Positions 1 to 64,000 of a stretch of 64,000 bases of DNA are shown one piece after another; position 1 is the first letter of the stretch, and the number at the start of each line of letters is the position of its first letter. The stretch comes from Humidesulfovibrio mexicanus (GTDB taxonomy: Bacteria > Desulfobacterota > Desulfovibrionia > Desulfovibrionales > Desulfovibrionaceae): assembly GCF_900188225.1 (NCBI RefSeq), contig NZ_FZOC01000004.1, forward strand, positions 161,537 to 225,536. Direction: 5' to 3'. The position numbers were made by a program, and so were the translations under genes. The notes under the pieces are model-generated. The model ran no database searches. It was not told the origin of the DNA and worked only from the letters and a program-made list of their open reading frames with translations.

Positions 1-467
1 GCCGGATTATGCGGCACGGGCCGCTTGCGGCCGTCAGCGAAAAGCCCGCGCGCGGACAGCCTGCGCTTGAGGGCCTCGAAGGCCTCGGCCAGGCTGCTGA
101 CCCCGGCGGGCTGCACCAGCTCGGCCACAAGCTGGTAGGCCCCGCGCGGCGCGTAGACCGAGATGCGCCCCGCGGCCAGCGCCTCCTGGCCGTCGGCCAG
201 GCGCGAGGCCGGGTCTTGCCCCGACTCCAGCACCTCGCCGGTAAGAGGGTCCACGCCGGAACGCGCGCCGCGCCCCTGCGCGCCCCGGAACCAAACCACG
301 GACAGCTGAGCCTCAGCGTCGGACAGGGTGAAGTAGATGTGCCCGGAGGACGGCCGGGAGAGATTGGTCACCTGCCCGCGCACCCAGACAAAGGGGAATT
401 CGGCCTCCAGCACGTCGGTCAGCGCGCGGGTCAGATCGGATACGGCCAGGATGTGCGACACGCTCAC
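1..467 (-). CDS. xseA: Exodeoxyribonuclease VII large subunit, N-terminal part
   Basis: The minus strand is open from a GTG at 467 to the window edge, so only about 155 N-terminal residues are present. They match the OB-fold nucleic-acid-binding domain of XseA: an opening like SVSHILAVSDLTRAL, then WVRGQVTNLSRPSSGH, HIYFTLSD and VYAPRGAYQLV. XseA is the large subunit of the nuclease that degrades single-stranded DNA to oligonucleotides. An AGGAG overlaps the stop of the upstream exporter gene. It lies only 2 bases before the GTG at 467 but 8 bases before a second GTG at 461, so 461 may be the true start. A short insertion follows the VVWFRG strand. The catalytic part lies outside the window. 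Confidence 0.9.
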   Translation of the reverse strand, partial: MSVSHILAVSDLTRALTDVLEAEFPFVWVRGQVTNLSRPSSGHIYFTLSDAEAQLSVVWFRGAQGRGARSGVDPLTGEVLESGQDPASRLADGQEALAAGRISVYAPRGAYQLVAELVQPAGVSSLAEAFEALKRRLSARGLFADGRKRPVPHNP

Positions 468-472
468 GGCTC

Positions 473-1111
473 CTATTCGGCGACCACGGCCACGGCCGCG
501 CCCAGCATCACCAGGCCTGCCCCGCGCCGGGCGAAGCCCCAGGTCCGGCCGCCTAAGGCGGCGCCCCGCCCGCGTGCGGCCAGCCAGGCATACAGCGACA
601 CCACGCCCAGGCAGGTGGGCAGGATCACCATTGCCACCAGCAGCATGTCCGGGGCGGACAGTGCCCGCATGTCCACAAAGCCCGGCAAAAAGCCGCAATA
701 GAAGGCAATGACCTTGGGGTTGCCCAGGGACACGCAAAAGCCGCCCGCAAAGGTTCGCGCCAGGCTCCGATGCTCCCGCGCCGTTCCGGGCGCAGCCTCT
801 GCGGCGACTGGGGCCGGGGGCGCAAGCAGGCAGCGCAGTCCCAGGTAGGCCAGATAGGCCGCGCCCGCCCACTTGAGGACCGTGAAGCCCCAGCCCAGCT
901 GCTGCGCCAGCACGGAAAGGCCCAGCATGGCGGAAAAAAGATAGAAGGCGTCGCCCAGAATGATGCCCACGCCCCACAAAAATGCCGGGACGAACCCGCG
1001 CGCCAGGGCCTGGCCCACAACTGCGGCCACGCCCGGGCCGGGGATGGCGGCGAACACGAAGGTGGCCAGGGCGAGGGCCGCCGCGCCCTCGATGGTCAGT
1101 GCGGCTGTCAT
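473..1111 (-). CDS. LysE/RhtB-family amino-acid exporter
   Basis: This 212-residue, very hydrophobic protein has the length and opening of the LysE/RhtB family, with an early AAIPGPG segment (the family PGP motif) and a later SLGNPKVIAFY (the family NPK motif). About six membrane helices are visible. The family exports amino acids such as lysine, threonine or homoserine lactones from the cytoplasm; the substrate here cannot be read from sequence. ATG 1111 is chosen because it starts directly before the first helix; an open frame extends upstream but is not family-like. The stop codon overlaps the ribosome site of xseA, so the two genes are probably cotranscribed. Confidence 0.85.
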   Translation of the reverse strand: MTAALTIEGAAALALATFVFAAIPGPGVAAVVGQALARGFVPAFLWGVGIILGDAFYLFSAMLGLSVLAQQLGWGFTVLKWAGAAYLAYLGLRCLLAPPAPVAAEAAPGTAREHRSLARTFAGGFCVSLGNPKVIAFYCGFLPGFVDMRALSAPDMLLVAMVILPTCLGVVSLYAWLAARGRGAALGGRTWGFARRGAGLVMLGAAVAVVAE

Positions 1112-1392
1112 GGCGTGTGGCGCTCCTTGGCGTCCGGCCGGGAACGGCTGGCAGGGCCGACACGGCTGGACAGCGCAAAGGCATACGCCGAAACCGGCGC
1201 GCTGTCCAAGCCCGCCCCTGCGCTTGAAACACAGGCCGTTCGCCACGATTCCGGTCCGCCTTCCCCTTGCGCGCCCCCGAACCAAGGGCGTCGCCGCGTC
1301 CGGGCGCGGCCCCATACGATCCGGGCAGCCCAGTGGGCCCGCCTCCGCATTTGCACTGGCGGGGCGGCAAGGCTTCGGGCTATGCTCGGGCC

Positions 1393-2535
1393 ATGAGTCC
1401 CATCCGCGCCCCGCGCCCCGTCCGTTCCGGACGCGCCTTCACCCGGCCCAAACGGTCCGACGCCCACCGGGTCGGCTCCCCTGCGGTCCGCGAGGCCACG
1501 GGCCGCACGCCTGCCGCCGGGCCCGCCGCCGCTTCCGGGCCCGCCGCCGCTTCCGGGCCGGCCTTGCCCCGCGCGCCCTGGCCGGACCTCGCCCCGCTGG
1601 TGGACGGCACGCCGCCAGGCCGCCTGCCGCACAAGCAGGCCCGGCTGTGGAGCCTGGTGCTGCGCGCGCGCCGCGTGCCGCACCGCGTGCGCAATTTGCC
1701 CGGAGGCTACACCATCCAGACGCCCCAGCGCTTCGCCCGGCAGGCCGTTGAGGAGATCCTGCTCTACCACAAGGAAAACCTGACCCCGCACCCGGACATC
1801 CCCCTCACTGATCCCCAGGAGCGCGTCCGGCCCACGGTGGCGGCCATGCTGGCGCTCTGCGCGTTTTATTCCCTGACCCAGCGCCCCTGGCCGGGCCTGG
1901 GCTCCTACCCGCAGTACTGGCACAGCGTTGGCGTGGCCGACGCCTCGGCCATGCTGGACGGCCAGTTGTGGCGCGCGGCCACGGCCCTGACCCTGCACGC
2001 CGATGCGGCCCATCTGGCCAGCAACGTGGTCATCGGCGGGGCGTTCCTGATTCTCCTGGCGCGGCGGGCGGGTTCGGGCACGGCCTGGCTCCTGGCCGTG
2101 CTGGCGGGGACGCTGGGCAACCTGCTCAACGCCCTGGCGCACCTGGCCATGAACGGGGGGCACCTGTCCGTGGGCTTCAGCACCGCCGTGTTCGGCGCGG
2201 CAGGGGCCCTGGCCGGGCTCAAGGCCGCCAGCGGCGACGGGGACTTTCGGCCCGGAGCCATGGTCGGCCGCAACATGGGCCGGGGCTGGCTGCCGCCCGT
2301 GGCCGCCGGGTTGGCCCTGGTGGCAAGCCTGGGCACGGCGGGAGACAATACGGACATCGGGGCGCACGTGTTCGGCCTGCTGGCCGGGCTGGGCCTGGGC
2401 GGACTGGCCGGACGAATGGCCCTGCGTCTGGGCAGGCCGGACGAGTGGGCGCACGGGCGCTGCAACGACGCCTACGGCGTGGCCGCCGCGCTGATTCCCG
2501 CCCTGGCCTGGGCCTGGGGCTGGCTGGCGCGCTGA
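1393..2535 (+). CDS. Rhomboid-family intramembrane serine protease
   Basis: This is a 380-residue protein with a cytoplasmic Pro/Ala-rich N-terminal region of about 150 residues and then six or more membrane helices. The membrane part has rhomboid signatures: HLASNVV (the HxxxN motif), GFSTAVFGAAGAL (the serine box) and DIGAHVFGLLAG (the histidine box). The nucleophile would be the Ser of GFST; most rhomboids have GxSG here, so Thr after Ser is a variation. ATG 1393 fits the start of the Arg/Pro-rich leader, although no strong ribosome site is seen and the frame is open further upstream. The gene is convergent with the kinase gene, leaving only 7 bases between stops. Confidence 0.8.
   Translation: MSPIRAPRPVRSGRAFTRPKRSDAHRVGSPAVREATGRTPAAGPAAASGPAAASGPALPRAPWPDLAPLVDGTPPGRLPHKQARLWSLVLRARRVPHRVRNLPGGYTIQTPQRFARQAVEEILLYHKENLTPHPDIPLTDPQERVRPTVAAMLALCAFYSLTQRPWPGLGSYPQYWHSVGVADASAMLDGQLWRAATALTLHADAAHLASNVVIGGAFLILLARRAGSGTAWLLAVLAGTLGNLLNALAHLAMNGGHLSVGFSTAVFGAAGALAGLKAASGDGDFRPGAMVGRNMGRGWLPPVAAGLALVASLGTAGDNTDIGAHVFGLLAGLGLGGLAGRMALRLGRPDEWAHGRCNDAYGVAAALIPALAWAWGWLAR
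1519..1554 (+). repeat. 18-bp tandem repeat, two copies, in the rhomboid leader
   Basis: Two exact 18-bp copies (1519-1536 and 1537-1554), beginning GGGCCCGCCG, encode repeated Gly-Pro-Ala-Ala-Ala-Ser in the N-terminal linker of the rhomboid protein. The repeat is in frame, so copy number could vary without breaking the gene. Confidence 0.8.
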
Positions 2536-2542
2536 AGAATTC

Positions 2543-3940
2543 CTATGCGCCGGAGCACACGCAGCGGGCGTGGAACTGGCAGGTGTCGTCCTGCCACCAG
2601 ATGAAGCCGTGCTCGGCGTCGGCGTACCAGGAGGCCGAGTAGGATTTGCGGTCCGCGCTCCACAAGCGGCGCTGGGCGGGCTCGAACACGCCCGGCAGAC
2701 AGAGCTGGCGCAGGTCCGGCTCGGGCAGAAGCAGGGTCGCCAATTCCTCCACCGTGGGCAAACGCCAGCCGCGCACCCCGCCGAAGCCCTGGGCATCCAG
2801 CCGCTTGGCGTGCTCCCGCGCCCCGGCCAGGGTCACGGCATAGGCGCTGCCGCCGCGTTGCCACAAAAGGCCGGTCGATTCATCGCGCACCAGCTGCCCC
2901 CCCTCGCCGTCCAGGACGCGGAAACGCTCCGGTGCGCTCGCCTGGGGTCGCCACAGGGCGTCCAGCCCGAAGCGCTCCCTGGCCCCGGACAGGGGCTGGC
3001 GCACGGGACGGGAGCGCAGGACGCCCGCGGTCGCGCGCCGCGGGGCGGGGGCGGGCTCTCCTGCTTCCGGCGGCAAGGCGCAGACGGCCTCGCGCAGGCG
3101 GGTCCAATGGGCCGAGAGGCCGTCCAGCTCCGCCAGCAGGGCGCGGGCGGAGGACGGCCGCAGGGCCGGACGCTGCGCACAGCAACTGGCGAAAAAGGCG
3201 TCGAACCGCTCGTCCAGGCCGGGGCGCAGAAAGCTGGACAAAAGGCCATCCTGCGGCAGCCGACCGGTGAGGCAGCGGAACAGCGTCACCCCGGCGGAAA
3301 AGATGTCGGCCCGCTCGTCGGCCGTGGCCGGATCGGCCTCCTGCTCCGGCGCGGCGTACCAGGGCGAGCCCACCACGGCCCCGCGCGGCCGCCCGGCCTC
3401 GCGCTCGCCCCGCAGCCGCGAAAGGCCGAAGTCGATGAGCTTCAGCTCGTCGGATCCGCCGGGGAAATCGTCTGGCCGGTGGGCCAGCATGAGGTTGAAG
3501 GGCTTCACGTCGCGGTGCAGCACGCCCTCGTGATGCAGGCGCGCCAGGGCCGAGGCCAGCTGCCGCGCCAGATCGAGGGAGCGCGCCACTCCGAGCGCCC
3601 GGCAGGGCTCCTCCACGCGCGGGCCTTCGCCCAGCTGCGCGCCCAGGTTGTCGCAGTAGTACTCCATGACGAAAAAGGGGCGGCCGTCGCGGTCCTCGTC
3701 CACGTCCAGCACCTGGGCCACGCCCGGATGCCGGATGCCCGCCATGAGCGCGGCCTCGCGGAAGAAGCCCCGGCGCAGGGCGTCCTGGTCCGCCGTGGCG
3801 GCCAGCTGCTCCGAGGGCCGCAGAAGCTTCAGCGCCACCACGCGGCCGGTGTGCGGCATGGCCGCCTTGTACACCGCGCCCATGCCACCGCGCCCCAGCA
3901 GGCCCAGCACCTCGTAGCGTCCGATGCGCCGCATCGCCAC
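2543..3940 (-). CDS. Ser/Thr protein kinase with C-terminal DUF1566-like domain
   Basis: A 465-residue soluble protein. Residues 8-270 are a Hanks-type kinase: glycine loop GRGGMGAVYK (16-25), ATP-binding Lys38 in VALK, catalytic loop HRDVKPFN with Asp144, DFG Asp170, and APEQ near 200. Residues about 345-465 resemble a DUF1566 (Lcl C-terminal) domain: VRDESTGLLWQR, GGVRGWRLPTVEEL, LWSAD and a Trp/Cys-rich end. DUF1566 domains are often extracellular adhesin-like modules, yet no membrane helix separates the two parts here, so both should be cytoplasmic. The kinase lacks PASTA repeats. Target unknown. The start may be the third codon (3934). Confidence 0.88.
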   Translation of the reverse strand: MAMRRIGRYEVLGLLGRGGMGAVYKAAMPHTGRVVALKLLRPSEQLAATADQDALRRGFFREAALMAGIRHPGVAQVLDVDEDRDGRPFFVMEYYCDNLGAQLGEGPRVEEPCRALGVARSLDLARQLASALARLHHEGVLHRDVKPFNLMLAHRPDDFPGGSDELKLIDFGLSRLRGEREAGRPRGAVVGSPWYAAPEQEADPATADERADIFSAGVTLFRCLTGRLPQDGLLSSFLRPGLDERFDAFFASCCAQRPALRPSSARALLAELDGLSAHWTRLREAVCALPPEAGEPAPAPRRATAGVLRSRPVRQPLSGARERFGLDALWRPQASAPERFRVLDGEGGQLVRDESTGLLWQRGGSAYAVTLAGAREHAKRLDAQGFGGVRGWRLPTVEELATLLLPEPDLRQLCLPGVFEPAQRRLWSADRKSYSASWYADAEHGFIWWQDDTCQFHARCVCSGA

Positions 3941-4060
3941 CTCCCTAGCCGTTGCGACGGAACGCGCAGCGTTGCATCGCCCGCGCGTCCAGGCCGAACA
4001 GTCCTGGTTCCATCATAGCCCCGGGCGCGCCGCCGCGCCAGCCCCTTGCGGGCAGGCCCA

Positions 4061-4109
4061 AAACGAGAACCGCCCGCGCCTCCGGAAACGATTCCGAAAG
4101 GGCGGGCGG
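4061..4109 (-). terminator. Probable terminator of the lipoprotein gene
   Basis: An inverted repeat CCGCCCGC (4070-4077) / GCGGGCGG (4102-4109), with an inner TCCGGA/TTCCGA pairing, lies just downstream of the minus-strand lipoprotein gene. On the minus strand it is followed by a T-rich stretch (CTCGTTTT). The rest of 3941-4164 shows no gene. Confidence 0.5.
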
Positions 4110-4164
4110 CCAGAAGACTTGAAGCAAAGGGAAGCGGCCGGGCCGCAGCCCCCCGCGCATGTCG

Positions 4165-4872
4165 CTACAGGCGGCGCTCCAGCAACTCCACCAAGGCATG
4201 TTCCAGGGCGGTGCGGCAGGTGTCCGCCGGGCAGCCGGCCACGGCGCGGCAGTCCTCGGTGGCGTCGCGGTCGACGAAGACCTGACGCAGGGGCGCGGCG
4301 CCGGAAGGCGTCAGCAGCACCAGCACTCGGCCCTGGCAGAAGTCCGGCTCAAGCTCGCCCGCAGCGGAACGCCCCATGGCCTGGGCCGGGCGCGAAGATC
4401 CAGCGGCCACGCGGTTGCGCTGGGCCGACTCGTGCAGGCCCATAAGTTCCGCGCCGTCGACGCCCTGGCTGCTGTCGGGCAGCCAGTAGTGCAGCTGCTC
4501 GGAGTAGCCATGGCCCACGGAGTCCTGGGGCAGACGCAGCTCCTCGGACATGAGGCCCATGTCGGCCGTGCGCATGTTGCCGCACAGCAGGTGCACGTCC
4601 AGGTCGTAGCGGGCCGGGCCGGAGGCCTTCAGGGTGTAGCCGCGCGCGGCCAGGGTGCGGGTGACGAAGCCGCGCAGGGAGGCGTCGTCGCGCGCGGCGA
4701 GCACCGGGCGGCCCTTGGCGTCCAGTTCGTACAGGTTGACGCGCAGGGTGTAGTCCGCCGGGGCGCGTCCGAACTCGCCCAAGGGCTTTACCACAAGGTT
4801 GGGGTCGCGCGCGGCGCAACCCGCCAGAAGGCTCAGCGCCGCCAGGGCGGCCAAAATCAGCTTCCGCTGCAT
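4165..4872 (-). CDS. Putative outer-membrane or periplasmic lipoprotein, function unknown
   Basis: This 235-residue protein starts with a lipoprotein signal peptide, MQRKLILAALAALS, followed by the lipobox LLAGC, so Cys19 should be lipidated and the protein anchored in the periplasm or outer membrane. The mature part contains paired Cys residues toward the C-terminus (EDCRAVAGCPADTC) that could form disulfides. ATG 4872 has an AAGGAG site 8 bases upstream. A distant likeness to DUF4136-type lipoproteins is possible but not established. It is divergent from the gene at 5006, sharing a roughly 130-base promoter region. Confidence 0.75.
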   Translation of the reverse strand: MQRKLILAALAALSLLAGCAARDPNLVVKPLGEFGRAPADYTLRVNLYELDAKGRPVLAARDDASLRGFVTRTLAARGYTLKASGPARYDLDVHLLCGNMRTADMGLMSEELRLPQDSVGHGYSEQLHYWLPDSSQGVDGAELMGLHESAQRNRVAAGSSRPAQAMGRSAAGELEPDFCQGRVLVLLTPSGAAPLRQVFVDRDATEDCRAVAGCPADTCRTALEHALVELLERRL

Positions 4873-5005
4873 GGAATGCTCCTTTCAGGAAAAACGCACG
4901 GCGGAACGCCGCAAGACCCTGATAGCCCATAGGTACGGCCCCGGCAAGCCCCAAGGCTTGCCAGCCCGCCCGGCTGCGCGTACTAACACCGCCAGCGGAG
5001 GAGCT

Positions 5006-5560
5006 ATGGCACGATTCGCCGTGCGCGCCAAGGGGCCGCTGGAGGCGCTGCTGCGCCTGATCGGACTGGCCCTTGTCATGGGCCTGGCCGTCTACGGCTT
5101 CTGGAAAAACAGCGAGCGCACCCTGGAACGCATCACCGCGGGCGCGGCCCTGGCAGATGAAACAGCCAGCCTGAGCGAGGACCAGCGCGCCCATGTGCGC
5201 GCCTTCACCACGGCCATGCGCCAACGCTACGGCGTGGAGACGCGCCTGCAGGTGACGGACGGCCCCCTTGCGCCCCCGGAACAGGACGGCAAGACGCTGT
5301 ACATCGGGCTTGCGCCCGCCAGAGGCGAGGCGCTGGTGCGGCTGCCGCCGCTCATGGCCGGGGCGCTGGGTCAGGACTTCAGCCGCCAGCTTTCCGAAGA
5401 GCACTTCCCTTTCCACTTCGCGCCCGGGCGCGACTGGCGCAAGGGCCTGCTGCTCGCCCTGGACCTGCTGGAAAGCCGCCTGTCCGCCCTGCACGCCACG
5501 GACAACGCGGACACCACAAACGCAACGCCCCCAAGCGGTGGCGATAAGGACATGAAATGA
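5006..5560 (+). CDS. Membrane-anchored protein of unknown function upstream of rnhA
   Basis: A 184-residue protein with one N-terminal membrane helix (about residues 15-33, LIGLALVMGLAVYGF) and a soluble remainder. The soluble part, with SEDQRAHVRAFTTAMRQRYG followed by a predicted beta strand, vaguely recalls TPM/YgcG domains, but the resemblance is too weak for a function. ATG 5006 has a strong GGAGGAG upstream; longer frames upstream are not credible. Its stop overlaps the start of rnhA (ATGA, 4 bases), so the two are translationally coupled. Confidence 0.75.
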   Translation: MARFAVRAKGPLEALLRLIGLALVMGLAVYGFWKNSERTLERITAGAALADETASLSEDQRAHVRAFTTAMRQRYGVETRLQVTDGPLAPPEQDGKTLYIGLAPARGEALVRLPPLMAGALGQDFSRQLSEEHFPFHFAPGRDWRKGLLLALDLLESRLSALHATDNADTTNATPPSGGDKDMK

Positions 5561-6024
5561 CAGAGCTTCCACGTGTCACCATCTACACCGACGGCTCCTG
5601 CCTGGGCAACCCCGGCCCAGGCGGCTACGCGGCGGTGCTGCTCTCCGGCCCGCACAGGAAGGAGCTCGCCCAGGGCTTTTCCGGCACCACCAACAACCGC
5701 ATGGAGATCATGGCCGTCATCGCCGGGCTGGAAAGCCTCAAGACCAGAAGCGCGGTGGAGATCGTCACCGATTCGCAGTACGTGAAGAAGGCCTTCACCG
5801 ACCGCTGGCTTGCGGGCTGGCAAAAGAACGGCTGGAAGACCGCCGCCAAGCAGCCGGTCAAGAATCAGGATCTCTGGAAGCGCCTGGTGCCGCTCATCGA
5901 GGCGCACGAGGTGAAGTGGCGCTGGGTGCGCGGCCACAGCGGCGACCCGGAAAACGAACGCTGCGACCAGCTGGCGCGCGGCGCGGCCAGCGGAAGGAAC
6001 CTGCCGCCGGACCAGCAGGGCTAG
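5557..6024 (+). CDS. rnhA: Ribonuclease HI
   Basis: This 155-residue protein is full length for RNase HI, the enzyme that cuts the RNA strand of RNA-DNA hybrids during replication and R-loop removal. All catalytic residues are visible in context: Asp in YTDGSCLGNPGPGG, Glu in NRMEI, Asp in VTDSQYV, His in VRGHSG and Asp in ERCDQLA. The basic protrusion typical of the E. coli enzyme (GWQKNGWKTA) is present. It follows the previous gene with a 4-base overlap and is convergent with the flavoprotein gene. Confidence 0.96.
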   Translation: MTELPRVTIYTDGSCLGNPGPGGYAAVLLSGPHRKELAQGFSGTTNNRMEIMAVIAGLESLKTRSAVEIVTDSQYVKKAFTDRWLAGWQKNGWKTAAKQPVKNQDLWKRLVPLIEAHEVKWRWVRGHSGDPENERCDQLARGAASGRNLPPDQQG

Positions 6025-6033
6025 GCCCAAAGG

Positions 6034-7242
6034 CTAGCCGAGAGGGGCGCAGGGCCCAAGCTCCGCGCCCCACGCCCAGCGTTTGGGCAGAAGCAGGCGA
6101 AAGGAGCGCCCGCCGTGGACCATTTGGGCCAGGGCGTCCGGGGCGCAGCGCACAAAGCCCTTGATGGGCGCCGGACCGAAGCGCCGCATGGCCGCGAAGA
6201 GCAGCCAGCGCAGCCGGTCGGACCAGACGAGTTCCGGCCGCACGCTCCGCGCCAGCAGCGCGTCGTACTCGTCGGCTGCGTCGGCCCCGCGCGTTATGGC
6301 GCGCAGAACAGCCGTGGCCGCGTGCGCGCCTGTGGCCAAGGCATAAAAGATTCCCTCTCCGAACAGCGGCTCCACAAAGCCCCCGGCGTCGCCCGCCAGA
6401 ACAAGCCGCCCGGAGCACGGGCGCGCCAGGGCGTTGCCGTAGGGCAGCGGATGCCCGCGCAGGGGAATCTGCTCCGCCCCGGCCACGCCCAGCAGGCGCA
6501 GGTAGTCGCGGAACAGCGCGCCGAAGTCCTCGCCGCGCCGCCGCAGCCCGCAAATGCCCGCCTTGGCCCCGCGCGGCCCCGGAAACACCCAGCCGTACCC
6601 GGCCGAGGGCACGCAGGGCCCGCCCACGTGCAGCTCCGGCGCGCGCACCTGGCGCGGAAAGCACCCCGGACCTTGGCCCACGGGCAGTTCCACCTCGATG
6701 GCCGCGGCAAGGTTCTCGCGCCAGGCCCGGCGCGCGGCGTCACCGCGCCCCAGCGCGCGGCGCGTGGCGGAGTTCACGCCGTCGGCCCCGATGACGAACC
6801 CGGCGCGCAGACGCTCGCCGTCCGCCAGCAGCACCTCGCCCGCCGCCGCGTCGCAGGCGGCGACCACCCGGCCGAAGAGCGGCTCGGCTCCATGCGCCAC
6901 GGCCTCTTGCGCAAGCAGGGCATCGAGAACCGGCCGCTCCACAAAGCGGAAGGGTTCGGCCGCGGCCCCGCGCAGCAGTTCGCGCCCCTGGTGCAGAAAT
7001 ACGTATTCCGGCGTGGCGTGGAACAGTCCGCCGCGCGCGGCCAGGTCGGCCTCCCCCAAGCCGAACACGCGGTCCAGGGCGTCCATGCTCTTGGCCGTGA
7101 GCAGGCCGCCGCACAGCTTGAAGCGGGGATGCGCCAGGCGGTCGATCAGTCCCACGCGCAGGCCACGGCCCGCAAGCACCCGCGCCGCCGCCGAACCGGC
7201 CGGACCAGCCCCGGCCACCAGCACGTCAAAATCCTTGACCAC
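6034..7242 (-). CDS. Geranylgeranyl reductase-family FAD flavoprotein
   Basis: A 402-residue flavoprotein with an N-terminal Rossmann motif VLVAGAGPAGSAAA, an IDR segment ending the second strand, a middle GADGVNSATRR and a C-terminal LAGDAGGFVEPLFGEGI, the order seen in the geranylgeranyl reductase/ChlP family. Such enzymes reduce isoprenoid double bonds (menaquinone side chains, lipids) at the membrane; some relatives have other substrates. GTG 7242 is chosen because GGGAGG lies about 6 bases upstream and the FAD motif begins within ten residues; a much longer open frame upstream overlaps the divergent HAD gene and is spurious. It is divergent from the HAD gene with a 100-base gap. Confidence 0.85.
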   Translation of the reverse strand: MVKDFDVLVAGAGPAGSAAARVLAGRGLRVGLIDRLAHPRFKLCGGLLTAKSMDALDRVFGLGEADLAARGGLFHATPEYVFLHQGRELLRGAAAEPFRFVERPVLDALLAQEAVAHGAEPLFGRVVAACDAAAGEVLLADGERLRAGFVIGADGVNSATRRALGRGDAARRAWRENLAAAIEVELPVGQGPGCFPRQVRAPELHVGGPCVPSAGYGWVFPGPRGAKAGICGLRRRGEDFGALFRDYLRLLGVAGAEQIPLRGHPLPYGNALARPCSGRLVLAGDAGGFVEPLFGEGIFYALATGAHAATAVLRAITRGADAADEYDALLARSVRPELVWSDRLRWLLFAAMRRFGPAPIKGFVRCAPDALAQMVHGGRSFRLLLPKRWAWGAELGPCAPLG

Positions 7243-7342
7243 GCCCCCCTCCCTACGTACACATTGCGCGCAATGCTGCTCCGTGGCGGTGTGTAGCGCG
7301 CCCCCGCCCCGTGGGCAAGCCCATGTCCTCACAAGGAGACGC

Positions 7343-8032
7343 ATGTCCGCACGCACCCGCCCCTTTGACGCCCTGCTTTTCGACTTCGACGGCACCCTTT
7401 CGCGCCTGACCATCGACTTCTCCAGGCTGCGCCGCAAGATCACCGCCCTGGCCGAGGCCTTTCTGGGCGAAGAGCCCGAACCCTCGGACCTGCCCGTGCT
7501 GGAATGGATCGGCGTCATCGCCGGGGAAATCGCCCTCATGGACGAGGAGTTGGGCAAGCAGTTCCACACGCGCGGACGCCTCATCATCCAGGCCACGGAG
7601 CTGGACGCAGCCCGCGACGCCGAGCTGTTCCCCGACACCCGGCCCCTGCTGGCCGGGCTGCGCGCCGCCGGGGTCAAGACCGGCATCCTCACGCGGAACT
7701 CCACCGCCGCCGTCAAGGCCGTGTTTCCGGACGTGGCCGCCTGCTGCGACGCCTTTCTGGCCAGGGAGGACACGCCCAACGTCAAGCCCCACCCGGACCA
7801 CGCGCTGTTGGTGCTCAAGCGCCTGGACGTGGCCCCGGAACAGGCCTTGCTGGTGGGCGACCACCCCATCGACATCGAGACCGCGCGCCGGGCCGGACTG
7901 GCCGCCGCGGCCGTCACCTGCGGGCACTCGCAGCGCGAGGCCCTTGCCGTGGCCCGGCCCGACTTCATCGCCAGCGACTGCCGGGCCCTTGTGACAGAAC
8001 TGGCCCAGCTGGCCCTGCTGCCGGGGATGTGA
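7343..8032 (+). CDS. HAD-superfamily phosphatase, phosphoglycolate phosphatase-like
   Basis: A 229-residue protein with the four HAD motifs: nucleophile DFDGTLS near residue 14, Thr/Asn in GILTRNS, Lys in NVKPHPD, and the acidic loop LVGDHPIDIETARRAG. It has an alpha-helical cap insertion after motif I, as in the Gph/IA subfamily. The likely activity is hydrolysis of a small phosphate monoester in the cytoplasm; the substrate is not determined. ATG 7343 has AAGGAG 5 bases upstream. The HD-GYP gene follows 39 bases downstream on the same strand. Confidence 0.88.
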   Translation: MSARTRPFDALLFDFDGTLSRLTIDFSRLRRKITALAEAFLGEEPEPSDLPVLEWIGVIAGEIALMDEELGKQFHTRGRLIIQATELDAARDAELFPDTRPLLAGLRAAGVKTGILTRNSTAAVKAVFPDVAACCDAFLAREDTPNVKPHPDHALLVLKRLDVAPEQALLVGDHPIDIETARRAGLAAAAVTCGHSQREALAVARPDFIASDCRALVTELAQLALLPGM

Positions 8033-8071
8033 CCTGCCGCCCCCGGCGCGCCGACCGGAGAGGATCGCCAC

Positions 8072-9235
8072 ATGGAACAGCGAATAAAACGCAGCGCCCT
8101 CAGGCCAGGCATGTACGTCATCAGCCACGGGCTGGGCACCTTCGACAAGCCCCTGGTGCGGGTGGGCAAGCCCCTGCTCACGCCTGGGGACATCGCCCTG
8201 CTGGTGCCGGAGGACGTGGAAGACGTGACCGTCGAAACCAGCGTGAACCTCTCGCTTTTGGGCCAGGAGCGGCCTGTGGGCGTGCCCATCACCACGGCCC
8301 TGTCCGACGAGCTGGCCATCGCCCGCAAGCTGCACGCCGACGCCCTGGGCCATGTGAAGAGCTTTGTGGACGACGTGCGCCGGGGCACACAGATCGACCA
8401 CCGCGCGGCCAAGCCACTGGTGGAGAACTTCATCGACAGCGTCTTCCGCAACGAGAACGCCGCCATCACGCTTTTCAAGCTGCGCGGCTTCGACGAGTAC
8501 ACCTACACCCATTCCATCAACGTCAGCCTCCTGGCCATCCTGTTCGGCAGGCAGCTTGGACTGGAGCGGCCGCAACTGCTCACCCTGGGTCTGGCGGGCA
8601 TGTATCACGACGTGGGCAAGGCGCGCATTCCCGAGGCCGTCCTGAACAAGCCCGGCAAGCTCAGCGAAGCGGAATTCCAGCTCATGAAGACCCACCCGCT
8701 TGAGGGGTACAAGATCATGGCGAACCAGCCGGAACTGGCGCCGGAGATACTGCGCGCGGTGGTGGAGCACCACGAGCGCCACGACGGCTCCGGCTACCCG
8801 CGCGGCCTCACCGGCGACGACATCGGCCTGTTCTCGCGCATCATCGCCGTGGTGGACGTGTACGATGCGCTGACCAGCCGCCGGGTCTACAAGGACGCCA
8901 TGGCCCCGGCCAAGGCCCTGGGCATGATGTACCAGTGGCGCGACAAGGACTTCCCCCATCACGCCATCGAAAGCTTCATCCGCTGCGTGGGCGTGTACCC
9001 GGTGGGCAGTTTCGTGCGCCTCTCCGGCGGCGAGTACGGCATCGTGGCCAGCGTCAACCCCCTGCGCCCCACCAAGCCGGAGGTCAAGGTGGTCATGGAC
9101 GCCAAAATGCGCCCGCAAATCCCCCGCTGCCTGGACCTGCTGGCCCTGGAGGGCACGCCCCAGGCCCAGGACATCGACCGTGTGCTCAACCCGGCCGAGC
9201 ACAAGATCGATGTGGAACCTTTTTTCCTGGCCTAG
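8072..9235 (+). CDS. HD-GYP domain protein, probable c-di-GMP phosphodiesterase
   Basis: A 387-residue cytoplasmic protein. The N-terminus (about 1-110) resembles DUF3391, which often precedes HD-GYP domains. The HD-GYP core has MYHDVGK (His179, Asp180) and the extended HHERHDGSGYPRG motif (about 233-245), so the metal site and GYP loop look intact. Such enzymes hydrolyse cyclic di-GMP and promote motility. About 70 residues follow the core and may form a small beta domain. The flagellar gene fliK begins 107 bases downstream, which fits a motility role. Confidence 0.9.
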   Translation: MEQRIKRSALRPGMYVISHGLGTFDKPLVRVGKPLLTPGDIALLVPEDVEDVTVETSVNLSLLGQERPVGVPITTALSDELAIARKLHADALGHVKSFVDDVRRGTQIDHRAAKPLVENFIDSVFRNENAAITLFKLRGFDEYTYTHSINVSLLAILFGRQLGLERPQLLTLGLAGMYHDVGKARIPEAVLNKPGKLSEAEFQLMKTHPLEGYKIMANQPELAPEILRAVVEHHERHDGSGYPRGLTGDDIGLFSRIIAVVDVYDALTSRRVYKDAMAPAKALGMMYQWRDKDFPHHAIESFIRCVGVYPVGSFVRLSGGEYGIVASVNPLRPTKPEVKVVMDAKMRPQIPRCLDLLALEGTPQAQDIDRVLNPAEHKIDVEPFFLA

Positions 9236-9300
9236 CCTCCGGCGGCAGCTTTTTCCCCCTCCCAAAACTCACAACCTGCTGATTTTCCTGTGACGCCTCT

Positions 9301-9317
9301 TTGGAACGGCTTTTGAA
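9301..9317 (+). promoter_or_regulatory. Possible sigma-54-type promoter of the flagellar hook genes
   Basis: TTGGAACG (9301-9308), four bases, then TTGAA (9313-9317) resembles the -24/-12 consensus TTGGCACG-N4-TTGCA. The GG of -24 is kept, but the normally invariant GC of -12 is GA, which weakens the call. It lies 26 bases before fliK ATG 9343. Hook genes in polar-flagellated proteobacteria are commonly RpoN-dependent. Confidence 0.3.
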
Positions 9318-9342
9318 TCATGGCCGTCCAAAGGAGCATCCC

Positions 9343-11250
9343 ATGCAGGAAGTCACCACCGCCGAAGCCCGCACCGCCACGATCTTCGATCAGCTGCGCA
9401 GCGGCGTGCTTGTGGACAGCTCGTCCAAATCCCGCGCGTTCTCGGATTTTCTGGGCCTGATGGCCCAGTCCACCACCGCCGTCTCCGGACAGCAGGACGC
9501 GTCCTACCAAATACATGCCGCCCAGGACGCCGAAGCCCCCCGTTCCGCCCAGGCCGAAACCGGCGCGCAGATCGCCGCCGCAACCCTCGGCTCGACCGCA
9601 AGCGCCGTTTCCGACGCGGCGGCCCAGGCCGATGCCGATGTCCAGGCCAACATCCCGGCAAACGTCCAGGCAGCCCTCCAGACGACCCCCCAGGCCAGCA
9701 TCCAGGCCGCCACGCAGGCGGAGGCGCGCCCCGCGCTGAACACCAAGGTCGCCAAGAACGCCACCGGCTCCACCGCCGCCTCGGCCGCGGCCTCGGCCAA
9801 GAACGTCCCCGTATCCCGCGAGGCCTTCGAGGAAGCCAAGCCCCTGCTGCTCAAGGCGGGTTGCTCGGACAAGGACATCGCGGAGCTTTCCGCCCAGGTG
9901 CAGGCGGGCAGCCTCACCTGGGGCCAGCTCATCCAGAACCTGGGCAGCCGCATGACCGGCGCCAAGAAGGCGGTCACCCTTTCGGACGGCGAGGCCGCAG
10001 AGCTCCAGAGCCTGTTCCAGAAGATGGGCTTCGCCTCCGAGGCCGCCACGCAGATGGTCCGCTCCGTGGCCAAGGGCGACGGGCTCAGCGTGCTTTCGAA
10101 CATCCAGAACAAGCTGTCCACCCTGTCCGACGACAGCACGCTCGGAATGGACAAGGGCGAGCTGGCGACCTTCTTCAAGGCCATGGGCCTGCCCGCAAAG
10201 ACCGCCCAGGCGCTCACCGCCGCCCTCGGCCCGGAGAGCACCGTCGCCGACATGAAGAACGCCCTGGCCGCAATGGGCCAGTCCCTTGCGGAACAGCGCA
10301 CCAAGACCACCGCGGCGGACGCCGAACTCGCCAAGAACCTGGGCAAGATCATGGAAAAGGACGCGGCCAAGCACGGCCGCGACACCACCCAGACCGTGGC
10401 CGAATCCACGCAGGGCTCGTCCCGCGCGGAGGTGGCCTACGAGCTGAAGACCAAGGACCGGAACGACACCAGCTGGTTCGACCAGCGCGAGCAGAACAGC
10501 CGGCAGCAGGCCAGCCAGCAACAAAGCAGCCAGCAGTCGTCGGGCCAGCAGCAGAACAGCCAGCAGTCCTCAAGCCAGCAGAAGGCCAGCGACGACTCCT
10601 GGCGAGGGTTCAACGCCAAGGTACGCACAGAGGACGCCGCGACCCAAAACGGCCAAGCCTCCGCCGCAGGCGGCCAGCAGCAGGCCGAGTCGGGCAAGGC
10701 GTCCCTGGACGGGCTTTCCCACGCCGGACAGGCCGCGGCGCAACCCCAGGCCAAGACGCAGTCCGCCCAGCAGACCAAGGGGTTTGAAAAGGTCGCCGCG
10801 CCCAAGGTGCTGGACCAGATCACCGAGGCCGCGTTCAAGGACCTTGGCCAGGGCCGCAAGCAGATGACCATCCAGCTGGACCCGGAGAATCTGGGCAAGG
10901 CGCAGGTGATCCTGCAGGTCAAGGGCAAGGAGGTCAGCGCGCTCATCCAGGTGGAGGACGCGCAGACCGCGGCCATGCTGTCTTCGAACATGGACAGCCT
11001 CAAGAAGTCGCTGGAGGGTCAAGGCCTTACCGTGCAGAACCTGGAGGTGCAGGCCGGGCTGGCCTCGCGCCAGGACCAGCAGGCCTTCAACACCGACCAG
11101 CACAATCAGGCCCAGGAGCAGCAGGAGCTTTCGCGGCTGTTTTCCCAGCTGCGCATGATGCGCTCCGACGGCGCGGACATGGCCCCGGATATGCAAAACA
11201 TGCACATGCGGGCAATTCTTGCCGACCAGGGCCTGCACATCGTCGCCTAA
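9343..11250 (+). CDS. fliK: Flagellar hook-length control protein FliK
   Basis: A 635-residue protein, long for the family. The C-terminal part (about 480-590) is a Flg_hook domain, with KQMTIQLDPENLGKAQVILQ and a following helical segment near SLEGQGLTVQNLEV. The N-terminal two thirds are low complexity: an Ala/Gln-rich stretch near 85-150 and a Ser/Gln-rich stretch near 385-425. This suits the flexible secreted ruler that sets hook length and switches the export gate. ATG 9343 has AAGGAG 7 bases upstream; an upstream in-frame start at 9301 is rejected because it overlaps the promoter region. flgD and flgE follow. Confidence 0.9.
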   Translation: MQEVTTAEARTATIFDQLRSGVLVDSSSKSRAFSDFLGLMAQSTTAVSGQQDASYQIHAAQDAEAPRSAQAETGAQIAAATLGSTASAVSDAAAQADADVQANIPANVQAALQTTPQASIQAATQAEARPALNTKVAKNATGSTAASAAASAKNVPVSREAFEEAKPLLLKAGCSDKDIAELSAQVQAGSLTWGQLIQNLGSRMTGAKKAVTLSDGEAAELQSLFQKMGFASEAATQMVRSVAKGDGLSVLSNIQNKLSTLSDDSTLGMDKGELATFFKAMGLPAKTAQALTAALGPESTVADMKNALAAMGQSLAEQRTKTTAADAELAKNLGKIMEKDAAKHGRDTTQTVAESTQGSSRAEVAYELKTKDRNDTSWFDQREQNSRQQASQQQSSQQSSGQQQNSQQSSSQQKASDDSWRGFNAKVRTEDAATQNGQASAAGGQQQAESGKASLDGLSHAGQAAAQPQAKTQSAQQTKGFEKVAAPKVLDQITEAAFKDLGQGRKQMTIQLDPENLGKAQVILQVKGKEVSALIQVEDAQTAAMLSSNMDSLKKSLEGQGLTVQNLEVQAGLASRQDQQAFNTDQHNQAQEQQELSRLFSQLRMMRSDGADMAPDMQNMHMRAILADQGLHIVA

Positions 11251-11272
11251 CACGAGACACGAGGTTTACGCC

Positions 11273-11965
11273 ATGAGCACCGTCAGCGGCACAAGCAGCA
11301 CTTCCAGCACGGACAGCAGCACCACCACGCACAAGACCACGCTGGACCAGGAAGACTTCATGACCATCCTGCTGGCGCAGCTCAAGTACCAGGATCCCAA
11401 CGATCCCATGGACGACAAGGAAATGGCCTCGCAGGTGGTGCAGTACTCCAACCTTGAGGCGCTGAACAACATCAACGAGGGCGTGCAGACGCTGGTCGAG
11501 TCCACCAGCTCCACCTCGCTCACCTCGGGCGTCAACTACATCGGCAAGAGCATCAAGAGTTCCGGCTACAACCTCACCGTCAACGACGGAACCGTCAGCA
11601 CGCTCTACTACAGCCTGGGCGAAGCGGTCACCAACGTCACCGCCAACGTCTACGACAAGGACGGCGACCTCATCCGCTCCGAATCGCTCGGCTCCAAGGG
11701 CATCGGCGACTACACCTACGTGTGGGACGGCAAGGACACAGACGGCAACGTCATGGCGGACGGCACTTACGGCGTCATCGTCCGCGCTGAAAACGCGGAG
11801 GGCGAGAAGGTGCTGGTGCAGTCGCAGATCAGCGGCGTGGTCACCGGGGTCAAGACCTCCAGCGGCACGGTGTACCTGGAGCTCGCCGACGGACGCACCG
11901 TGGAGCTCGCCAACGTCACAGAGGTGGTCAACACCGCCGCCACAAGCACGTCCACCGGCTCGTAA
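11273..11965 (+). CDS. flgD: Flagellar hook assembly (capping) protein FlgD
   Basis: A 230-residue protein. The N-terminal export and cap region contains DFMTILLAQLKYQDPNDPM, the FlgD signature, and QVVQYSNLEALNNI. The C-terminal half has the FlgD Tudor/Ig-like layout, with YVWDGKDTDGNVMADGTYGV (FLG-hook ligand-binding type). FlgD caps the growing hook and guides FlgE subunits in the periplasm and outside. The start is set at ATG 11273, 22 bases after fliK; the frame upstream lies inside fliK. Confidence 0.95.
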   Translation: MSTVSGTSSTSSTDSSTTTHKTTLDQEDFMTILLAQLKYQDPNDPMDDKEMASQVVQYSNLEALNNINEGVQTLVESTSSTSLTSGVNYIGKSIKSSGYNLTVNDGTVSTLYYSLGEAVTNVTANVYDKDGDLIRSESLGSKGIGDYTYVWDGKDTDGNVMADGTYGVIVRAENAEGEKVLVQSQISGVVTGVKTSSGTVYLELADGRTVELANVTEVVNTAATSTSTGS

Positions 11966-12034
11966 TCCGGGCTGGAACAATTCGGAAACGGTCGATCACA
12001 GGAATTCACGACAGGGGTTCAAGGAGGTCAGGCA

Positions 12035-13639
12035 ATGTCTCTCACATCTTCACTGTACCAGGGCATCACCGGTCTGCACGCCCACTCTCAGGCCATCTCG
12101 GTCATCGGCAACAACCTGGCGAACGTCAGCACCACGGGCTACAAGGGGTCGAACATCTACTTCTCCGACCTCATCAGCCAGGACATCGCCACCGCCGCGG
12201 GCAACTCGCAAATGGGCCTGGGCGTCCAGGTCGCCGCGATTTACGCCGACTTCGCCCAGGGCGCCATCGAGACCACCACAGAGTCCACGGACCTGGCGCT
12301 CGGCGGCAAAGGCTTCTTCACCGTCAAGCGGCCCGACACGGAAAACAACTACTACACCCGCGCGGGCAACTTCCGCTTCGACTCCAAGGGCTACCTGGTG
12401 GACACCAACGGCTACCGCGTGCAGGGCTGGGCCATGCAGCGCGCCACCTCCGCCACCACCGGCAGCACCGACTACGCCATCTACGGCACGCCCACCGACG
12501 TGCTTGTCTCCAATTTCCAGGCGCCGGCTTCGGCCACCACCTCCATTCAGATGGTGACCAACCTCGATCCCACCAGCGACAGCCAGTGCGACTCGACCAA
12601 CAATCCGTACTTCGCCATGTTCGAAACCTGGGACGGCACGGCCGACACGCCGCTGGCCAGCACCAGCTACGGCTACAGCAACACCATCAAGGTGTACGAC
12701 GCCACCGGCACCCCGCACACCGTCACGGTGTACTACGACAAGGTCACCATGAACTCCAACGCCGGCGCGGACACCGTGTGGGAGTACATGGTCACCTGCA
12801 ATCCCGAGGACGACGGCCGCACCATCGGCGGCACCAACGTCAAGGGCACCAGCGCGGCGGGCATCCTCATGGTCGGCACCATCACCTTCCGCTCCGGCGA
12901 GATGGTGGGCCAGAGCGCGTATACCCTCAAGAGCAACGCCTCGGGCAATCTCAAGGGCCTGGACCAATGGACCTTGGCCGACTTCTCCACCTCGGGCTAT
13001 CCCATGATGACGGCGAACTTCATCCGCGCCAGCAACGCCAGCTCGGCCACCTCGGTGGACGCCGCGCCCATCACCGTCGACTTCGGAATGCGCAGCAAGA
13101 ACCGCACCTGGACCCAGGCCAACGGCACCATCGCCAGCAACGCCTCGGCCATCGGCAACAAGACCAGCAGCGCGGGCTGGCTGCCCAGCATGGGCAACTC
13201 GGCCATCAGCGCCCTGGCCACCCAGTCGTACGACACGGGCGGCTTCACCACCCTGTACCAAAGCCAGGACGGCTACACCGCGGGCTATCTGCAAAGCGTG
13301 TCCGTGTCCGAGGACGGCGTGCTCTCCGGCGTGTTCTCCAACGGCCAGGAGATGGAGCTCTACACCCTCACCATAACGAGCTTCACCAACCAGTGGGGGC
13401 TCCGGCGCGAGGGCAGCAACCTCTTCAGCGAAACGCGAGACTCCGGCTCCGCGCTCACCGGCATGGCCAAGACCGGCGGCAGAGGCTCCATCACTTCCAA
13501 CGCGCTTGAGGCCTCCAACGTGGACATGGCCACGGAGTTCGTGGACCTGATCACCTCCCAGCGCGGCTTCCAGGCCAACTCCAAGGTCATCACCACCGCC
13601 GACACCCTGCTCGGCGAAGTCATCGCCATGAAGCGTTAG
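12035..13639 (+). CDS. flgE: Flagellar hook protein FlgE
   Basis: A 534-residue hook subunit. The N-terminus has the rod/hook/filament motif (ISVIGNNLANVSTTGYKGS) and a LALGGKGFFTV segment. The C-terminus ends with the matching helix (VDLITSQRGFQANSKVITTADTLL). The central roughly 350 residues are Thr/Ser/Asn-rich surface domains, as in larger FlgE proteins. FlgE polymerises into the curved universal joint outside the cell. A strong AAGGAGGT precedes ATG 12035. It closes the fliK-flgD-flgE unit and is followed by a strong hairpin. Confidence 0.96.
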   Translation: MSLTSSLYQGITGLHAHSQAISVIGNNLANVSTTGYKGSNIYFSDLISQDIATAAGNSQMGLGVQVAAIYADFAQGAIETTTESTDLALGGKGFFTVKRPDTENNYYTRAGNFRFDSKGYLVDTNGYRVQGWAMQRATSATTGSTDYAIYGTPTDVLVSNFQAPASATTSIQMVTNLDPTSDSQCDSTNNPYFAMFETWDGTADTPLASTSYGYSNTIKVYDATGTPHTVTVYYDKVTMNSNAGADTVWEYMVTCNPEDDGRTIGGTNVKGTSAAGILMVGTITFRSGEMVGQSAYTLKSNASGNLKGLDQWTLADFSTSGYPMMTANFIRASNASSATSVDAAPITVDFGMRSKNRTWTQANGTIASNASAIGNKTSSAGWLPSMGNSAISALATQSYDTGGFTTLYQSQDGYTAGYLQSVSVSEDGVLSGVFSNGQEMELYTLTITSFTNQWGLRREGSNLFSETRDSGSALTGMAKTGGRGSITSNALEASNVDMATEFVDLITSQRGFQANSKVITTADTLLGEVIAMKR

Positions 13640-13669
13640 GCCTTCCCAAGCCTCTCCATACCCCTGTGC

Positions 13670-13702
13670 GACCCCGTCCGGCCCGACCAGCCGGGCGGGG
13701 TC
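13670..13702. terminator. Strong hairpin between convergent flgE and glycosyltransferase genes
   Basis: GACCCCG (13670-13676) pairs with CGGGGTC (13696-13702), and inside it CCGGC pairs with GCCGG around a 7-base loop. There is no T-run on either side, so it is either a bidirectional terminator of unusual type or an RNA-stabilising hairpin at the flgE 3' end. Confidence 0.4.
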
Positions 13703-13784
13703 CAGCCATGTTTGGCGGGCAAAAAATGCCGTGTCCCGGCGCAACGCCAGGGAGGATATCTTCCGGTGCAGAAGGGCGCGGAGG

Positions 13785-15206
13785 TCAATCCGCGGCGGAA
13801 AGGATGGCCGCCAAGCGCTCCAGCTGGGAAAGGGCTTCCGCCTCCCAGGCCGGGGAAAGGTCGGCGTTCTGGCCGGACATCTCCAGCTGCGAGGCCAGCA
13901 GGCCCCAAAACGGCGCGACCCCGTGCGCAAGGGGGCTGGACTGGCCGCGCTCGCGCGAGAGGCGCACAAGGCCCCGGCCCAGGCCCGGCAGCGACGCCCG
14001 AAGCGACACGGCCAGGCGCGGAAAGGTTCCGGCAAGCGCGGCCCAGGCTTGGCGCACCGCTTCCTCGGACCCGGCCGCAAGGCGCCACAAGAAGAAGCGC
14101 CGCCAAAACTCCCCGGCCAGGTCTGCCGCGTCCTGCGGCTCCGGCGGCCCCAGGCGGCGCAGCCCAAAGAGCCCCTCCGGGGTGCGCGCGGTCTCGAAAA
14201 CGGCGAGCCCCGGCAAACGGATGCGCTCCAGCCGTGCGCGCGCGCCTTCGGCCATCAGCACCGCCACTGCCGCCACAGGCCGGGGGGCCAGGGCGCGCGC
14301 GCACCGCCGCTCCGCCCTGCGGCAGGTCCAGCAGCCCCGCGCGCAGGACAGGCGCGAGCGCAACACCACATGCCCCGGCTGATAGGGGGCCGTGTCCCAG
14401 GGGTTCACGTGGCCCACGGAGAGGTTCAAAGTGGGCGCGCCCATCCAGGCGGCCAGGTGCATGGGGCCGGTGTCCGGAGTGACCATGAGGGCCAGGCCGC
14501 GCACGAACTCGGCCAGTTCGGCGACAGAAAGCCGCCCGGTGAGGTCGGCCAGGGGCAGACGGCTCTCCGCACGCACGGCCTCGGCCACGGGGCGGTCGGC
14601 CGGCCCCCCCAGAAGCACGGGCTTCAGGTCCCGCTCAAGCAGGGCGCGGCACAATCCGGCGTAAAAAGCGGGATCCGGGCGCTTGCCCGGTTCGCTGGCG
14701 CCCACGAACACGCCCACCTTGCCCCCGGAGCCGGGCGCGGGGCGCGGCGGCTCGAAACCCGTCAACCTCGGCACATCCAGGGACACCAGGTCCAGGCCGT
14801 TCAGGTCGGCCCAATGGAAGCGGTTGTGGCGGCCAGCGCCCACCAGCCCGGCCCGGTACAGCTGCCAGGCCCCGCGCATCCGCAGCGCGCCATCGGCCTC
14901 GCGCACGGGGCCGAGCTTGATGTCCGCCTCCAGGCTTCCGGCCAGGCGCGCGGCCTCCTCGCGGATGCTCAGGTTCACGATGAGGCGGTACCTGCGCCCG
15001 GCCAGGGCCCCGGCCTGGGCCGCAGACCAGGGGATGTAGGTGACGGGCGGGCTTACGGGCATAAGGGGGCGGAAGAACTGCTCCTCGGCAACCACGTGGC
15101 GCTCGCGCCCGGGGTAGCAGCGCGAAAGCCACAAGAACAGCGGGAAGGACAGGATCAGGTCGCCCATGCGCTGCATCTGCAGCACCAGGACCGGATCTGC
15201 CGCCAT
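13785..15206 (-). CDS. Glycosyltransferase family 9 (heptosyltransferase-like)
   Basis: A 473-residue protein. It opens with a Rossmann strand and QRMGDLILSFPLFLWL, has GVFVGASEPGKRPDP in the middle (start of the second domain) and a nucleotide-sugar motif TPDTGPMHLAAWMGAPTL, which is the GT9 arrangement of heptosyltransferases. A Cys-rich patch follows (CARGCWTC...C). The C-terminal 150 residues are helical and not part of the standard domain. It transfers a sugar, perhaps heptose, to LPS or to a protein; the acceptor is not known. It is 2 bases downstream of the CgeB-like gene, in one operon. The position beside hook genes allows, but does not prove, a role in flagellin or surface glycosylation. 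Confidence 0.8.
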   Translation of the reverse strand: MAADPVLVLQMQRMGDLILSFPLFLWLSRCYPGRERHVVAEEQFFRPLMPVSPPVTYIPWSAAQAGALAGRRYRLIVNLSIREEAARLAGSLEADIKLGPVREADGALRMRGAWQLYRAGLVGAGRHNRFHWADLNGLDLVSLDVPRLTGFEPPRPAPGSGGKVGVFVGASEPGKRPDPAFYAGLCRALLERDLKPVLLGGPADRPVAEAVRAESRLPLADLTGRLSVAELAEFVRGLALMVTPDTGPMHLAAWMGAPTLNLSVGHVNPWDTAPYQPGHVVLRSRLSCARGCWTCRRAERRCARALAPRPVAAVAVLMAEGARARLERIRLPGLAVFETARTPEGLFGLRRLGPPEPQDAADLAGEFWRRFFLWRLAAGSEEAVRQAWAALAGTFPRLAVSLRASLPGLGRGLVRLSRERGQSSPLAHGVAPFWGLLASQLEMSGQNADLSPAWEAEALSQLERLAAILSAAD

Positions 15207-15208
15207 GC

Positions 15209-16417
15209 CTAGGCTCCAGCCCCCCGCCTGGCGGGGAAATGCTCCTCGATGAGGCCCAGGAGCGTGCGCAGGCGATGGTCGTAGGTGTGCTCGGCCAGCA
15301 CGCGCGCGCGCCCCGCCTGGGCCACCCGGCGGCGCAGGTCCGCATCGGCCAGGCAGCGCTCCAACTGGGCAGAGGCATCCTCCGGGCTTTCGTAGAGCAT
15401 GATCTCGCGGCCGGGCTCGAACATGCGCTCCAACTGGGCGCGGTGGTCGGTAAGCAGAAAGGCCCCGGCCGCGGGCACGTCGAACACCCGCTGGTTCACC
15501 GCGCCCTTCATCTGCACGCTGGTGCAGTTGAAGTTCACATCGCTCTGCGGGTAGAAGCCGGGCAGTTCCTCATAGTAGTTGACCTCCGGGTGCAGGCGCA
15601 GGCCAGGCGCGGCGGGCAGCAGCTCACGCCAGCCGGGGTCGCCCGCCACAAGCGGAGAAAAGGGCAGGGTGCGGCGCACGCAGCCCAGGCGATAATCCAG
15701 TGTCGCCCGCCAGACCACGGCGGTTTCGTAGGCGGTGCGGCGCTCCACGCCCAGGGCGTCCATCTCCGGGGCGAGCTCCGGCCTGTTGGCCGCGACAAAA
15801 GTGCGCACGTTGCGCTCGCCAGAGGCCGCGAACTCCGCCGAAAGCGGCACGAAGGCGGCCAGAAGCGCCGGGCCGGGCCGGGCGGCGGCCAGCCTGCGGG
15901 AGGTCTTGAGGAGCATGGAGTTGCCCACGAAGGACACCGGCGCCCGCCATTCCGGCCTGCCGAGCCTTCCGGGACGAAAGCGCTCCGGGTCGGTTCCCAG
16001 GGGCAGCCAGGCCACCTTGGAGAAGCCCAGGGAGCGCACCGCGTCCAGACTGTCGGCGTCCCAGCTCAGCACCAGGGCGTTTTCGGCGTCTGGGGGGGGA
16101 TACACGGGCAGGATGAACTCCGGGTTGTCCACGAACCAGGACACCAACGGCAGCCGCATGTCGTGCGCCAGGGACTGGAGCACGCCCTCGCGGTCCACGC
16201 CCAGGTGGTTCACGGTCAGCACGGCGTCGGGCCGGAAGGAGGCCACGGTTTCGCGCAGGGTCTCCACAAAACGCCGAGCGTCCATCTCCTTTGCGCCCAG
16301 GTCCAGCAGCAGGTGGGGAACCCCCTGCCGGGAGCAGGCGGCGGCCAGTTCGCCCAAAAGAAAATAGGCGCTGGTGAGCAACAGCAGGCGCGGAGGGCGC
16401 TTTTGGCGGCGGTTCAT
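15209..16417 (-). CDS. CgeB-like glycosyltransferase (DUF3880 plus glycosyl transferase 1-like domain)
   Basis: A 402-residue protein. The N-terminal half carries features of the DUF3880 type: ADAVLTVNHLGVDREG-like segment, PLVSWFVDNPEF and VLSWDADSLDAVRSLGF. The C-terminal half has VNYYEELPGFYPQSDVNFNCT and RVFDVPAAGAFLLTD, the hallmark of CgeB/spore-maturation-like glycosyltransferases. In Desulfovibrio such genes often sit near polar-flagellum or surface glycan loci. ATG 16417 directly precedes a basic segment and a beta strand. Acceptor and sugar are unknown. The GT9 gene follows immediately. Confidence 0.78.
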   Translation of the reverse strand: MNRRQKRPPRLLLLTSAYFLLGELAAACSRQGVPHLLLDLGAKEMDARRFVETLRETVASFRPDAVLTVNHLGVDREGVLQSLAHDMRLPLVSWFVDNPEFILPVYPPPDAENALVLSWDADSLDAVRSLGFSKVAWLPLGTDPERFRPGRLGRPEWRAPVSFVGNSMLLKTSRRLAAARPGPALLAAFVPLSAEFAASGERNVRTFVAANRPELAPEMDALGVERRTAYETAVVWRATLDYRLGCVRRTLPFSPLVAGDPGWRELLPAAPGLRLHPEVNYYEELPGFYPQSDVNFNCTSVQMKGAVNQRVFDVPAAGAFLLTDHRAQLERMFEPGREIMLYESPEDASAQLERCLADADLRRRVAQAGRARVLAEHTYDHRLRTLLGLIEEHFPARRGAGA

Positions 16418-16465
16418 GCGCCAGACCCTAGCCGGGCCACGCGCGGCTGTAAAGACGGCAAAAGG

Positions 16466-18463
16466 CTAATCGACGCCGGCACCGACCTGGAGCGGCGGAA
16501 GCGGGGCTACGCGCACGGCGTTGCCCCCGGCGCGCTTGGCCTCGTACATGGCGGCATCGGCCCTGGCCAGCAGGGAATCCTGGTCGTGGCCGTGCAGGGG
16601 GAAGCAGGCCACGCCCACCGAGGCCCCCAGGAACAGCCTCCCGCCATCGGCCTCCGGGTCGTACAGGCACTCGCGGATCTTCTCGGCCACGGACAGGGCG
16701 TCTTCGGCGTGCAGCAGGTCCGGCAGCACCACCACGAACTCGTCGCCGCCAAGGCGGGCCACGGTGTCGGACTCGCGCACGCAGGCGCGCAGGCGCAGCG
16801 CCGTCTCCACCAGCACGCGGTCGCCGTGGGCGTGGCCGTAGGCGTCGTTCAAGCTCTTGAACTGGTCCAGATCCAGGTACAGAAGGGCCACGCTGGCCCC
16901 GCCGCGCTTGGCCCGGCGCAGGGCCTGGTCCAGCCGGTCGAGGAACAGCTGGCGGTTGGGCAGACCGGTCAAATGGTCGTGCAGGGCCATATGCCGCACG
17001 CGCTCTTCGCTGGCCTTGATCTCGGTCAGGTCCTGGGCGTTGAGCACCAGGCGATCGCCGCCCATGGGCGAGACCTTGAGCCGACACCAGCGCCGGGCCC
17101 CGCTGACGTGCTGGAAGGCGAACACCCGCTCCGGCGGATTCTCCTTGCGCATGTCGGCTTCCAGGCTGGCCACGAAGGCGCGGCGCTCCTCGGGCTGGTG
17201 GAAAATGCGGTCGGCCAGCACGCCCAGGGACGGGGTGTCCTCCAGGGAACAGCCCAGAAGCCGCTCCATGCCGGGATTGCAGTACTCCACGGCCCCGTTT
17301 CCCCGCACCACGGCGATGCCGTCGAACGACCCCTGCAGGATGGCCCCACGCTCCCGGCCCTCCTGCTCCAGGCGGTCGTACAGGGCGGAAAGCTCGCCGG
17401 TCATGGCGTTGAAGGCCCGCGCAAGATTGCCAAGCTCGTCGGCGGTCTCCACTTCCGCCCGCACGGAAAGATCGCCGCCGGCCACGCCCATGGCCGCGCG
17501 GGTCACGTCCAGAATGGGCCTGGCCAGCCGCCGCGACAGCACGTACACGCCCACGGCCAAAAGCACCGTGGCCCCCAGCGCCACCAGCACCAGGGTGACC
17601 GCCAGCCGTCCCGCCGGGGCGAAGGCCTCGGCCTGGGACATCTCCGCCAGCATGGCCATCTGGTAGGCGGGCAGCCAGCGATACGCGCCCAGCACCTGCA
17701 CGCCCGCGTCGTTCTCATACTGCCCGCGGCCGTTGCTGCCCGCAAGGGCCTGCGCCACGCCCTGGGAATGGGTCTTGCGGCGGGCGCTCTCCATGTCCAT
17801 CCGGCCGGAGGCCACCAGCAGGCTGGAGGAATCCACCAGGAAGGTCTCGCCCGTTTCGCCGAGCCCCGCCCGCGAGCGGATGATCTGCGAAATGGGGTCC
17901 AGGTTCAGGTGCAGGGCCAGCACGGCCAGAAGTCTGCCATGGTCGTCCTTCACGGGGGCGCTCACCGTCACCACCGGCCGAAGAGACTCCGGCGAGGGAT
18001 ACACGTTCTGCATGGACAGGCGCTGGCGGCCCTGGATGTAGAAGCTGTAGCTGGCGCGGTAGCTTCCCTCGCTGGCGGGGTTTGTGGAGAGGAGCACCTT
18101 GCCTCCGGTGGGGGCCAAGAGCAGGGCCTCGTGCACATCGGGCTTGGCCTGCGCGTAGTCCAGCAACAGCCGCCGCAGCTGCGGGCCCACGCGGAAGAAG
18201 CCGCGCCCGGCTCCGCCCTCGCCCTCGCGGGCGGCCAAGGAGCACAGGAACAGCAGATCGGCCCGCCGCTCCTCCACCCACAGGGCAAGCTCGGTCTCCT
18301 TCTGGCGCGAGGAGGTCTCGAGCCGCTCGAAAACAGCTTCTCGCAAGAGCTCCCTCGCGGCCAGCCAGCTCGCCGCTCCGGCGCACAGCACCACCAGCAC
18401 GGAAAGCACCATGTAGGTGCTCACCAGGCGGGCCACCAAACTCTTGCGCACGGACCAACTCAT
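16466..18463 (-). CDS. Membrane sensor diguanylate cyclase (Cache-HAMP-PAS-GGDEF)
   Basis: A 665-residue protein with a first membrane helix at about 12-34, a periplasmic Cache-like sensor at about 35-280 (TVSAPVKDDHGRLLAVLALHLNL), a second helix at about 285-310, a HAMP at 311-365, a PAS at about 375-467 and a GGDEF domain at about 490-655. The active-site loop reads RLGGDEFVVVL (near 569), so cyclase activity, making c-di-GMP from two GTP, is expected. Its ATG overlaps the stop of the binding-protein gene by one base, so the two are translationally coupled. The likely scenario is that a periplasmic ligand bound by the partner is reported to this cyclase. Confidence 0.92.
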   Translation of the reverse strand: MSWSVRKSLVARLVSTYMVLSVLVVLCAGAASWLAARELLREAVFERLETSSRQKETELALWVEERRADLLFLCSLAAREGEGGAGRGFFRVGPQLRRLLLDYAQAKPDVHEALLLAPTGGKVLLSTNPASEGSYRASYSFYIQGRQRLSMQNVYPSPESLRPVVTVSAPVKDDHGRLLAVLALHLNLDPISQIIRSRAGLGETGETFLVDSSSLLVASGRMDMESARRKTHSQGVAQALAGSNGRGQYENDAGVQVLGAYRWLPAYQMAMLAEMSQAEAFAPAGRLAVTLVLVALGATVLLAVGVYVLSRRLARPILDVTRAAMGVAGGDLSVRAEVETADELGNLARAFNAMTGELSALYDRLEQEGRERGAILQGSFDGIAVVRGNGAVEYCNPGMERLLGCSLEDTPSLGVLADRIFHQPEERRAFVASLEADMRKENPPERVFAFQHVSGARRWCRLKVSPMGGDRLVLNAQDLTEIKASEERVRHMALHDHLTGLPNRQLFLDRLDQALRRAKRGGASVALLYLDLDQFKSLNDAYGHAHGDRVLVETALRLRACVRESDTVARLGGDEFVVVLPDLLHAEDALSVAEKIRECLYDPEADGGRLFLGASVGVACFPLHGHDQDSLLARADAAMYEAKRAGGNAVRVAPLPPLQVGAGVD

Positions 18464-19635
18464 CAGCGGGGTTCCCCGCTTGCTGGAGGATCGAGACGGG
18501 CGCGCAGGCGACGCTCGCCGCCCTCGATCACCACAAGAAACACGGTGCGCGCGGGGTCGCCGTCCTCATTGAAGGACAGCTCGCCCGTAAGCCCCTGGAA
18601 GCCCCGGACGGCCGCAAGCCCGGAACGCAGCGACACGGGGTCCGTGCTGCCCGTGCGGCTGGCCGTGTCCAGCAGCAGCTCCAGGGCGTCCAGGGTCAGG
18701 ACGTGATTCTGCACCAGGGACAGGCCGGGCCTGGACGCCAGGGCCTGCGCCCTGACCAGCAGCGCCGGGTCCACCCCTTCGGCTGAAAAGTTGGTGGTGT
18801 AGAGCGCGCCCTGGGCCTCGGGAAGGGCATGAAAATCGCGGTCGGAGTCCCAGGAATCGCTGCCCAGGAACAGCCCGGAGAATCCGGCCGCGCGGGCCTG
18901 TGGAAGCTGCAGGGCCAGGTCGCCGGGAAAATTCGGCAGGAACAGCAGCTGCGCTCCGGCGGCCATCGCCCTTGAGAGCTGCGGCAGAAAATCCTGCGTG
19001 CCGCTGGCGTAGGGGACCATGGTCACGGCGGCTCCGGGCAGCGGAGCGAAGGCCGCGCGGAAAAAACCGGCCAGCCCGGCGCTGTAGGCGTCGGATTCAT
19101 CGTAGAGCACGGCCGCGCGGCGCAGGCCAAGGGTGGAGTGCACCACGCGCGACAGGACCACGCCCTGGTCGCTGTCCAGCTGGCACATGCGGAAGACGAA
19201 CTTTCGGCCCTTGGTGACCGCCGGATTGCTGGCCGTGGGGGTGATCATGGGCACGCGCAGGGCCTCCAGTGAAGCCGCCACGGGCAGGGCCTCGCGGCTC
19301 AGATAGGGGCCGATGACCGCGCTGACGCGCTCCTGCTGGACCAGGCGGGTCACCGCGGCCATGGACTGCTCCACCTGGCCTGCGTTGTCGGCCACCATGA
19401 GCCGGACGGGGAGCCTGCGGCCGCCCACCTCCACACCGCCGGCGGCGTTCACCTGCGCCACACGCGCCAGGGCCAGCTCATGCGCGTCGAAGCGCGGCGG
19501 GCCGCTCAGGTTGGCGATGAGCCCGATGCGCAGCTCCGTGCGCTCGGCGGGTTTTTCCGGCGCGCCGGAGCAGGCGGACAGAGCCAACACGGCTGCCAGG
19601 GCCGCAGAAAGTGCAAAGAGAAGCCTCGCGCGCAT
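18463..19635 (-). CDS. Branched-chain amino-acid-type periplasmic binding lipoprotein (LivK-like)
   Basis: A 390-residue type-I periplasmic binding protein with a lipoprotein signal (ALSAC, lipidated Cys near 22). The fold is shown by LRIGLIANLSGPPRF, NAAGGVEVGGRRLPVRLMVADN, VSAVIGPYLSREALPVA, ITPTASNPAVT and AAVLYDESDAYSAGLAGFF. Such proteins normally feed ABC importers of amino acids or amides, but no permease or ATPase gene lies nearby. The only partner is the diguanylate cyclase that starts one base before its stop. A sensory role is therefore more likely than transport. The ligand is unknown. Confidence 0.85.
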   Translation of the reverse strand: MRARLLFALSAALAAVLALSACSGAPEKPAERTELRIGLIANLSGPPRFDAHELALARVAQVNAAGGVEVGGRRLPVRLMVADNAGQVEQSMAAVTRLVQQERVSAVIGPYLSREALPVAASLEALRVPMITPTASNPAVTKGRKFVFRMCQLDSDQGVVLSRVVHSTLGLRRAAVLYDESDAYSAGLAGFFRAAFAPLPGAAVTMVPYASGTQDFLPQLSRAMAAGAQLLFLPNFPGDLALQLPQARAAGFSGLFLGSDSWDSDRDFHALPEAQGALYTTNFSAEGVDPALLVRAQALASRPGLSLVQNHVLTLDALELLLDTASRTGSTDPVSLRSGLAAVRGFQGLTGELSFNEDGDPARTVFLVVIEGGERRLRARLDPPASGEPR

Positions 19636-19697
19636 GTGTGAGTCCCCCCTTCCCTAAGCATCAGCAGCGGGCCGCAGGCCTGACGCCACGTACCAAC

Positions 19698-19726
19698 TAC
19701 TTAGCCTTCCGGGGCGGCCCTGACAA
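19698..19726 (-). promoter_or_regulatory. Candidate sigma-70 promoter for the binding protein-cyclase operon
   Basis: On the minus strand TTGTCA (19726-19721), a 17-base spacer and TAAGTA (19703-19698) lie between murJ and the LivK-like gene, giving a leader of about 55 bases. Confidence 0.4.
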
Positions 19727-19748
19727 GCCCCGCGCCGCGTCTGCGCGA

Positions 19749-21287
19749 TCATTGCGTCCGCCGCAACCCCATTCGCCTGGCCAGGGCCTCGTGCAGCTGC
19801 CGCGCCTCGGAAAGCCCCAGGAACCTGGCCAGCACGAAATAGGCCACGGCCCAGGCCGGAATAAGCAGCGCCCACACATACCGCGTGTCCGCGGTGGCCC
19901 AGGCGCCCAGCCCCATGAGCAGGCTGGCCGCCGCGCACTTGAGCGTGGGCGAGAGCGCCATGGGCCACTGCCCAAGCCTGTGCTTGAGCCTCCAGGCCAG
20001 CAGCCCCACGTTGACGTAGGACGCCACGGACACGGCCAGGGCGAGCCCGGCGTGGGCCATGACCCCCATGAGCGCGAAGCCCAGGCCGATGTTCACCGCC
20101 ACGCACAGGGCCGCCACGGCCACGGGCAGGCGCGTGTTCTCCAAAGCGTAAAACGCCCCCACCAGCGGCCGCACCAGGGCGATGGCGGGCAGTCCCACGC
20201 AGTAGGCCACCAGGGCGGTCGCCGTGGCGCTCACCGCCTCCGGCCCGAAGGCCCCGCGCCCGAAAAGCAGTCCGATGAGCGGCGCGGCCAAGGCGATCAA
20301 TCCGGCCATGGCGGGCAGGCTGATGAACAGGGACAGCCTCATGCTGGAGCGGATGACCTCCTGGAACTCGTCCATCTTCCCGGAAGCGGCCAGGCGCGAA
20401 AGGCTGGGCAACGCGGCCGTGCTGACCGCAAGGCCAAAGACTCCCACCGGAAACTGCACGAGCCGGTCCGCGTAGTACAGGTACGAAATGCTGCCCACGG
20501 GCAGGAACGAGGCCAAAAGCGTGCCCAAAAGCAGGTTGATCTGGTACACGGCCGAGCCCAGAATCGAAGGCAGCATGAGCCGTCCCATGCGCATGACCGC
20601 GGGATCGCGCCAGCGCCAGGGCCCGCGCCAGGAAAAGCCCAGCCGTCCCAGGTAGGGCTGCTGGAACAGCCACTCCGCCAGGCCGGAGGCCAGCACGCCC
20701 CAGGCCAGCGCGTAGGCCACGTTCCAGCCCATGGCCCAGCCGACAAGGGCCGAAAGGATGAAGCCCACGTTCAGCAGGCAGGGAGCGAAGGCCGGGGCGA
20801 AGAAGTGGTCCATGGCGTTCAGGATGCCCATGCACAGCCCCACGGCCGAGATGAACACGATGAACGGGAAGCAGATGCGCAGCAAATCCGCCGTGGCGCC
20901 AAGCAGCTCCGGGTCGCGGGCGAAGCCCGGCGCGATGGCCGCCGTGACCTGCGGGGCGAAAAGCATGGCCAAAAGGGTGATGACGGACAAGATGGCCAGG
21001 AGCCAGGCCAGCACCGAACGGGCCATCTCCTGGGCGCGGGCCTCGCCCTCCTCCGCCCGCACGCGGGAGAAGGTGGGGATGAAGGCCATGGTCAGCGAGC
21101 CCTCGGCGAACAGGCTGCGCAGCAGGTTGGGAATGCGGAAGGCCACGAAGAAGGCATCGGCGAAGAGCCCAGCGCCCAGCGCGAAGGCCGTGATGAGGTC
21201 GCGCACGAAGCCCAGCACGCGGGAGGCCAGCGTGGCCCCGGCCACAGTGGCCGCGCGCCGGGCGATGTGTCGGGATTCGGCGTTCAT
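19749..21287 (-). CDS. murJ: Lipid II flippase MurJ
   Basis: A 512-residue MOP-superfamily membrane protein with about 14 helices, the size of MurJ. The opening GATLASRVLGFVRDLITAFALG, FADAFFVAFRIPNLLRSLFAEGS and AFIPTFS are the MurJ signature, with the conserved Arg residues of the cavity (RVLGFVRD, RIPN). MurJ flips the peptidoglycan precursor lipid II across the inner membrane. ATG 21287 begins directly before the signature. It is the next minus-strand gene after the second arsC, with a 77-base gap, and may have its own promoter there. Confidence 0.95.
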   Translation of the reverse strand: MNAESRHIARRAATVAGATLASRVLGFVRDLITAFALGAGLFADAFFVAFRIPNLLRSLFAEGSLTMAFIPTFSRVRAEEGEARAQEMARSVLAWLLAILSVITLLAMLFAPQVTAAIAPGFARDPELLGATADLLRICFPFIVFISAVGLCMGILNAMDHFFAPAFAPCLLNVGFILSALVGWAMGWNVAYALAWGVLASGLAEWLFQQPYLGRLGFSWRGPWRWRDPAVMRMGRLMLPSILGSAVYQINLLLGTLLASFLPVGSISYLYYADRLVQFPVGVFGLAVSTAALPSLSRLAASGKMDEFQEVIRSSMRLSLFISLPAMAGLIALAAPLIGLLFGRGAFGPEAVSATATALVAYCVGLPAIALVRPLVGAFYALENTRLPVAVAALCVAVNIGLGFALMGVMAHAGLALAVSVASYVNVGLLAWRLKHRLGQWPMALSPTLKCAAASLLMGLGAWATADTRYVWALLIPAWAVAYFVLARFLGLSEARQLHEALARRMGLRRTQ

Positions 21288-21364
21288 CGGAAGGCATGAT
21301 AGCCCATGCGCGCCGGACTGTCACCACGCAGGCGCGGACACGGTCCGACGAAGACGCCGCCCGC

Positions 21365-21802
21365 CTAGGCCTCGGTCTGTTCGCTGAAAGGCCGCTCCAC
21401 CTTCTCGCGGACCATGTCGCGAATGGCGCGCACCTTGGCCAGGCGCTCCTCCGGCGTTCCGGCGACGGCTTCAGGGTCCGGGAACGGCCAGCGCCAGCGT
21501 TGCGTGACGCCGGGGAACACCGGGCAGGACTCGGCCGTAGCCGTATCGCACACAGCGATGACGTAGTCGTAGAGCCTGCCCTGGCGGAACAGGTCGAAGA
21601 CGCTTTGCGGCTTCTTGCCCGAAAGGTCGAGACCTTCCTCGGCCATGACCTGCCGCACCAGGGGGAGCACCTCCGGCGCGGGGTCGAGCCCGGCGCTCTC
21701 CACCTCGAAGGCGTCGCCCGCGAAGCGGCGCAGGAAGGCCTCGGCCATCTGGCTGCGGCCCGCGTTCCGGGAACACACGAAAAGAACCTTGAGCTTGTCC
21801 AT
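21365..21802 (-). CDS. arsC: Arsenate reductase, thioredoxin-coupled low-MW phosphatase type
   Basis: A 145-residue protein of the low-molecular-weight tyrosine-phosphatase fold. The P-loop VCSRNAGRSQMAEAF has the catalytic CX5R, and further Cys residues in AVCDTATAESCP match the relay Cys of the thioredoxin-dependent ArsC class. It reduces arsenate to arsenite in the cytoplasm, which acr3 upstream then exports. A GGAGGAAT site precedes ATG 21802. It closes the arsenic/redox gene run; a second, distinct arsC sits at the run's start (29038-29490). Confidence 0.88.
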   Translation of the reverse strand: MDKLKVLFVCSRNAGRSQMAEAFLRRFAGDAFEVESAGLDPAPEVLPLVRQVMAEEGLDLSGKKPQSVFDLFRQGRLYDYVIAVCDTATAESCPVFPGVTQRWRWPFPDPEAVAGTPEERLAKVRAIRDMVREKVERPFSEQTEA

Positions 21803-21834
21803 GGGATTCCTCCGACCGATGTATGTCGCGGCGC

Positions 21835-23133
21835 CTAGCTGCCCAGGCAGGCCAGCTGCCCCACGGACCAGGGGCAGTGTCCGCAGGGGACCTCCAGGCC
21901 CAGGCAATCGCGCTCGAACGGCCCGGACACCCCGGACACGTCGCTGCACAGGGCTGCGCCGCAATCGCCGCAGGCGGGATACTCGGCCCGGCGCACCGTG
22001 TCCCGGAATAGCACGAATTCCGGGTCGCGCCAGAGCTCCTCAAGCGGCGTTGCGGAAATGTCGCCGAAATGTCGCGCATCGACACGCTTCCTGTCGCCAA
22101 GAACCCGGCACTGGTGGCCGTGCCACAAAAAATGGCAGGGCGACACGCGGCCACGCCAGTCGATGAAGGCCGCACAGCGCTCCATGAATGGGCAACGGCG
22201 GTCTTGCGGCCTGTCCGGCGCGGTCAGGGGCGGCAGGCGCAGCTCCAGTCCAAGGGCCCTGGCCCGGTTCCGCGCCTCGCCGAAGATGTCGGCCAGCCGG
22301 GCGCGCTCGCCCTGGTCCACGGCGGCCAGGCGCACCACGTTGAGCCAGACGCCCTGCTCACGCGCCTCGTCGCGCATCCGCAAAAACACGTCCAGAAAGG
22401 CCTGGTCGGCCGGACTGCGGGGAAACATCGCCGCCCCGCGCGGCACCGCGCCAAGGTCCAGGCCCTGCGCCTGGGCATCGGCTTGATGCCGGGAAAAAAG
22501 CGCAAGGGACGCGGCGCTCACGGGAAGAAAGAGCGCCTCCGCCTCGGAATCCGCGTCCATGGGCAGCAGGTGCGAGGCCAACAGGAAGTCCAGGCCCAAG
22601 GATGCGGCGCGTTCCACCAGGGCAGGCAGGGAGCCGACATTGCCCCGCATGAGCACGGTCTCTACGCCGATGCGCATGGGCCGCCCTGTCTCGCGCGAGG
22701 CATGGCGCAGCAATGCGGCGGCACGCTCCAGCGGATCGCCCAAACCGCCCGGCCGCCCCGGCCCGTGGCCAAGGTCCACCTCGCCATCATGGGACACGCA
22801 GGCCACGTCCAGCCCGGCCTCGGCCAGATCGCGCGCCAGGCCGCCATCAAGCGGCAGGCCGTTGGTCTGCAGGCCGCACCAGCCGCCCTCGGGCTGGCGC
22901 TGTTTGACGAAGCGCACCATGCGCGGCAGGTCCGGGTGCAGCAGGGGCTCGCCCATGCCGTTCAGCACCACGGCGCGGGCGTGGCGCAGGGGCTCGCCCA
23001 GCCGCTCAAACAGGCCGAAATCCAGGTCGCCAAAGCCACCTTCCCAGCCGGGCTGGCAGCGAGCGCACATGGCGCAGGAAAGATTGCAGCGGGTCGTGGT
23101 CTCTATGAACAAGGTCTCAGGAAAATCGCTCAT
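21835..23133 (-). CDS. Radical SAM/SPASM protein of unknown substrate in an arsenic cluster
   Basis: A 432-residue protein. The N-terminal radical SAM core has ETTTRCNLSCAMCARC, the CX3CX2C that binds the [4Fe-4S] cluster and S-adenosylmethionine, and LNGMGEPLLHPDL (the GGEP-like motif). The C-terminal third is a SPASM-like domain with many Cys: CPFMERC, SPCHF, YPACGDCGAALC and the last Cys residues near EVPCGHC. These would bind auxiliary Fe-S clusters, as in peptide-modifying enzymes and tungsten-cofactor maturases, which share the ETTTRCNLSC style of opening. It is 17 bases downstream of acr3 and 32 bases before arsC. Chemistry on an arsenical, a thiol cofactor or a peptide is all possible; I cannot decide. 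ATG 23133 is preferred; a longer frame extends to 23175. Confidence 0.82.
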   Translation of the reverse strand: MSDFPETLFIETTTRCNLSCAMCARCQPGWEGGFGDLDFGLFERLGEPLRHARAVVLNGMGEPLLHPDLPRMVRFVKQRQPEGGWCGLQTNGLPLDGGLARDLAEAGLDVACVSHDGEVDLGHGPGRPGGLGDPLERAAALLRHASRETGRPMRIGVETVLMRGNVGSLPALVERAASLGLDFLLASHLLPMDADSEAEALFLPVSAASLALFSRHQADAQAQGLDLGAVPRGAAMFPRSPADQAFLDVFLRMRDEAREQGVWLNVVRLAAVDQGERARLADIFGEARNRARALGLELRLPPLTAPDRPQDRRCPFMERCAAFIDWRGRVSPCHFLWHGHQCRVLGDRKRVDARHFGDISATPLEELWRDPEFVLFRDTVRRAEYPACGDCGAALCSDVSGVSGPFERDCLGLEVPCGHCPWSVGQLACLGS

Positions 23134-23150
23134 GCGAGAAAAACCGCTCC

Positions 23151-24242
23151 TTACTGCTGGCAGTCCACGCGGCACACCTGGGACAGGCTGCCTGGATCAT
23201 TTGGGAACCAACGACGCTTGAGCCACAGGGCCACATGCACCAGGCCGATGAGCACCGGCACCTCCACCAGCGGCCCGATGACCGCGGCGAAGGCCTGGCC
23301 CGAATCCAGGCCGAACACGGCCACGGCCACGGCGATGGCCAGCTCGAAGTTGTTGGAGGCCGCGGTGAAGCTTAAGGTGGCGCTCTGGGCGTAGGTGGCC
23401 CTGGCCTTCCAGGAGAGCCAGAAGGACGCCAGGAACATGACCAGAAAATAGATGAGCAGGGGCAGGGCCACGCGCAGCACGTCCAGGGGCAGGGCCAGCA
23501 TCACCTCGCCCTTGAGGGAGAACATGACCAGGATGGTGAACAGCAGCGCCACCAGGGTGATGGGGCCGATGCGCGGGGCGAACTCCGCATCGTACCACTC
23601 CCGGCCCTTGAGCCCAAGCCCGACGACGCGGGTGGCCAGCCCGGCCAGAAAGGGAATGCCCAGGTAGATGAACACGCTTTCGGCGATCTGACCCATGGAG
23701 ATGTCGACCGCCGCGCCCTCAAGCCCCAGCCAGCCCGGCAGCACGGCGAGGAACAGCCAGGCGTACAAGGGGAAAAACAGCACCTGGAACACGGAGTTGA
23801 AGGCCACCAGCCCGGCGCAATACTCGCGGTCGCCGCCGGCCAGGTCGTTCCACACAATGACCATGGCGATGCAGCGTGCCAGGCCGATGAGGATGAGCCC
23901 GGTCATGTAGGCGTGCTCGCCGGAAAGAAAGGCCACGGCCAGGCCGAACATCAAGACCGGGCCGATGACCCAGTTCTGCGCCAGGGAAAGCGCCAGCACG
24001 CGCAGGTTCTTGAACACCTGGCCCATGAGCTCGTAGCGCACCTTGGCCAGGGGCGGGTACATCATGAGGATGAGCCCTGCGGCGATGGGCAGGTTGGTGG
24101 TGCCGCTCTGCATGGCGCCCAGGGTCTGCTTCAAGCCCGGGGCCAGCGCGCCCAAAGCGATGCCCGCGAACATGGCCGCGAAGATCCACAAGGTCAGCCA
24201 GCGGTCAAGAAAGGACAGCTTTCTCGTGACGGACTCGGGCAT
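23151..24242 (-). CDS. acr3: Arsenite efflux permease, ACR3 family
   Basis: A 363-residue protein with about ten membrane helices. The order of segments fits ACR3: [61 protein letters not shown] (with the conserved Cys) and [23 protein letters not shown] with [11 protein letters not shown]3 exports arsenite by exchange with protons. An unusual C-terminal tail ends with CRVDCQQ, whose Cys pair could bind As(III). ccdA ends 11 bases upstream of its start, and the radical SAM gene follows, so it is in the middle of one transcription unit. Confidence 0.94.
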
Positions 24243-24253
24243 GGCGGTCTCCT

Positions 24254-24955
24254 TCAGGTTTCAAGAAACGGCCGGGCGATGAAGTACAGCCCCAGCAGCC
24301 CCACCAGTGTCCCCGCGGCGCGGCGCACCAGCGTTCCGCCGCCGGAGAAGCCCTCCATCATGCGCCGGGCCAGCGCGGCCGAGCTGCCCGCCACGACGAT
24401 GGGCAGGCAGTGCCCCAGGGCGAAGGTCAGCACCAGGCCCAGGCCGGTCAGCACCTGCTCCTGCACGGTTATGACCGCCAGCAGCGGGGCCAAAAACCCG
24501 AAAGTGCAGGAGCCCGACAAAAGCCCGTAGGCCAAGCCCATGACGAGCGCGCCCGGAAGCCCGCGCAGCGTCAACCGCGACATGAGGGAACCGGGCATCC
24601 GGCAGGCGGCCAGGCCAAGCATGTCGAGAGCCACGTACACCAGCACCAGCCCTACGCCGATGGTCCAGTAGGGGCCGATGTCGCCGAGCATCCGGCCGAG
24701 CAGCGCGCAGGCCGCGCCCACCAGAGCGATGCTGGCGAAAAGCCCGGAGGTGAAGGCCAGGGCGTAGCGCACGGCCTCGCGGCCCTGCACCAGCCTGCCC
24801 TGCCCGGCCACGTAGCCCACCATCAGCGGAATGCTGGCCAGGTGGCAGGGGCTGAAGAGCACGCTCACCAGCCCCCACAGGAAGGCCCCGGCGTAGGCGG
24901 CCGCAGAGCCGCCAGTCATCCAGGCGTTCACCGCCAGCAGGAACTCGTCGAACAT
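24254..24955 (-). CDS. ccdA: CcdA-type thiol-disulfide transporter
   Basis: A 233-residue protein with about six helices and the CcdA Cys motifs: [18 protein letters not shown] in the first helix and [15 protein letters not shown] in the fourth. These two Cys residues carry electrons from cytoplasmic thioredoxin across the membrane to periplasmic thiol proteins. The gene directly upstream (13 bases) encodes an exported thioredoxin with a CIPC site, its probable electron acceptor. The pair sits inside the arsenic run. Confidence 0.9.
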
Positions 24956-24967
24956 GGGCGCTCCCCG

Positions 24968-25345
24968 CTATTTCGCCAGCAGGCGGTTCAAGCGGTCGGA
25001 CAGGCTCTTCTTGTCCATGAAGCCCTCGTGGCGCGCCACCTGGCGCCCGTTTTTGTCAAAGAACACCTGGGTGGGAATGGCCCGGATGCCGAAGCGCTCC
25101 GCGGCGTCCCGATCCTGGGTCACGTCGATGAACACCACGGCGGCGCGGCCCCGGTACTCCTTTTCCAAATCCACAAGGATGGGGGCCATCATCCGGCAGG
25201 GGATGCAGGTCTTGGCCCCCAGGTCCACCACGGTCACCATGCCCTTGACCGGAACAGTCGGCGTTGGCTTGGGCAAAGTGGATGCGGCAAGGGCCGCTGT
25301 GGCGACAAGAAGGCTGGCGACAACTCCCAAAAGCGCTTTCTTCAC
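24968..25345 (-). CDS. Exported thioredoxin-family protein (CIPC)
   Basis: A 125-residue protein. GTG 25345 is chosen because AGGAG lies 6 bases upstream and a Sec signal peptide begins at once (KKALLGVVASLLVATAALAAS). The mature part is a compact thioredoxin fold with the active site KTCIPCRMM and cis-Pro in RAIPTQVFF. It should be reduced in the periplasm by the CcdA protein encoded next. A longer frame starting at 25411 has no matching site. The partner substrate is unknown. Confidence 0.88.
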   Translation of the reverse strand: MKKALLGVVASLLVATAALAASTLPKPTPTVPVKGMVTVVDLGAKTCIPCRMMAPILVDLEKEYRGRAAVVFIDVTQDRDAAERFGIRAIPTQVFFDKNGRQVARHEGFMDKKSLSDRLNRLLAK

Positions 25346-25488
25346 AATTTCTCCTGCCGGGTTACAAGTTGCGAAGCCCCAAGGCAATCGCGCGCTGCGT
25401 GTTTGCGCCACGGCGTAGTCCGGCGACCGGTGCGGGACATTTTCCGCCTTTCACCTGAACTGCTTGCAGCAAAACGCACAACGCACTG

Positions 25489-26403
25489 CTACCAAATCAT
25501 GACGCCAAAATAGCTGGTAATGAACTTTGCGGAAACATACAGGAAATACAGGCCAAAAATAAGCTTCAGCGTTTGGGGCTTAAACTTCTTGATCACCGCA
25601 GCGCCAATCTGGGCGCCCACGATGGTGCCCGCGGCAAGCACCAGGCCTGCGCCCATGGCCACATAGCCCTGGGCCAGTTTGATTCCGCCTCCCACAATGG
25701 CCAAGGGAATCATGGTCGCCAGGGAGGTGCCCATGGTGACATACACGGGCGCGCCAAAGAGATAGATGAGTCCCGGCACCAGCGCATACCCGCCGCCCAG
25801 GCCCACAATGCCCGTCAAAAGGCCAATGATTGTCCCGAAAACGGCCATGCCGGCCCGGTGCTCGGGGATGGCATCGCCTTCCTTTTTGGGCATCGCGCCC
25901 AGGCCCAGGCCTTCCCGGCTCATGCGGAGCGCGGGCCACAAGAAGGCCAGGCCGAGAATAAGCCCGAGCAAGGCGACATGGCTGGTCAACAGGGTGAACA
26001 GCCAGGAACCGACCAAAACGCCAAGGATGCCGGACACGCCAAGCCAAAGGGTGGCCCGAACGTCCAAATTCTTGCGCACAAGGTGCGCATACCCGCCGGA
26101 AATGGCGGTGAAGATGACAGCGAAAAGGGTCGTCCCCACCGCCACGGGGGCTGGGTAGCCCATCCAAAAGTGGATGGCCGGCAGCATGACGCTGCACCCG
26201 CCGGTTCCGATGATGCCGCCCAAAACCCCGGCGACAAGGCCGATGCACGCCAAAGCCAATCCGCTTCCCGCTGTCACGCTGGGGAGGCCACCGCCTCCGC
26301 CGGAATCGGTGGCGAATGTCACGGCCGCGGCGGCGATGATACCCATGAGCAAAATGCCCGAGGGGATGAATTTACGCCAAGAGTTCTCACCTGTAGGCTG
26401 CAC
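25489..26403 (-). CDS. TauE/SafE-family sulfite/organosulfur permease
   Basis: A 304-residue protein with about eight membrane helices in two similar halves: GVLGGIIGTGGCSVMLPA near the N-terminus and GIVGLGGGYALVPGLIYLFG in the second half, the duplicated Gly-rich hallmark of TauE/SafE. The family moves sulfite, sulfoacetate or related anions. GTG 26403 has AAAGGAGG 6 bases upstream and puts the first helix near residue 15; a longer frame to 26559 is not supported. The 143 bases to the next gene could hold an internal promoter. Confidence 0.86.
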   Translation of the reverse strand: MQPTGENSWRKFIPSGILLMGIIAAAAVTFATDSGGGGGLPSVTAGSGLALACIGLVAGVLGGIIGTGGCSVMLPAIHFWMGYPAPVAVGTTLFAVIFTAISGGYAHLVRKNLDVRATLWLGVSGILGVLVGSWLFTLLTSHVALLGLILGLAFLWPALRMSREGLGLGAMPKKEGDAIPEHRAGMAVFGTIIGLLTGIVGLGGGYALVPGLIYLFGAPVYVTMGTSLATMIPLAIVGGGIKLAQGYVAMGAGLVLAAGTIVGAQIGAAVIKKFKPQTLKLIFGLYFLYVSAKFITSYFGVMIW

Positions 26404-26539
26404 TGCCTGCCTCCTTTGCAAGTGGTCACCCCGTGCCGTTTCCGTGCGGTCGCGAGGGGGCGCACAGTTGTATGTGGTCCAGACACAAACAGGAGCGGGC
26501 CAACATTCGTCCTGCTCCCAACATGTCATGAAGCGGGTG

Positions 26540-26773
26540 CTACTTCCCAAGCCACCCAAGCACTTCCGTTTTCGCCGGCACCCTGCCCGAGCATTTCACC
26601 TCGCCCTCCACCACCACGGCCGGAGTGGCGAACACTCCGAGCATGGCCATCTCCTGGAAGTCCGAGACCTTGACCACGCTGGCCTGAACCCCGGCCTCGG
26701 CCACGGCCTCGCGCACCAGTTTTTCCGTCTCGTGACACTTTGGGCAGCCCGGCCCCAGCACTTTGATCTCCAT
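26540..26773 (-). CDS. Redox-active disulfide mini-thioredoxin (CPKC)
   Basis: A 77-residue cytoplasmic protein with KVLGPGCPKCHETEKLV, the CXXC of the small thioredoxin/redox-active disulfide 2 family, and FATPAVVVEG with the cis-Pro. An extra Cys lies near KCSGR. These proteins often accompany arsP and DUF2703 genes and are thought to shuttle electrons or metalloids. ATG 26773 has an AGGAGG upstream. The TPR gene stops 24 bases upstream. Confidence 0.85.
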   Translation of the reverse strand: MEIKVLGPGCPKCHETEKLVREAVAEAGVQASVVKVSDFQEMAMLGVFATPAVVVEGEVKCSGRVPAKTEVLGWLGK

Positions 26774-26797
26774 GAATCCCTCCTGTTTCTTGGGCAA

Positions 26798-27424
26798 TCA
26801 GCTCTTTTTGAGTCCGTCCACAATGCCGCGCATACTCATGCCCTCCGGATTGCGCGCCTGGGGGTTGGCCGCGACGAGCCGCTCCCAGGCGTCCAGCGCG
26901 CCGACCCGGTCGCCCAGGTCGTGCAGCAGCACCACGCCCTTGTTGTAGAGGGCGTTCTGATGCACGGGATCCAGCTTGAGGGCCGCGTCGAAGGTCTCCA
27001 CCGCCAGTTTGGGCTCGCCCGCCTCGCGGTGCATGATGCCCAGGTCGGTCCAGACGTTGGCGCTTACCGACCCAAGGGCGATGGCCTTCTCGTAGGCGCG
27101 GATGGAATTTTTGGCCTGATGGGTGTCAAAGTACAGATTGCCCAGCTCGATCCAGGCCTGCTGGTCTCCAGGGCGGGAGGCCAGCGCCACCTCCAGTTCG
27201 CCGATGCGCGCCAGCTCCTCGGCGTGGTCATGCCCGTCCGCCGCCGGGGACTGCGCCGCCGGGGCCTGCGCGACAGGAGCCTGCGCGGCGGCCTGCTGCG
27301 CCTGCGGCTGGCCCGCATGGCGCAGCCCCATGGCCATGCTGCCGATGAAAAAGCCCACGGCCAGCGCGGCCACAATGCCGCCGATGAACTCGCCCTTGCT
27401 GAACGTCCGCGCCTTCTTGACCAT
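26798..27424 (-). CDS. Membrane-anchored TPR protein
   Basis: A 208-residue protein with one N-terminal helix (GGIVAALAVGFFIGSMAMG, residues 15-33), an Ala/Gln/Pro-rich linker with HDHAEE, and three or four TPR units (AWIELGNLYFDTHQAKNSIRAY, VWTDLGIMHREAGEPKLAV, ALYNKGVVLLHDLGDRVGAL). It resembles the CcmH/NrfG TPR part of cytochrome c maturation. It may scaffold the redox proteins encoded beside it; no enzymatic motif is visible. Confidence 0.82.
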   Translation of the reverse strand: MVKKARTFSKGEFIGGIVAALAVGFFIGSMAMGLRHAGQPQAQQAAAQAPVAQAPAAQSPAADGHDHAEELARIGELEVALASRPGDQQAWIELGNLYFDTHQAKNSIRAYEKAIALGSVSANVWTDLGIMHREAGEPKLAVETFDAALKLDPVHQNALYNKGVVLLHDLGDRVGALDAWERLVAANPQARNPEGMSMRGIVDGLKKS

Positions 27425-27484
27425 GCCGTGTCTCTCCGTTGCGCCCCGCGCAGGGCGGGGGAATTCCAGTGTCGGCGCAGGCGC

Positions 27485-27874
27485 TTATCGCCCGGCCAAA
27501 ATGCGTTCCGCCTCGGCCAGCCCGGCGCGCACGATGAACTCCGCAGGCAGAGCCTCGTACACGCGGCCCTCCAGGCGCAGGGCGCGGCAGTCCGTCGCCG
27601 CGCCAAGCAGCTCGCCGCAGGAGGGGCAACCGTTCATAAGCACCTCGGCCCCAAGGATGTCCTCCAGGGCGCGGCCGTTCAGGAACACGCGGTTGCTTTC
27701 GGCCACGGCAAAGGGCGCCACGGCCTTCTCCTCCAGCCGCACGGCGATGCCGCGCGGGGCCAGCTGCCGATCCAGTTCGGCGGCGGCCTCGCGCACGGAC
27801 CTGCCCGTGTCGCCGCAACGCTCGCAGGTGCCGCCGCCGACAGTCAGGCGCTGCCACACAATTTCCAACCGCAC
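27485..27874 (-). CDS. DUF2703-like Cys-motif protein
   Basis: A 129-residue protein. It begins LEIVWQRL and has GGTCERCGDTGRSVREAAAEL, the layout of DUF2703, with a second Cys pair in NGCPSCGELLG. The two CXXC motifs suggest metal or metalloid binding or dithiol chemistry. Start is GTG 27874 with AGGAG 7 bases upstream. DUF2703 genes commonly occur with arsP and mini-thioredoxins. No tested function is known to me. Confidence 0.8.
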   Translation of the reverse strand: MRLEIVWQRLTVGGGTCERCGDTGRSVREAAAELDRQLAPRGIAVRLEEKAVAPFAVAESNRVFLNGRALEDILGAEVLMNGCPSCGELLGAATDCRALRLEGRVYEALPAEFIVRAGLAEAERILAGR

Positions 27875-27883
27875 GCCAGACTC

Positions 27884-29041
27884 CTAGAGGATCGCGTTGA
27901 ACAGGAAGCCCACCAGCAAAATGCCTGCGCCCACCACTCCGGCGAACACCGCGATGAGCCTGGGCCTGAGCACCTTGCGCAAGATGACCATCTCCGGCAG
28001 GGACAAGGCGATGACGGCCATCATGAAGGCCAGCACCGTGCCCAGGGCCGCGCCCTTGCCGAGCAAGGCCTGGACCACGGGAATCATGCCCGCGGCGTTG
28101 GAATACATGGGAATGCCCAGCAATACGGCAGCGGGCACGCTCCACCAGGCTTCACGGCCCATGATGGCGGCCAGCGCGCCCTCGGGCACATAGCCGTGGA
28201 TGCCCGCGCCCACCGCGATGCCGCCCACCACCCAAGGCCACACGCGGCCCACGATGTCGCGCACGGCGCGCGCGCCCGCGTCCAGGCGCGCGGCCCAGGT
28301 GAGCTCCGGGGCGCCGTCCGCGCCGGTGTCCACGCGCACCTTGGTCACCCAGTCCTCCAGGTGCCGCTCCATGCCCAGCCTGCCGATGACGAAGCCGGAA
28401 ACAATGGCCACAACCAGGCCGGTGCCCATGTACAGGGCCGCCACCTTCCAGCCCAGCAACCCGTACAGCAGCACCACGGCGACCTCGTTGACCATGGGCG
28501 CGGCCACAAGGAAGGAGAAGGTGACGCCCAGCGGCACCCCCGCCCCCAGAAAGCCGATGAACAGCGGCACGGCCGAGCAGGAGCAGAAGGGCGTGACGAT
28601 GCCGAGCAGGGCAGCCATGACGTTGCCCACGGCCTCGCTTCTGCCCGCCAGGATGCGCCGCGTGCGCTCCGGGGTGAAGAAGCTGCGCAGAATGCCCACG
28701 CCAAAGACCACCAGCGCCAGCAGCATGAGCACCTTGGGCGTGTCGTAGAAGAAAAACTCCACGCTTGCGCCCAGGTGGCTCGCAGGGTCCAGCCCAAGCA
28801 GCCCTTCCGTGAGGAAGCGGGCGGCGCTTGCCAGCATTCCATATACATTCCACCAAATGATGAGCGCGGCGGCAAGCAGACCCAACTTGCCCGGCAGCGT
28901 GGCGGGCGGGGCAAGGGCCTCGGCCACGCGGCGCTGGCGCTCCGCTTCGCGGGCCTTGCGGGCCTGCTCGCGATCAGCGCGCGCAGGGTCCGCTTTGCAG
29001 CCGCATGGGGCCATGTCCAGTGGCTTCAATTCCTTCATCAT
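27884..29041 (-). CDS. arsP: ArsP-type permease (organoarsenical efflux family)
   Basis: A 385-residue protein with about eight to ten helices. The diagnostic motif is TPFCSCSAVPLFIGFLGAGVPLG followed by FLVAAPMVNEVA, and later GIPMYSNAAGMIPVVQALLGKG, as in the ArsP/DUF318 permeases that expel trivalent methylated and aromatic arsenicals. A cytoplasmic leader of about 50 residues holds a CGC pair (APCGCKAD). ATG 29041 overlaps the arsC stop by 4 bases, and the DUF2703-like gene follows 9 bases on. Confidence 0.9.
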   Translation of the reverse strand: MMKELKPLDMAPCGCKADPARADREQARKAREAERQRRVAEALAPPATLPGKLGLLAAALIIWWNVYGMLASAARFLTEGLLGLDPASHLGASVEFFFYDTPKVLMLLALVVFGVGILRSFFTPERTRRILAGRSEAVGNVMAALLGIVTPFCSCSAVPLFIGFLGAGVPLGVTFSFLVAAPMVNEVAVVLLYGLLGWKVAALYMGTGLVVAIVSGFVIGRLGMERHLEDWVTKVRVDTGADGAPELTWAARLDAGARAVRDIVGRVWPWVVGGIAVGAGIHGYVPEGALAAIMGREAWWSVPAAVLLGIPMYSNAAGMIPVVQALLGKGAALGTVLAFMMAVIALSLPEMVILRKVLRPRLIAVFAGVVGAGILLVGFLFNAIL

Positions 29042-29490
29042 CCCCTCCCGGAAACCCAGGCCCGTATGGCGGCCTCAATGTCGTCGCGCACGGCGCGCGT
29101 CCTGGCCAGCCGTTCCGCCTCCGGACCGTCCATGGCGCCGGGATCGTCAAAACTCCAGCGTTCGGTTACGGCCACGCCCGGCACAAAGGGGCAGCGCCCC
29201 GCGGCCTTGCTGCACACGGTGATCACCGCGTCAAAGGTCTCGCCGCGCGCGGCCAGTTCGGCCACGGCCTCCCCCACCAGCTTGGAGCGCTTGGCCGAAA
29301 TGTCGATGCCGCGCTCGGCCATGACGGCCACGGCCAGCGGATTCACGGGCGCGGGCTCAAGCCCGGCGCTGTGGGCCTCAAAGCGGTCCCCGGCCAAATG
29401 ATCCAGCAGGGCCTCGGCCATCTGGCTGCGCGCGGAGTTCTGCCCGCACACGAAAAGAACGCGCGTCTTGCGCATCGCATCCGGCGTCAT
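29038..29490 (-). CDS. arsC: Arsenate reductase, thioredoxin-coupled type (promoter-proximal copy)
   Basis: A 150-residue protein with P-loop VCGQNSARSQMAEALL and relay Cys in TVCSKAAGRCP. It differs in many positions from the copy at 21365-21802, for example GQNSA against SRNAG. Its ATG overlaps the arsR stop (ATGA), so it is translated with the regulator. AAGGAG is upstream; an alternative ATG lies at 29475. It reduces arsenate to arsenite for export. Confidence 0.88.
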   Translation of the reverse strand: MTPDAMRKTRVLFVCGQNSARSQMAEALLDHLAGDRFEAHSAGLEPAPVNPLAVAVMAERGIDISAKRSKLVGEAVAELAARGETFDAVITVCSKAAGRCPFVPGVAVTERWSFDDPGAMDGPEAERLARTRAVRDDIEAAIRAWVSGRG

Positions 29491-29855
29491 GGGCGCAGCT
29501 CCTTTTCTCTCGCGCAGGGCGTGCCGCCACAGGCGGATTCCTTGGCCAGCGCCGCGCGCAGCCGCGCCACCGCGGGGTCGTTCTCCAGCCAGCCGGAAAG
29601 CTGGGCCAGCATGGCCCCGGCGTACGGATTGGAAGCCCCGGAGACCACGCGATAATGGACCCAGGAACCCACCTTGCGGGCGTCCACAAGTCCGGCATCG
29701 GCCAGCACCTTCATGTGCCGCGACACCGTGGGCTGCGCCAGGCCAAGGGCGCGCATGATCTCGCAGGCGCACAGCTCCCGCGCGCCCAGAAGCTTCAGCA
29801 CCGCCACCCTGCCCGGATCGGACAAGGCCTTCATCACCCGTACAAATTGTTCCAT
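29487..29855 (-). CDS. arsR: ArsR-family metalloid-responsive repressor
   Basis: A 122-residue winged-helix protein. It has the N-terminal VMKALSDPGRVAVLKLL, the ELCACEIMRALGLAQPTVSRHMKVL helix-turn-helix, and the metal-site CxC in ELCACE. As(III) binding to such Cys releases the repressor from DNA. GGAGG precedes ATG 29855. It leads the arsenic run and presumably represses its own promoter at 29881-29909. A longer frame to 29993 is rejected because it runs over the promoter. Confidence 0.93.
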   Translation of the reverse strand: MEQFVRVMKALSDPGRVAVLKLLGARELCACEIMRALGLAQPTVSRHMKVLADAGLVDARKVGSWVHYRVVSGASNPYAGAMLAQLSGWLENDPAVARLRAALAKESACGGTPCAREKELRP

Positions 29856-29874
29856 GCGGCCTCCGTCTCTTTGT

Positions 29875-29909
29875 GACATTGCAATATTGCTATATGTCGA
29901 TGATGTCAA
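29875..29909 (-). promoter_or_regulatory. arsR promoter with palindromic operator over the -10 box
   Basis: On the minus strand TTGACA (29909-29904), a 17-base spacer and TATTGC (29886-29881) form the promoter. A perfect palindrome GCAATATTGC (29881-29890) covers the -10, flanked by an outer imperfect pair GACAT/ATGTC (29875-29879 and 29894-29898), a suitable ArsR dimer site. Confidence 0.6.
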
Positions 29910-30053
29910 GAGGGGAACTGGGCCACAACGCCGCAACCGGTGGCACATCGCCTTTTTCTGACGCGTGGTTGCCCCATGGACGAAAATGTGCAAGGTTGCA
30001 TATGCGTGTTTCCGTGCCGCAAGGCCAAACTACCAAACGTCCGGGGAGCGCAC

Positions 30054-33000
30054 ATGCGAGAGTTCGTTCAACTGTTGCGCCAAGGCGGGGAGACGGTGCT
30101 CGCCGGCCTTGCCGCGCACGCGCGCGAACAGGGACGCGACAAAGGCGGCGCGACGCCGGACCAGGACGCGTTGGCCCTGGTGGCGCGGGGCTGCATGGCC
30201 GCGCTGATTCGGGAGGCGGCAGAGCAGTCCGGCAAAGCCCCCGATCGTTGGCGGCCCGGTCTCGACCTCGAATCCGAAAGCTTCGCCCTTGAGCACGCCG
30301 CCCGCCACAAAAAACGCGGTGGAGATATGGAGACGCTGCTGGGCCTGCTGGGCGCGCTCCGCGAGGGCTGTCTCGATCTCGTCGACGACAATGCGCTTCC
30401 GCCCGGCTCCCAACGCCAGGCCGTCCGCTTCATCGAACGCTTCTTCGGCGGACTTGCCACGACCATGAGCATGGCCGTTGCCGCCGGGGACGGAGCGGCC
30501 GATTTGGAGGATCTGCGCGGCCGCCTGCGCGAAACCATCGCCCTGAACCGCCTGTCGCAGGCGCTGAATCGCGAAACAGCCTCCAAGCCCGAGTTGCTTC
30601 AAAGCGTGGCCGACGCGCTGCCCGAATGCTGGGACCTCGCCCAGGGCCTTCATGCCCGCATCCTGTTCAACGGCGCAGCGTACCTGGGCGGCGGCGACAA
30701 TGGCGACCCGTGCCCGGCGTTTTTGGAGGAACCGCTCACCGTGCTTGGGCAGGCGCGCGGACATGTCCGCCTGTGCTCCACGCACGCGGAGCACACCTTC
30801 CACCCGGACGATGCGCCCATGCTGGCCGCCGTGGCCCGGCAGTTGGAACACGTGCTGGAGACCCGCATCTCCACCCGGCTGCTGCGCTGTTCCGAGCGGC
30901 AGTTCAGGGAATTCTTCGACGGCGCGGCAGACGCCATCTTCATTCATGACGAGAATGGCCATGTGCTTGACGCCAACCGCAGCGCGAACATCTGGCTCAA
31001 CCTGCCGGAATGCGGACTGCCCGACCTGAACCTTTTGGACAGCCTGGCCGAAGGTGAGCGCCAAAACGCGGCCGCGCGCTTTCAAAACGCCCTGCGGGGC
31101 GAACCGGAGCTTTTTCAGGCCACCCTCATACGGCGCGACGGCTTCGCCATCCCTGTGGAACTGCTCTGCCAGGCCCAGGAATTCCAGGGCAGTCCGGCCC
31201 TCATCACCACGGGCCGCAACATTGCCGAGCGCCTGCGCGACCAGCGGGAAATTGAGCGCAGGCTTGAGGCCGAGGCCCTGGTCTCGGCCATTTCCGGCAG
31301 GCTCATCAACTCCGGCGAAGCGGGCATGGCCCGAGCCGTGGAGGAGTCGCTGAACGACCTGTGCCGCCACCTGGACATGGCCCGAGCCGGGGTGTTCCTG
31401 CTGGAACCGTCCGGGCGCGCGTTGCGCCTGGCCTACCAGTGGCGCGGCCACGGCCTGGAGCCGCTGCCCGAACCCCTGCGCCGCCTGAACCGAAGCAGGG
31501 CTCCCTGGCTCTGGGAACGCATCGCCGCGCTGGAGACGGCGGTCATCCGCGACACCGGGCACATGCCCCCGGCTGCGGCCAGGGAAAAGAGCCTGCTTGA
31601 GGCGGCGGGCATGGCCTGCGCAGCCGCCGTGCCCATGGTGGCGGATGGCAGGCTGCTGGGCCTGCTGGTGGTGGCCGATGCCAGCCCCGCAGAAGGCTCC
31701 AGACTGGCCGGGCGGCGGGAGCTGGAGCAGGCCGCGCTGCTTTTCGCCATCGCCATAGAGCGACAGCGCGCCGATGCGGCCCTGCGCCGCAGCGAGAGCC
31801 TGTCCCGCGCCATCCTCGACGCCCTGCCCGCCAATCTCTGCGTGCTGGACAAGAAGGGGCGGCTCACCATGGTCAACAAAGCCTGGGCCGTCACCGGCCC
31901 GGAGAGCACCCCCCTGGGCGGGGACGGCAAGCGCCTGGGCCTTGGCGGCAACTACCTGGAGGCCTGCCGCGCCGCGGCCGACAATCCCCACGCCACCCAG
32001 GCCCTGGAGGGCATCGCGGCGGTGCTGACCCGCCGCGCCCCGACCTTCCGCATGGAATATCCCGGCCGCTGGCGCGGCGAACTGCGCTGGTTCGTGCTCC
32101 AGGCCTCGCCCCTGGCCAGGGGAACCTCCGGGGCGGTGGTGTCCCACCGCGACATCACCGAACAGATGCGCGCCATCATGAAGCTCAAGGAGAGCGAGGA
32201 ACGCTTCCGCATCATCGTGGAGACCGCCCAGGAAGCCGTGATCATGATCGATGCGGGCGAAATCGTCACCTATGCCAACCCCAGAGCCGCGGACCTCTTC
32301 GGCCGGTCGGCGATGGAACTCGTCCGAAGCCCGCTGGCGGAGATTCTGGACCCGGCAGACGCCCGGCTGCTGGAGCAGAAGCTCAAGCGCCGCAGGCAGG
32401 GCCTGTCCGACCAGTACGAACTGCGCTTCCGCCATAAGGACGGCCGCCGCGTCTGGACGATGATCAACGCCTCGCCCCTGCGCGGGCCGAACGGCGCATA
32501 CGCGGGCTCCATCGGCATGATCACCGACATCTCCGACCGGGTGCGCGCCGAGGCCAGGCTGCGCCGCAACGAGGCCCGCTACCGCACCCTGGTGGAATCC
32601 ATGCACGAGGGGCTTGTCATGGCCCGGCGCAGCGGGATGGCGACCTACGCCAACGACAGCTTCTGCGCCATGCTGGGCCGCAAGCGCGTCGACCTGGTGG
32701 GCAAGCCCCTGGCCGACTTCGCCGCCCCGCAGGACCGGCGGCGGCTGATGACCATGTTCGCCATGGCCGCCGGACGGGACAAGCAGGAGGAGATCATCTG
32801 GGAGCACGCCGACGGCAGGCACATCTACACCCTGGTTTCGCCCACGGCCTACGCCGACGAGGACGGCCGGGAGGCCGGATTCTTCGCCGTGGTCACCGAC
32901 ACCACCGAGCGCAAGAACCTGGAGAGCCAGCTTTTGCACTCCCAGAAGCTGGAAGCCATCGGCCAGCTGGCCGCGGGCATCGCCCACGAGATCAACACCC

Positions 33001-33761
33001 CGGCCCAATACGTGGGCAACAACGTCCAGTTCATCAAGGGCGCCTTCCTGGACCTGCTCGCCGTGGTCGAAAGCGCGCGGGCCCTGGCCTCCAAAGCCAA
33101 GAAGGAATGCCCGAAGCTGGAGGACATCAAGGCCCTGGAGCGGATCATGGCCGAGCGCGACGTGGACTACCTGGCCGAAGAGGTGCCCGGCGCCATCGCC
33201 CAAACGCTTGAGGGGGTGGAGCGCATCAACACCATCGTGCGCTCGGTGAAGCAGTTCGCCCACCCCGGCGCGTCCGCCATGGCCCCGGCGGATCTCAACG
33301 AATCCATGCAGAGCACGGCCACGGTGTCGCGCAACGAGTGGAAATACGTGGCCGAGCTTGCGCTGGACCTGGACCCGGCCCTGCCGTATGTGGTGTGCAT
33401 GATCGGAGAGATCAACCAAGTGGTGCTCAACCTCATCATCAACGCCGCCCACGCCATAGCCGACGCCAAGAAGGCCGACCCCGAGCGGCAGGGGCGCATT
33501 ACCCTGTCCACTCGGCTGGCCCCGCCCTGGGCCGAAATCCGTGTTGGCGACACCGGCACCGGCATTCCGCCGGAGGTGCAGCGCAAGATTTTCGACCCCT
33601 TCTTCACCACCAAGGAGGTGGGCCGCGGCACGGGCCAGGGGCTCACCATCTCCCGCAGCATTGTGGTGGAAAAGCACAAGGGCCAGCTGTTTTTCGAGAC
33701 ACGGCCCGGGGAGGGAACCACCTTTGTGGTGCGCCTGCCCCTGGCCCAGGCAAGCGGGTGA
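30054..33761 (+). CDS. Hybrid-less multi-PAS/GAF sensor histidine kinase
   Basis: A 1,235-residue soluble kinase with no membrane helix. In order: an N-terminal helical region; a GAF-like part at about 164-270; a PAS at about 284-390; a GAF at about 409-560; PAS domains at about 580, 712 and 840; then the kinase core. The H-box AAGIAHEINTPAQYVGNN has phospho-His978, followed by the N-box VVLNLIINAAHAI, G1 VGDTGTGIPPEV, the F-box IFDPFFTTK and G2 GRGTGQGLTI. There is no receiver domain of its own; three response regulators follow within 2.5 kb. ATG 30054 has GGGGAG 6 bases upstream; 29976 is a possible longer start. Confidence 0.92.
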   Translation: MREFVQLLRQGGETVLAGLAAHAREQGRDKGGATPDQDALALVARGCMAALIREAAEQSGKAPDRWRPGLDLESESFALEHAARHKKRGGDMETLLGLLGALREGCLDLVDDNALPPGSQRQAVRFIERFFGGLATTMSMAVAAGDGAADLEDLRGRLRETIALNRLSQALNRETASKPELLQSVADALPECWDLAQGLHARILFNGAAYLGGGDNGDPCPAFLEEPLTVLGQARGHVRLCSTHAEHTFHPDDAPMLAAVARQLEHVLETRISTRLLRCSERQFREFFDGAADAIFIHDENGHVLDANRSANIWLNLPECGLPDLNLLDSLAEGERQNAAARFQNALRGEPELFQATLIRRDGFAIPVELLCQAQEFQGSPALITTGRNIAERLRDQREIERRLEAEALVSAISGRLINSGEAGMARAVEESLNDLCRHLDMARAGVFLLEPSGRALRLAYQWRGHGLEPLPEPLRRLNRSRAPWLWERIAALETAVIRDTGHMPPAAAREKSLLEAAGMACAAAVPMVADGRLLGLLVVADASPAEGSRLAGRRELEQAALLFAIAIERQRADAALRRSESLSRAILDALPANLCVLDKKGRLTMVNKAWAVTGPESTPLGGDGKRLGLGGNYLEACRAAADNPHATQALEGIAAVLTRRAPTFRMEYPGRWRGELRWFVLQASPLARGTSGAVVSHRDITEQMRAIMKLKESEERFRIIVETAQEAVIMIDAGEIVTYANPRAADLFGRSAMELVRSPLAEILDPADARLLEQKLKRRRQGLSDQYELRFRHKDGRRVWTMINASPLRGPNGAYAGSIGMITDISDRVRAEARLRRNEARYRTLVESMHEGLVMARRSGMATYANDSFCAMLGRKRVDLVGKPLADFAAPQDRRRLMTMFAMAAGRDKQEEIIWEHADGRHIYTLVSPTAYADEDGREAGFFAVVTDTTERKNLESQLLHSQKLEAIGQLAAGIAHEINTPAQYVGNNVQFIKGAFLDLLAVVESARALASKAKKECPKLEDIKALERIMAERDVDYLAEEVPGAIAQTLEGVERINTIVRSVKQFAHPGASAMAPADLNESMQSTATVSRNEWKYVAELALDLDPALPYVVCMIGEINQVVLNLIINAAHAIADAKKADPERQGRITLSTRLAPPWAEIRVGDTGTGIPPEVQRKIFDPFFTTKEVGRGTGQGLTISRSIVVEKHKGQLFFETRPGEGTTFVVRLPLAQASG

Positions 33762-33767
33762 CGCACG

Positions 33768-34979
33768 ATGAAACGCACCATTCTTTTCGTCGACGATGAA
33801 CCCAACGTGCTCATGGGCTTGCGGCGCATGTTGCGCCCCATGCGCGAGAAATGGGACATGCTCTTCGCCAATTCCGGCCAGGAGGCGCTGGACATGCTCG
33901 CCAAGGCCCATGTGGACGCAGTGGTTTCCGACATGCGGATGCCGGGCATGGATGGCCCGCAGTTCCTGCGCCAGGTGATGCGCGAGCACCCCGATGTCAT
34001 CCGCTTCGCGCTCTCCGGCTACTCCGACCAGGAGATGGTCGGCCAAAGCATTGCGCCCACGCACCAGTACATCAGCAAACCTTGCGACGAAAAACAGCTG
34101 GTGACGGCCCTGGAACAGGCCATGGGCGCGCGCGACCTGGTGCCCAACAAGACCATTCTGGACAAGATCGCCCGGGTGGAGCACCTGCCCGTGCTGCCGG
34201 AGGTCTACAACCGCATCACGGCGGAGCTGGCCAAGGGCGAGCCCTCGCCCAAGCTCATCGGCGACATAGTGGCCCGCGACGTGGGCATGAGCGCCAACAT
34301 CCTCAAGCTCGTGAACTCCGCCTACTTCGGGCTGCCGCGGCACATCGCCGCGCCGCAGCAGGCGGTCATCGTGCTGGGCATCAACGTGGTGCGCTCGGTC
34401 ATCCTGTCGCTGCACGTCTTCTCCAGCTTCGAGAACATCGGCCGGGTAAGCTTCTCCCTGCCCATGCTCTGGGGGCACAGTATGCGCACCGGGGCCATGG
34501 CCCGGGCCATCGCCCGGCACGAGAGCCTGGTCAAGGAAGACTCCGACCACGCCTACATCGCCGCCCTGCTGCACGATGTGGGCAAGCTGCTGATGGAGGC
34601 CCACTGCCCCGAGGAATGCGAGCGCGTGCAGACCGAGGTGCGCGCGCAAAACCGCCGCGTGGCCGAGGTGGAGCACGAACTCCTCGGCCTCACCCACGCC
34701 GAGGTGGGGGCGTACCTGCTGGGCCTATGGGGGTTGCCAGACCCCGTGGTGCAGGCCGTGGCCCGCCACCACCACCCCCAAAGCGCGCAGCCGGGCATCG
34801 GGGTGGAGAACATCGTCCACTTCGCCAACCTGCTGGACCATGAAATCTTCATCTTCAACGAACATTACGCCAAGGCCGAGCCCTCGCCCGAGCGCCTGGA
34901 CGCCATAGGCGGCCCGGAACGCTACGCGGCGTGGCGGCAGGCGGTGCTCAGCGTGGACCTAGGGTCGGAGGAGCCATGA
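33768..34979 (+). CDS. Response regulator with HDOD output domain
   Basis: A 403-residue protein. The receiver (1-120) has acidic residues VDDEP, phospho-acceptor Asp55 in VSDMRMPGMDG and Lys in ISKPC. The output (about 135-330) is an HDOD domain: KIARVEHLPVLPEVYNRI, ANILKLVNSAYFGLP, AALLHDVGKLL and TFHAEVG-like THAEVGAYLLGLW. HDOD proteins are non-catalytic or poorly understood signalling scaffolds linked to c-di-GMP and stress responses. It starts 6 bases after the kinase and overlaps the next gene by 4 bases. Confidence 0.92.
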   Translation: MKRTILFVDDEPNVLMGLRRMLRPMREKWDMLFANSGQEALDMLAKAHVDAVVSDMRMPGMDGPQFLRQVMREHPDVIRFALSGYSDQEMVGQSIAPTHQYISKPCDEKQLVTALEQAMGARDLVPNKTILDKIARVEHLPVLPEVYNRITAELAKGEPSPKLIGDIVARDVGMSANILKLVNSAYFGLPRHIAAPQQAVIVLGINVVRSVILSLHVFSSFENIGRVSFSLPMLWGHSMRTGAMARAIARHESLVKEDSDHAYIAALLHDVGKLLMEAHCPEECERVQTEVRAQNRRVAEVEHELLGLTHAEVGAYLLGLWGLPDPVVQAVARHHHPQSAQPGIGVENIVHFANLLDHEIFIFNEHYAKAEPSPERLDAIGGPERYAAWRQAVLSVDLGSEEP

Positions 34980-36127
34980 ACCGCAAAGTGCTGCTGGTGG
35001 ACGACGACGTAAACCTGCTGGAGAGCTTCCGCCGCCAGCTGCGCAAAAAGGCCGAGCTCGCCTGCGCCGAGGGGGCCAAGGCGGGCATAGAGGCCGCGGC
35101 CCGGCAGGGGCCCTTCGCCGTGGTCATCAGCGACTACAACATGCCCGGCATGAACGGGGTGGACATGCTGCGCGTCATCCGCCACGGCAGCCCGGACACG
35201 GTGCGCGTGCTGCTCACCGGCCACGCCGACCTGGAGATCGCCATCCAGGCCGTGAACGAAGGCAACATCTTCCGCCTGCTCACCAAGCCCTGCCCGCCGG
35301 AGACCATGGAGCGCGTGCTGGACGACGCCTTTCGCCACTTCGACCTGGTGACCGCCGAGCGCGAACTGCTCGAAAAGACCCTCACGGGCAGCGTGTCCGT
35401 GCTCTGCGACCTCATCTCCCTGGTCAAGCCGGATGTGTTCGGCCGGGTGTCGCGCATTCTGCCGTACTTGCGGGGGGTCAGCCGCCGACTCGACGATCCC
35501 CGCCCCTGGGAGACCGAGACCGCGGCCATGCTCTCGGTGGTGGGCTTCATCACCCTGCCGGACTCGCTCATCAACAAGGTGGAAAAGGGCCGCCCCCTGG
35601 ACGATGCCGAGCTGGCGCAATTCCTGGGGCACCCGGCCTTTGGCGCACGGCTTGTGGGCAAGATTCCGCGCATGGACGGGGTTGCGGCCATAGTGGCCTA
35701 CCAGGAAAAGCACTTCGAAGGCGGCGGCGGGCCCAAGGACGAGGTGAAAGGAGAGCGGATTCCCCTTGGCGCGCGGATCTTGAAAGCCGTGGTGGACTTT
35801 GACATCCTGCTGGCCAACGGGATGCAGAAGACCGACGCCATCACCAAGCTGGACCGCCGCAAAGGCGTATACGACCCCGCCGTGGTGGCCGCCCTGGCCG
35901 AGGTCATCCGCGAACACGCGCGCTACACCCTCAAGAAGGTCCACCTGCACGCCCTGGCCCCGGGCATGATTCTGGCCGAGGACCTCCACGGCCAGCGCGG
36001 AGCGGAAACCATCCTGCTCATGGCCAAGGGACGGGAGTTCAACGATACCGTCATCGAGTTCCTGCTGGACAACTCCCGCAGCATCAAGATCAATCAGCCT
36101 GTGGCGGTCATAGAGCCCCTGGGCTAG
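34976..36127 (+). CDS. Response regulator with degenerate HD-GYP-like output
   Basis: A 383-residue protein. The receiver has VDDDVN, phospho-acceptor Asp53 in ISDYNMPGMNG, LLTGHAD and Lys in LTKPCPP. The output keeps the HD-GYP layout but has lost the catalytic residues: the HD position reads MLSVVGFITLPDSL, and the HHE/GYP position reads AYQEKHFEGGGGP. It should therefore not hydrolyse c-di-GMP and may bind or regulate its intact neighbour. ATG 34976 overlaps the previous stop; the track-like longer frame is spurious. An alpha-beta tail of about 70 residues ends the protein. Confidence 0.85.
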   Translation: MNRKVLLVDDDVNLLESFRRQLRKKAELACAEGAKAGIEAAARQGPFAVVISDYNMPGMNGVDMLRVIRHGSPDTVRVLLTGHADLEIAIQAVNEGNIFRLLTKPCPPETMERVLDDAFRHFDLVTAERELLEKTLTGSVSVLCDLISLVKPDVFGRVSRILPYLRGVSRRLDDPRPWETETAAMLSVVGFITLPDSLINKVEKGRPLDDAELAQFLGHPAFGARLVGKIPRMDGVAAIVAYQEKHFEGGGGPKDEVKGERIPLGARILKAVVDFDILLANGMQKTDAITKLDRRKGVYDPAVVAALAEVIREHARYTLKKVHLHALAPGMILAEDLHGQRGAETILLMAKGREFNDTVIEFLLDNSRSIKINQPVAVIEPLG

Positions 36128-36139
36128 AAGGAGCAGACC

Positions 36140-37222
36140 ATGACGCAGCAGCACTGTCCCGGCGATGCCAACGGCCGCGACCGGGTGCTCCTGGTGGACG
36201 ACGACCGGAACTTGCTGGATTCCCTGCGACGCGTGCTGGGGGCCGAATACGAGCTGTTCACCGCCGAAGATGGCCAGGAGGCGTTGGGCGCGCTGGCCGT
36301 GTGCGGACCGTTCACCGTCATCGTGGCCGACTTCAAGATGCCCGGCATGGACGGCATCGAACTGCTCTCGCGCGTGGCGCGCGCAAACCCGGACACCGTG
36401 CGCATCCTGCTCACGGGCCACGCCGACCTGCAGACCGCGATCGACGCCGCCAACAAGGGCTCGGTGTACCGCTTCCTCACCAAGCCCTGCCCGCCGGAGC
36501 TCCTGCGCCAATCCATAGACGCCGCCCGCGAACACGCGCACCTGCTGCGCGACCAGCGGGAACTCTTCGCCCTCAAGCGCTGCAAGGTGCTGCTGGAGGG
36601 CATCGTGCGCGGCTTCTCCACCCTTGTGGAGGCCCGCGATCCGTACCTGGCCGGGCACCAGCAGCGCGTCACCGCCCTCAGCCTGGCCATGGGCCGCGAA
36701 ATGGGCCTCACCGGCGCGGAGCTCGAAACCCTGCGCATCGCCGGGCTCCTGCACGACATCGGCAAGGTCTACGTGCCCGCGGACTTCCTGAACCGGCCGG
36801 GCATTCTGCGCCAGGAGGAGCTCTCCGTCATCCAGATGCACCCGGAGGTGGGCTACGACATCCTCAAGCACCTGGACGAGGACTGGCCCGTGGCGGTCAT
36901 CATCCGACAGCACCACGAGCGCATGGACGGCTCTGGCTATCCCCAGGGCCTGGACGGCCGCTTCATCGTCAAGGGCGCGCGCATTCTGGCCGTGGCCGAC
37001 GTGGTGGACGCCATGTGCTCCCACCGCCCCTATCGGCCGAGCCTGGGCATCGCCGCCGCCCTGAACGAAATCGAAAAGAACCGGGGCAGGCTGTACGATG
37101 AACAGGCTGCGGACGCCTGTCTCATGCTCTTCCGTGAACGGGCCTATCGGCTGAAAGATGGAGGCGAGTCCGGCCGCCCGGACGATGTCGCTCCCCTTTA
37201 CAATGGGGACGAATACGATTAG
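36140..37222 (+). CDS. Response regulator with intact HD-GYP phosphodiesterase domain
   Basis: A 360-residue protein. The receiver has Asp64 in [11 protein letters not shown] and [10 protein letters not shown]. The HD-GYP domain has [20 protein letters not shown] (about His204, Asp205) and the GYP motif [14 protein letters not shown] (about 257-270), so c-di-GMP hydrolysis to pGpG or GMP is expected. AAGGAG precedes ATG 36140, and the gap to the previous gene is 12 bases. It is the last gene of the kinase-regulator run and is probably the terminal effector. Confidence 0.93.
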
Positions 37223-37259
37223 TAAAAATTATCACTACCAACAAAGCTGGAGGCACCCC

Positions 37260-37871
37260 ATGAATATCGCCATCGTCTACTACTCCATGTATGGACATGT
37301 CCTGACCATGGCCCGCGCGGCGGCCGAGGCGGCGGCGCAGGTTCCGGGGGTAACGGCCTCGCTCCTGCGCGTGCCCGAGACCCTGCCCGAGGAGGTGCTT
37401 GCCAAAATGGGCGCGCTTGATGCCGCCAAGGCCCAGTCGGACATCCCCCTGGCCACGCCGGAGGCCCTGGCCGCCGCAGATGCCCTGCTCTTCGGCACGC
37501 CCACGCGCTTCGGCAACATGACCGGGCAGATGCGCCAGTTCCTGGACTCCACAGGCGGCCTGTGGGCCAAGGGCGCGCTCATCGGCAAGGCGGCCGGGGT
37601 GTTCACCTCCAGCGCCACCCAGCACGGCGGGCAGGAGTCCACCATCCTCACCTTCATTCCCACGCTTATGCACCACGGCATGGTGGTGGTGGGCCTGCCC
37701 TACTCCTTCGCCGGACAGACTGGCGTGGACGAGGTCGTGGGCGGCTCGCCCTACGGCGCCAGCACCATCGCCGGAAGCGACGGCTCGCGGACGCCAAGCG
37801 CGCGCGAACTGGACGGCGTGCGCTTCCAGGCCCGGCACCTGGCGGAAATCGCGAAAAAACTCGCAGCATAG
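37260..37871 (+). CDS. wrbA: NAD(P)H:quinone oxidoreductase, WrbA type
   Basis: A 203-residue flavodoxin-fold protein starting [13 protein letters not shown], with [30 protein letters not shown] and [21 protein letters not shown], all WrbA hallmarks. It reduces quinones by two electrons with FMN in the cytoplasm, protecting against oxidative stress. GGAGG precedes ATG 37260; a longer upstream frame is rejected. The cytochrome c-553 gene follows 46 bases downstream. Confidence 0.95.
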
Positions 37872-37917
37872 CCCCCAAGGCAGTGTCCCCCCCGCAACCC
37901 ATAACCCGGAGGACGCC

Positions 37918-38220
37918 ATGAAGACTCTTGCCCTTTCCATGACCCTGCTGCTGGCCTTCGCCCTCTCCACCGCCCTTGCGGCAGAGGACGGCAAGGCGCT
38001 CTACACCGCGAAATGCCAAAGCTGCCACGGGGCGGACGGCGCCAAGGCGACCATGAGCAAGCCCCTCAAGGGCCAGTCGGCCCAGGCCGTGGTCAAGGCC
38101 ATGGAAGGATACAAGGCCAAAACCTTCGGCGGGGCCAAGAAGGCCACCATGGAAAACCTGGCCTCGCGCCTGAGCGACGAACAATTCAAGGCCCTGGGCG
38201 AGTACATCGCCAAGCTGTAG
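37918..38220 (+). CDS. Cytochrome c-553
   Basis: A 100-residue periplasmic monoheme cytochrome. A Sec signal peptide of about 22 residues (LALSMTLLLAFALSTALA) precedes EDGKALYTAKCQSCHGADGAKA, with the heme CXXCH. GGAKKATMENLASRLSDEQ provides the likely axial Met ligand, as in Desulfovibrio c-553 (KKAVMTNL). These proteins accept electrons from formate dehydrogenase or other periplasmic donors. GGAGG precedes ATG 37918, and a strong terminator ends the unit. Confidence 0.93.
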   Translation: MKTLALSMTLLLAFALSTALAAEDGKALYTAKCQSCHGADGAKATMSKPLKGQSAQAVVKAMEGYKAKTFGGAKKATMENLASRLSDEQFKALGEYIAKL

Positions 38221-38238
38221 CAGGGCCCGGCGACGCAA

Positions 38239-38275
38239 AAGGGCTCCCTGCCGCCATGCGCGGCAGGGAGCCCTT
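38239..38275. terminator. Terminator after cytochrome c-553
   Basis: A perfect 15-bp stem, AAGGGCTCCCTGCCG (38239-38253) / CGGCAGGGAGCCCTT (38261-38275), lies 18 bases after the cytochrome stop and ahead of the convergent RND gene end. It can act in both directions: AAAA flanks it on the left, which is TTTT for the minus strand. Confidence 0.85.
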
Positions 38276-38305
38276 GACGTTCTGGCTGCGTGGGCCCGGT
38301 GCGGG

Positions 38306-41300
38306 CTAGGCCTGGACGGCGCCTGTCCCGCCCGGCTCGTCCGGCGGGGTGGCGGGGTCGGCCGCCTTGCGCTTGCCGAACAGGCGCGAGACCGCCACAA
38401 AGAAGAGCGGAATGAAGACCAGGTCGATGAAGGTGGCCGAGAGCATTCCGCCGCACACCGCCGTGCCGATGGCGTTCATGGCCCCGGCGCCCGCCCCGGT
38501 GGCTATGGCCAGGGGCAGCACGCCGAAGAAGAAGGCCAGGGAGGTCATGATGACCGGGCGGAACCGGGTCTTGACCGCGCCCAGGGTGGCCTGCTCCAGC
38601 CCGTCGCCGTGGCGCAGCCGCTCCTTGACGAACTGCACGATGAGAATGGTGTTCTTGGTGGACAGTCCCAGGGTGGTCAAAAAGCCGATCTGAAAATACA
38701 CGTCGTTGGGCAGGCCGCGCAGCCACGTGGCCAGAATCGCCCCCAAGACGCCCAGCGGCAGCATGAGCAGATTCACGAAGGGGATGGTCCAGCTTTCATA
38801 CAGGGCGGCCACGCACAGGAAGATGACGAAGATGGAGAAGGCATAGAGCACCGGCCCCTGCTTGGTGGACATGCGCTCCTGGTAGGACAGGCCGGACCAG
38901 TCGAAGCCGATGCCCTGGGGCAGCTTGTTCGCCAGCTCCTCCATGATGGCCATGGCCTCGCCGGTGCTATGGCCTGGCGCGGGCTCGCCCCAGATGTTGA
39001 TGGAGGCGAAGGCGTTGAAGCGCTCCAGCTTGGGCGACCCCGCCTCCCAACGCCCGTTGGCGAAGGCGCTCAGGGGCACCATCTTGTCCTGGCTGTTGCG
39101 CACGAACAGCCGCTCCAGGTCCTGGGGCAGCATCCGGAACGGGGTGTCGGCCTGCACGTACACCTTTTTCACGCGGCCGCTCTGGATGAAGTTGTTCACG
39201 TAGGCGCTGCCGAAAGCCGCGGAAAGCGAGGTGTGGATCCCCTCCATGGGAATGCCCATGGCCCCGGCGCGGTTCCAATCCACGTCCAGACGGTATTGCG
39301 GCACGTCGTCCATGCCGTTGGGCCGCACGCGCGTCAGGCGCTTGTCGCCCATGGCCATGCCCAGCAACTGGTTCCGTGCGGCCATAAGCGCATCGTGCCC
39401 CAGTCCGCCCATGTCCAGAAGCTGGAAATCGAAACCCGTGGCCATGCCCAGTTCGATGACCGGAGGCGGCGGAAAGGCGAACACCTGCGCGCCCTTGATC
39501 TGCGAGAACGCCCGCATGGCCCGTCCCGCGATGGGCTTGACGCGCAAGTCCGCCCGCTTGCGCGAGTGCCAGTCCTTGAGCCGCACAAAGGCCAGGCCCA
39601 TGTTCTGGCCCTGGCCGCCCGTGCCCGTGCCCGCAAGTGCCAGCACGGAATCCACGGCGTCCTTCTCCTTTGTGAGAAAGTGCTCGCGCACGCGGGTCAT
39701 GACCTCCGTGGTCTGCTCCAGGGTGGAGCCGGAGGGCAGCATGGCCTGCACCATGAGGATGCCCTGGTCCTCGTCCGGGATATAGGAAGTGGGCATACGC
39801 AGGAACAAGGCCGCAACCACGACCAGCAGCGCGGCGTAGGCCGCCAGGAACAGCGAACGCCGGGACAGGGAAAAGCCCACCACGCCCACGTAGGCCGTGC
39901 GGATGCGCAGGAACAGGGAGTCGAAGCGGCGGAAGAACGGCCGCATGAAGGCGATGGCGCTGTCCGAGGGCTGGTGTCCCTTGGGCACGGGTTTGAGGAA
40001 GGTGGCGCACAGCACCGGGGTGAGGATCAGGGCCACGGCCACGGAGAGCAGCATGGCGGTGATCACCGTCACCGAAAACTGGCGGTACAAGACGCCCGTG
40101 GAGCCCTCGAAGAAGGCCATGGGGCCGAACACGGCGGAGAGCACAAGGCCGATGCCCACCAGGGCGCTGGTGATCTCGTCCATGGACTTTGCCGTGGCCT
40201 CGCGGGGGGAAAGCCCCTCCTCGGCCATGATGCGCTCCACGTTCTCCACCACAACGATGGCGTCGTCCACCAGTAGGCCGATGGCCAGCACCATGGCGAA
40301 CATGGTGAGCATGTTGATGGAGAACCCGAAATAGCTGAGCACGGCGAAGGTGCCCAGCAAGACCACCGGCACGGCGATGGTGGGGATGATGGTGGCGCGG
40401 ATGTTGCCCATGAACAGGTACATGATGACGAACACCAGCACCACGGCCTCCACCAGGGTGGAGACCACCTCATCAATGGCGACCCTGGTGAAGGGGGTGG
40501 TGTCATAGGGGTAGATGACCTTTACGCCCTTGGGGAAGTAGCGGCTCATCTCCTTCAGCTTGGCCTTGATGGCGTCGGCGGTCTCCAGGGCGTTGGCCCC
40601 CGCGGCCTGCCGGATGGCCAAGGCAGCGGCGGGCACGCCGTTATAGCCCGCGATGACATCGTACCGCTCGGTGCCGAGCTCGGTCCGGCCGATGTCCTTG
40701 ATGCGCACCACCGAGCCGTCCGGGTTGGAGCGGATGGGGATGTTGGCGAACTCCTCCGGGGTCTCGAGCAGGTGCTGCACGATGATGGAGGCGTTCATGC
40801 GCTGGCCGGGAAGCGCGGGCGCGCCGCCCAACTGCCCGGCGGAAACCTCCACGTTGTACGCGCCCAGCGCGGAGATCACGTCCGCCATGGTCAGGCCGAA
40901 GCTGTTCAAATGGTCCGGGTTCACCCATACGCGCATGGCGTACTGGCTGCCGAAGCTCTCCACCTCGCCCACGCCCGGCACGCGGGAGAGGATCTTCTCC
41001 AGGTTCGACTGGGCGTAGTCCCGCAGGTCCTCGCCGCTCATGCTGCCGTCCTCGGAGATGAGGCCCACAACGATGAGATAGTTTCGGGTGGATTTGCTCA
41101 CCTTCACGCCGGAGCGCTGCACCTCGTCGGGCAGGCTGGCCATGGCCAGCTGCAGCTTGTTCTGCACCTTGGACCAGGCCATGTCCGGATCGGTGCCCGC
41201 GGCGAAGGTCATCTCGATGCGTCCCTGGCCGGAGGAGGAGCTGGTGCCCGTGAGGTAGAGCATGTTGTCCAGGCCGGTCATCTTCTGCTCGATGATCTGC

Positions 41301-41488
41301 GTCACGGTGTTTTCCACCGTCTCGGCCGATGCGCCGGGGTAGTATGCGTCGATGGCGATGGAGGGCGGGGCGATGGGCGGATATTGGGCGATGGGCATCT
41401 TGTAGATGGCCAGCACGCCCAGGGTCATGATGATGATGGCGATGACCCAGGCGAAGACCGGACGGTCCAGAAAGAATTTCGACAGCAT
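38306..41488 (-). CDS. RND-family multidrug efflux permease (AcrB/HAE1 type)
   Basis: A 1,060-residue inner-membrane pump. It opens MLSKFFLDRPVFAWVIAI and has YPPIAPPSIAIDAYYPGAS, the proton-relay helix LLVDDAIVVVENVERIM (Asp408, Asp409) and, in the second half, STKNTILIVQFVKE with the relay Lys. Two large periplasmic loops are present. It uses the proton gradient to export drugs or solvents. Unusually, no membrane fusion protein or outer-membrane channel gene lies next to it. GGAG precedes ATG 41488; a longer frame to 41629 covers a leader and is rejected. No TetR gene is adjacent. Confidence 0.93.
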   Translation of the reverse strand: MLSKFFLDRPVFAWVIAIIIMTLGVLAIYKMPIAQYPPIAPPSIAIDAYYPGASAETVENTVTQIIEQKMTGLDNMLYLTGTSSSSGQGRIEMTFAAGTDPDMAWSKVQNKLQLAMASLPDEVQRSGVKVSKSTRNYLIVVGLISEDGSMSGEDLRDYAQSNLEKILSRVPGVGEVESFGSQYAMRVWVNPDHLNSFGLTMADVISALGAYNVEVSAGQLGGAPALPGQRMNASIIVQHLLETPEEFANIPIRSNPDGSVVRIKDIGRTELGTERYDVIAGYNGVPAAALAIRQAAGANALETADAIKAKLKEMSRYFPKGVKVIYPYDTTPFTRVAIDEVVSTLVEAVVLVFVIMYLFMGNIRATIIPTIAVPVVLLGTFAVLSYFGFSINMLTMFAMVLAIGLLVDDAIVVVENVERIMAEEGLSPREATAKSMDEITSALVGIGLVLSAVFGPMAFFEGSTGVLYRQFSVTVITAMLLSVAVALILTPVLCATFLKPVPKGHQPSDSAIAFMRPFFRRFDSLFLRIRTAYVGVVGFSLSRRSLFLAAYAALLVVVAALFLRMPTSYIPDEDQGILMVQAMLPSGSTLEQTTEVMTRVREHFLTKEKDAVDSVLALAGTGTGGQGQNMGLAFVRLKDWHSRKRADLRVKPIAGRAMRAFSQIKGAQVFAFPPPPVIELGMATGFDFQLLDMGGLGHDALMAARNQLLGMAMGDKRLTRVRPNGMDDVPQYRLDVDWNRAGAMGIPMEGIHTSLSAAFGSAYVNNFIQSGRVKKVYVQADTPFRMLPQDLERLFVRNSQDKMVPLSAFANGRWEAGSPKLERFNAFASINIWGEPAPGHSTGEAMAIMEELANKLPQGIGFDWSGLSYQERMSTKQGPVLYAFSIFVIFLCVAALYESWTIPFVNLLMLPLGVLGAILATWLRGLPNDVYFQIGFLTTLGLSTKNTILIVQFVKERLRHGDGLEQATLGAVKTRFRPVIMTSLAFFFGVLPLAIATGAGAGAMNAIGTAVCGGMLSATFIDLVFIPLFFVAVSRLFGKRKAADPATPPDEPGGTGAVQA

Positions 41489-41666
41489 CACCCTGCTCCT
41501 GCGTGCGCGCCTTGCGCGGTGGGGAAAAGCGCGGCGGAGCCCCCGTGCTATTGGGGCAAGCCCCTGCGCGCGCACATGAAAAACGTTTGAAACAAAACGG
41601 CCGAAAACGGGTCGACCGGGTGCTTGCAACCGACTAGAAATGCAAACAAAAAATCACACACCGACG

Positions 41667-41695
41667 AATGTAGTGCCCTTCGCGCGCGGAGTCAA
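41667..41695 (-). promoter_or_regulatory. Candidate sigma-70 promoter for the RND pump
   Basis: On the minus strand TTGACT (41695-41690), a 17-base spacer and TACATT (41672-41667) precede the pump by about 180 bases. The rest of 41489-41761 is gene-free; it holds a GGTCGACC palindrome near 41614-41621 that could be a repressor site. Confidence 0.45.
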
Positions 41696-41761
41696 CACGC
41701 GCGCAACACGGCGAATCAGGACGAGGCGGGATCACGGTCGGCGCGGGGTCCGCGTGGGGCG

Positions 41762-42796
41762 TCAGCCCAGGGCCAGCAGCACGCTGCCGATGTCTTCCGG
41801 CAAGACGACGGGGCCGGGGGGCAGGGCTTCCGGGGAGAAGCCCGGCGCCAGCTCCGCTGGCGGGCACGGCCGGGGCGCGGGAAGCAGACCCGCCCGCCAC
41901 GCCAGATAGCCCACTATGGCCCCAGGGGCCACGCCACGGCCGCGCAGTTCGGCCAGGGCCAGGGACTGGTGCCGCTTGGCCAAGCGCTCGCCCTGGTGGT
42001 CCAGCACAAGGGGCAGGTGCGCGTAGCGGGGGCTGGGCAGGCCCAGCAGGCGCTGCAGAAACAGCTGCCTGGGCGTGCTGGCCAGGATGTCGTCCCCGCG
42101 CGCCACCTGGGTCACGCCCATGGCCGCGTCGTCCAGCACCACGGCCAGCTGATAGGCGAACACCCCGTCCGAACGCCTGAGGGCGAAGTCGCCGCCGCAT
42201 TCCTCAAGGGTCATGCGCCGCGGCCCGGCCACGGCGTCGGCAAAAGAAAGGGCGAGGGCGTCGCAGCGCAGACGCAGGCAGGGGCGTCGGCCCTGGCGCA
42301 GCAGTTCCTCGCGCTGCTCCGGGCTCAGGTTCCGGCACAGGCCGGGATAGGCGGGGGAGCCGTCATCGGCCAGGCGGGCGTGGGGCGCGCCGGCCAGTTC
42401 GCGCAGCTCCTTTCTGGTGCAGAAGCAGGGGTACACGCGCCCCTGGGCGCTGAGGGTCTCCAGCGCATCGGCGTAGCGCCCAAGCCGCAGGCTCTGGACA
42501 TACGGGCCATGCGGGCCGCCCATGTCCGGGCCTTCGTCCCAGTCCAGGCCCAGCCAGCGCAGGTCGGCCATGATGGCTTCGGCATGGTCGGGCCGCGACC
42601 GCTCAGGGTCGATGTCCTCCATGCGCAGGACCACCCGTCCATCGGCGTGTGAGCGCGCCCAGAGCCAGGCCAGCAAAAAGGCCCAGGCATTGCCCAGGTG
42701 CAGGCGGCCCGTTGGGCTGGGGGCCAGGCGTCCGCGCGCCGGGGCGTCATCGTGCTGTTCGCGCATGGGGACTGGGGCACCATCATCCGCGCCCAT
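41762..42796 (-). CDS. gluQ: Glutamyl-Q tRNA(Asp) synthetase
   Basis: About 344 residues, close to YadB/GluQ rather than full GltX (which has a C-terminal anticodon-binding domain, absent here). It has GRLAPSPTGRLHLGNAW (the HIGH-like motif), the Cys-rich insert around YPCFCTRKEL, and the second class-I motif degenerated to RLAKRHQS. It attaches glutamate to the queuosine in tRNA(Asp). Start choice is uncertain: ATG 42796, ATG 42766 (the shortest, keeping all motifs) or TTG 42802, none with a clear ribosome site. It is 42 bases from the glgP end. Confidence 0.86.
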   Translation of the reverse strand: MGADDGAPVPMREQHDDAPARGRLAPSPTGRLHLGNAWAFLLAWLWARSHADGRVVLRMEDIDPERSRPDHAEAIMADLRWLGLDWDEGPDMGGPHGPYVQSLRLGRYADALETLSAQGRVYPCFCTRKELRELAGAPHARLADDGSPAYPGLCRNLSPEQREELLRQGRRPCLRLRCDALALSFADAVAGPRRMTLEECGGDFALRRSDGVFAYQLAVVLDDAAMGVTQVARGDDILASTPRQLFLQRLLGLPSPRYAHLPLVLDHQGERLAKRHQSLALAELRGRGVAPGAIVGYLAWRAGLLPAPRPCPPAELAPGFSPEALPPGPVVLPEDIGSVLLALG

Positions 42797-42838
42797 TGTC
42801 AAGAACCCCGCGCCCGCGCGCCCGCGCGCCCTGCCCGG

Positions 42839-45379
42839 CTATACTCCCACGCCCCATATGTCGCGGGCGTACTCGGCCACGGCCCGGTCGGAGGAGAAAT
42901 AGCCCATGCCCGCCGTGTTCAGGATGGACTTCTCCAGCCACAGCTCGCTGCTGCGGTACAGCCGGGCCACCTGCTTCTGCGCTTCGACATAGGAGCGGAA
43001 GTCGGCCAGGAGCATCCAGCGGTCGCCGTCCTTCAGCAGACTGTCCACCACGGGCCGGAACAGGTCCGGCTGCAATGGCGAGAAGTGGCCCGAGGCGACG
43101 AGGTCCAGCACCCGGTGCAAGGTTTCGTCCTTCTGGTAGTATTCCCAGGGGTTGTACCCGCGCGCCTTGAGGGCGCCGGCCTCCGGCGTGGTGAGGCCGA
43201 AGAGGAAGAAGTTCTCCGCGCCCACGCGCTCGCGGATCTCCACGTTTGCGCCGTCCAGGGTGCCGATGGTCAACGCGCCGTTCAGGGAGAACTTCATGTT
43301 GCCGGTGCCGCTGGCCTCGGTGCCGGCCAGTGAGATCTGCTCCGAGAGCTCGGCGCCGGGGATGATCTTCTCGGCGTTGGACACGCAGTAGTTGGGCAAG
43401 AAGGCCACGGCCAACTGCCCCTGGCACTTGGGCTCGCGGGCCACCGCATCGGACACGGCGTGGATGAGCCGGATGATGAGCTTGGCCATGCGGTACCCCG
43501 GCGCGGCCTTGCCGCCGAAAATCACCGTGCGCGGCACGATGTCGCGGCCCAGGCGGCCGGAGCGCAGATCATCGTACAGGCTCACCACGTGCAGCACGTT
43601 CAAGAGCTGGCGCTTGTACTCGTGGATGCGCTTCACCTGCACGTCGAAGAGGCTGTCCGGGTCGAGCTTGCGGTCGAGCTTATAGAGCACGTACTCGGCA
43701 AGGCGCTGCTTGTTCTTGTGCTTCACCTTGCCCCAGCGGGCGCGGAACTCGGCGTCCGCGGCCAAGGGCTTCAAGCCCTCCAGGCGCGAAAGATCCGTGA
43801 CAAAGCCGTGGCCGATGCCCTCGGCGATGAGCTCGGCCAGGCCGGGGTTGCACTGCCGAAGCCACCTGCGGGGGGTGACGCCGTTGGTCTTGTTGTTGAA
43901 GCGCTCGGGGAACAGCTCGGCGAAATCGCGGAAGGTGCTGTTCTTGAGGATGTCCGTGTGCAGGGCGGAGACGCCGTTCACGGAGTGGGAGCCCAGCACG
44001 GCCAGGTTGGCCATGCGCACGCGCTTGCCGTAATCCTCGGAGATGAGCGAAAGGCGGCGCAGACGTTCGTCGTCGCCGGGGTAGCGCTTGCGCACCTCAT
44101 CCAGAAAGCGGCGGTTGATCTCGAAGATGATCTGCATGTGCCGGGGCAGCACGCGGGTCATGAGGTCCACGGGCCAGTGCTCCAGGGCCTCGGGCATGAC
44201 GGTGTGATTGGTGTAGGCGAAGGTGCCCACGCAAATCTCCCAGGCCTTTTCCCAGGGCAGCAGGTGCTCGTCGAGCAGAATGCGCATGAGCTCCGGGATG
44301 GCGATGGCCGGGTGGGTGTCGTTCAACTGCACGGCCACAAGGTCCGGCAGTTCGTCGAAGCCCTGATGATGCTTCAGGTGGCGGCGGGTGATGTCCTGGA
44401 ATGTTGCGGCCACGAAGAAATACTGCTGCTTGAGGCGCAGCTCCTGCCCCTCCACGAAGCTGTCCGTGGGATAGAGCACCTTGGAGATGTTCTCGCTTTT
44501 GGCCTTGTCCTCAATGGCCCGCAGATACGCTCCGGAGTTGAAGAACTCCAGGTCGAAATCGCGGCTCGACTTGGCGCTCCACAGGCGCATGTTGATGACG
44601 TTGCCGTTCTGGTAGCCGGGGACCATCATGTCATAGGCCATGGCCATGACCTTCTCCCCGCCCTCCCACACGGCGCGCAGGCGGCCCTGCTCGTCGGTGT
44701 AGGCGCGCACCTCGCCGCCGAACTGCACCGGGTACAGATAGCCCGCGCGGTCGTACTCCCAGGGGTTGCCGAACCGGAGCCAGTTGTCCGGGCGCTCCAC
44801 CTGCCAGCCGTCCTGGATGCTCTGGTGGAAAATGCCGTACTCGTAGCGGATGCCGTAGCCGTAGGCGGGTATCTTCAGGGTCGCCAGGGAGTCCAGATAG
44901 CAGGAGGCCAGCCGCCCCAGGCCGCCGTTGCCAAGCCCGGCGTCCCACTCGGTCTCGGCCACTTCCTCGAAGTCCTGGCCCATCTCGGCCAGGGCCTCGC
45001 GCACCTGGTCCTCCAGCCCCAGGCACAGCACATTGTTCTTGAGGGAGCGTCCCACAAGAAACTCAAGGGAAAGATAGTACACGCGCTTGGCGCTGGCGTC
45101 GTAGTAGGAGCGCTGGGTGCGTATCCAGTGCTCGGCCATGCGCTCGCGCATGGTGTAGGCCAGGGCCTTGTAGTAGTCGTGAATGCCCGCGCGGGCGATG
45201 TCCTTGCCAAGAAAGGCGAACATGTGCCGCCGGATGTCCTTCTTGAGCTTCTCGATGAGGGAGCAGAAGCCGACCTGTTCCTCCGGGTCGTCCGGACACG
45301 GGCCGGAAACGGGCTGGGGCTGCGGGACCGGTGGGGACTTCTGGGCGGGGCGCTTGGGAACGGGCTTTTTCACGGGCAT
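42839..45379 (-). CDS. glgP: Glycogen/starch/alpha-glucan phosphorylase
   Basis: An 846-residue protein, full length for the family, which releases glucose-1-phosphate from storage glucan. It has GLGNGGLGRLASCYLDSLAT near 145, FNNKTNGVTPRRWL, and the pyridoxal-phosphate site EASGTGNMKFSLNGALTIG with Lys near 695. A short Pro/Lys-rich leader (about 25 residues) precedes the core. ATG 45379 is selected because the longer frame upstream has no family likeness. It is divergent from the YeeE pair. Confidence 0.96.
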   Translation of the reverse strand: MPVKKPVPKRPAQKSPPVPQPQPVSGPCPDDPEEQVGFCSLIEKLKKDIRRHMFAFLGKDIARAGIHDYYKALAYTMRERMAEHWIRTQRSYYDASAKRVYYLSLEFLVGRSLKNNVLCLGLEDQVREALAEMGQDFEEVAETEWDAGLGNGGLGRLASCYLDSLATLKIPAYGYGIRYEYGIFHQSIQDGWQVERPDNWLRFGNPWEYDRAGYLYPVQFGGEVRAYTDEQGRLRAVWEGGEKVMAMAYDMMVPGYQNGNVINMRLWSAKSSRDFDLEFFNSGAYLRAIEDKAKSENISKVLYPTDSFVEGQELRLKQQYFFVAATFQDITRRHLKHHQGFDELPDLVAVQLNDTHPAIAIPELMRILLDEHLLPWEKAWEICVGTFAYTNHTVMPEALEHWPVDLMTRVLPRHMQIIFEINRRFLDEVRKRYPGDDERLRRLSLISEDYGKRVRMANLAVLGSHSVNGVSALHTDILKNSTFRDFAELFPERFNNKTNGVTPRRWLRQCNPGLAELIAEGIGHGFVTDLSRLEGLKPLAADAEFRARWGKVKHKNKQRLAEYVLYKLDRKLDPDSLFDVQVKRIHEYKRQLLNVLHVVSLYDDLRSGRLGRDIVPRTVIFGGKAAPGYRMAKLIIRLIHAVSDAVAREPKCQGQLAVAFLPNYCVSNAEKIIPGAELSEQISLAGTEASGTGNMKFSLNGALTIGTLDGANVEIRERVGAENFFLFGLTTPEAGALKARGYNPWEYYQKDETLHRVLDLVASGHFSPLQPDLFRPVVDSLLKDGDRWMLLADFRSYVEAQKQVARLYRSSELWLEKSILNTAGMGYFSSDRAVAEYARDIWGVGV

Positions 45380-45496
45380 GGCGACCTCGATTGCTTGTGC
45401 GTGGCGTGCCGGGCAAGTATGGATGCCTGTAGCCCGCAATGGGCCAGAATGGCAAGCCGCCCTTGACGGCCGCAGGAAAATGCGCAATCTGTATGC

Positions 45497-45511
45497 TACC
45501 CCACCAGGGTA
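45497..45511. promoter_or_regulatory. Inverted repeat upstream of the YeeE/YedE pair
   Basis: A perfect inverted repeat TACCC-N5-GGGTA (45497-45501, 45507-45511) sits 26 bases before the first YeeE start, just upstream of a possible -10 TATACA (45510-45515). It looks like the ACCC/GGGT operators of CsoR/CstR-type repressors, but no such gene is in the window. Confidence 0.45.
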
Positions 45512-45537
45512 TACACACTGGAACAGGAGGAATTCGC

Positions 45538-46074
45538 ATGAGCGCAAAAACGCCGTCCCCCCCCTGGAACCCGTATCTGGCCGGAGCGCTGGCAGGGTTG
45601 CTGCTGGTCCTGTCCGTGTACGTTTCGGGAAACTACTTCGGGGCCTCCACCACCTTTGTGCGCGCCGCAGGCTTCGTGGAAGGCGCGGTAGACCCAGAGC
45701 GCGTGACCGCACTGGACTACTTCGTCAAAATCGCGCCCAAGCTCGACTGGCAGTTCCTGTTCGTCATCGGCATAGCCTTGGGCTCGCTTATGGCCGCGCT
45801 GGCCAGCCGCACCTTCCGCGTGCAGGCGGTTCCCGACCGCTTCGCCAAACGTTTCGGCCCCAGGACGGCCCTGCGCATGGGCCTCGCCTTTCTTGGCGGC
45901 GCCGTGGCCATTTTCGGCGCGCGCCTGGCGGACGGCTGCCCCAGCGGGCATGGGCTGTCCGGATCGCTGCAGCTTGCGGCAAGCGGTTTTGTGTCCCTCG
46001 CGGGATTCTTCATCGGCGGGCTGGTGATGGCCCGGCTGGTGTACGGCCGCCCCTCCGGCGCGGGAAGGAGGTAG
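45538..46074 (+). CDS. YeeE/YedE-family transporter, first half protein
   Basis: A 178-residue membrane protein with about four to five helices. It contains the family Cys motif RLADGCPSGHGLSGSLQLA. YeeE/YedE (DUF395, TsuA-like) proteins import thiosulfate or related sulfur compounds. In this locus the family is split into two consecutive short proteins that probably form one transporter. AGGAGG precedes ATG 45538. The second protein starts 2 bases after its stop. Confidence 0.86.
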   Translation: MSAKTPSPPWNPYLAGALAGLLLVLSVYVSGNYFGASTTFVRAAGFVEGAVDPERVTALDYFVKIAPKLDWQFLFVIGIALGSLMAALASRTFRVQAVPDRFAKRFGPRTALRMGLAFLGGAVAIFGARLADGCPSGHGLSGSLQLAASGFVSLAGFFIGGLVMARLVYGRPSGAGRR

Positions 46075-46076
46075 AC

Positions 46077-46601
46077 ATGGATCTCTGGTTCGGACTTTTC
46101 ACCGGCATCGGCTTCGGCGTGCTGCTGCAACGGGCGGAGGTCATCCGCCACGACCGCCAGCTCGGCGCGCTGCTGCTTCAGGACATGACCATCGTCAAAT
46201 TCATGCTGAGCACCATCCTGGTGGGCATGGTGGGCGTGCACCTGCTGGTGGACCTGGACCTGGCCAAGCTGTCCATAAAGACCCTGTCGCTGGGCGGCAA
46301 CCTGCTTGGCGGCGTGGTGTTCGGCCTGGGCTGGGCGCTTCTGGGGTACTGCCCGGGCACGGCCGGGGCCGCCCTGGGCGAAGGCCGCGTGGACGCCCTG
46401 GCGGGCATGGCGGGCATGGTCGTGGGCGCGGGGCTGTACGCGGAGTTCTACCCCGCGCTCAAGGAAAGCGTCATCGCCTGGGGCAACTTCGGCAAGGTCA
46501 CGGTCCCGCAGCTGCTGGGCCTGGGGCACTGGCCGGTCATCGCGGCGTTCCTGGTATGCGGGGTGCTGCTGCTGCGCTTCATCGAGCGCAAGGGCCTGTA
46601 G
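46077..46601 (+). CDS. YeeE/YedE-family transporter, second half protein
   Basis: A 174-residue membrane protein with about five helices and the matching Cys motif ALLGYCPGTAGAALGEGRVDAL. Together with the preceding gene it makes the usual two-Cys-motif YeeE/YedE unit. GGAGG overlaps the previous stop codon, showing tight coupling. It likely moves sulfur species across the inner membrane. It is convergent with the PilZ gene. Confidence 0.86.
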   Translation: MDLWFGLFTGIGFGVLLQRAEVIRHDRQLGALLLQDMTIVKFMLSTILVGMVGVHLLVDLDLAKLSIKTLSLGGNLLGGVVFGLGWALLGYCPGTAGAALGEGRVDALAGMAGMVVGAGLYAEFYPALKESVIAWGNFGKVTVPQLLGLGHWPVIAAFLVCGVLLLRFIERKGL

Positions 46602-46637
46602 GCACGGGACGAAAGACGGCCGGGGAAGGGCGCGGGC

Positions 46638-47561
46638 CTAGGAGCCCATGCCCTTTTCCCGGTACAGGTCCAGGTTCCATTTGAACACGAACTTGCCCAG
46701 TCCGGACACCTCGTCGAACTTGAGCGGCCGCCACATGAGCCCGTTCTTCTCGTCCATGCTCCCCTCGGCCACGAACTCGAAGCCCAGGGCGGTTTCGGAG
46801 GTGTGCGGGTCGCGAAAGACGTTACGCAGCGCGGCCTGCACCCAGAAGGTGGCCGGGGCGGCGCCCGGCTCGGCCACGGCGCTGAAGCGCATGGCGTAGC
46901 GCGTGCCCTTCACCGGTTCGGGCAAAGCCTCGTGCATAAGCGCAGAGGTGACCACAAGGCGCACGCCGTTGGCGGAGAAGTTGTCCACCTTGAAGCCCCG
47001 TTCGGCCAACTGCTCGGGTCCGAATACGGCGGGGAGCTTCTCCAAATCGCGCCAGCCGGAAAAATCCGGCCAGACCGTGAGTTCCGGAACCTTCCGAGGG
47101 TCCACCTTCACGCGCACGCTGCGGCGCAACTGCGCGCTTTTGAGGTTCTGGGGGAAGGCCAGGCTGAAATGGACCATGCCGCTGGGGCGCTGGGTCACGC
47201 CCTGAACCGCGGAATCGAAGGTGAGGTACCGCTCGCGGCCGCGACCCGCGCGGTCGCGCACACGGAAATAGCAGGAAATATTCGCACCGTCGAAGGCGCG
47301 GGTGGCGCCCTTGAGGCTCGAAACCTCCACCACCATGCCGGAGACATCGTACTCAAGCAGGGTGGCGGTCAAATCCTTGATGCTGGTGACCCCCTCGTCG
47401 AACTCCAGCTTGATCTTGGCGCGCTGGTCGCGAATGTCCTCCAACAGGTCCATGATGACCTGCCGCTTGCGATCGTCGTCGCTGCTGTTCTTGGTCCACA
47501 GGGCGCACACAATGACCTGCCTCGCTGTCTGGGGGGCGTGGTTCTTCCAGCGCCGGGGCAA
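46638..47561 (-). CDS. PilZ-domain c-di-GMP-binding protein
   Basis: About 250-307 residues depending on start. The C-terminal half has LRRSVRVKVDP (RxxxR) and DNFSANGVRLVV (the D/NxSxxG motif), the two c-di-GMP contacts of PilZ. The N-terminal half is a YcgR-like beta domain. It would transmit c-di-GMP levels to motility or a surface enzyme. Start candidates are TTG 47561, GTG 47510 and ATG 47453; codon use looks coding from about 47510, and none has a clearly best ribosome site. The 47606-48106 gene lies upstream on the same strand. Confidence 0.78.
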   Translation of the reverse strand: MPRRWKNHAPQTARQVIVCALWTKNSSDDDRKRQVIMDLLEDIRDQRAKIKLEFDEGVTSIKDLTATLLEYDVSGMVVEVSSLKGATRAFDGANISCYFRVRDRAGRGRERYLTFDSAVQGVTQRPSGMVHFSLAFPQNLKSAQLRRSVRVKVDPRKVPELTVWPDFSGWRDLEKLPAVFGPEQLAERGFKVDNFSANGVRLVVTSALMHEALPEPVKGTRYAMRFSAVAEPGAAPATFWVQAALRNVFRDPHTSETALGFEFVAEGSMDEKNGLMWRPLKFDEVSGLGKFVFKWNLDLYREKGMGS

Positions 47562-47605
47562 ACCGGGCGCGCTTCACAGGGCAAACTACGGTTCAGCCGA
47601 TATGG

Positions 47606-48106
47606 CTAATGCACCGATCTGCTGGAGGGCTGATCAGGATCGCCCCCGCCGGCCATGAGCTTCTTGCGGTATTCCTTCACCTGGTCCAAGGAATTCCATC
47701 CCGCGTACATCTCGCGCCATTCGGCAAAAGACATGCGGCGCTCGTCAAGGTACTGCTGGTGCCCCTTGAGCCACACGCCGAAGACATACATCTCGATCTT
47801 GAAGGCCTTGCTGTCCAGGGCGCGGGCCACAACGTCCGGCCCGTACTTGGTGCCGTCGTAACGCGCGCCCACAAAGGAGCAGACCGTGGCCTGGCACTTC
47901 TCGTAGCTGATCTCGGCGTTCTGCAGCATGTCCACCAGCGGGGCAAGATGCTCTTCCTGCTGATAGATGTCCCGCAGGTCGTCCTGAGAGACCTCGAGGA
48001 ACAACTTGCCGTCCTTCTCGACGACGAAAGAGTGCCTGAGCCAATGTTCAAACATGAACACCTCGGCGATGTCGGCCACCGCGTTGGCGTAAGGGTCGTT
48101 GGTCAT
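47606..48106 (-). CDS. Conserved protein of unknown function
   Basis: A 166-residue soluble, acidic and helical protein beginning TNDPYANAVADIAEVFMFEHWLR. It has two Cys in EKCQATVCSFVG and no recognised domain. AGGAG stands 9 bases before ATG 48106; a longer frame starting at 48181 is not favoured. It is followed by the PilZ gene on the same strand, and no terminator was noticed between them. Confidence 0.65.
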   Translation of the reverse strand: MTNDPYANAVADIAEVFMFEHWLRHSFVVEKDGKLFLEVSQDDLRDIYQQEEHLAPLVDMLQNAEISYEKCQATVCSFVGARYDGTKYGPDVVARALDSKAFKIEMYVFGVWLKGHQQYLDERRMSFAEWREMYAGWNSLDQVKEYRKKLMAGGGDPDQPSSRSVH

Positions 48107-48297
48107 TCGTCGGGACTCCTGGAAATGGACGTTTTGCCGCGGGCAGCGCCCGCTGATTGATAATGAAGCCTTACGCCGCATCCGTCAAGGGCAATGCCCG
48201 GCGCGCAGGGGCCAGACGACCCTTTACATGCGCCGTGATGTGCGCTAGAAGCGCGCATCCGAAGAAGGCGATATGCCGTTTTTTCCCAGGAGGACAC

Positions 48298-48414
48298 ATG
48301 GGCAAGCACAAGAAAGTCGAGCGCATGAAAGAGATTGACCGCCGCCGCAAGCGCCGCGAGGAGCGCCTCAAGGAGCGCGTCCGCGAGGCCAAGGCCGCGG
48401 CCAAGGGCAAATAG
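48298..48414 (+). CDS. 38-residue highly basic small protein
   Basis: MGKHKKVERMKEIDRRRKRR-type sequence: 38 residues, mostly Lys, Arg and Glu, continuous helix, no hydrophobic core. AGGAGG stands 4 bases before ATG 48298, and TAG closes at 48414. The charge pattern suggests RNA or ribosome binding. It is not homologous to any family I recognise with certainty. It lies 98 bases before the zinc-ribbon gene. Confidence 0.65.
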   Translation: MGKHKKVERMKEIDRRRKRREERLKERVREAKAAAKGK

Positions 48415-48511
48415 GCGTACTTCCCAGACGGGCGGCTCGACCGGCATGGCTGAGCCGCCCCGCCAGCTACGACGGGCCCCTGCGGCCCTTTTTCCGTTTG
48501 GAGGCCGATCA

Positions 48512-48808
48512 ATGCCGATCTACGAATACCACTGCCAGGACTGCAAGCAGATTTTCGAGGAATGGCAAAAGGACTACGAGGAGCGGGACATCCCCTGCCC
48601 CGTGTGCGGCGGCACAGCCCGCAGGATCATCTCCAGCTCGTCCTTCGTGCTGAAGGGCGGAGGCTGGTACGCCAACGGCTACTCCGGAGGTTCCGGGGCG
48701 TCCGCGCAGACGGGCGCAAGCGCCCCTGCCGCACCGGCGGCCGAAAGCGCGCCGACGGCCCAGGCTCCGGCAAGCCCGCAGTGCACAGGCCCCACGGCCG
48801 CCAGTTAG
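48512..48808 (+). CDS. FmdB-type zinc-ribbon protein
   Basis: A 98-residue protein starting MPIYEYHCQDCKQIFEEWQ with a second CXXC in IPCPVCGGTARRI, the FmdB/CxxC_CXXC_SSSS zinc ribbon. SSSSFVLKGGGWY follows, then a 45-residue Ala/Pro/Ser-rich tail. Family members are putative regulators or zinc-binding scaffolds; the role here is unknown. GGAGG precedes ATG 48512. A clear terminator follows. Confidence 0.88.
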   Translation: MPIYEYHCQDCKQIFEEWQKDYEERDIPCPVCGGTARRIISSSSFVLKGGGWYANGYSGGSGASAQTGASAPAAPAAESAPTAQAPASPQCTGPTAAS

Positions 48809-48821
48809 ACACGGCAAGAAC

Positions 48822-48846
48822 AAGGCAGCCCGAGGCTGCCTTTTTC
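48822..48846 (+). terminator. Rho-independent terminator after the zinc-ribbon gene
   Basis: GGCAGCC (48824-48830), loop CGA, GGCTGCC (48834-48840), then TTTTTC. Textbook stem and T-run. Confidence 0.93.
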
Positions 48847-48929
48847 TTGCGCTCCCCCCGGAGCAGGGCCGCAGCCCGGCGCGGGCCAAGCGCCCCCCTG
48901 ACCAAACAGCGCAAGACGGAAGCACCCAC

Positions 48930-50234
48930 ATGATCGAACGCTACTCCCGCCCGGAAATGGCCGCCCTCTGGACCATGGAGGCGCGCTTCGGCGCGTGGCT
49001 TGAGGTCGAACTGGCCGTGTGCGAGGCCTGGGCCAGCCTTGGCGTCATCCCCCAGGCCGACATGGAATCCATCCGCGCCAAGGCCTCTTTCGACGTGGAC
49101 CGCATCCTCGAAATCGAAGAAAAGACCCGGCACGACGTCATCGCGTTTTTGACCGCCGTGGAGGAAAAAGTGGGCGCAAGCGCCCGCTTCATCCATCTGG
49201 GCTGCACCAGCTCCGACATCGTGGACACGGCCAACGCCGTGCTGCTGGTGCGGGCGGGCGCAATCATCCTGGCCGACATCGACAAGGTCCTGGGCGTCCT
49301 CAAGACGATGGCCTTGGCGCACAAGGACCTGCTCTGCATGGGCCGCACCCACGGCATCCACGCCGAACCCACCAGCTTCGGCCTCAAAATGGCGGGATTC
49401 TATGCGGAATTCTGTCGGCACAGGAAACGCTTCGCCGATGCGCTGGAAAACATCCGCGTGGGCAAGATTTCCGGCGCCGTGGGCACCTACGCGCACCTTT
49501 CGCCCGAACTGGAGGCCAAGGCCTGCGCCATCCTGGGCCTTGCCGCCGACCCCGTGAGCACGCAGATCATCCAGCGCGACCGCCACGCCCAGTACTTCAC
49601 CGCCCTGGCCCTCTTGGGCGGCGGCGTGGAGCGCCTGTGCACCGAGCTCAGGCATCTGCAGCGCACCGAGGTGCTGGAGGTGGAGGAAGGCTTCGCCAAG
49701 GGGCAGAAGGGCTCCTCGGCCATGCCGCACAAGAAGAATCCCATCAGCGCGGAGAATCTTTGCGGGCTCTCGCGCCTGCTTCGCACCAACGCCTTGGCCA
49801 GCATGGAGAACATGCCCCTCTGGCACGAACGCGACATCAGCCATTCCAGCGTGGAGCGCGTCATCATGCCCGACTCCACCATCCTGGCCGACTACATCCT
49901 GAACCGCCTGGCGGGGTTGCTCTCGAACCTGCGGGTGATCCCGGAAAACATGGCCCGAAACCTGGAGGCCTCGTACGGGCTGTTCTACTCCCAGCGCGTG
50001 CTGGTGGCCCTGGTGGACCTGGGCCTGCCCCGGCAGAAGGCCTACGAGATGGTCCAGGCCGCGGCCATGCGCTCCTGGGACGCCAAGAGCCCGTTCAAGG
50101 ACCAGGTGCTTGGCGATACGCAGATTCGTGAACACTTGACTCTAGAAACTCTTGAAAGATTGTTCGACCCCTGCTATTACTTGCGCTACGTAAGCGCCAT
50201 ATTCGACCGGGTGTTCGGCCAGGGACAGGAGTAA
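48930..50234 (+). CDS. purB: Adenylosuccinate lyase
   Basis: A 434-residue protein of the fumarase/aspartase superfamily. It has SSDIVDTANAV, RTHGIHAEPT and the signature GSSAMPHKKNPI. It splits adenylosuccinate and SAICAR in purine synthesis, in the cytoplasm. ATG 48930 is used, with a GGAAG site upstream. pyrE begins 2 bases after its stop, giving a purine-pyrimidine operon. Confidence 0.96.
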   Translation: MIERYSRPEMAALWTMEARFGAWLEVELAVCEAWASLGVIPQADMESIRAKASFDVDRILEIEEKTRHDVIAFLTAVEEKVGASARFIHLGCTSSDIVDTANAVLLVRAGAIILADIDKVLGVLKTMALAHKDLLCMGRTHGIHAEPTSFGLKMAGFYAEFCRHRKRFADALENIRVGKISGAVGTYAHLSPELEAKACAILGLAADPVSTQIIQRDRHAQYFTALALLGGGVERLCTELRHLQRTEVLEVEEGFAKGQKGSSAMPHKKNPISAENLCGLSRLLRTNALASMENMPLWHERDISHSSVERVIMPDSTILADYILNRLAGLLSNLRVIPENMARNLEASYGLFYSQRVLVALVDLGLPRQKAYEMVQAAAMRSWDAKSPFKDQVLGDTQIREHLTLETLERLFDPCYYLRYVSAIFDRVFGQGQE

Positions 50235-50236
50235 TC

Positions 50237-50797
50237 GTGAAGGATTCCAAAGCGAAACTTGCGCGTCTGCTCATGGCGTTGTCTTACGTGGAGGGAGAGG
50301 TGACCCTCACCTCCGGCCGCAAGAGCGACTACTACTTCGACTGCAAACAGACCGCCCTCAACCCCGAGGGGGGCTATCTCATCGGCAAGCTGTTCCTCGA
50401 CATGCTCACGGGCACGGGCGCTCACGCCGTGGCGGGCATGACCCTTGGGGCCGATCCGTTGGTCACGGCGGTGTCCGTGCTTTCGCACCTGGAGGGCAGC
50501 CCCCTGCCCGCGGTGATCATCCGCAAGCAGTCCAAGGGGCACGGCACCGACCAGTACCTGGAAGGCCTCAAAAACGTCGAGCCCGGCGCGGAAATCGCCC
50601 TGCTCGAGGACGTGGTGACCACCGGCGGCACGCTGGTCACCTCTGCGGAGCGGGTTCGCGCGGCCGGGTTCACGGTGGGCGCGGTGCTCTGCGTGCTGGA
50701 CCGCGAGGAAGGCGGCACGCAGCGTCTGGCCGAGGCGGGCCTGACGCTCAAGTCCATTTTCACGCGCAAGGAGCTCTTGGCCGCAGCCAAGGGCTAG
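50237..50797 (+). CDS. pyrE: Orotate phosphoribosyltransferase
   Basis: A 186-residue protein with the PRPP-binding motif ALLEDVVTTGGTLV and TSGRKSDYYFDCKQ, matching PyrE. It joins orotate to PRPP in UMP synthesis. GTG 50237 is the start, with AGGAG overlapping the purB stop. 74 bases separate it from the next gene. Confidence 0.93.
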   Translation: MKDSKAKLARLLMALSYVEGEVTLTSGRKSDYYFDCKQTALNPEGGYLIGKLFLDMLTGTGAHAVAGMTLGADPLVTAVSVLSHLEGSPLPAVIIRKQSKGHGTDQYLEGLKNVEPGAEIALLEDVVTTGGTLVTSAERVRAAGFTVGAVLCVLDREEGGTQRLAEAGLTLKSIFTRKELLAAAKG

Positions 50798-50871
50798 GAC
50801 GAAAATGGCGTCCCGGCCGCCATCGCGCGGGGGCATAGGGTGCGCCGCAAACAGACAAAGCGGATGAGCTG

Positions 50872-52143
50872 TTGAAAACCTTACGCACCCTCCTCCTTCT
50901 GGCCGGTTTGGCCCTGACTCCAGCCCTTGCCCTGGCGGCCGGAACCGGCTGGGTGACGCACGTCAACTCGCAGCCCTCCGGGCCGGAGTTTTTCCTTGGC
51001 ATCGACAAGGAGACGCAGACGTTTTTCATGTTCGGCAAGCGAAGCCCGCTCACGGTGCTGCGCAAGCTCGTGTGCGCCACGGGCCAGGCCGAGGGCGACA
51101 AGCAGAAGGAAGGCGACAAGCGCACCCCAGAGGGCGTGTACTTCGTTGAAGAAAAGGTGCCCGGCAAACTCGACTTCGCACTATACGGCGACCGCGCCTT
51201 CAGTCTGAACTTCCCCAATCCCGTGGATCGCCTCAAGGGCAAGACCGGGCACGGCATCTGGATCCACGGCCGCGGCAAGCAGCTGCTGGCCCAGGACACG
51301 CGCGGCTGCGTGGCCCTAAGCGCCCAGGACATCAAGAGCCTGGACGGGCAGATTCCGTCCGGCACGCCGGTGGTCATCGCCAAGAAGCTTACCTGGAGCA
51401 AGGACCAGGGCAGCGACGCCACGGCCCAGCACCTGTCCGAGCGCGTGCGCCAGTGGGCCGGCGATTGGCAGAACAAGCGGGAACGCTTCTTCGACTACTT
51501 CCAGCCGGAAAAATTCGCCCAGACCGAGGGCGTTTCCTTTACGCAGTTCAAGAACCACAAGCTGGGCATCTTCGCCCGGCAGCCCTGGATTCACGTCATG
51601 GTGGACAACGTGCGCGCCATCCAGGGGCCGGACTACTGGGTCACCACCTTCGACCAATACTACCGCACCCAGGACCTCATCTCCGCCGTGGGCAAACGCT
51701 TCTACTGGCAAAAGGAGAAGGACGGCGCCTGGCGCATCGTGGGCGGGGAATACGTCGACGCCCCCACCGCCGCGCTGGAGACCCGCTATCTCCGCTCCAA
51801 GCAGCCGGAGGTCGACAGCCTGCTCAAAGGCTGGCTGGAGTCCTGGCTTGCGGCCGACATCGACAAATACATGGCCTACTACGACGAGGACGCCAACAAC
51901 GGCCGCCAGCATGGCGCCAAGGCCATTCGCGAGTACAAGCAGGCCCTGTGGACCAGCAAGACCCCGGTGCGCATCGCCGCCGACAAGGTGGAGGTGGCCA
52001 TCCACAAGCAGGGGCTGAAGGTCAGCTTCGAGCAGATTTACGAGGACAGCTCCGGCCACGCTGACAGGGGCGCAAAGACCCTGGTCATCGCGCCCAGGGG
52101 CGACGGTTGGGTGATCGTGAGCGAAGCCTGGGGCAAAAGCTGA
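50872..52143 (+). CDS. L,D-transpeptidase-fold carboxypeptidase, Csd6/Pgp2-like
   Basis: A 423-residue exported protein, TTG start at 50872. A signal peptide (LLLLAGLALTPALALAAG) precedes a YkuD-type domain with HGRGKQ at about His131-134 and the catalytic DTRGCVAL, Cys near 146. After the domain, a C-terminal part (about 300-423) looks like an NTF2-like fold, with DIDKYMAYYDEDANN. This two-domain order is that of Helicobacter Csd6 and Campylobacter Pgp2, which trim tetrapeptide stems to tripeptides or remove D-Ala. It would act in the periplasm. The stop overlaps the next ATG by one base, and the same unit encodes a Csd4-like peptidase. Confidence 0.85.
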   Translation: MKTLRTLLLLAGLALTPALALAAGTGWVTHVNSQPSGPEFFLGIDKETQTFFMFGKRSPLTVLRKLVCATGQAEGDKQKEGDKRTPEGVYFVEEKVPGKLDFALYGDRAFSLNFPNPVDRLKGKTGHGIWIHGRGKQLLAQDTRGCVALSAQDIKSLDGQIPSGTPVVIAKKLTWSKDQGSDATAQHLSERVRQWAGDWQNKRERFFDYFQPEKFAQTEGVSFTQFKNHKLGIFARQPWIHVMVDNVRAIQGPDYWVTTFDQYYRTQDLISAVGKRFYWQKEKDGAWRIVGGEYVDAPTAALETRYLRSKQPEVDSLLKGWLESWLAADIDKYMAYYDEDANNGRQHGAKAIREYKQALWTSKTPVRIAADKVEVAIHKQGLKVSFEQIYEDSSGHADRGAKTLVIAPRGDGWVIVSEAWGKS

Positions 52144-52811
52144 TGAAGAACGCCAGCTACAGCGTGCTGCTCATGCGGGACGACGCCGACGTCAAGACGT
52201 TGCGCGTCAGCCCACGGCGGCTCAAGCTGTTGCTGTGGGTCGGCTCTGTGCTGGCCGTGGTGGTGCTGGTGGGGCTTGTGGTGGGCCTGCGCTCCTTTGT
52301 GGGCTACCGCAGCGTGCTGGCCGAACGCCGCGACCTGGAAGTGCGCCTGGCCGAGGCCCAGGTGGAGTTGGAACGCCTGGGCAACCTGGAGAAGATCCAG
52401 AATACCGCGCCAGCGGCCGGAAAGAACGGCAAGGCGTCCACGGAAAAGGCCGTACAGCCGACATCGCGGGCCTTCGCTCGGGTGGACCTCGGCACCATCG
52501 CCGTGGAGAACTTCAAGGCCCAGCTCTCGGGCGAGACCATCACCACCAGCTTCGACCTGAACAACCGCGCGCAGGGGGCGTCCTCGGGCGGCATTTCGCT
52601 TTTGCTGCTGCGCACCGACGGCGCCCTGACCGAACTTTCCGTGCAGAACGCTTCCGACCTCACCTACCAGATCCAACGCTTCAAGCGCATCTCCGCCACA
52701 GCCAGCGCCCCGCGGGGCCTCACCCGGAAGGATGTCCTGGGGCTGCGCGTGGAGATACGAAACGCAAACGGGGAAGTGATCCTTGGCGAAACGTACCCTC
52801 TGGGCGGCTAG
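52143..52811 (+). CDS. Membrane-anchored coiled-coil periplasmic protein between the shape peptidases
   Basis: A 222-residue protein. The N-terminus, SVLLMRDDADVKTLRVSP, then a helix (LLLWVGSVLAVVVLVGLVVGL) and a leucine-rich coiled coil near residues 60-90, is shared with membrane-anchored M23 peptidases of related bacteria. However, no HxH/LytM motifs follow. The periplasmic C-terminal half is beta-rich. It could be an anchor or regulator of the flanking hydrolases. Start ATG 52143 overlaps the previous stop (TGATG). It overlaps the next gene by 29 bases. Confidence 0.72.
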   Translation: MKNASYSVLLMRDDADVKTLRVSPRRLKLLLWVGSVLAVVVLVGLVVGLRSFVGYRSVLAERRDLEVRLAEAQVELERLGNLEKIQNTAPAAGKNGKASTEKAVQPTSRAFARVDLGTIAVENFKAQLSGETITTSFDLNNRAQGASSGGISLLLLRTDGALTELSVQNASDLTYQIQRFKRISATASAPRGLTRKDVLGLRVEIRNANGEVILGETYPLGG

Positions 52812-54609
52812 CTTCGCGCTGACGCTCCTTTTGCTGCTGCCGCTCGCCTGCCTCGGGGCATCGCGCAGCAGTTTCGTCTTCTTCGAGGGCACCCAGTACC
52901 CTCTGCATGTCGTGTTCATCCAGGGCGAGAAACCCGGTCCCACGGTCATGATCCAGGGCGGCATTCAGGGCGACGAGCCCACCGGCTTTCTGGCCGCGCA
53001 GATTCTGGCGGAAAGCCGTGTCCGCACGGGCAACCTCATCGTGGTGCCCCGGGCCAACGTGCCCTCCATCCATGTGCACCAGCGGGCGGTGAACGTGGAC
53101 ATGAACCGCCGTTTCGACCGCGACTACAACCAGTTCTACGAGGACCGGCTGGCGCGCGCCGTCCGGTTCCTGCTCTCCCAGTCCAGCGCGCTCATCCACC
53201 TGCACGAGGGCTCCGGCTTCTATGACCCGGAATACGTGAACCCCCTGCGGAACCCCTCGCGCTGGGGACAAAGCATCATCATCGACGCCAACGTCCATGA
53301 CAGCCTGGACCTGGCCCGGCTCGTAAATTCCGCCCTGCGGGAAATCAACGCCTCCGTGCGGGAAAAGGACTACGAGTTCAAGCTGTTCAACACGCGCACC
53401 TTCGAGTCCGACAGCCGCTACGCCCAGGAGATGCGCAAGTCGCTCACTTTTTACGCCCTGGCCAACCTGAACATCCCGGCCATGGCCGTGGAAGTGAGCA
53501 AGAACATCGGGGCGCTGGGCTGGAAGGTCAAACATCAAGTCTACGCCACCGGCGTGCTGCTCCGGCATTGCGGGGTGGACATCGTGCCGCCGTCCGTGGA
53601 CGAGCGGGACGTGCAAAGCCAGTTCGAGCGCGACTGCCGCCCCAAGATCAACGGCACCCCGCTGGACGGACGACCGCTGGCCATCCGCTCCGGCGGCACC
53701 ATCACCGTGGACCCGGCCTCCATCGGCCAGAACGCCGACAAGGGCCAGGCCGTGGCGGTGTTCGCCTCCGACCGCCAAGGCGTGAACATCGTGGATTCTC
53801 CGCGCATGGCCCTGGAGCGTTTCAAGGAACTGGAGACGCGCGTGGACGGCCGCAAGGTCAGCTCCACCACGGTGCGCTTCGCTGGGGCCATGCCTCCCCC
53901 GCTGCCGGCCGGGCCGCCGGTGTTCGTCTGCTGGCTTAACGGCAAGCCCGTGCAGGTGCGCCAGGGCGAGACCCTGCACGCCCTGGTGGGAGACCAGCTG
54001 GTCATCGAAGGCGTGCTGGGGAGCAAATGGCGCGAGGTGCTGAACTTCAAGGGCTACACGGCCCGCCCCACCGACAACGACGGCCAGGACATGGGCTGGG
54101 AGATCATCCTCGATCCGGAGAGCTTCATCGACCGCTACCGCCTGCCCGGCCCGCAGGCCGATGTGGCCCGGTACCAGGTGCTGCGCGAAACCAAAGGCGC
54201 GCGGCCGTCCTCCTTCTATGTTGACGTGGCGCCGCGGATTGTGCGCTCGGTGAAGCTTGTGGACGCCAAGGGACAGGTGATCACCCTGCGCTGGTCCAGC
54301 GGAGGCGAGGTGGCCCTTCCCGCAGGCCAATACACCGTGGCCGAAACCGCCAGCAACGGCCCGGCCAACCGGATCCTCTCCCTGGCGGGCGGAAGGCCGC
54401 TCAGGCAGGGGGACACATTCCGCGTGGAGCCTGGCAAGCCGCTGCTCTTTTCCCTGCGGCAGGCCACCACCTTTGCCGCCCTGGGCACCATGACCCTGGT
54501 GCCAAAGGCCCAGGAAGACCGGGCGGCCAGAAACGACACCCAGCTTGTGAGCGATGGGCAAAGCGCGCGCTATTGTGGCGAACTGCCCCCGCCCGGCTCC
54601 GTCTACTAG
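52783..54609 (+). CDS. M14-type D,L-carboxypeptidase, Csd4/Pgp1-like
   Basis: A 608-residue exported protein. TTG 52783 begins a signal peptide (LWAASFALTLLLLLPLACLGAS) and overlaps the previous gene by 29 bases. The M14 zinc site appears as GGIQGDEPTG, where Gln62 replaces the usual His and Glu65 is kept, and LIHLHEGSGFYDP supplies the His ligand (139 or 141). AMAVEVSKNIGALG fits the region of the catalytic Glu. This Gln-for-His feature is known from Helicobacter Csd4 and Campylobacter Pgp1, which cut the muramyl tripeptide to dipeptide and are needed for helical shape. The C-terminal 300 residues are beta-rich and probably extra domains. Confidence 0.87.
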   Translation: MAKRTLWAASFALTLLLLLPLACLGASRSSFVFFEGTQYPLHVVFIQGEKPGPTVMIQGGIQGDEPTGFLAAQILAESRVRTGNLIVVPRANVPSIHVHQRAVNVDMNRRFDRDYNQFYEDRLARAVRFLLSQSSALIHLHEGSGFYDPEYVNPLRNPSRWGQSIIIDANVHDSLDLARLVNSALREINASVREKDYEFKLFNTRTFESDSRYAQEMRKSLTFYALANLNIPAMAVEVSKNIGALGWKVKHQVYATGVLLRHCGVDIVPPSVDERDVQSQFERDCRPKINGTPLDGRPLAIRSGGTITVDPASIGQNADKGQAVAVFASDRQGVNIVDSPRMALERFKELETRVDGRKVSSTTVRFAGAMPPPLPAGPPVFVCWLNGKPVQVRQGETLHALVGDQLVIEGVLGSKWREVLNFKGYTARPTDNDGQDMGWEIILDPESFIDRYRLPGPQADVARYQVLRETKGARPSSFYVDVAPRIVRSVKLVDAKGQVITLRWSSGGEVALPAGQYTVAETASNGPANRILSLAGGRPLRQGDTFRVEPGKPLLFSLRQATTFAALGTMTLVPKAQEDRAARNDTQLVSDGQSARYCGELPPPGSVY

Positions 54610-54634
54610 CCTCCCGCCAGCGCCGGACGCAAAA

Positions 54635-54660
54635 AAGGCCCCTGCCATGGCAGGGGCCTT
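54635..54660. terminator. Bidirectional terminator, csd4-like gene / tRNA-Thr
   Basis: AAGGCCCCTGCC (54635-54646) pairs with the reverse complement at 54649-54660 around ATGG. A run of A on the left gives TTTTTT for the minus-strand tRNA, and TTT lies on the right for the plus strand. Confidence 0.85.
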
Positions 54661-54670
54661 TGCATTTCCG

Positions 54671-54746
<76 letters not shown>

Positions 54747-54850
54747 GAAGCGCGTTTCCGGAGCAAGCCCCTATCCCGACTGGCTTTCAAGGTCAAGCAA
54801 AACCTTCGCGCGCCGCCCTGCGCAACGCCGCAGGTTGGGGCACCCACCGC

Positions 54851-54886
54851 GCCGAATCGCGCGCCGATCAGTGCCGAATCGCGCGC
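54851..54886. repeat. 14-bp direct repeat near the att site
   Basis: GCCGAATCGCGCGC occurs at 54851-54864 and 54873-54886, with a 22-base period. It lies in the non-coding stretch between the tRNA-Thr and the tRNA-Pro remnant. Role unknown. Confidence 0.6.
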
Positions 54887-54946
54887 GGGTTTACGCTAAA
54901 AGCCACTTTCCGGGCGTCTGGGTATACTATTGTGCATACCAAACAA

Positions 54947-54978
54947 AACGGCTTGCAGTTTTTATGCTGCAAGCCGTT
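54947..54978 (-). terminator. Terminator of the original tRNA-Pro gene
   Basis: AACGGCTTGCAG (54947-54958) pairs with CTGCAAGCCGTT (54967-54978). On the minus strand it lies 8 bases after the tRNA-Pro 3' end and is followed by TTGTTTGG, so it is probably the old tRNA terminator kept next to the attachment site. Confidence 0.75.
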
Positions 54979-54986
54979 GTATTTAC

Positions 54987-55032
54987 TGGTCGGGGCGACT
55001 GGATTTGAACCAGCGACATCCTGCTCCCAAAG
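54987..55032 (-). other. Attachment site: 3' part of a tRNA-Pro (TGG) gene
   Basis: Read on the minus strand, 46 bases match the 3' part of tRNA-Pro from the anticodon loop (CTTTGGGAG) through the T arm (GGTTCAAATCC) to GCCCCGACCA. The 5' half is absent: the sequence just before no longer pairs with the anticodon or acceptor stems. The adjacent integrase starts within 110 bases, so this is one end (att) of an integrated element extending rightward; an intact tRNA-Pro would be at its other end, outside the window. Confidence 0.8.
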
Positions 55033-55141
55033 AAGGTGTGCAGGCTGTGAACCATTGGTATCACTTGCTTTGTCTGTTTCAGTAGGCGCATTTTGTGGCA
55101 TTTTCGGCCATCTGGAGACACCTTTGCGCCTACTGATGCGC

Positions 55142-56218
55142 CTACTTGATTTTGACGAGCTTCCCGGCCTTGGGCGCGGCGACTTGGGGCATGAGCGCGA
55201 CGGCCCGCGCCTTCTCTCCGGCCATGAGGTGATAGTAGCGTTCCTGCGTGGTAGCGATGCTGCTGTGGCCCAGGAGGGCGGACACGGCGGCGAGATCGGC
55301 CCCGCCCTGGAGCAGCACCGATGCGAACAAGTGGCGCACGTCGTAGGGAGTGACGGGGTAGGTGATGCCAGCGCGCTTGATGGCAGTCTTGAGGCTGCGG
55401 TAGACCTGTTTCACCGGCCTGCCCTTGTACTCAATCAGGTAGGCGCTCTTGGCCTCCTGGCGCATGATGAGCAGCCGGGCGCGAAAGTCCGGGGTGATCG
55501 GCACGATGCGGCTGGCCCCCTCGGTCTTGGTGCCACGCACATGGACGAGCAGGCCTTCAAAGTCAACGTCAGCCCAGCGGATGCTGAACAACTCGGAGGG
55601 ACCAGGGCGGGTGCCCAGGTTGGCCTCCACCTCCAGAGCCCAGGAAAGGTGGGGATCGGCTGCGGCGATGATGCGGCGCAGACCGTCCAAGGTCAGGTGC
55701 ATTTCCTTCTTGCGCTCGGGCGTCTGCTTCCAATCGTCCAAGGGGCTTGCCCCGGTGATCTTCTTTTTGACACCGAATTTGAACACGGAGCGCAGATAGC
55801 CCATGTAGCGGTTGACCGTGGGGGTACTCTTGTCTGCCCACGGGCCGCCCGGCTCCACCATCTTGAGGATGTCTTGATACTCCAGTTGATCGACGGGGCG
55901 TTTGCAAAGCACCGGCAGGATGGCATCGTTGAGCAGGGCCGCGAATTCCGTGCGAAACTGTTCGCCTACACCGCGCATTTTGGCATCGTGGAGATAGAGC
56001 TGGGCGAGTTGGTCAAGGAACACGCCGGAGGCGTTGCGGGGGACCTGCCCCTTGGCGCGCATCAGGGCGATCTCGGCAAGCCGGATACCCGCCTGGCGCT
56101 GGGCGGCTGGGCCAAGGCCAAAGTATTCCTTGATTCGCTTCCGGCTTCCCGGCAGCGAATAGGCGATGTAGTAGCCGCCCGTCTTGTGGAATAGAACCTT
56201 GCCCATGCCTTGCGCCAT
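55142..56218 (-). CDS. int: Tyrosine recombinase (phage-type integrase)
   Basis: A 358-residue integrase. The N-terminal part binds DNA; the catalytic part holds Arg in ANLGTRPGPSEL, the box YDVRHLFASVLL and LGHSSIATTQERYYHL with the Tyr nucleophile. The usual first His of HxxR is Tyr here (YDVR), a known variation. It recombines the element into and out of the tRNA-Pro site at 54987-55032. ATG 56218 or 56206 are both possible. The excisionase gene ends 3 bases upstream. Confidence 0.92.
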   Translation of the reverse strand: MAQGMGKVLFHKTGGYYIAYSLPGSRKRIKEYFGLGPAAQRQAGIRLAEIALMRAKGQVPRNASGVFLDQLAQLYLHDAKMRGVGEQFRTEFAALLNDAILPVLCKRPVDQLEYQDILKMVEPGGPWADKSTPTVNRYMGYLRSVFKFGVKKKITGASPLDDWKQTPERKKEMHLTLDGLRRIIAAADPHLSWALEVEANLGTRPGPSELFSIRWADVDFEGLLVHVRGTKTEGASRIVPITPDFRARLLIMRQEAKSAYLIEYKGRPVKQVYRSLKTAIKRAGITYPVTPYDVRHLFASVLLQGGADLAAVSALLGHSSIATTQERYYHLMAGEKARAVALMPQVAAPKAGKLVKIK

Positions 56219-56221
56219 AGC

Positions 56222-56461
56222 CTACGCGACAACCCGCGTAAAGCCCCCCCCTTTGTGGCGTGGCATATGGATCTTCGCGGCCAAGAACACCTCGGGGTCA
56301 TCCATAAAGGCGTCGAGGTCGGCCCGGCCAAACTGGTTGCGGCATGGCCCCTTGCGCGGGATTTGGTATTGCTTGGCCCAGCGAAGGAGCGTGCGCGTGG
56401 ACTTCCCCACGTGCGCCGCCGCCTCCTCAACGGTCAAGTATGCTGCCGGAATCTCGCGCAT
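56222..56461 (-). CDS. Excisionase/AlpA-like helix-turn-helix protein
   Basis: A 79-residue protein with YLTVEEAAAHVGKSTRTLLRWAKQ, a MerR/excisionase helix-turn-helix of the HTH_17 type, then basic residues. By position directly before int it is probably a directionality factor. It could also be a transcriptional regulator of the early operon. Confidence 0.78.
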   Translation of the reverse strand: MREIPAAYLTVEEAAAHVGKSTRTLLRWAKQYQIPRKGPCRNQFGRADLDAFMDDPEVFLAAKIHMPRHKGGGFTRVVA

Positions 56462-56468
56462 TGCTCAT

Positions 56469-56672
56469 CTACCCTCTCGCGTCCATGGCCAGCGGAGCGG
56501 CCTCGGTGAAATGCTCGCACCCGCCCTGTTCAGGATTGTACGGGTCGAAGTTGCTGCCCGCGCGCACCGCCCCGGCCAAGTCCGCCCACGTGTGATGACA
56601 GGAGTGGACGGCGCAATCCAAGCGTCTGGGGCAGTCTTGTGACGCGCATACTGTGATGTCGGCGCTGGGCAT
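56469..56672 (-). CDS. Small Cys-cluster protein of the element
   Basis: A 67-residue protein. It has VCASQDCPRRLDCAVHSC (C-X4-C-X5-C-X4-C) and a later GGCEHF, with NFDPYNPEQGG between. Four closely spaced Cys suggest a Zn or Fe-S site. It is 2 bases downstream of the DnaJ-type zinc-finger gene and 7 bases upstream of the excisionase gene. No function is recognised. Confidence 0.7.
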   Translation of the reverse strand: MPSADITVCASQDCPRRLDCAVHSCHHTWADLAGAVRAGSNFDPYNPEQGGCEHFTEAAPLAMDARG

Positions 56673-56674
56673 AG

Positions 56675-57109
56675 CTAGGCCCTCTCGTCCAACGCTGGGT
56701 TGTGCCGGACGCGAGCCAGGGCGGCCTGATAGTCCTGGTGCTGGGGCATGGTCTTGGGCGGGAACATAAGCTGCGCGATGCGCTTGAAGTTGGGGCGGCG
56801 GTAGTCATTGAGCCAGTAAAACCAGCGCGCTGTTATGTCGACCTTCCCCGTTCCGCCACACTCGTCGCACGGCTCCTGCTCACCACCCTGCGCTCCAAAA
56901 CCTTTACAGGTTGGGCACTCCGCCTCGTGCACGACCTCAACGCGTGTTCGCACCTCGTCTAGACCGGGCCACGCGGCGCGGAACTCGTCGATGAGGGGGG
57001 CCAGGCGGTCCTGCCACTCCGGGGGCATCGCCCCCATGAGGCTGCGCGGCATTGTAAGCCAAGAGTCGCGGGTGAGCCCGAAGGCCAGAGCCAGCTTTTC
57101 AGTTTCCAT
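56675..57109 (-). CDS. Protein with DnaJ-type zinc-finger motif
   Basis: A 144-residue protein. Residues about 65-90 show ECPTCKGFG...PCDECGGTGKV, two CXXCXGXG repeats like the DnaJ/RNA-binding zinc finger, with no J domain. The rest is helical with many aromatic residues (ARWFYWLNDYRRPNF). GGAGG lies at the upstream gene end. Found in the early operon of the element; role unknown. Confidence 0.72.
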   Translation of the reverse strand: METEKLALAFGLTRDSWLTMPRSLMGAMPPEWQDRLAPLIDEFRAAWPGLDEVRTRVEVVHEAECPTCKGFGAQGGEQEPCDECGGTGKVDITARWFYWLNDYRRPNFKRIAQLMFPPKTMPQHQDYQAALARVRHNPALDERA

Positions 57110-57110
57110 G

Positions 57111-57755
57111 CTACTTCACCTCCGTGGCGGCGAGGGCGGGGGTCGGGAGGGGCCCGGTGTGCAGGATGGCCTCGCGCAGGGCCTTGCACTCCGCGTAGGT
57201 TTCCTTGCTCCGGGCGCGGCCCGATTCCACCTTGCCGATGAACTTCTCGGCCAGTGCAAGGGCCTGTGTGACAATCTGGAGCAGGTCTGCGACGTGCTTG
57301 GGAAGGGCATCAAGGCGGCCCTGGAAGCCCGAGGCATCGAGGGTTCGCATAAGGATAGGCCACATACCCTTACGGGAGTTGAGCTTGTCGTTCTCCGCTT
57401 TGAGCCCGGCCACGATGCCCGCGAGTTCGCTCATCATGGGCTTGCCGCCAACGCCCAGCGCTTTGCGGATGTCCGCCAGGGCGTTGAGGGCCGGGGTAAT
57501 GGTGTCGGCGGCGGGCGCGGCCTTCGCGAGCTTGAGCAGGTTCACGCGTGGCCAGTAGAGCCGAGGAGCGCATCCGGGCACATTCTGCGTGTCCACCACG
57601 TAGCTCTCGTGGCCGCGCGGGAGAGCGCCCTGCGCGAGATTTTTCGGCGGACGCCCCTGGGCAGGGATGATCTCGACGATGCGTCCGGTCTTAGTTTTGA
57701 AGCGCCCGCCAGCCTGGGAAGTCCAGGTGACGGTATCACCGATTTTGAAGTTCAT
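57111..57755 (-). CDS. Element protein with SH3-like N-terminus, unknown function
   Basis: A 214-residue protein. The N-terminus GDTVTWTSQAGGRFKTKTGRIVEI looks like a small beta-barrel (SH3-like) domain found in phage accessory proteins; the C-terminal half is helical. No catalytic motif was found. Its start overlaps the previous gene's stop by 4 bases, and its stop lies 1 base before the following gene. Confidence 0.65.
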   Translation of the reverse strand: MNFKIGDTVTWTSQAGGRFKTKTGRIVEIIPAQGRPPKNLAQGALPRGHESYVVDTQNVPGCAPRLYWPRVNLLKLAKAAPAADTITPALNALADIRKALGVGGKPMMSELAGIVAGLKAENDKLNSRKGMWPILMRTLDASGFQGRLDALPKHVADLLQIVTQALALAEKFIGKVESGRARSKETYAECKALREAILHTGPLPTPALAATEVK

Positions 57756-58282
57756 GCTCTCACCTCCCGGCCAGCTAGGGCCTCGGCCATGCGGCCGCCT
57801 ACATGGTCGCCCTTGTCGAGCGGGGCGCCCTCAAGTTCCGAGTCCAAAGCCTCAGCGAGATCAGCCAGCAGCCCATGCAGCAGATTCCACTCCATGCGCT
57901 TGGCCTGCGCGCGCGGACCGCGGATGTGTCCTTCGGCCCAGAGTCGGTCCAGCTCTTCCTGCTGCGCGGCGACCAGAGACAGCGCCGCCGCTACAACCTC
58001 ACGGGCGTCGATGTTTTCCGGCCAGAGTTCCCAAAGAGCGTCGTTCATGCGGAGGATGGCGCGCTTGACCCTCCGGTCTTCTTTCGCGTCGCCCGGGGCA
58101 GGCTCCATGCCTTTTGCCCGCAGCACGCAGCGCCCGATGCGACTCCGTAAAATTTCCGTTCGTGCCCGCTCTTCAGTGGTCAGCCCGCTGTCTTTAACCG
58201 GCGATTCCGCAGCCTCCAGCATCCCCAGGATGAAATGCAGCGGCCCCAGCCTACGGATGACGTGCGCGGTGATGCTCCCCAT
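57752..58282 (-). CDS. Helical element protein, unknown function
   Basis: A 176-residue, charged and helical protein starting at ATG 58282, with AGGAGG upstream; a longer frame goes to 58330. It has no Cys motif of the kind seen in its neighbours except one Cys in RIGRCVLRAKG. It overlaps the next gene by 4 bases. No family recognised. Confidence 0.6.
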   Translation of the reverse strand: MGSITAHVIRRLGPLHFILGMLEAAESPVKDSGLTTEERARTEILRSRIGRCVLRAKGMEPAPGDAKEDRRVKRAILRMNDALWELWPENIDAREVVAAALSLVAAQQEELDRLWAEGHIRGPRAQAKRMEWNLLHGLLADLAEALDSELEGAPLDKGDHVGGRMAEALAGREVRA

Positions 58283-58372
58283 GCCCCCTCCTGTTCTCTC
58301 CTCGGATTGTCGGGCGAAGGCTGGCGGCAAGAGATTGGGGCGAAGAAGCCCTCCTCCTGCCGCCAGCTTGTG

Positions 58373-59716
58373 CTACGCCGCGCCCTGGACGTGCTCCGCG
58401 GCATCGTCGCCCACGCGCGGGATGCTCTCGCCGCTCACGCCAGCTCCGGCCATCTCGCTGCATTCAGCGTAGAAGGCACACAGGCTCGCGCCTTCGCCGC
58501 ATTCCAGACCGATGGGTCCGCCGTAGCAGTCGGGCGCCACACGCTCGCCTCCCAGGGCCTCCAGCCGAGCCTTCGCCGCGGCTTCGTCCATGGCCAGCTC
58601 AAAGGCGGTCGGGGTGTCGTCGTCGTCCACCACAGGCTCATCGCCGGGGGTGTGCTCCTCAACCTTCTCGCCGTCCGGGTGCGGATTGGTCCCGAAAGTG
58701 CCGCCGATGTTGGCCGCCGCCAGGTCGCCCGGTGTGGCCTCACCGATGGGAAGCGGCACCTGGGCTTCGTCGTGGCGCAGACGCCGACGGTGGGTCTCCT
58801 CCATGGTGTCCAGGCGGATGGTCGTGACCCAGCCTGTCTTGTAGTCCTTGACGATCTGGCACTCGACATCGCGCATTTCGTGCCCTTCGCGGTAGAGCGC
58901 GCCGTCCTTGTGCAGCTCGGCATCGACCTCGCCGATCTTCTGCGCGTAGGACTTGGTGCTCTGCGCCTTCTGCTGTTCCAGGTCGGCTTTGCGGCGCAGA
59001 TTTTCCGCCGTGCGGTCGGCCAGGGCCTTCATCTCTTCCGTGGTGAGCTTCACCCGGTGCTGCTCGATGACCTTCTCAATGCGCTTGCCTTCCGCCTTGG
59101 ACTTTTCTTCCTGGAGGCGCTTGCGCTCACGGCACGCCTCGCCGTCCAAGCAGAACACCTGCTCGGTGGGCGTCACGAGGTAGGCCGTGGTCTGCTCGCC
59201 GCAGTGCTCGCAAACGCGGGGCTCGGGTGCGTCCGCTTCTCCGCTGGCGTCGACGCGCGCGGTCCAGAACTCCAGGGTGTCATCCAGACAGTAGCCCTCG
59301 GCGCGAGTGCAGGGGTCTTCATCCTGGGGGCCGGAGAACGCGCATGTGGTGCGCGAGCGCTCGACCTCGCGGGTTTCAGCCTGGCTCTGGTCCACAACTT
59401 CCACGAAGCCCTGCTTTGCGGCCTCTTCCAAGACGGCGCGCTTGCCGCGGCGCGCTTCCAGCCACGCGCGGTAGCTCACCACGAACTGCGGCCAGTCGGC
59501 GATGGCGTTAGCCATGATCTCGCCGGGGTCTTTGCCCAGCGCCGTGCGCGCGTCTTCCAGCATGGCCTCGATGCCGTCTTCGCCCAGCGTTTCGTTGGGG
59601 AAGTCGCGCACCAGGCGGTCGTAAAACTGCGGCCCGACCGCATAGCCCGCGATGGACGCGGGGACATCCTGAAGCTGAAGCGTGGGCTCGGTTCCGGTTG
59701 CCTTCTTCTTCGCCAT
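58373..59716 (-). CDS. Large Cys-cluster protein of the element, unknown function
   Basis: A 447-residue protein. It has three Cys groups: TCAFSGPQDEDPCTRAEGYC near 120-145, CEHCGEQTT near 170, and a C-terminal CYGGPIGLECGEGASLC...C (C-X8-C-X6-C-X5-C). Between them is a charged helical part with EEMKALADRTAENLRRK. It may bind DNA or metals. No enzymatic motif was seen. AGGAGG precedes ATG 59716. Confidence 0.68.
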   Translation of the reverse strand: MAKKKATGTEPTLQLQDVPASIAGYAVGPQFYDRLVRDFPNETLGEDGIEAMLEDARTALGKDPGEIMANAIADWPQFVVSYRAWLEARRGKRAVLEEAAKQGFVEVVDQSQAETREVERSRTTCAFSGPQDEDPCTRAEGYCLDDTLEFWTARVDASGEADAPEPRVCEHCGEQTTAYLVTPTEQVFCLDGEACRERKRLQEEKSKAEGKRIEKVIEQHRVKLTTEEMKALADRTAENLRRKADLEQQKAQSTKSYAQKIGEVDAELHKDGALYREGHEMRDVECQIVKDYKTGWVTTIRLDTMEETHRRRLRHDEAQVPLPIGEATPGDLAAANIGGTFGTNPHPDGEKVEEHTPGDEPVVDDDDTPTAFELAMDEAAAKARLEALGGERVAPDCYGGPIGLECGEGASLCAFYAECSEMAGAGVSGESIPRVGDDAAEHVQGAA

Positions 59717-59797
59717 GGTTCCTCCTGTCGTCGTTTGTGTTGATGGTCCCTCGCTCGTTGCCGCTCTGGGTCTCCCCGGAGCGGTGTGAGGGGAGGA

Positions 59798-60055
59798 CTA
59801 GGCTTCGGCCCGGTCTCCAGTGATCCCCCCGATGGGTCGGCAGTCGTTGAAGTCCAGGTCCGGGCAGAGCTTGCGGGTGTTGCTGCCGTAGATGCCGCGC
59901 CGCCTGTTTTCGAGGTGCGGGCACGGCCCGGCGTAGCCTTCTTTGCCCTCGTACAGCGGGTCTTTCAGGCAGGTTTCGCAGCCGGTCACGTAGTCCAGGG
60001 CGTGCAAAAGGAAGTCGATGCGTTCAGCGTCGTCTTTCAGGTCTTCGAGTTTCAT
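59798..60055 (-). CDS. Small Cys-rich element protein
   Basis: An 85-residue protein, KLEDLKDDAERIDFLLHALDYV then GCETCLKDP, GPCPHL, KLCPDL and DCRPIGG. The six Cys resemble a metal-binding cluster. It starts 12 bases left of a strong terminator, so it may have its own promoter or be reached by read-through. Unknown function. Confidence 0.68.
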   Translation of the reverse strand: MKLEDLKDDAERIDFLLHALDYVTGCETCLKDPLYEGKEGYAGPCPHLENRRRGIYGSNTRKLCPDLDFNDCRPIGGITGDRAEA

Positions 60056-60066
60056 TATTGCCTTCC

Positions 60067-60109
60067 ATTTTTTTGTGGGACGGCGGGTGGGGAAAAGACC
60101 CGCCGTCCC
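60067..60109 (-). terminator. Terminator downstream of the recombination genes
   Basis: GGGACGGCGGGT (60077-60088) pairs with ACCCGCCGTCCC (60098-60109) with a 9-base loop. On the minus strand it is followed by a run of A/T (ACAAAAAAATGG), so the T-run is imperfect and the site may be a partial terminator or attenuator inside the operon. Confidence 0.6.
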
Positions 60110-60191
60110 GGTGCAAGGAGGAACATGCTCCTGTTGCGCGAATCCTCGCCGGGGATGGAGCGGCGGGGTCTACACCTGGAGCTGGTAGCTG

Positions 60192-61211
60192 TTAGCCGTT
60201 CTGCTTGGCGTGCTCCGGACCGTACTCCGGGCAGCGCGCGGCTTTCGGACACTTCGCGCAGACGCTGGCCGGGAAACGCGTCCCGTCCGTCCGGTCGGGG
60301 CAGAGGTAAGTCTCCTCCGGCGCACGCCGGGCTTTCCAAGCGTTGAAGCTGGTCAAGAACGAGCCGAAGTTGTCGCCAGCCGCGGCCATCTTCAGGCCGT
60401 TCACGTCGGTTCCGTTTGCCGCAGCCGTTGCCGCTATGAACTCGCCCAGGATGTCCATGTCTTCGTCAGGGAGTGCTTCCGTGATTTGCTTGTTGAAGCG
60501 GTCGAGGGCGGCGAGGTCCAGAGTGGGCTCTGGCCTTGTGTCAATGGCGGCGGGCATGTCTCTGGTCATATTGACCACTCGCGCTTCGGCGATACGTTCA
60601 GCCTCGTCCTCGTCGTAGACACCAGAGAAGCCAAAGGCGATACGCACCCCCTGAATCAGGGCCTTGTGGCGCAGGAAGCGTCGCGTGTGCGACTGCCACG
60701 GGCCCTTGATTTTGTAACTGCCGCGCTGTCCCTGCCCTTCAAATGCTGGGCGGTAACACTCGTCCAGGTATTCGCGCACCACTATGGGGTGGCTCCGATC
60801 CTTGCGGTGGATCACAACCTCGATCCATTCCGGGCAATCCTTGGCGTCGGGGTCTGCCTTGGCCATGGTCTCGCTGTACCGGAACTCTATGCCGTCCATG
60901 GCTGGGTGGTCATTCATGATGCGGTTCCACCCGTCCACGCCGATCACGGGCACGATGCCTTTCTGTTTGTCGGGGAAGGCGTAAATTTCTTTGGTGAAAG
61001 GGTTGAGTCCGTATTGATCGGCTACGATCAACAGAGCAGCCAACTGCTCGTTGCTGATTTCTTCGGCCGGGCCGTCCTTGCCCTTCGGCTGCTTAAACAC
61101 CGTGGCCTTCAGAATCTCGCCAACCTTGGCCTTATCCACGCCGAATTTCTCGGCCATGCGGGCAAGCAAAGCGCCCTTGGTGCCGTCAACGACTGCGACT
61201 GTTTGAGCCAT
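60192..61211 (-). CDS. bet: Bet/RecT-type single-strand annealing protein with Cys tail
   Basis: A 339-residue annealase. ADQYGLNPFTKEIYAFPD, VPVIGVDGWNRIMNDHP and DGIEFRYS match the lambda Bet/RecT family, which pairs homologous single strands. The family is about 260 residues; this one has a C-terminal extension with a Cys cluster (Cys304, 318, 321, 327, in a pattern C-X13-C-X2-C-X5-C). ATG 61211 has AGGAG upstream. The exonuclease gene is two genes upstream, completing a Red-like module. Confidence 0.88.
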   Translation of the reverse strand: MAQTVAVVDGTKGALLARMAEKFGVDKAKVGEILKATVFKQPKGKDGPAEEISNEQLAALLIVADQYGLNPFTKEIYAFPDKQKGIVPVIGVDGWNRIMNDHPAMDGIEFRYSETMAKADPDAKDCPEWIEVVIHRKDRSHPIVVREYLDECYRPAFEGQGQRGSYKIKGPWQSHTRRFLRHKALIQGVRIAFGFSGVYDEDEAERIAEARVVNMTRDMPAAIDTRPEPTLDLAALDRFNKQITEALPDEDMDILGEFIAATAAANGTDVNGLKMAAAGDNFGSFLTSFNAWKARRAPEETYLCPDRTDGTRFPASVCAKCPKAARCPEYGPEHAKQNG

Positions 61212-61222
61212 GACCTTTTCTC

Positions 61223-61987
61223 CTAGCCCCGGAAGGCGATTTCGGTGTGTTCGTAGATGCGGATGCCGGGAATCTCCCGCACGCCCTGCTTGACGGCCTG
61301 GCGCACCTTGGCCTCGTCGACCATCAGGTATTCACGCGGCACCTGGGTCTCGTCGGTGATCTCGTGCTTCCAGACCTTGCGCTGGGTGGCGCTGCCGGCC
61401 TCGGTGCGGACGATGGTCTGCTGCTTGGGCAGCGCGGGCGCCGCGATCTGGACCGGCTCCACGTGCGCGGCCTTGGCCTCGGCGTCGATCTTGGCCTGAA
61501 GCTCGGCCTGGGCCTTGCGCGCGGCCTCTTCGGCCTTGCGGCGCTCCATCTCAATGCGCTGGGCGTAGGCCCCGACCTTGCCGCGCAGGCTGGCGACGAT
61601 GGTGCCCAGCCGCCCCTGGAAGCCCTTGGCCAGGCCGTTGACGCTCTTCACGTACTCGTTGGGGGCCAGCACCAGATCCTTGCGCACGCGCTCAATGGCC
61701 GCGTCGATCTTCTTGGCCTGATTCGCCATTTCAACTGCCGTGGCGTTCGTGGCGTCGTCGGAGACCATCAGGCGCTCGGTTTGAGCCACCATCTTGTCTA
61801 TCTCGGCGTCGTAGACCGCCAGCTTGGCGCGCACCGGGGCGAGGTCGTAGGGGTTTTGTGCCGCCGGGGCGTGACTCGGTTCCCAGGTGATGTTCATGTC
61901 GCCCGACTGTTCGTCCTGCATGGCCATCATGTGCCCGGCGAGGTTCCCGTCTTGGGCGCGCAATGCTGCGCCAAAATCCATTCCCAT
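61223..61987 (-). CDS. Coiled-coil protein between exonuclease and Bet, unknown function
   Basis: A 254-residue protein starting at ATG 61987 with AGGAGG upstream. It has a long charged helix (EMERRKAEEAARKAQAELQ) at about 140-170 and a compact C-terminal part near WKHEITDETQVPREYL. This layout occurs in phage recombination operons. It may assist the annealase or exonuclease; no enzymatic motif. A longer frame to 62149 is rejected. Confidence 0.68.
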   Translation of the reverse strand: MGMDFGAALRAQDGNLAGHMMAMQDEQSGDMNITWEPSHAPAAQNPYDLAPVRAKLAVYDAEIDKMVAQTERLMVSDDATNATAVEMANQAKKIDAAIERVRKDLVLAPNEYVKSVNGLAKGFQGRLGTIVASLRGKVGAYAQRIEMERRKAEEAARKAQAELQAKIDAEAKAAHVEPVQIAAPALPKQQTIVRTEAGSATQRKVWKHEITDETQVPREYLMVDEAKVRQAVKQGVREIPGIRIYEHTEIAFRG

Positions 61988-61997
61988 GGTGTCCTCC

Positions 61998-62534
61998 TTA
62001 CAGTTTGGTGCCGAAATACCGGTGCGCGTTGAGCGCCGCGACGAACCCGGCGAGGTCCGCTGCGCTGCCGTCCGTGTACTCGTCGAAAATTGGGGCCTTC
62101 CCGTCGCGCTTGAGGCGCAGGGAGCCGACACGCTCCACGGGATAGCCATTGACCACAGCCAGGTGCTTGTAGGCAGCGAGTTGCGCCCGCCAAAGTGGGC
62201 TCTTCGTGGCCGGGGTCTTGAAGTCGATCAGGGCCAGGGTTTCGTCTCCCCGGATGCGGCAAATCAGGTCCGGGTGCCCGCAGAAACCCAGAGCGGCGTC
62301 AGACAACTCCCCCTCGGAGAGCACGACCTCCTCCACCACGGGGAACCACCCGCGAAAGCTCTCGATGAACCCGGCGCAGTCGTCGGGTATCTCGGGAAAC
62401 CAGAGGCCTTGCGTGATGCAGCCACAGATGCGGTGCACTGCGGTGCCGCGCCGGGCCGCGTTCTCCAGAACATCGGGGGCGATGCCGGAAAAGTCCGCCC
62501 AGGGCGAAAGCACGGCCGTCACGCTAGGCAGCAT
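61998..62534 (-). CDS. PD-(D/E)XK exonuclease (RecB/Cas4-like phage type)
   Basis: A 178-residue protein. It has ARRGTAVHRICGCI (conserved His), the catalytic core GHPDLICRI (Asp) followed by LALIDFKT (D-X-K), and RAQLAAYKHLAV with Gln and Tyr. This is the RecB nuclease/lambda-exo-like fold that resects 5' ends to make single strands for the annealase. ATG 62534 overlaps the previous gene end by 11 bases; a longer frame reaches 62678. Confidence 0.8.
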   Translation of the reverse strand: MLPSVTAVLSPWADFSGIAPDVLENAARRGTAVHRICGCITQGLWFPEIPDDCAGFIESFRGWFPVVEEVVLSEGELSDAALGFCGHPDLICRIRGDETLALIDFKTPATKSPLWRAQLAAYKHLAVVNGYPVERVGSLRLKRDGKAPIFDEYTDGSAADLAGFVAALNAHRYFGTKL

Positions 62535-62856
62535 CGCGCTTTCCTTTGCGTCCGCAGCGGCCAACGAACCGGCCGCAGAACTCCATCCGGGGCTCGGCCC
62601 ACAGTGCATCACCCGCCCAATCCGCCGGGCACCACTCCCAACTGGCGGGAACACACGCGGGGCGCGCAGGCTCGACAACGGCGCGCGGGTCGTCGCAAGG
62701 GTGCGTGCCGTAGCCGCCGAACGAGGGCTGCATGTCTTGCGGGCCGAAGGCCCAGCGCTTGCAACCTTCGGGGGTGCAGAACGCGCCGCTCTTGGCCTTG
62801 GCGAAAGGGCATGGCGTCTTGCGCGCCTCGGCCACCGTGACGAACATCCCGCTCAT
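62524..62856 (-). CDS. Cys-rich small element protein
   Basis: A 110-residue protein starting at ATG 62856. It has TPCPFAKAKSGAFCTPEGCKRW near residues 15-35 and further Cys near HPCDDP, PACVPASWEWC and FCGRFVGRC. It overlaps the exonuclease gene by 11 bases. No family is recognised; the layout suggests metal binding. Confidence 0.65.
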   Translation of the reverse strand: MSGMFVTVAEARKTPCPFAKAKSGAFCTPEGCKRWAFGPQDMQPSFGGYGTHPCDDPRAVVEPARPACVPASWEWCPADWAGDALWAEPRMEFCGRFVGRCGRKGKRDAA

Positions 62857-62858
62857 GC

Positions 62859-63200
62859 CTACAGCCCCCCTGTCCCGTATCCCTTCACAGAGCCAACATC
62901 CCACTGGTGCTGTGCTGCGCTGCGCTGCTCGGCCAACTCCAACGCCCGGTCCTGGGCGGTATTGCGCAGGTAGTTGCGGCTCGGCCACATACCGGGGCAT
63001 TGGCTGGCGTTCCGGTCGCCGTCGGGGGTGAAGTCGAACACCGGGATGCTCATGTCGTTGCCCCGGCTGCGCATGGCCTCCAACACGACCACCGCGTTGG
63101 CGCACGTGTGGCCGAAGTATGCGCACTCGCGGCACTCGATGTCCGCGAAATCTTCGTCGCGCCGCCCGTCGTACAGGTCGAGATGGATGAGCTTCTCCAT
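62859..63200 (-). CDS. Cys-motif element protein
   Basis: A 113-residue protein, MEKLIHLDLYDG then DIECRECAYFGHTCANAV (C-X2-C-X6-C) and one more Cys at NASQCPGMW. It sits 2 bases before the gene at 62524-62856. No function is recognised. Confidence 0.65.
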   Translation of the reverse strand: MEKLIHLDLYDGRRDEDFADIECRECAYFGHTCANAVVVLEAMRSRGNDMSIPVFDFTPDGDRNASQCPGMWPSRNYLRNTAQDRALELAEQRSAAQHQWDVGSVKGYGTGGL

Positions 63201-63202
63201 GG

Positions 63203-63370
63203 CTAGGCCGCCTTTTTGGTGTTTTGGGCCTGCGGCTTCGCCTTGCTCGCCGCGCTCCAGGCCAAGTGCTTGATTTCGTCCAGGTACTCGCCGCGCCTGT
63301 AGTCGTCATCGCGCAGCGCCCGGTCGGCTAGACTTTCGATTTTGCGCAGGGTTTCGAGCATCTTGTCCAT
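63203..63370 (-). CDS. 55-residue helical element protein
   Basis: A 55-residue protein, MDKMLETLRKIESLADRALR and a Lys-rich C-terminus, ATG 63370 with GGGAGG upstream, stop at 63203. It is amphipathic and charged, with no known domain. It lies 2 bases both from the upstream TM protein gene and from the downstream gene, so it belongs to the early operon. Confidence 0.6.
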   Translation of the reverse strand: MDKMLETLRKIESLADRALRDDDYRRGEYLDEIKHLAWSAASKAKPQAQNTKKAA

Positions 63371-63372
63371 CG

Positions 63373-63528
63373 CTACCTCCCGAAGATATTGTCGGCGTTG
63401 AGGTCAATGAGCAGGACCACAATGGCCCAGGCCACGGCCAGCCACCCGGCAATGTGCAGGCCCAGCGGCAATTTCTCGTCGGCCTGGTCCAAATTCTCCC
63501 GGCGCACAGTCTTTGTGAGTTCCGTCAT
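63373..63528 (-). CDS. 51-residue single-pass membrane protein, first gene of the early operon
   Basis: A 51-residue protein with a basic N-terminus (TKTVRRENLDQADEKL), then one helix (GLHIAGWLAVAWAIVVLLIDL) and a short tail. ATG 63528 has GGGGAGG upstream. It is the first gene after the promoter at 63579-63607. Possible roles include superinfection exclusion or membrane signalling; nothing proves it. Confidence 0.6.
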   Translation of the reverse strand: MTELTKTVRRENLDQADEKLPLGLHIAGWLAVAWAIVVLLIDLNADNIFGR

Positions 63529-63578
63529 GGTTGCCTCCCCTTTTTCAAACTTTCCCAATCCTCAAAATCAACAACTCA

Positions 63579-63607
63579 CAAATAACCAATTGGCAAAACA
63601 TAGTCAA
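63579..63607 (-). promoter_or_regulatory. Element early promoter with embedded operator
   Basis: Minus strand TTGACT (63607-63602), 17-base spacer, TATTTG (63584-63579). The spacer contains the palindrome CCAATTGG (63586-63593). The surrounding 63541-63660 is AT-rich compared with the rest of the window. Confidence 0.55.
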
Positions 63608-63626
63608 CAACTAAATTCCCAATTGG
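63586..63626. promoter_or_regulatory. Two CCAATTGGCAA operator-like sites
   Basis: CCAATTGGCAA occurs at 63586-63596 and 63619-63629. The palindromic cores are 33 bp apart, about three helical turns, so two dimers of a repressor could bind the same face of the promoter. Confidence 0.5.
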
Positions 63627-63705
63627 CAACAAATGGGTCAAAAAAGTCCATCAGGGGAGGGTGGCATTTTTGTAAGGGGCTGGCCCAGGCTGATGAGCAA
63701 AAGAA

Positions 63706-63726
63706 AAGCCCCCTGGGAGGGGGCTT
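63706..63726 (-). terminator. Terminator of the interrupted gene
   Basis: GCCCCC (63708-63713), loop TGGGA, GGGGGC (63719-63724). On the minus strand it is followed by TTTTCTTTTGC, a good T-run. It separates the interrupted gene from the early promoter. Confidence 0.85.
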
Positions 63727-63755
63727 GAGTTGGTAAGCAATGCTTTACAACTGAT

Positions 63756-64000
63756 TTATGGCAGCTCTCGCCCTTCTTTATCCACGGCCCACACCTCCAG
63801 GGGCAGGCCGTAGGCCTCGCGCACGCGCAGCACGCGCTGGAGGTAGCGCTCATCGCCAGGCTGCTCCAATATCAAGACGACGCCCGGAGCCTTGCCGCTT
63901 TGGGCGCCATAATTGAGGGCCTGGCCTACACTCTCCGCCTACTTGCGCGCAAAATCAAATTCCACGGCGTAAGTCTCGGTCAGGCAATCGCAGCGGCTAC
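63756..64000 (-). pseudogene. Phage-type conserved gene interrupted by an in-frame TAG, runs off the window
   Basis: On the minus strand the frame ending at TAA 63756 is open to the window edge except for one TAG at 63939-63941. Upstream it reads DCLTETYAVEFDFARK, and downstream AESVGQALNYGAQSGKAPG, VLILEQPGDERYL and LEVWAVDKEG. From memory, a small phage/plasmid protein family has the same order with Trp in place of the stop (FAxKWxEAIGQALYY), so TGG to TAG would explain it. Without the rest of the gene I cannot say whether the product is non-functional, read through or a sequencing error. Confidence 0.65.

Follow-up and report, generated by a model that had tools for sequence, protein, structure and literature searches.

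An operon for Csd6/Bd1075-like and M99 carboxypeptidases in a comma-shaped sulfate reducer encodes a candidate bactofilin adaptor

Shape determination in curved sulfate-reducing bacteria seems to be little studied, and a group of three overlapping genes in the comma-shaped sulfate reducer Humidesulfovibrio mexicanus raises the question of whether peptidoglycan-trimming carboxypeptidases could act in its shaping and how they would be positioned. In our literature searches, no work on Csd4, Csd6 or bactofilin in curved sulfate reducers was found among the matches listed (subscription journals being mostly outside the scope), nor any joining bactofilin, carboxypeptidase, gene cluster and Deltaproteobacteria. 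Within the window, that is, the whole stretch of 64,000 nucleotides analyzed, the three genes follow purB-pyrE head to tail (Table 1), an order of purB, pyrE and csd6 that is found again in relatives. The ATG of the middle gene overlaps the csd6 TGA by 1 base and the M99 start sits 29 bases inside the middle gene; the coupled three-gene unit that had been proposed from the sequence is thereby confirmed. A terminator-like inverted repeat downstream was read directly in the sequence and was absent from the output of our scan.

Table 1. Features of the locus in window coordinates, with the parts of the three encoded proteins in residue numbers
Feature	Position	Strand	Remarks
purB (adenylosuccinate lyase)	48930..50234	+	Housekeeping gene upstream of the operon; Pfam Lyase_1 and ADSL_C
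pyrE-like phosphoribosyltransferase	50237..50797	+	Directly upstream of csd6; Pfam Pribosyltran, under cut-off; presumably pyrE
Csd6-like gene	50872-52143	+	TTG start
Csd6-like protein, parts			Signal peptide (by eye); YkuD ~44-169; Cds6_C NTF2-like 188-290 and ~313-421 (Pfam)
Middle gene	52143..52811	+	ATG at 52143; stop 52809-52811
Middle protein, parts			AlphaFold2: cytoplasmic beta-hairpin, strands 6-9 and 19-22; helix 24-88 with membrane span and coiled coil; disordered linker; periplasmic Ig-like beta-sandwich 119-219
M99 gene	52783-54609	+	TTG start; stop ends at 54609
M99 protein, parts			Signal peptide (by eye); catalytic domain ~50-265; C-terminal beta-rich region
Perfect 28-base inverted repeat AAAGGCCCCTGCCATGGCAGGGGCCTTT	54634..54661	+	Terminator-like

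The first protein matches the Pfam profiles YkuD (PF03734, E 1.6e-16) and Cds6_C NTF2-like (PF24125, E 9.3e-26, in two stretches) and contains the motifs HGRGK and DTRGC, as expected from the original prediction of a YkuD fold with HGRGKQ and DTRGC motifs and an NTF2-like tail. Among solved structures (PDB), the best match was Bd1075 of Bdellovibrio bacteriovorus (7o21, E 9.2e-37), followed by Csd6 of Helicobacter pylori (4xzz, 1.4e-22) and Pgp2 of Campylobacter jejuni (6xj6, 2.1e-18). The likeness to Csd6 and Pgp2 proposed earlier thus holds as family membership, but the closest solved relative is Bd1075 and not Csd6; no better match to unrelated LD-transpeptidases emerged, these three proteins ranking first by many orders of magnitude. 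H132 and C146 are invariant across 27 aligned sequences, H132-G133 being the catalytic His-Gly, and in C146-V147-A148 the second residue beyond the catalytic Cys is Ala and not Arg, a position described as a criterion for LD-carboxypeptidases (Ala, or Val in Bd1075, but not Arg; PMC8938487). Csd6 and Pgp2 have the same YkuD His-Gly-Cys, Ala at Cys+2 and NTF2-like tail but, unlike the window protein, are described as having a single NTF2 domain and, at the N-terminus, a dimerisation domain (PMC8938487, PMC4599014). Judged by length, with YkuD starting at residue 44, such a dimerisation domain is absent from the window protein, the N-terminus of which consists of a signal peptide and a short segment before YkuD, as in Bd1075. 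The latter is likewise a secreted YkuD LD-carboxypeptidase with an NTF2-like tail; it is, however, described with one NTF2-like domain, onto which the window protein aligns with both of its tandem regions, and is monocistronic, whereas the gene of the window protein shares an operon with those for a bitopic protein and for an M99 enzyme. Overall, the sequence evidence is strong that the first protein belongs to the Csd6/Pgp2/Bd1075-type LD-carboxypeptidase family.

The third protein scored 123.4 bits (E 1.5e-35, cut-off 27) against Peptidase_M99 (PF17033) and, with a weaker score, also passed the threshold for AstE_AspA_cat, a related family (40 bits, cut-off 25). Pfam describes Peptidase_M99 as a 'carboxypeptidase controlling helical cell shape'. 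Csd4 led both the search of solved structures (4q6m, E 3.6e-27) and the fold search (4wcn, E 4.1e-24). The Q-x-x-E...H metal motif is formed by Q62, E65 and H141 (Gln46, Glu49 and His128 in Csd4), and R101, N108, R109 and E237 correspond to Arg86, Asn93, Arg94 and Glu222 of Csd4; these four, like the retained substrate residues H139, R160, M217 and T222, were placed by hand on the alignment to 4q6m. Q62, E65, R101, N108, R109, H139, H141, R160, T222 and E237 are invariant in 29 sequences. The M14-type, Csd4/Pgp1-like peptidase with Gln for the zinc His and the motifs GGIQGDEP and HLHEGSGFY, as originally read, is therefore recovered through the M99 profile, the metal motif and both sequence motifs; no His-ligand M14 enzyme matched better, Csd4 being first by many orders of magnitude, and a generic M14 identity was discarded, the PF00246 model having no match anywhere in the window's genome. 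The protein is thus, on strong sequence evidence, an M99 (Csd4/Pgp1-family) D,L-carboxypeptidase-like enzyme, sharing with Csd4 (4wck/4q6m) and Pgp1 the metal motif, both key arginines, the general-base Glu and the Dap-contacting residues.

Compared with Csd4 and Pgp1, this enzyme has a longer C-terminal region. Of the three domains of the M99 architecture (CPase, beta-barrel, Ig-like), the catalytic one is clear; the C-terminal part is beta-rich in the model and has no M99_C match in the Pfam scan (TM-score over Csd4 only 0.55). Relatives encode 'classical' M99 proteins with family scores of 259-305 bits, above the 123 bits for that of the window. In a tree computed without five loci lacking the domain-cutting motif (L289, L292, L298, L320, L322), the window sequence fell into a 17-row operon clade (100/100) and 17 classical sequences into a separate one (100/100), the label 'classical' resting on the Pfam score, as Csd4 itself was not among the sequences. 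By this phylogeny, the window M99 represents an operon-bound subfamily that forms its own clade, distinct from the higher-scoring classical type that other genomes of the family encode at other sites. Beyond the relatives the two types do not exclude each other, G266 carrying both.

The middle gene, which the original prediction did not describe, provides the most informative evidence of the locus and may play its key role. It encodes a bitopic protein of 222 aa (mean pLDDT of the AlphaFold2 model 86.7) with no Pfam family at E <= 1; among the matches listed for 30 homologues (25 of 36 families), no family occurred in more than two. We thus found no convincing known Pfam family for it. DUF6776 is a gammaproteobacterial family, and no link to it was seen among the matches listed in two scans (25 of 36 families in one of them). 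A GspM or secretion-type origin was likewise rejected, with NCBIfam T2SS_GspM alone reaching 14 bits (cut-off 60), as was a resemblance to FtsB in the solved-structure search (E 0.046), which is explained by a common membrane helix and coiled coil. The fold search yielded weak Ig-like matches (best 1nep, E 5.2e-4) that are uninformative on function.

The N-terminal region, in contrast, aligned with LmdC-type M23 peptidases in two separate sets (hhalign 95.9% and 97.1% over 75-77 columns). Since the hairpin comparison included only two control families, both unrelated, column shuffles were added: the scores of 47.3 and 55.3 exceeded the maxima of 60 region-wise shuffles each (26.4 and 27.2) and those of shuffles of the hairpin columns only (33.7 and 40.3). 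The hairpin alone scored 21.4-21.5, with shuffles of one set reaching up to 18.3; much of the support is thus owed to hairpin and helix taken together. By these profile comparisons, hairpin, membrane helix and coiled coil are homologous to those of LmdC-type peptidases, the cytoplasmic hairpin of which is reported to bind bactofilin and to decide its localisation (PMC10945521). No M23 domain was matched in the middle protein, which has an Ig-like fold in its place, or seen among the matches listed for the scanned homologues. This beta-domain recurs as the C-terminus of YkuD-Cds6_C proteins in three loci (L201, L210, L220; E 9e-15 to 4e-14).

These families had been thought to be known mainly from Epsilonproteobacteria, a view that our survey does not sustain: in the phylum of the window, Cds6_C occurs in 65 and M99 in 51 of 247 genomes (eight of each in the window's own family), and a Csd6 relative shapes Bdellovibrio. 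The order csd6, bitopic gene, M99 recurs across the phylum. In all 33 loci outside the window's taxonomic order, picked for closeness of csd6 and M99, csd6 precedes M99 on a single strand. The middle gene or its fused domain is present in 27 of them, 23 already by a profile built solely from the window's order, the wider profile being partly built from loci later counted with it; five have csd6-M99 without it, and L311 is borderline. Two loci (L287, L305) have the fused domain only, without the hairpin, so docking is not universal. Conversely, a search with the middle protein led to 50 named loci; csd6 adjoins the middle gene in 47 of these, and M99 is present as well in 30.

In 15 of the 33 loci (9 of 18 families), a bactofilin gene with the same orientation lies no more than 6 kb away, compared to 0.08-0.16 (about 0.1-0.2) of 33 expected for 1-2 bactofilins per genome. 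Three sequences had formed the initial counting profile, so each ORF in the count was also scored with the Pfam model; all were over the cut-off (27.9 bits), with several from family f21 (35-46 bits) aligning to no more than some two thirds of that model. Two loci (L275, L299) read csd6-mid-M99-M23-bactofilin consecutively. Among 59 relatives, all 44 with the middle gene have bactofilin, and all eight without bactofilin also lack the middle gene and M99 (middle gene versus bactofilin, Fisher p 2.9e-6, kinship ignored). The window's genome encodes a single bactofilin and an LmdC-like M23 peptidase, both far from the operon, and no bactofilin was seen in the 50 named loci with flanks of up to 8 kb. 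Bactofilin is missing from 7 of 49 genomes with M99 over the cut-off, and among these 7 the middle gene occurs only in G172, which is 78% complete. Csd6 is not lost with bactofilin everywhere: G046 and G054, from which bactofilin, M99 and the middle gene are all missing, retain a full-length Csd6 homologue, where Met replaces the Trp that precedes the catalytic His. Genus g32 lacks the three, with a Csd6 homologue kept in two of four members examined. G020, in which all four genes are absent, may be a counter-example of curvature without the module. Lawsonia is tabled as vibrio-shaped (PMC9174804), and Desulfomicrobium baculatum is described as short rods (PMC3035215).

Taken together, we favor, at a probability of about 0.6, a model in which the three genes specify a module that acts on cell shape by trimming peptidoglycan. 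Of its two enzymes, the one resembling Csd6 and Bd1075 is predicted to remove the terminal D-Ala from tetrapeptide stems, its tandem NTF2-like domains binding peptidoglycan or a position cue, and the M99 enzyme to remove meso-Dap from tripeptides. The middle protein would serve as a bitopic adaptor, with a hairpin that, like the one in LmdC, docks on bactofilin filaments, a coiled coil extending into the periplasm and an Ig-like domain holding the Csd6-like enzyme and perhaps also the M99 enzyme. Trimming would then be concentrated at bactofilin sites and help to curve the cell.

Alternatively, the two enzymes might be shape carboxypeptidases and the middle protein do no more than anchor the Csd6-like enzyme in the membrane or activate it, unrelated to bactofilin, with linkage elsewhere reflecting shared regulation of cell-wall genes. 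Such a reading, which we regard as unlikely, would fit the unlinked bactofilin of the window's genome and the 50 named loci, a fusion that involves only the beta-domain and Csd6, and a resemblance to LmdC that could reflect membrane topology alone; against it stand the co-occurrence with bactofilin among the 59 relatives, the 15 linked loci, and the fact that the common hairpin is the very part reported to bind bactofilin in LmdC (PMC10945521).

Still less probable is that the YkuD protein is either an LD-transpeptidase or a DpaA/LdtF-type hydrolase that detaches envelope proteins from the peptidoglycan, and that the operon acts in envelope attachment or wall recycling instead of shape. Two Cds6_C domains, an adjoining M99 gene and matches to Bd1075, Csd6 and Pgp2 that surpass the YkuD protein 8ikr (E 2.4e-7) by 11-29 orders of magnitude outweigh this match and the weak one to NCBIfam LdtF_DpaA_YafK (E 1.4e-8, 34 bits, cut-off 365). 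It is very improbable that the conserved order is a by-product of a stable purB-pyrE nucleotide-synthesis neighbourhood without joint function: pyrE is adjacent in the window and near csd6 in 7 of the 33 distant loci, but the 26 with no pyrE detected within 6 kb keep the csd6-M99 order, and the fusion and gene overlaps argue for joint function.

The shape module favored here has counterparts in known systems. H. pylori has the shape complex CcmA-Csd5-Csd7-Csd1/Csd2. This complex likewise combines a bactofilin, non-enzymatic transmembrane proteins and peptidoglycan hydrolases (PMC9507126), but ties bactofilin to an M23-type hydrolase, whereas the window module would tie Csd6/Csd4-type enzymes through a different adaptor. 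LmdC-type endopeptidases with BacA (Hyphomonas, Rhodospirillum; PMC10945521) share the homologous N-terminal region and the linkage to bactofilin genes; with an Ig-like domain instead of M23, catalysis would here fall to separate carboxypeptidases. Tentatively, and at somewhat less than even odds, we propose a new family of bitopic adaptors that couple the bactofilin cytoskeleton to Csd6/Bd1075-type and M99-type secreted carboxypeptidases in an old csd6-adaptor-M99(-bactofilin) operon of the phylum, setting the vibrioid shape of Desulfovibrio-type bacteria.

Bd1075 is reported to be required for the vibrioid curvature of B. bacteriovorus, its NTF2 domain sending the enzyme to the outer curve, and the authors know of no mechanism by which a single side wall could be targeted (PMC8938487). 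If true, our model suggests how such enzymes get placed on one cell side, and the candidate transmembrane link from bactofilin to carboxypeptidases makes the question of side-wall targeting testable; it would also carry the bactofilin-hydrolase principle beyond M23 endopeptidases to carboxypeptidases.

The original prediction had named two shape peptidases in one operon, a Csd6/Pgp2-like and a Csd4/Pgp1-like enzyme, and both identities are borne out by Pfam, by matches to solved structures and by conserved catalytic and metal-binding residues. It had overlooked the gene between them, which likely encodes a transmembrane link. Enzyme 1 (csd6) combines a YkuD domain with two Cds6_C stretches (Pfam), which score separately in the genome search, and its match to Bd1075 is again two-part. 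Its closest solved relatives were Bd1075 (E 9.2e-37), Csd6 (1.4e-22) and Pgp2 (2.1e-18), the next-ranked YkuD protein following at 2.4e-7. His132-Gly133, Cys146 and Ala148 correspond to LD-carboxypeptidase features described in PMC8938487 and PMC4599014. The second NTF2-like region aligns across 27/27 sequences, and the Cds6_C copy number varies in the phylum set (247 genomes), with two matches per frame in some genomes and one in others.

Enzyme 2 (M99) scored 123 bits against Peptidase_M99. When it is aligned with Csd4, whose motif and residues are those given in PMC4220969, Gln62/Glu65/His141 occupy the positions of the Csd4 metal ligands Gln46/Glu49/His128, and Arg101, Asn108, Arg109 and Glu237 those of Arg86, Asn93, Arg94 and Glu222; the residues of the window's enzyme are all invariant in 29 sequences. 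An AlphaFold2 model with a mean pLDDT of 78.6, in which loops 93-119 and 145-159 are poorly predicted, retrieved Csd4 at E 4.1e-24 in a fold search, and the next family at 4.7e-7. The metal-binding Gln shared by the window's enzyme and Csd4 is His (GIHGDE) or Asp (GIDGDE) in the M99 relatives at loci L292, L298, L320 and L322.

The operon lies behind purB and pyrE as three overlapping genes, csd6 and the middle gene being joined by an ATGA overlap and the middle gene and M99 by 29 bases. The tRNA-Thr gene and the integrase-like ORF beyond it probably mark an element integrated at the tRNA. The genome measures 3.52 Mb, and Humidesulfovibrio is tabled as vibrio-shaped with a G+C content of 65.0-65.6% in PMC9174804.

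Features of the operon and its downstream flank (window positions)
Feature	Position	Strand	Remark
csd6 (enzyme 1)	50872-52143	+	
middle gene	52143-52811	+	putative bitopic adaptor
M99 (enzyme 2)	52783-54609	+	
perfect inverted repeat	54634-54661		downstream of operon, before tRNA-Thr
tRNA-Thr gene	54671-54746		directly downstream of operon
integrase-like ORF	55142-56218	-	past tRNA-Thr; identified by eye

The middle protein, found in 44/59 relatives, was modelled with a beta-hairpin in the cytoplasm, a single long membrane-crossing helix and a beta-sandwich in the periplasm. Its profile matched 29/247 genomes of the phylum set (8 in the window's family), mostly weakly, and some of the matches were N-termini of M23 peptidases (G114:C24, G139:C399), at the same spot where a separate search had placed LmdC-like M23 proteins. 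A direct alignment-to-alignment comparison of the middle protein's N-terminal region with that of 29 LmdC-like M23 proteins gave probabilities of 95.9% and 97.1% for two separate sets. The real scores, 47.3 and 55.3, stood far above anything obtained in 60 region-wise column shuffles of each set, and shuffling the hairpin columns only gave maxima of 33.7 and 40.3. The signal of the hairpin by itself was weaker, with scores of 21.4 and 21.5 where the shuffles reached at most 18.3 and 10.6. In the window's own genome, an LmdC-like M23 gene (L279:8033-8932) is not next to bactofilin and directly precedes two flagellar genes, which we take to be FliR- and FlhB-like; another M23 peptidase gene (G000:C4:159629-159913) is found ∼1.6 kb before the window begins, on its left side. 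According to PMC10945521, bactofilin is bound by the LmdC hairpin, which in Rhodospirillum guides bactofilin to the inner curve.

Bactofilin was present in 51/59 relatives, including 44/44 of those with the middle gene, and the eight relatives lacking it (G020, G036, G045, G046, G050, G053, G054, G058) had neither middle gene nor M99. Tracking by csd6 was less clean, as weak Cds6_C matches persist in the bactofilin-less G046, G050 and G054; those of G046 and G054 are full-length Csd6 homologues in which Met replaces the Trp at position -2 from the catalytic His. Outside the family, the phylum set has 30 genomes whose csd6 locus includes the middle gene or its fused domain, and 29/30 of them (counted by eye) encode a bactofilin, against a background of 160/247; the sole exception is G172, whose assembly is 78% complete. 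M99 exceeded the cut-off in 49 genomes, of which seven lacked bactofilin (G078, G131, G137, G151, G172, G182, G245), and only G172 of these seven had the middle gene. By these counts, which are not corrected for kinship, the middle gene tracks bactofilin more than the enzymes do. One genus (L067, L057 and L058, from G041, G049 and G057) has csd6-M99 and bactofilin with no middle gene. In family f5 (L061-L065, L023, L025, L027, L028), the middle gene has kept its place downstream of pyrE and follows a ∼200-aa ORF, lipoprotein-like by eye in L025, L027 and L028; two neighbouring csd6-like genes sit elsewhere and M99 was not found.

Across the phylum set, Cds6_C occurred in 65/247 and M99 in 51/247 genomes. 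The window's family aside, 43 genomes were M99-positive. In 10 of them (including G059 and G098, with M99 below the cut-off) csd6 and M99 were not close together; the other 33 were fetched as loci, several truncated by contig ends, and in 33/33 csd6 preceded an M99 gene of the same orientation. The middle gene, or its domain in fused form, was seen in 27/33, of which 23 were already matched at E < 1e-3 by the profile built from the window's order only; L311 was borderline and five loci had neither (L288, L292, L298, L314, L317). Bactofilin, always above Pfam's cut-off, lay on the same strand at ≤6 kb in 15/33 loci (9/18 families), where 0.08-0.16 loci are expected by chance given 1-2 bactofilins per genome. 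It was also near csd6 and the middle gene in three loci without M99 (L277, L318, L319), and L275 and L299 read pyrE-csd6-mid-M99-M23-bactofilin. In L201, L210 and L220, which come from families f22 and f57, the middle-protein beta-domain forms the C-terminus of the YkuD-Cds6_C protein (E 9e-15 to 4e-14); L210 has a separate middle gene besides, and none was seen in L201 or L220. The bactofilin of L314 (8059-8778) carries a C-terminal CarboxypepD_reg-like domain.

M99 was present in 38/59 relatives: a divergent, lower-scoring type adjoined csd6 in 28 and lay elsewhere in one (G019), and a 'classical' type (259-295 bits) lay away from csd6 in nine. A second M99 over the cut-off was found in 0/9 of the latter (chance 0.0011 assuming independent genomes, which these are not), and exclusion is not strict, since G266, beyond the relatives, carries both. 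Within the window's order, the two types formed separate clades with full support and long branches in a 58-row tree. Our reading is that one D,L-carboxypeptidase has taken over from another.

On the whole, the operon makes most sense as a carboxypeptidase module linked to bactofilin, with the middle protein as the likely connection across the membrane. Bactofilin is not encoded in this operon in the window's lineage but elsewhere, and the evidence for the link in that lineage is therefore co-occurrence and homology.
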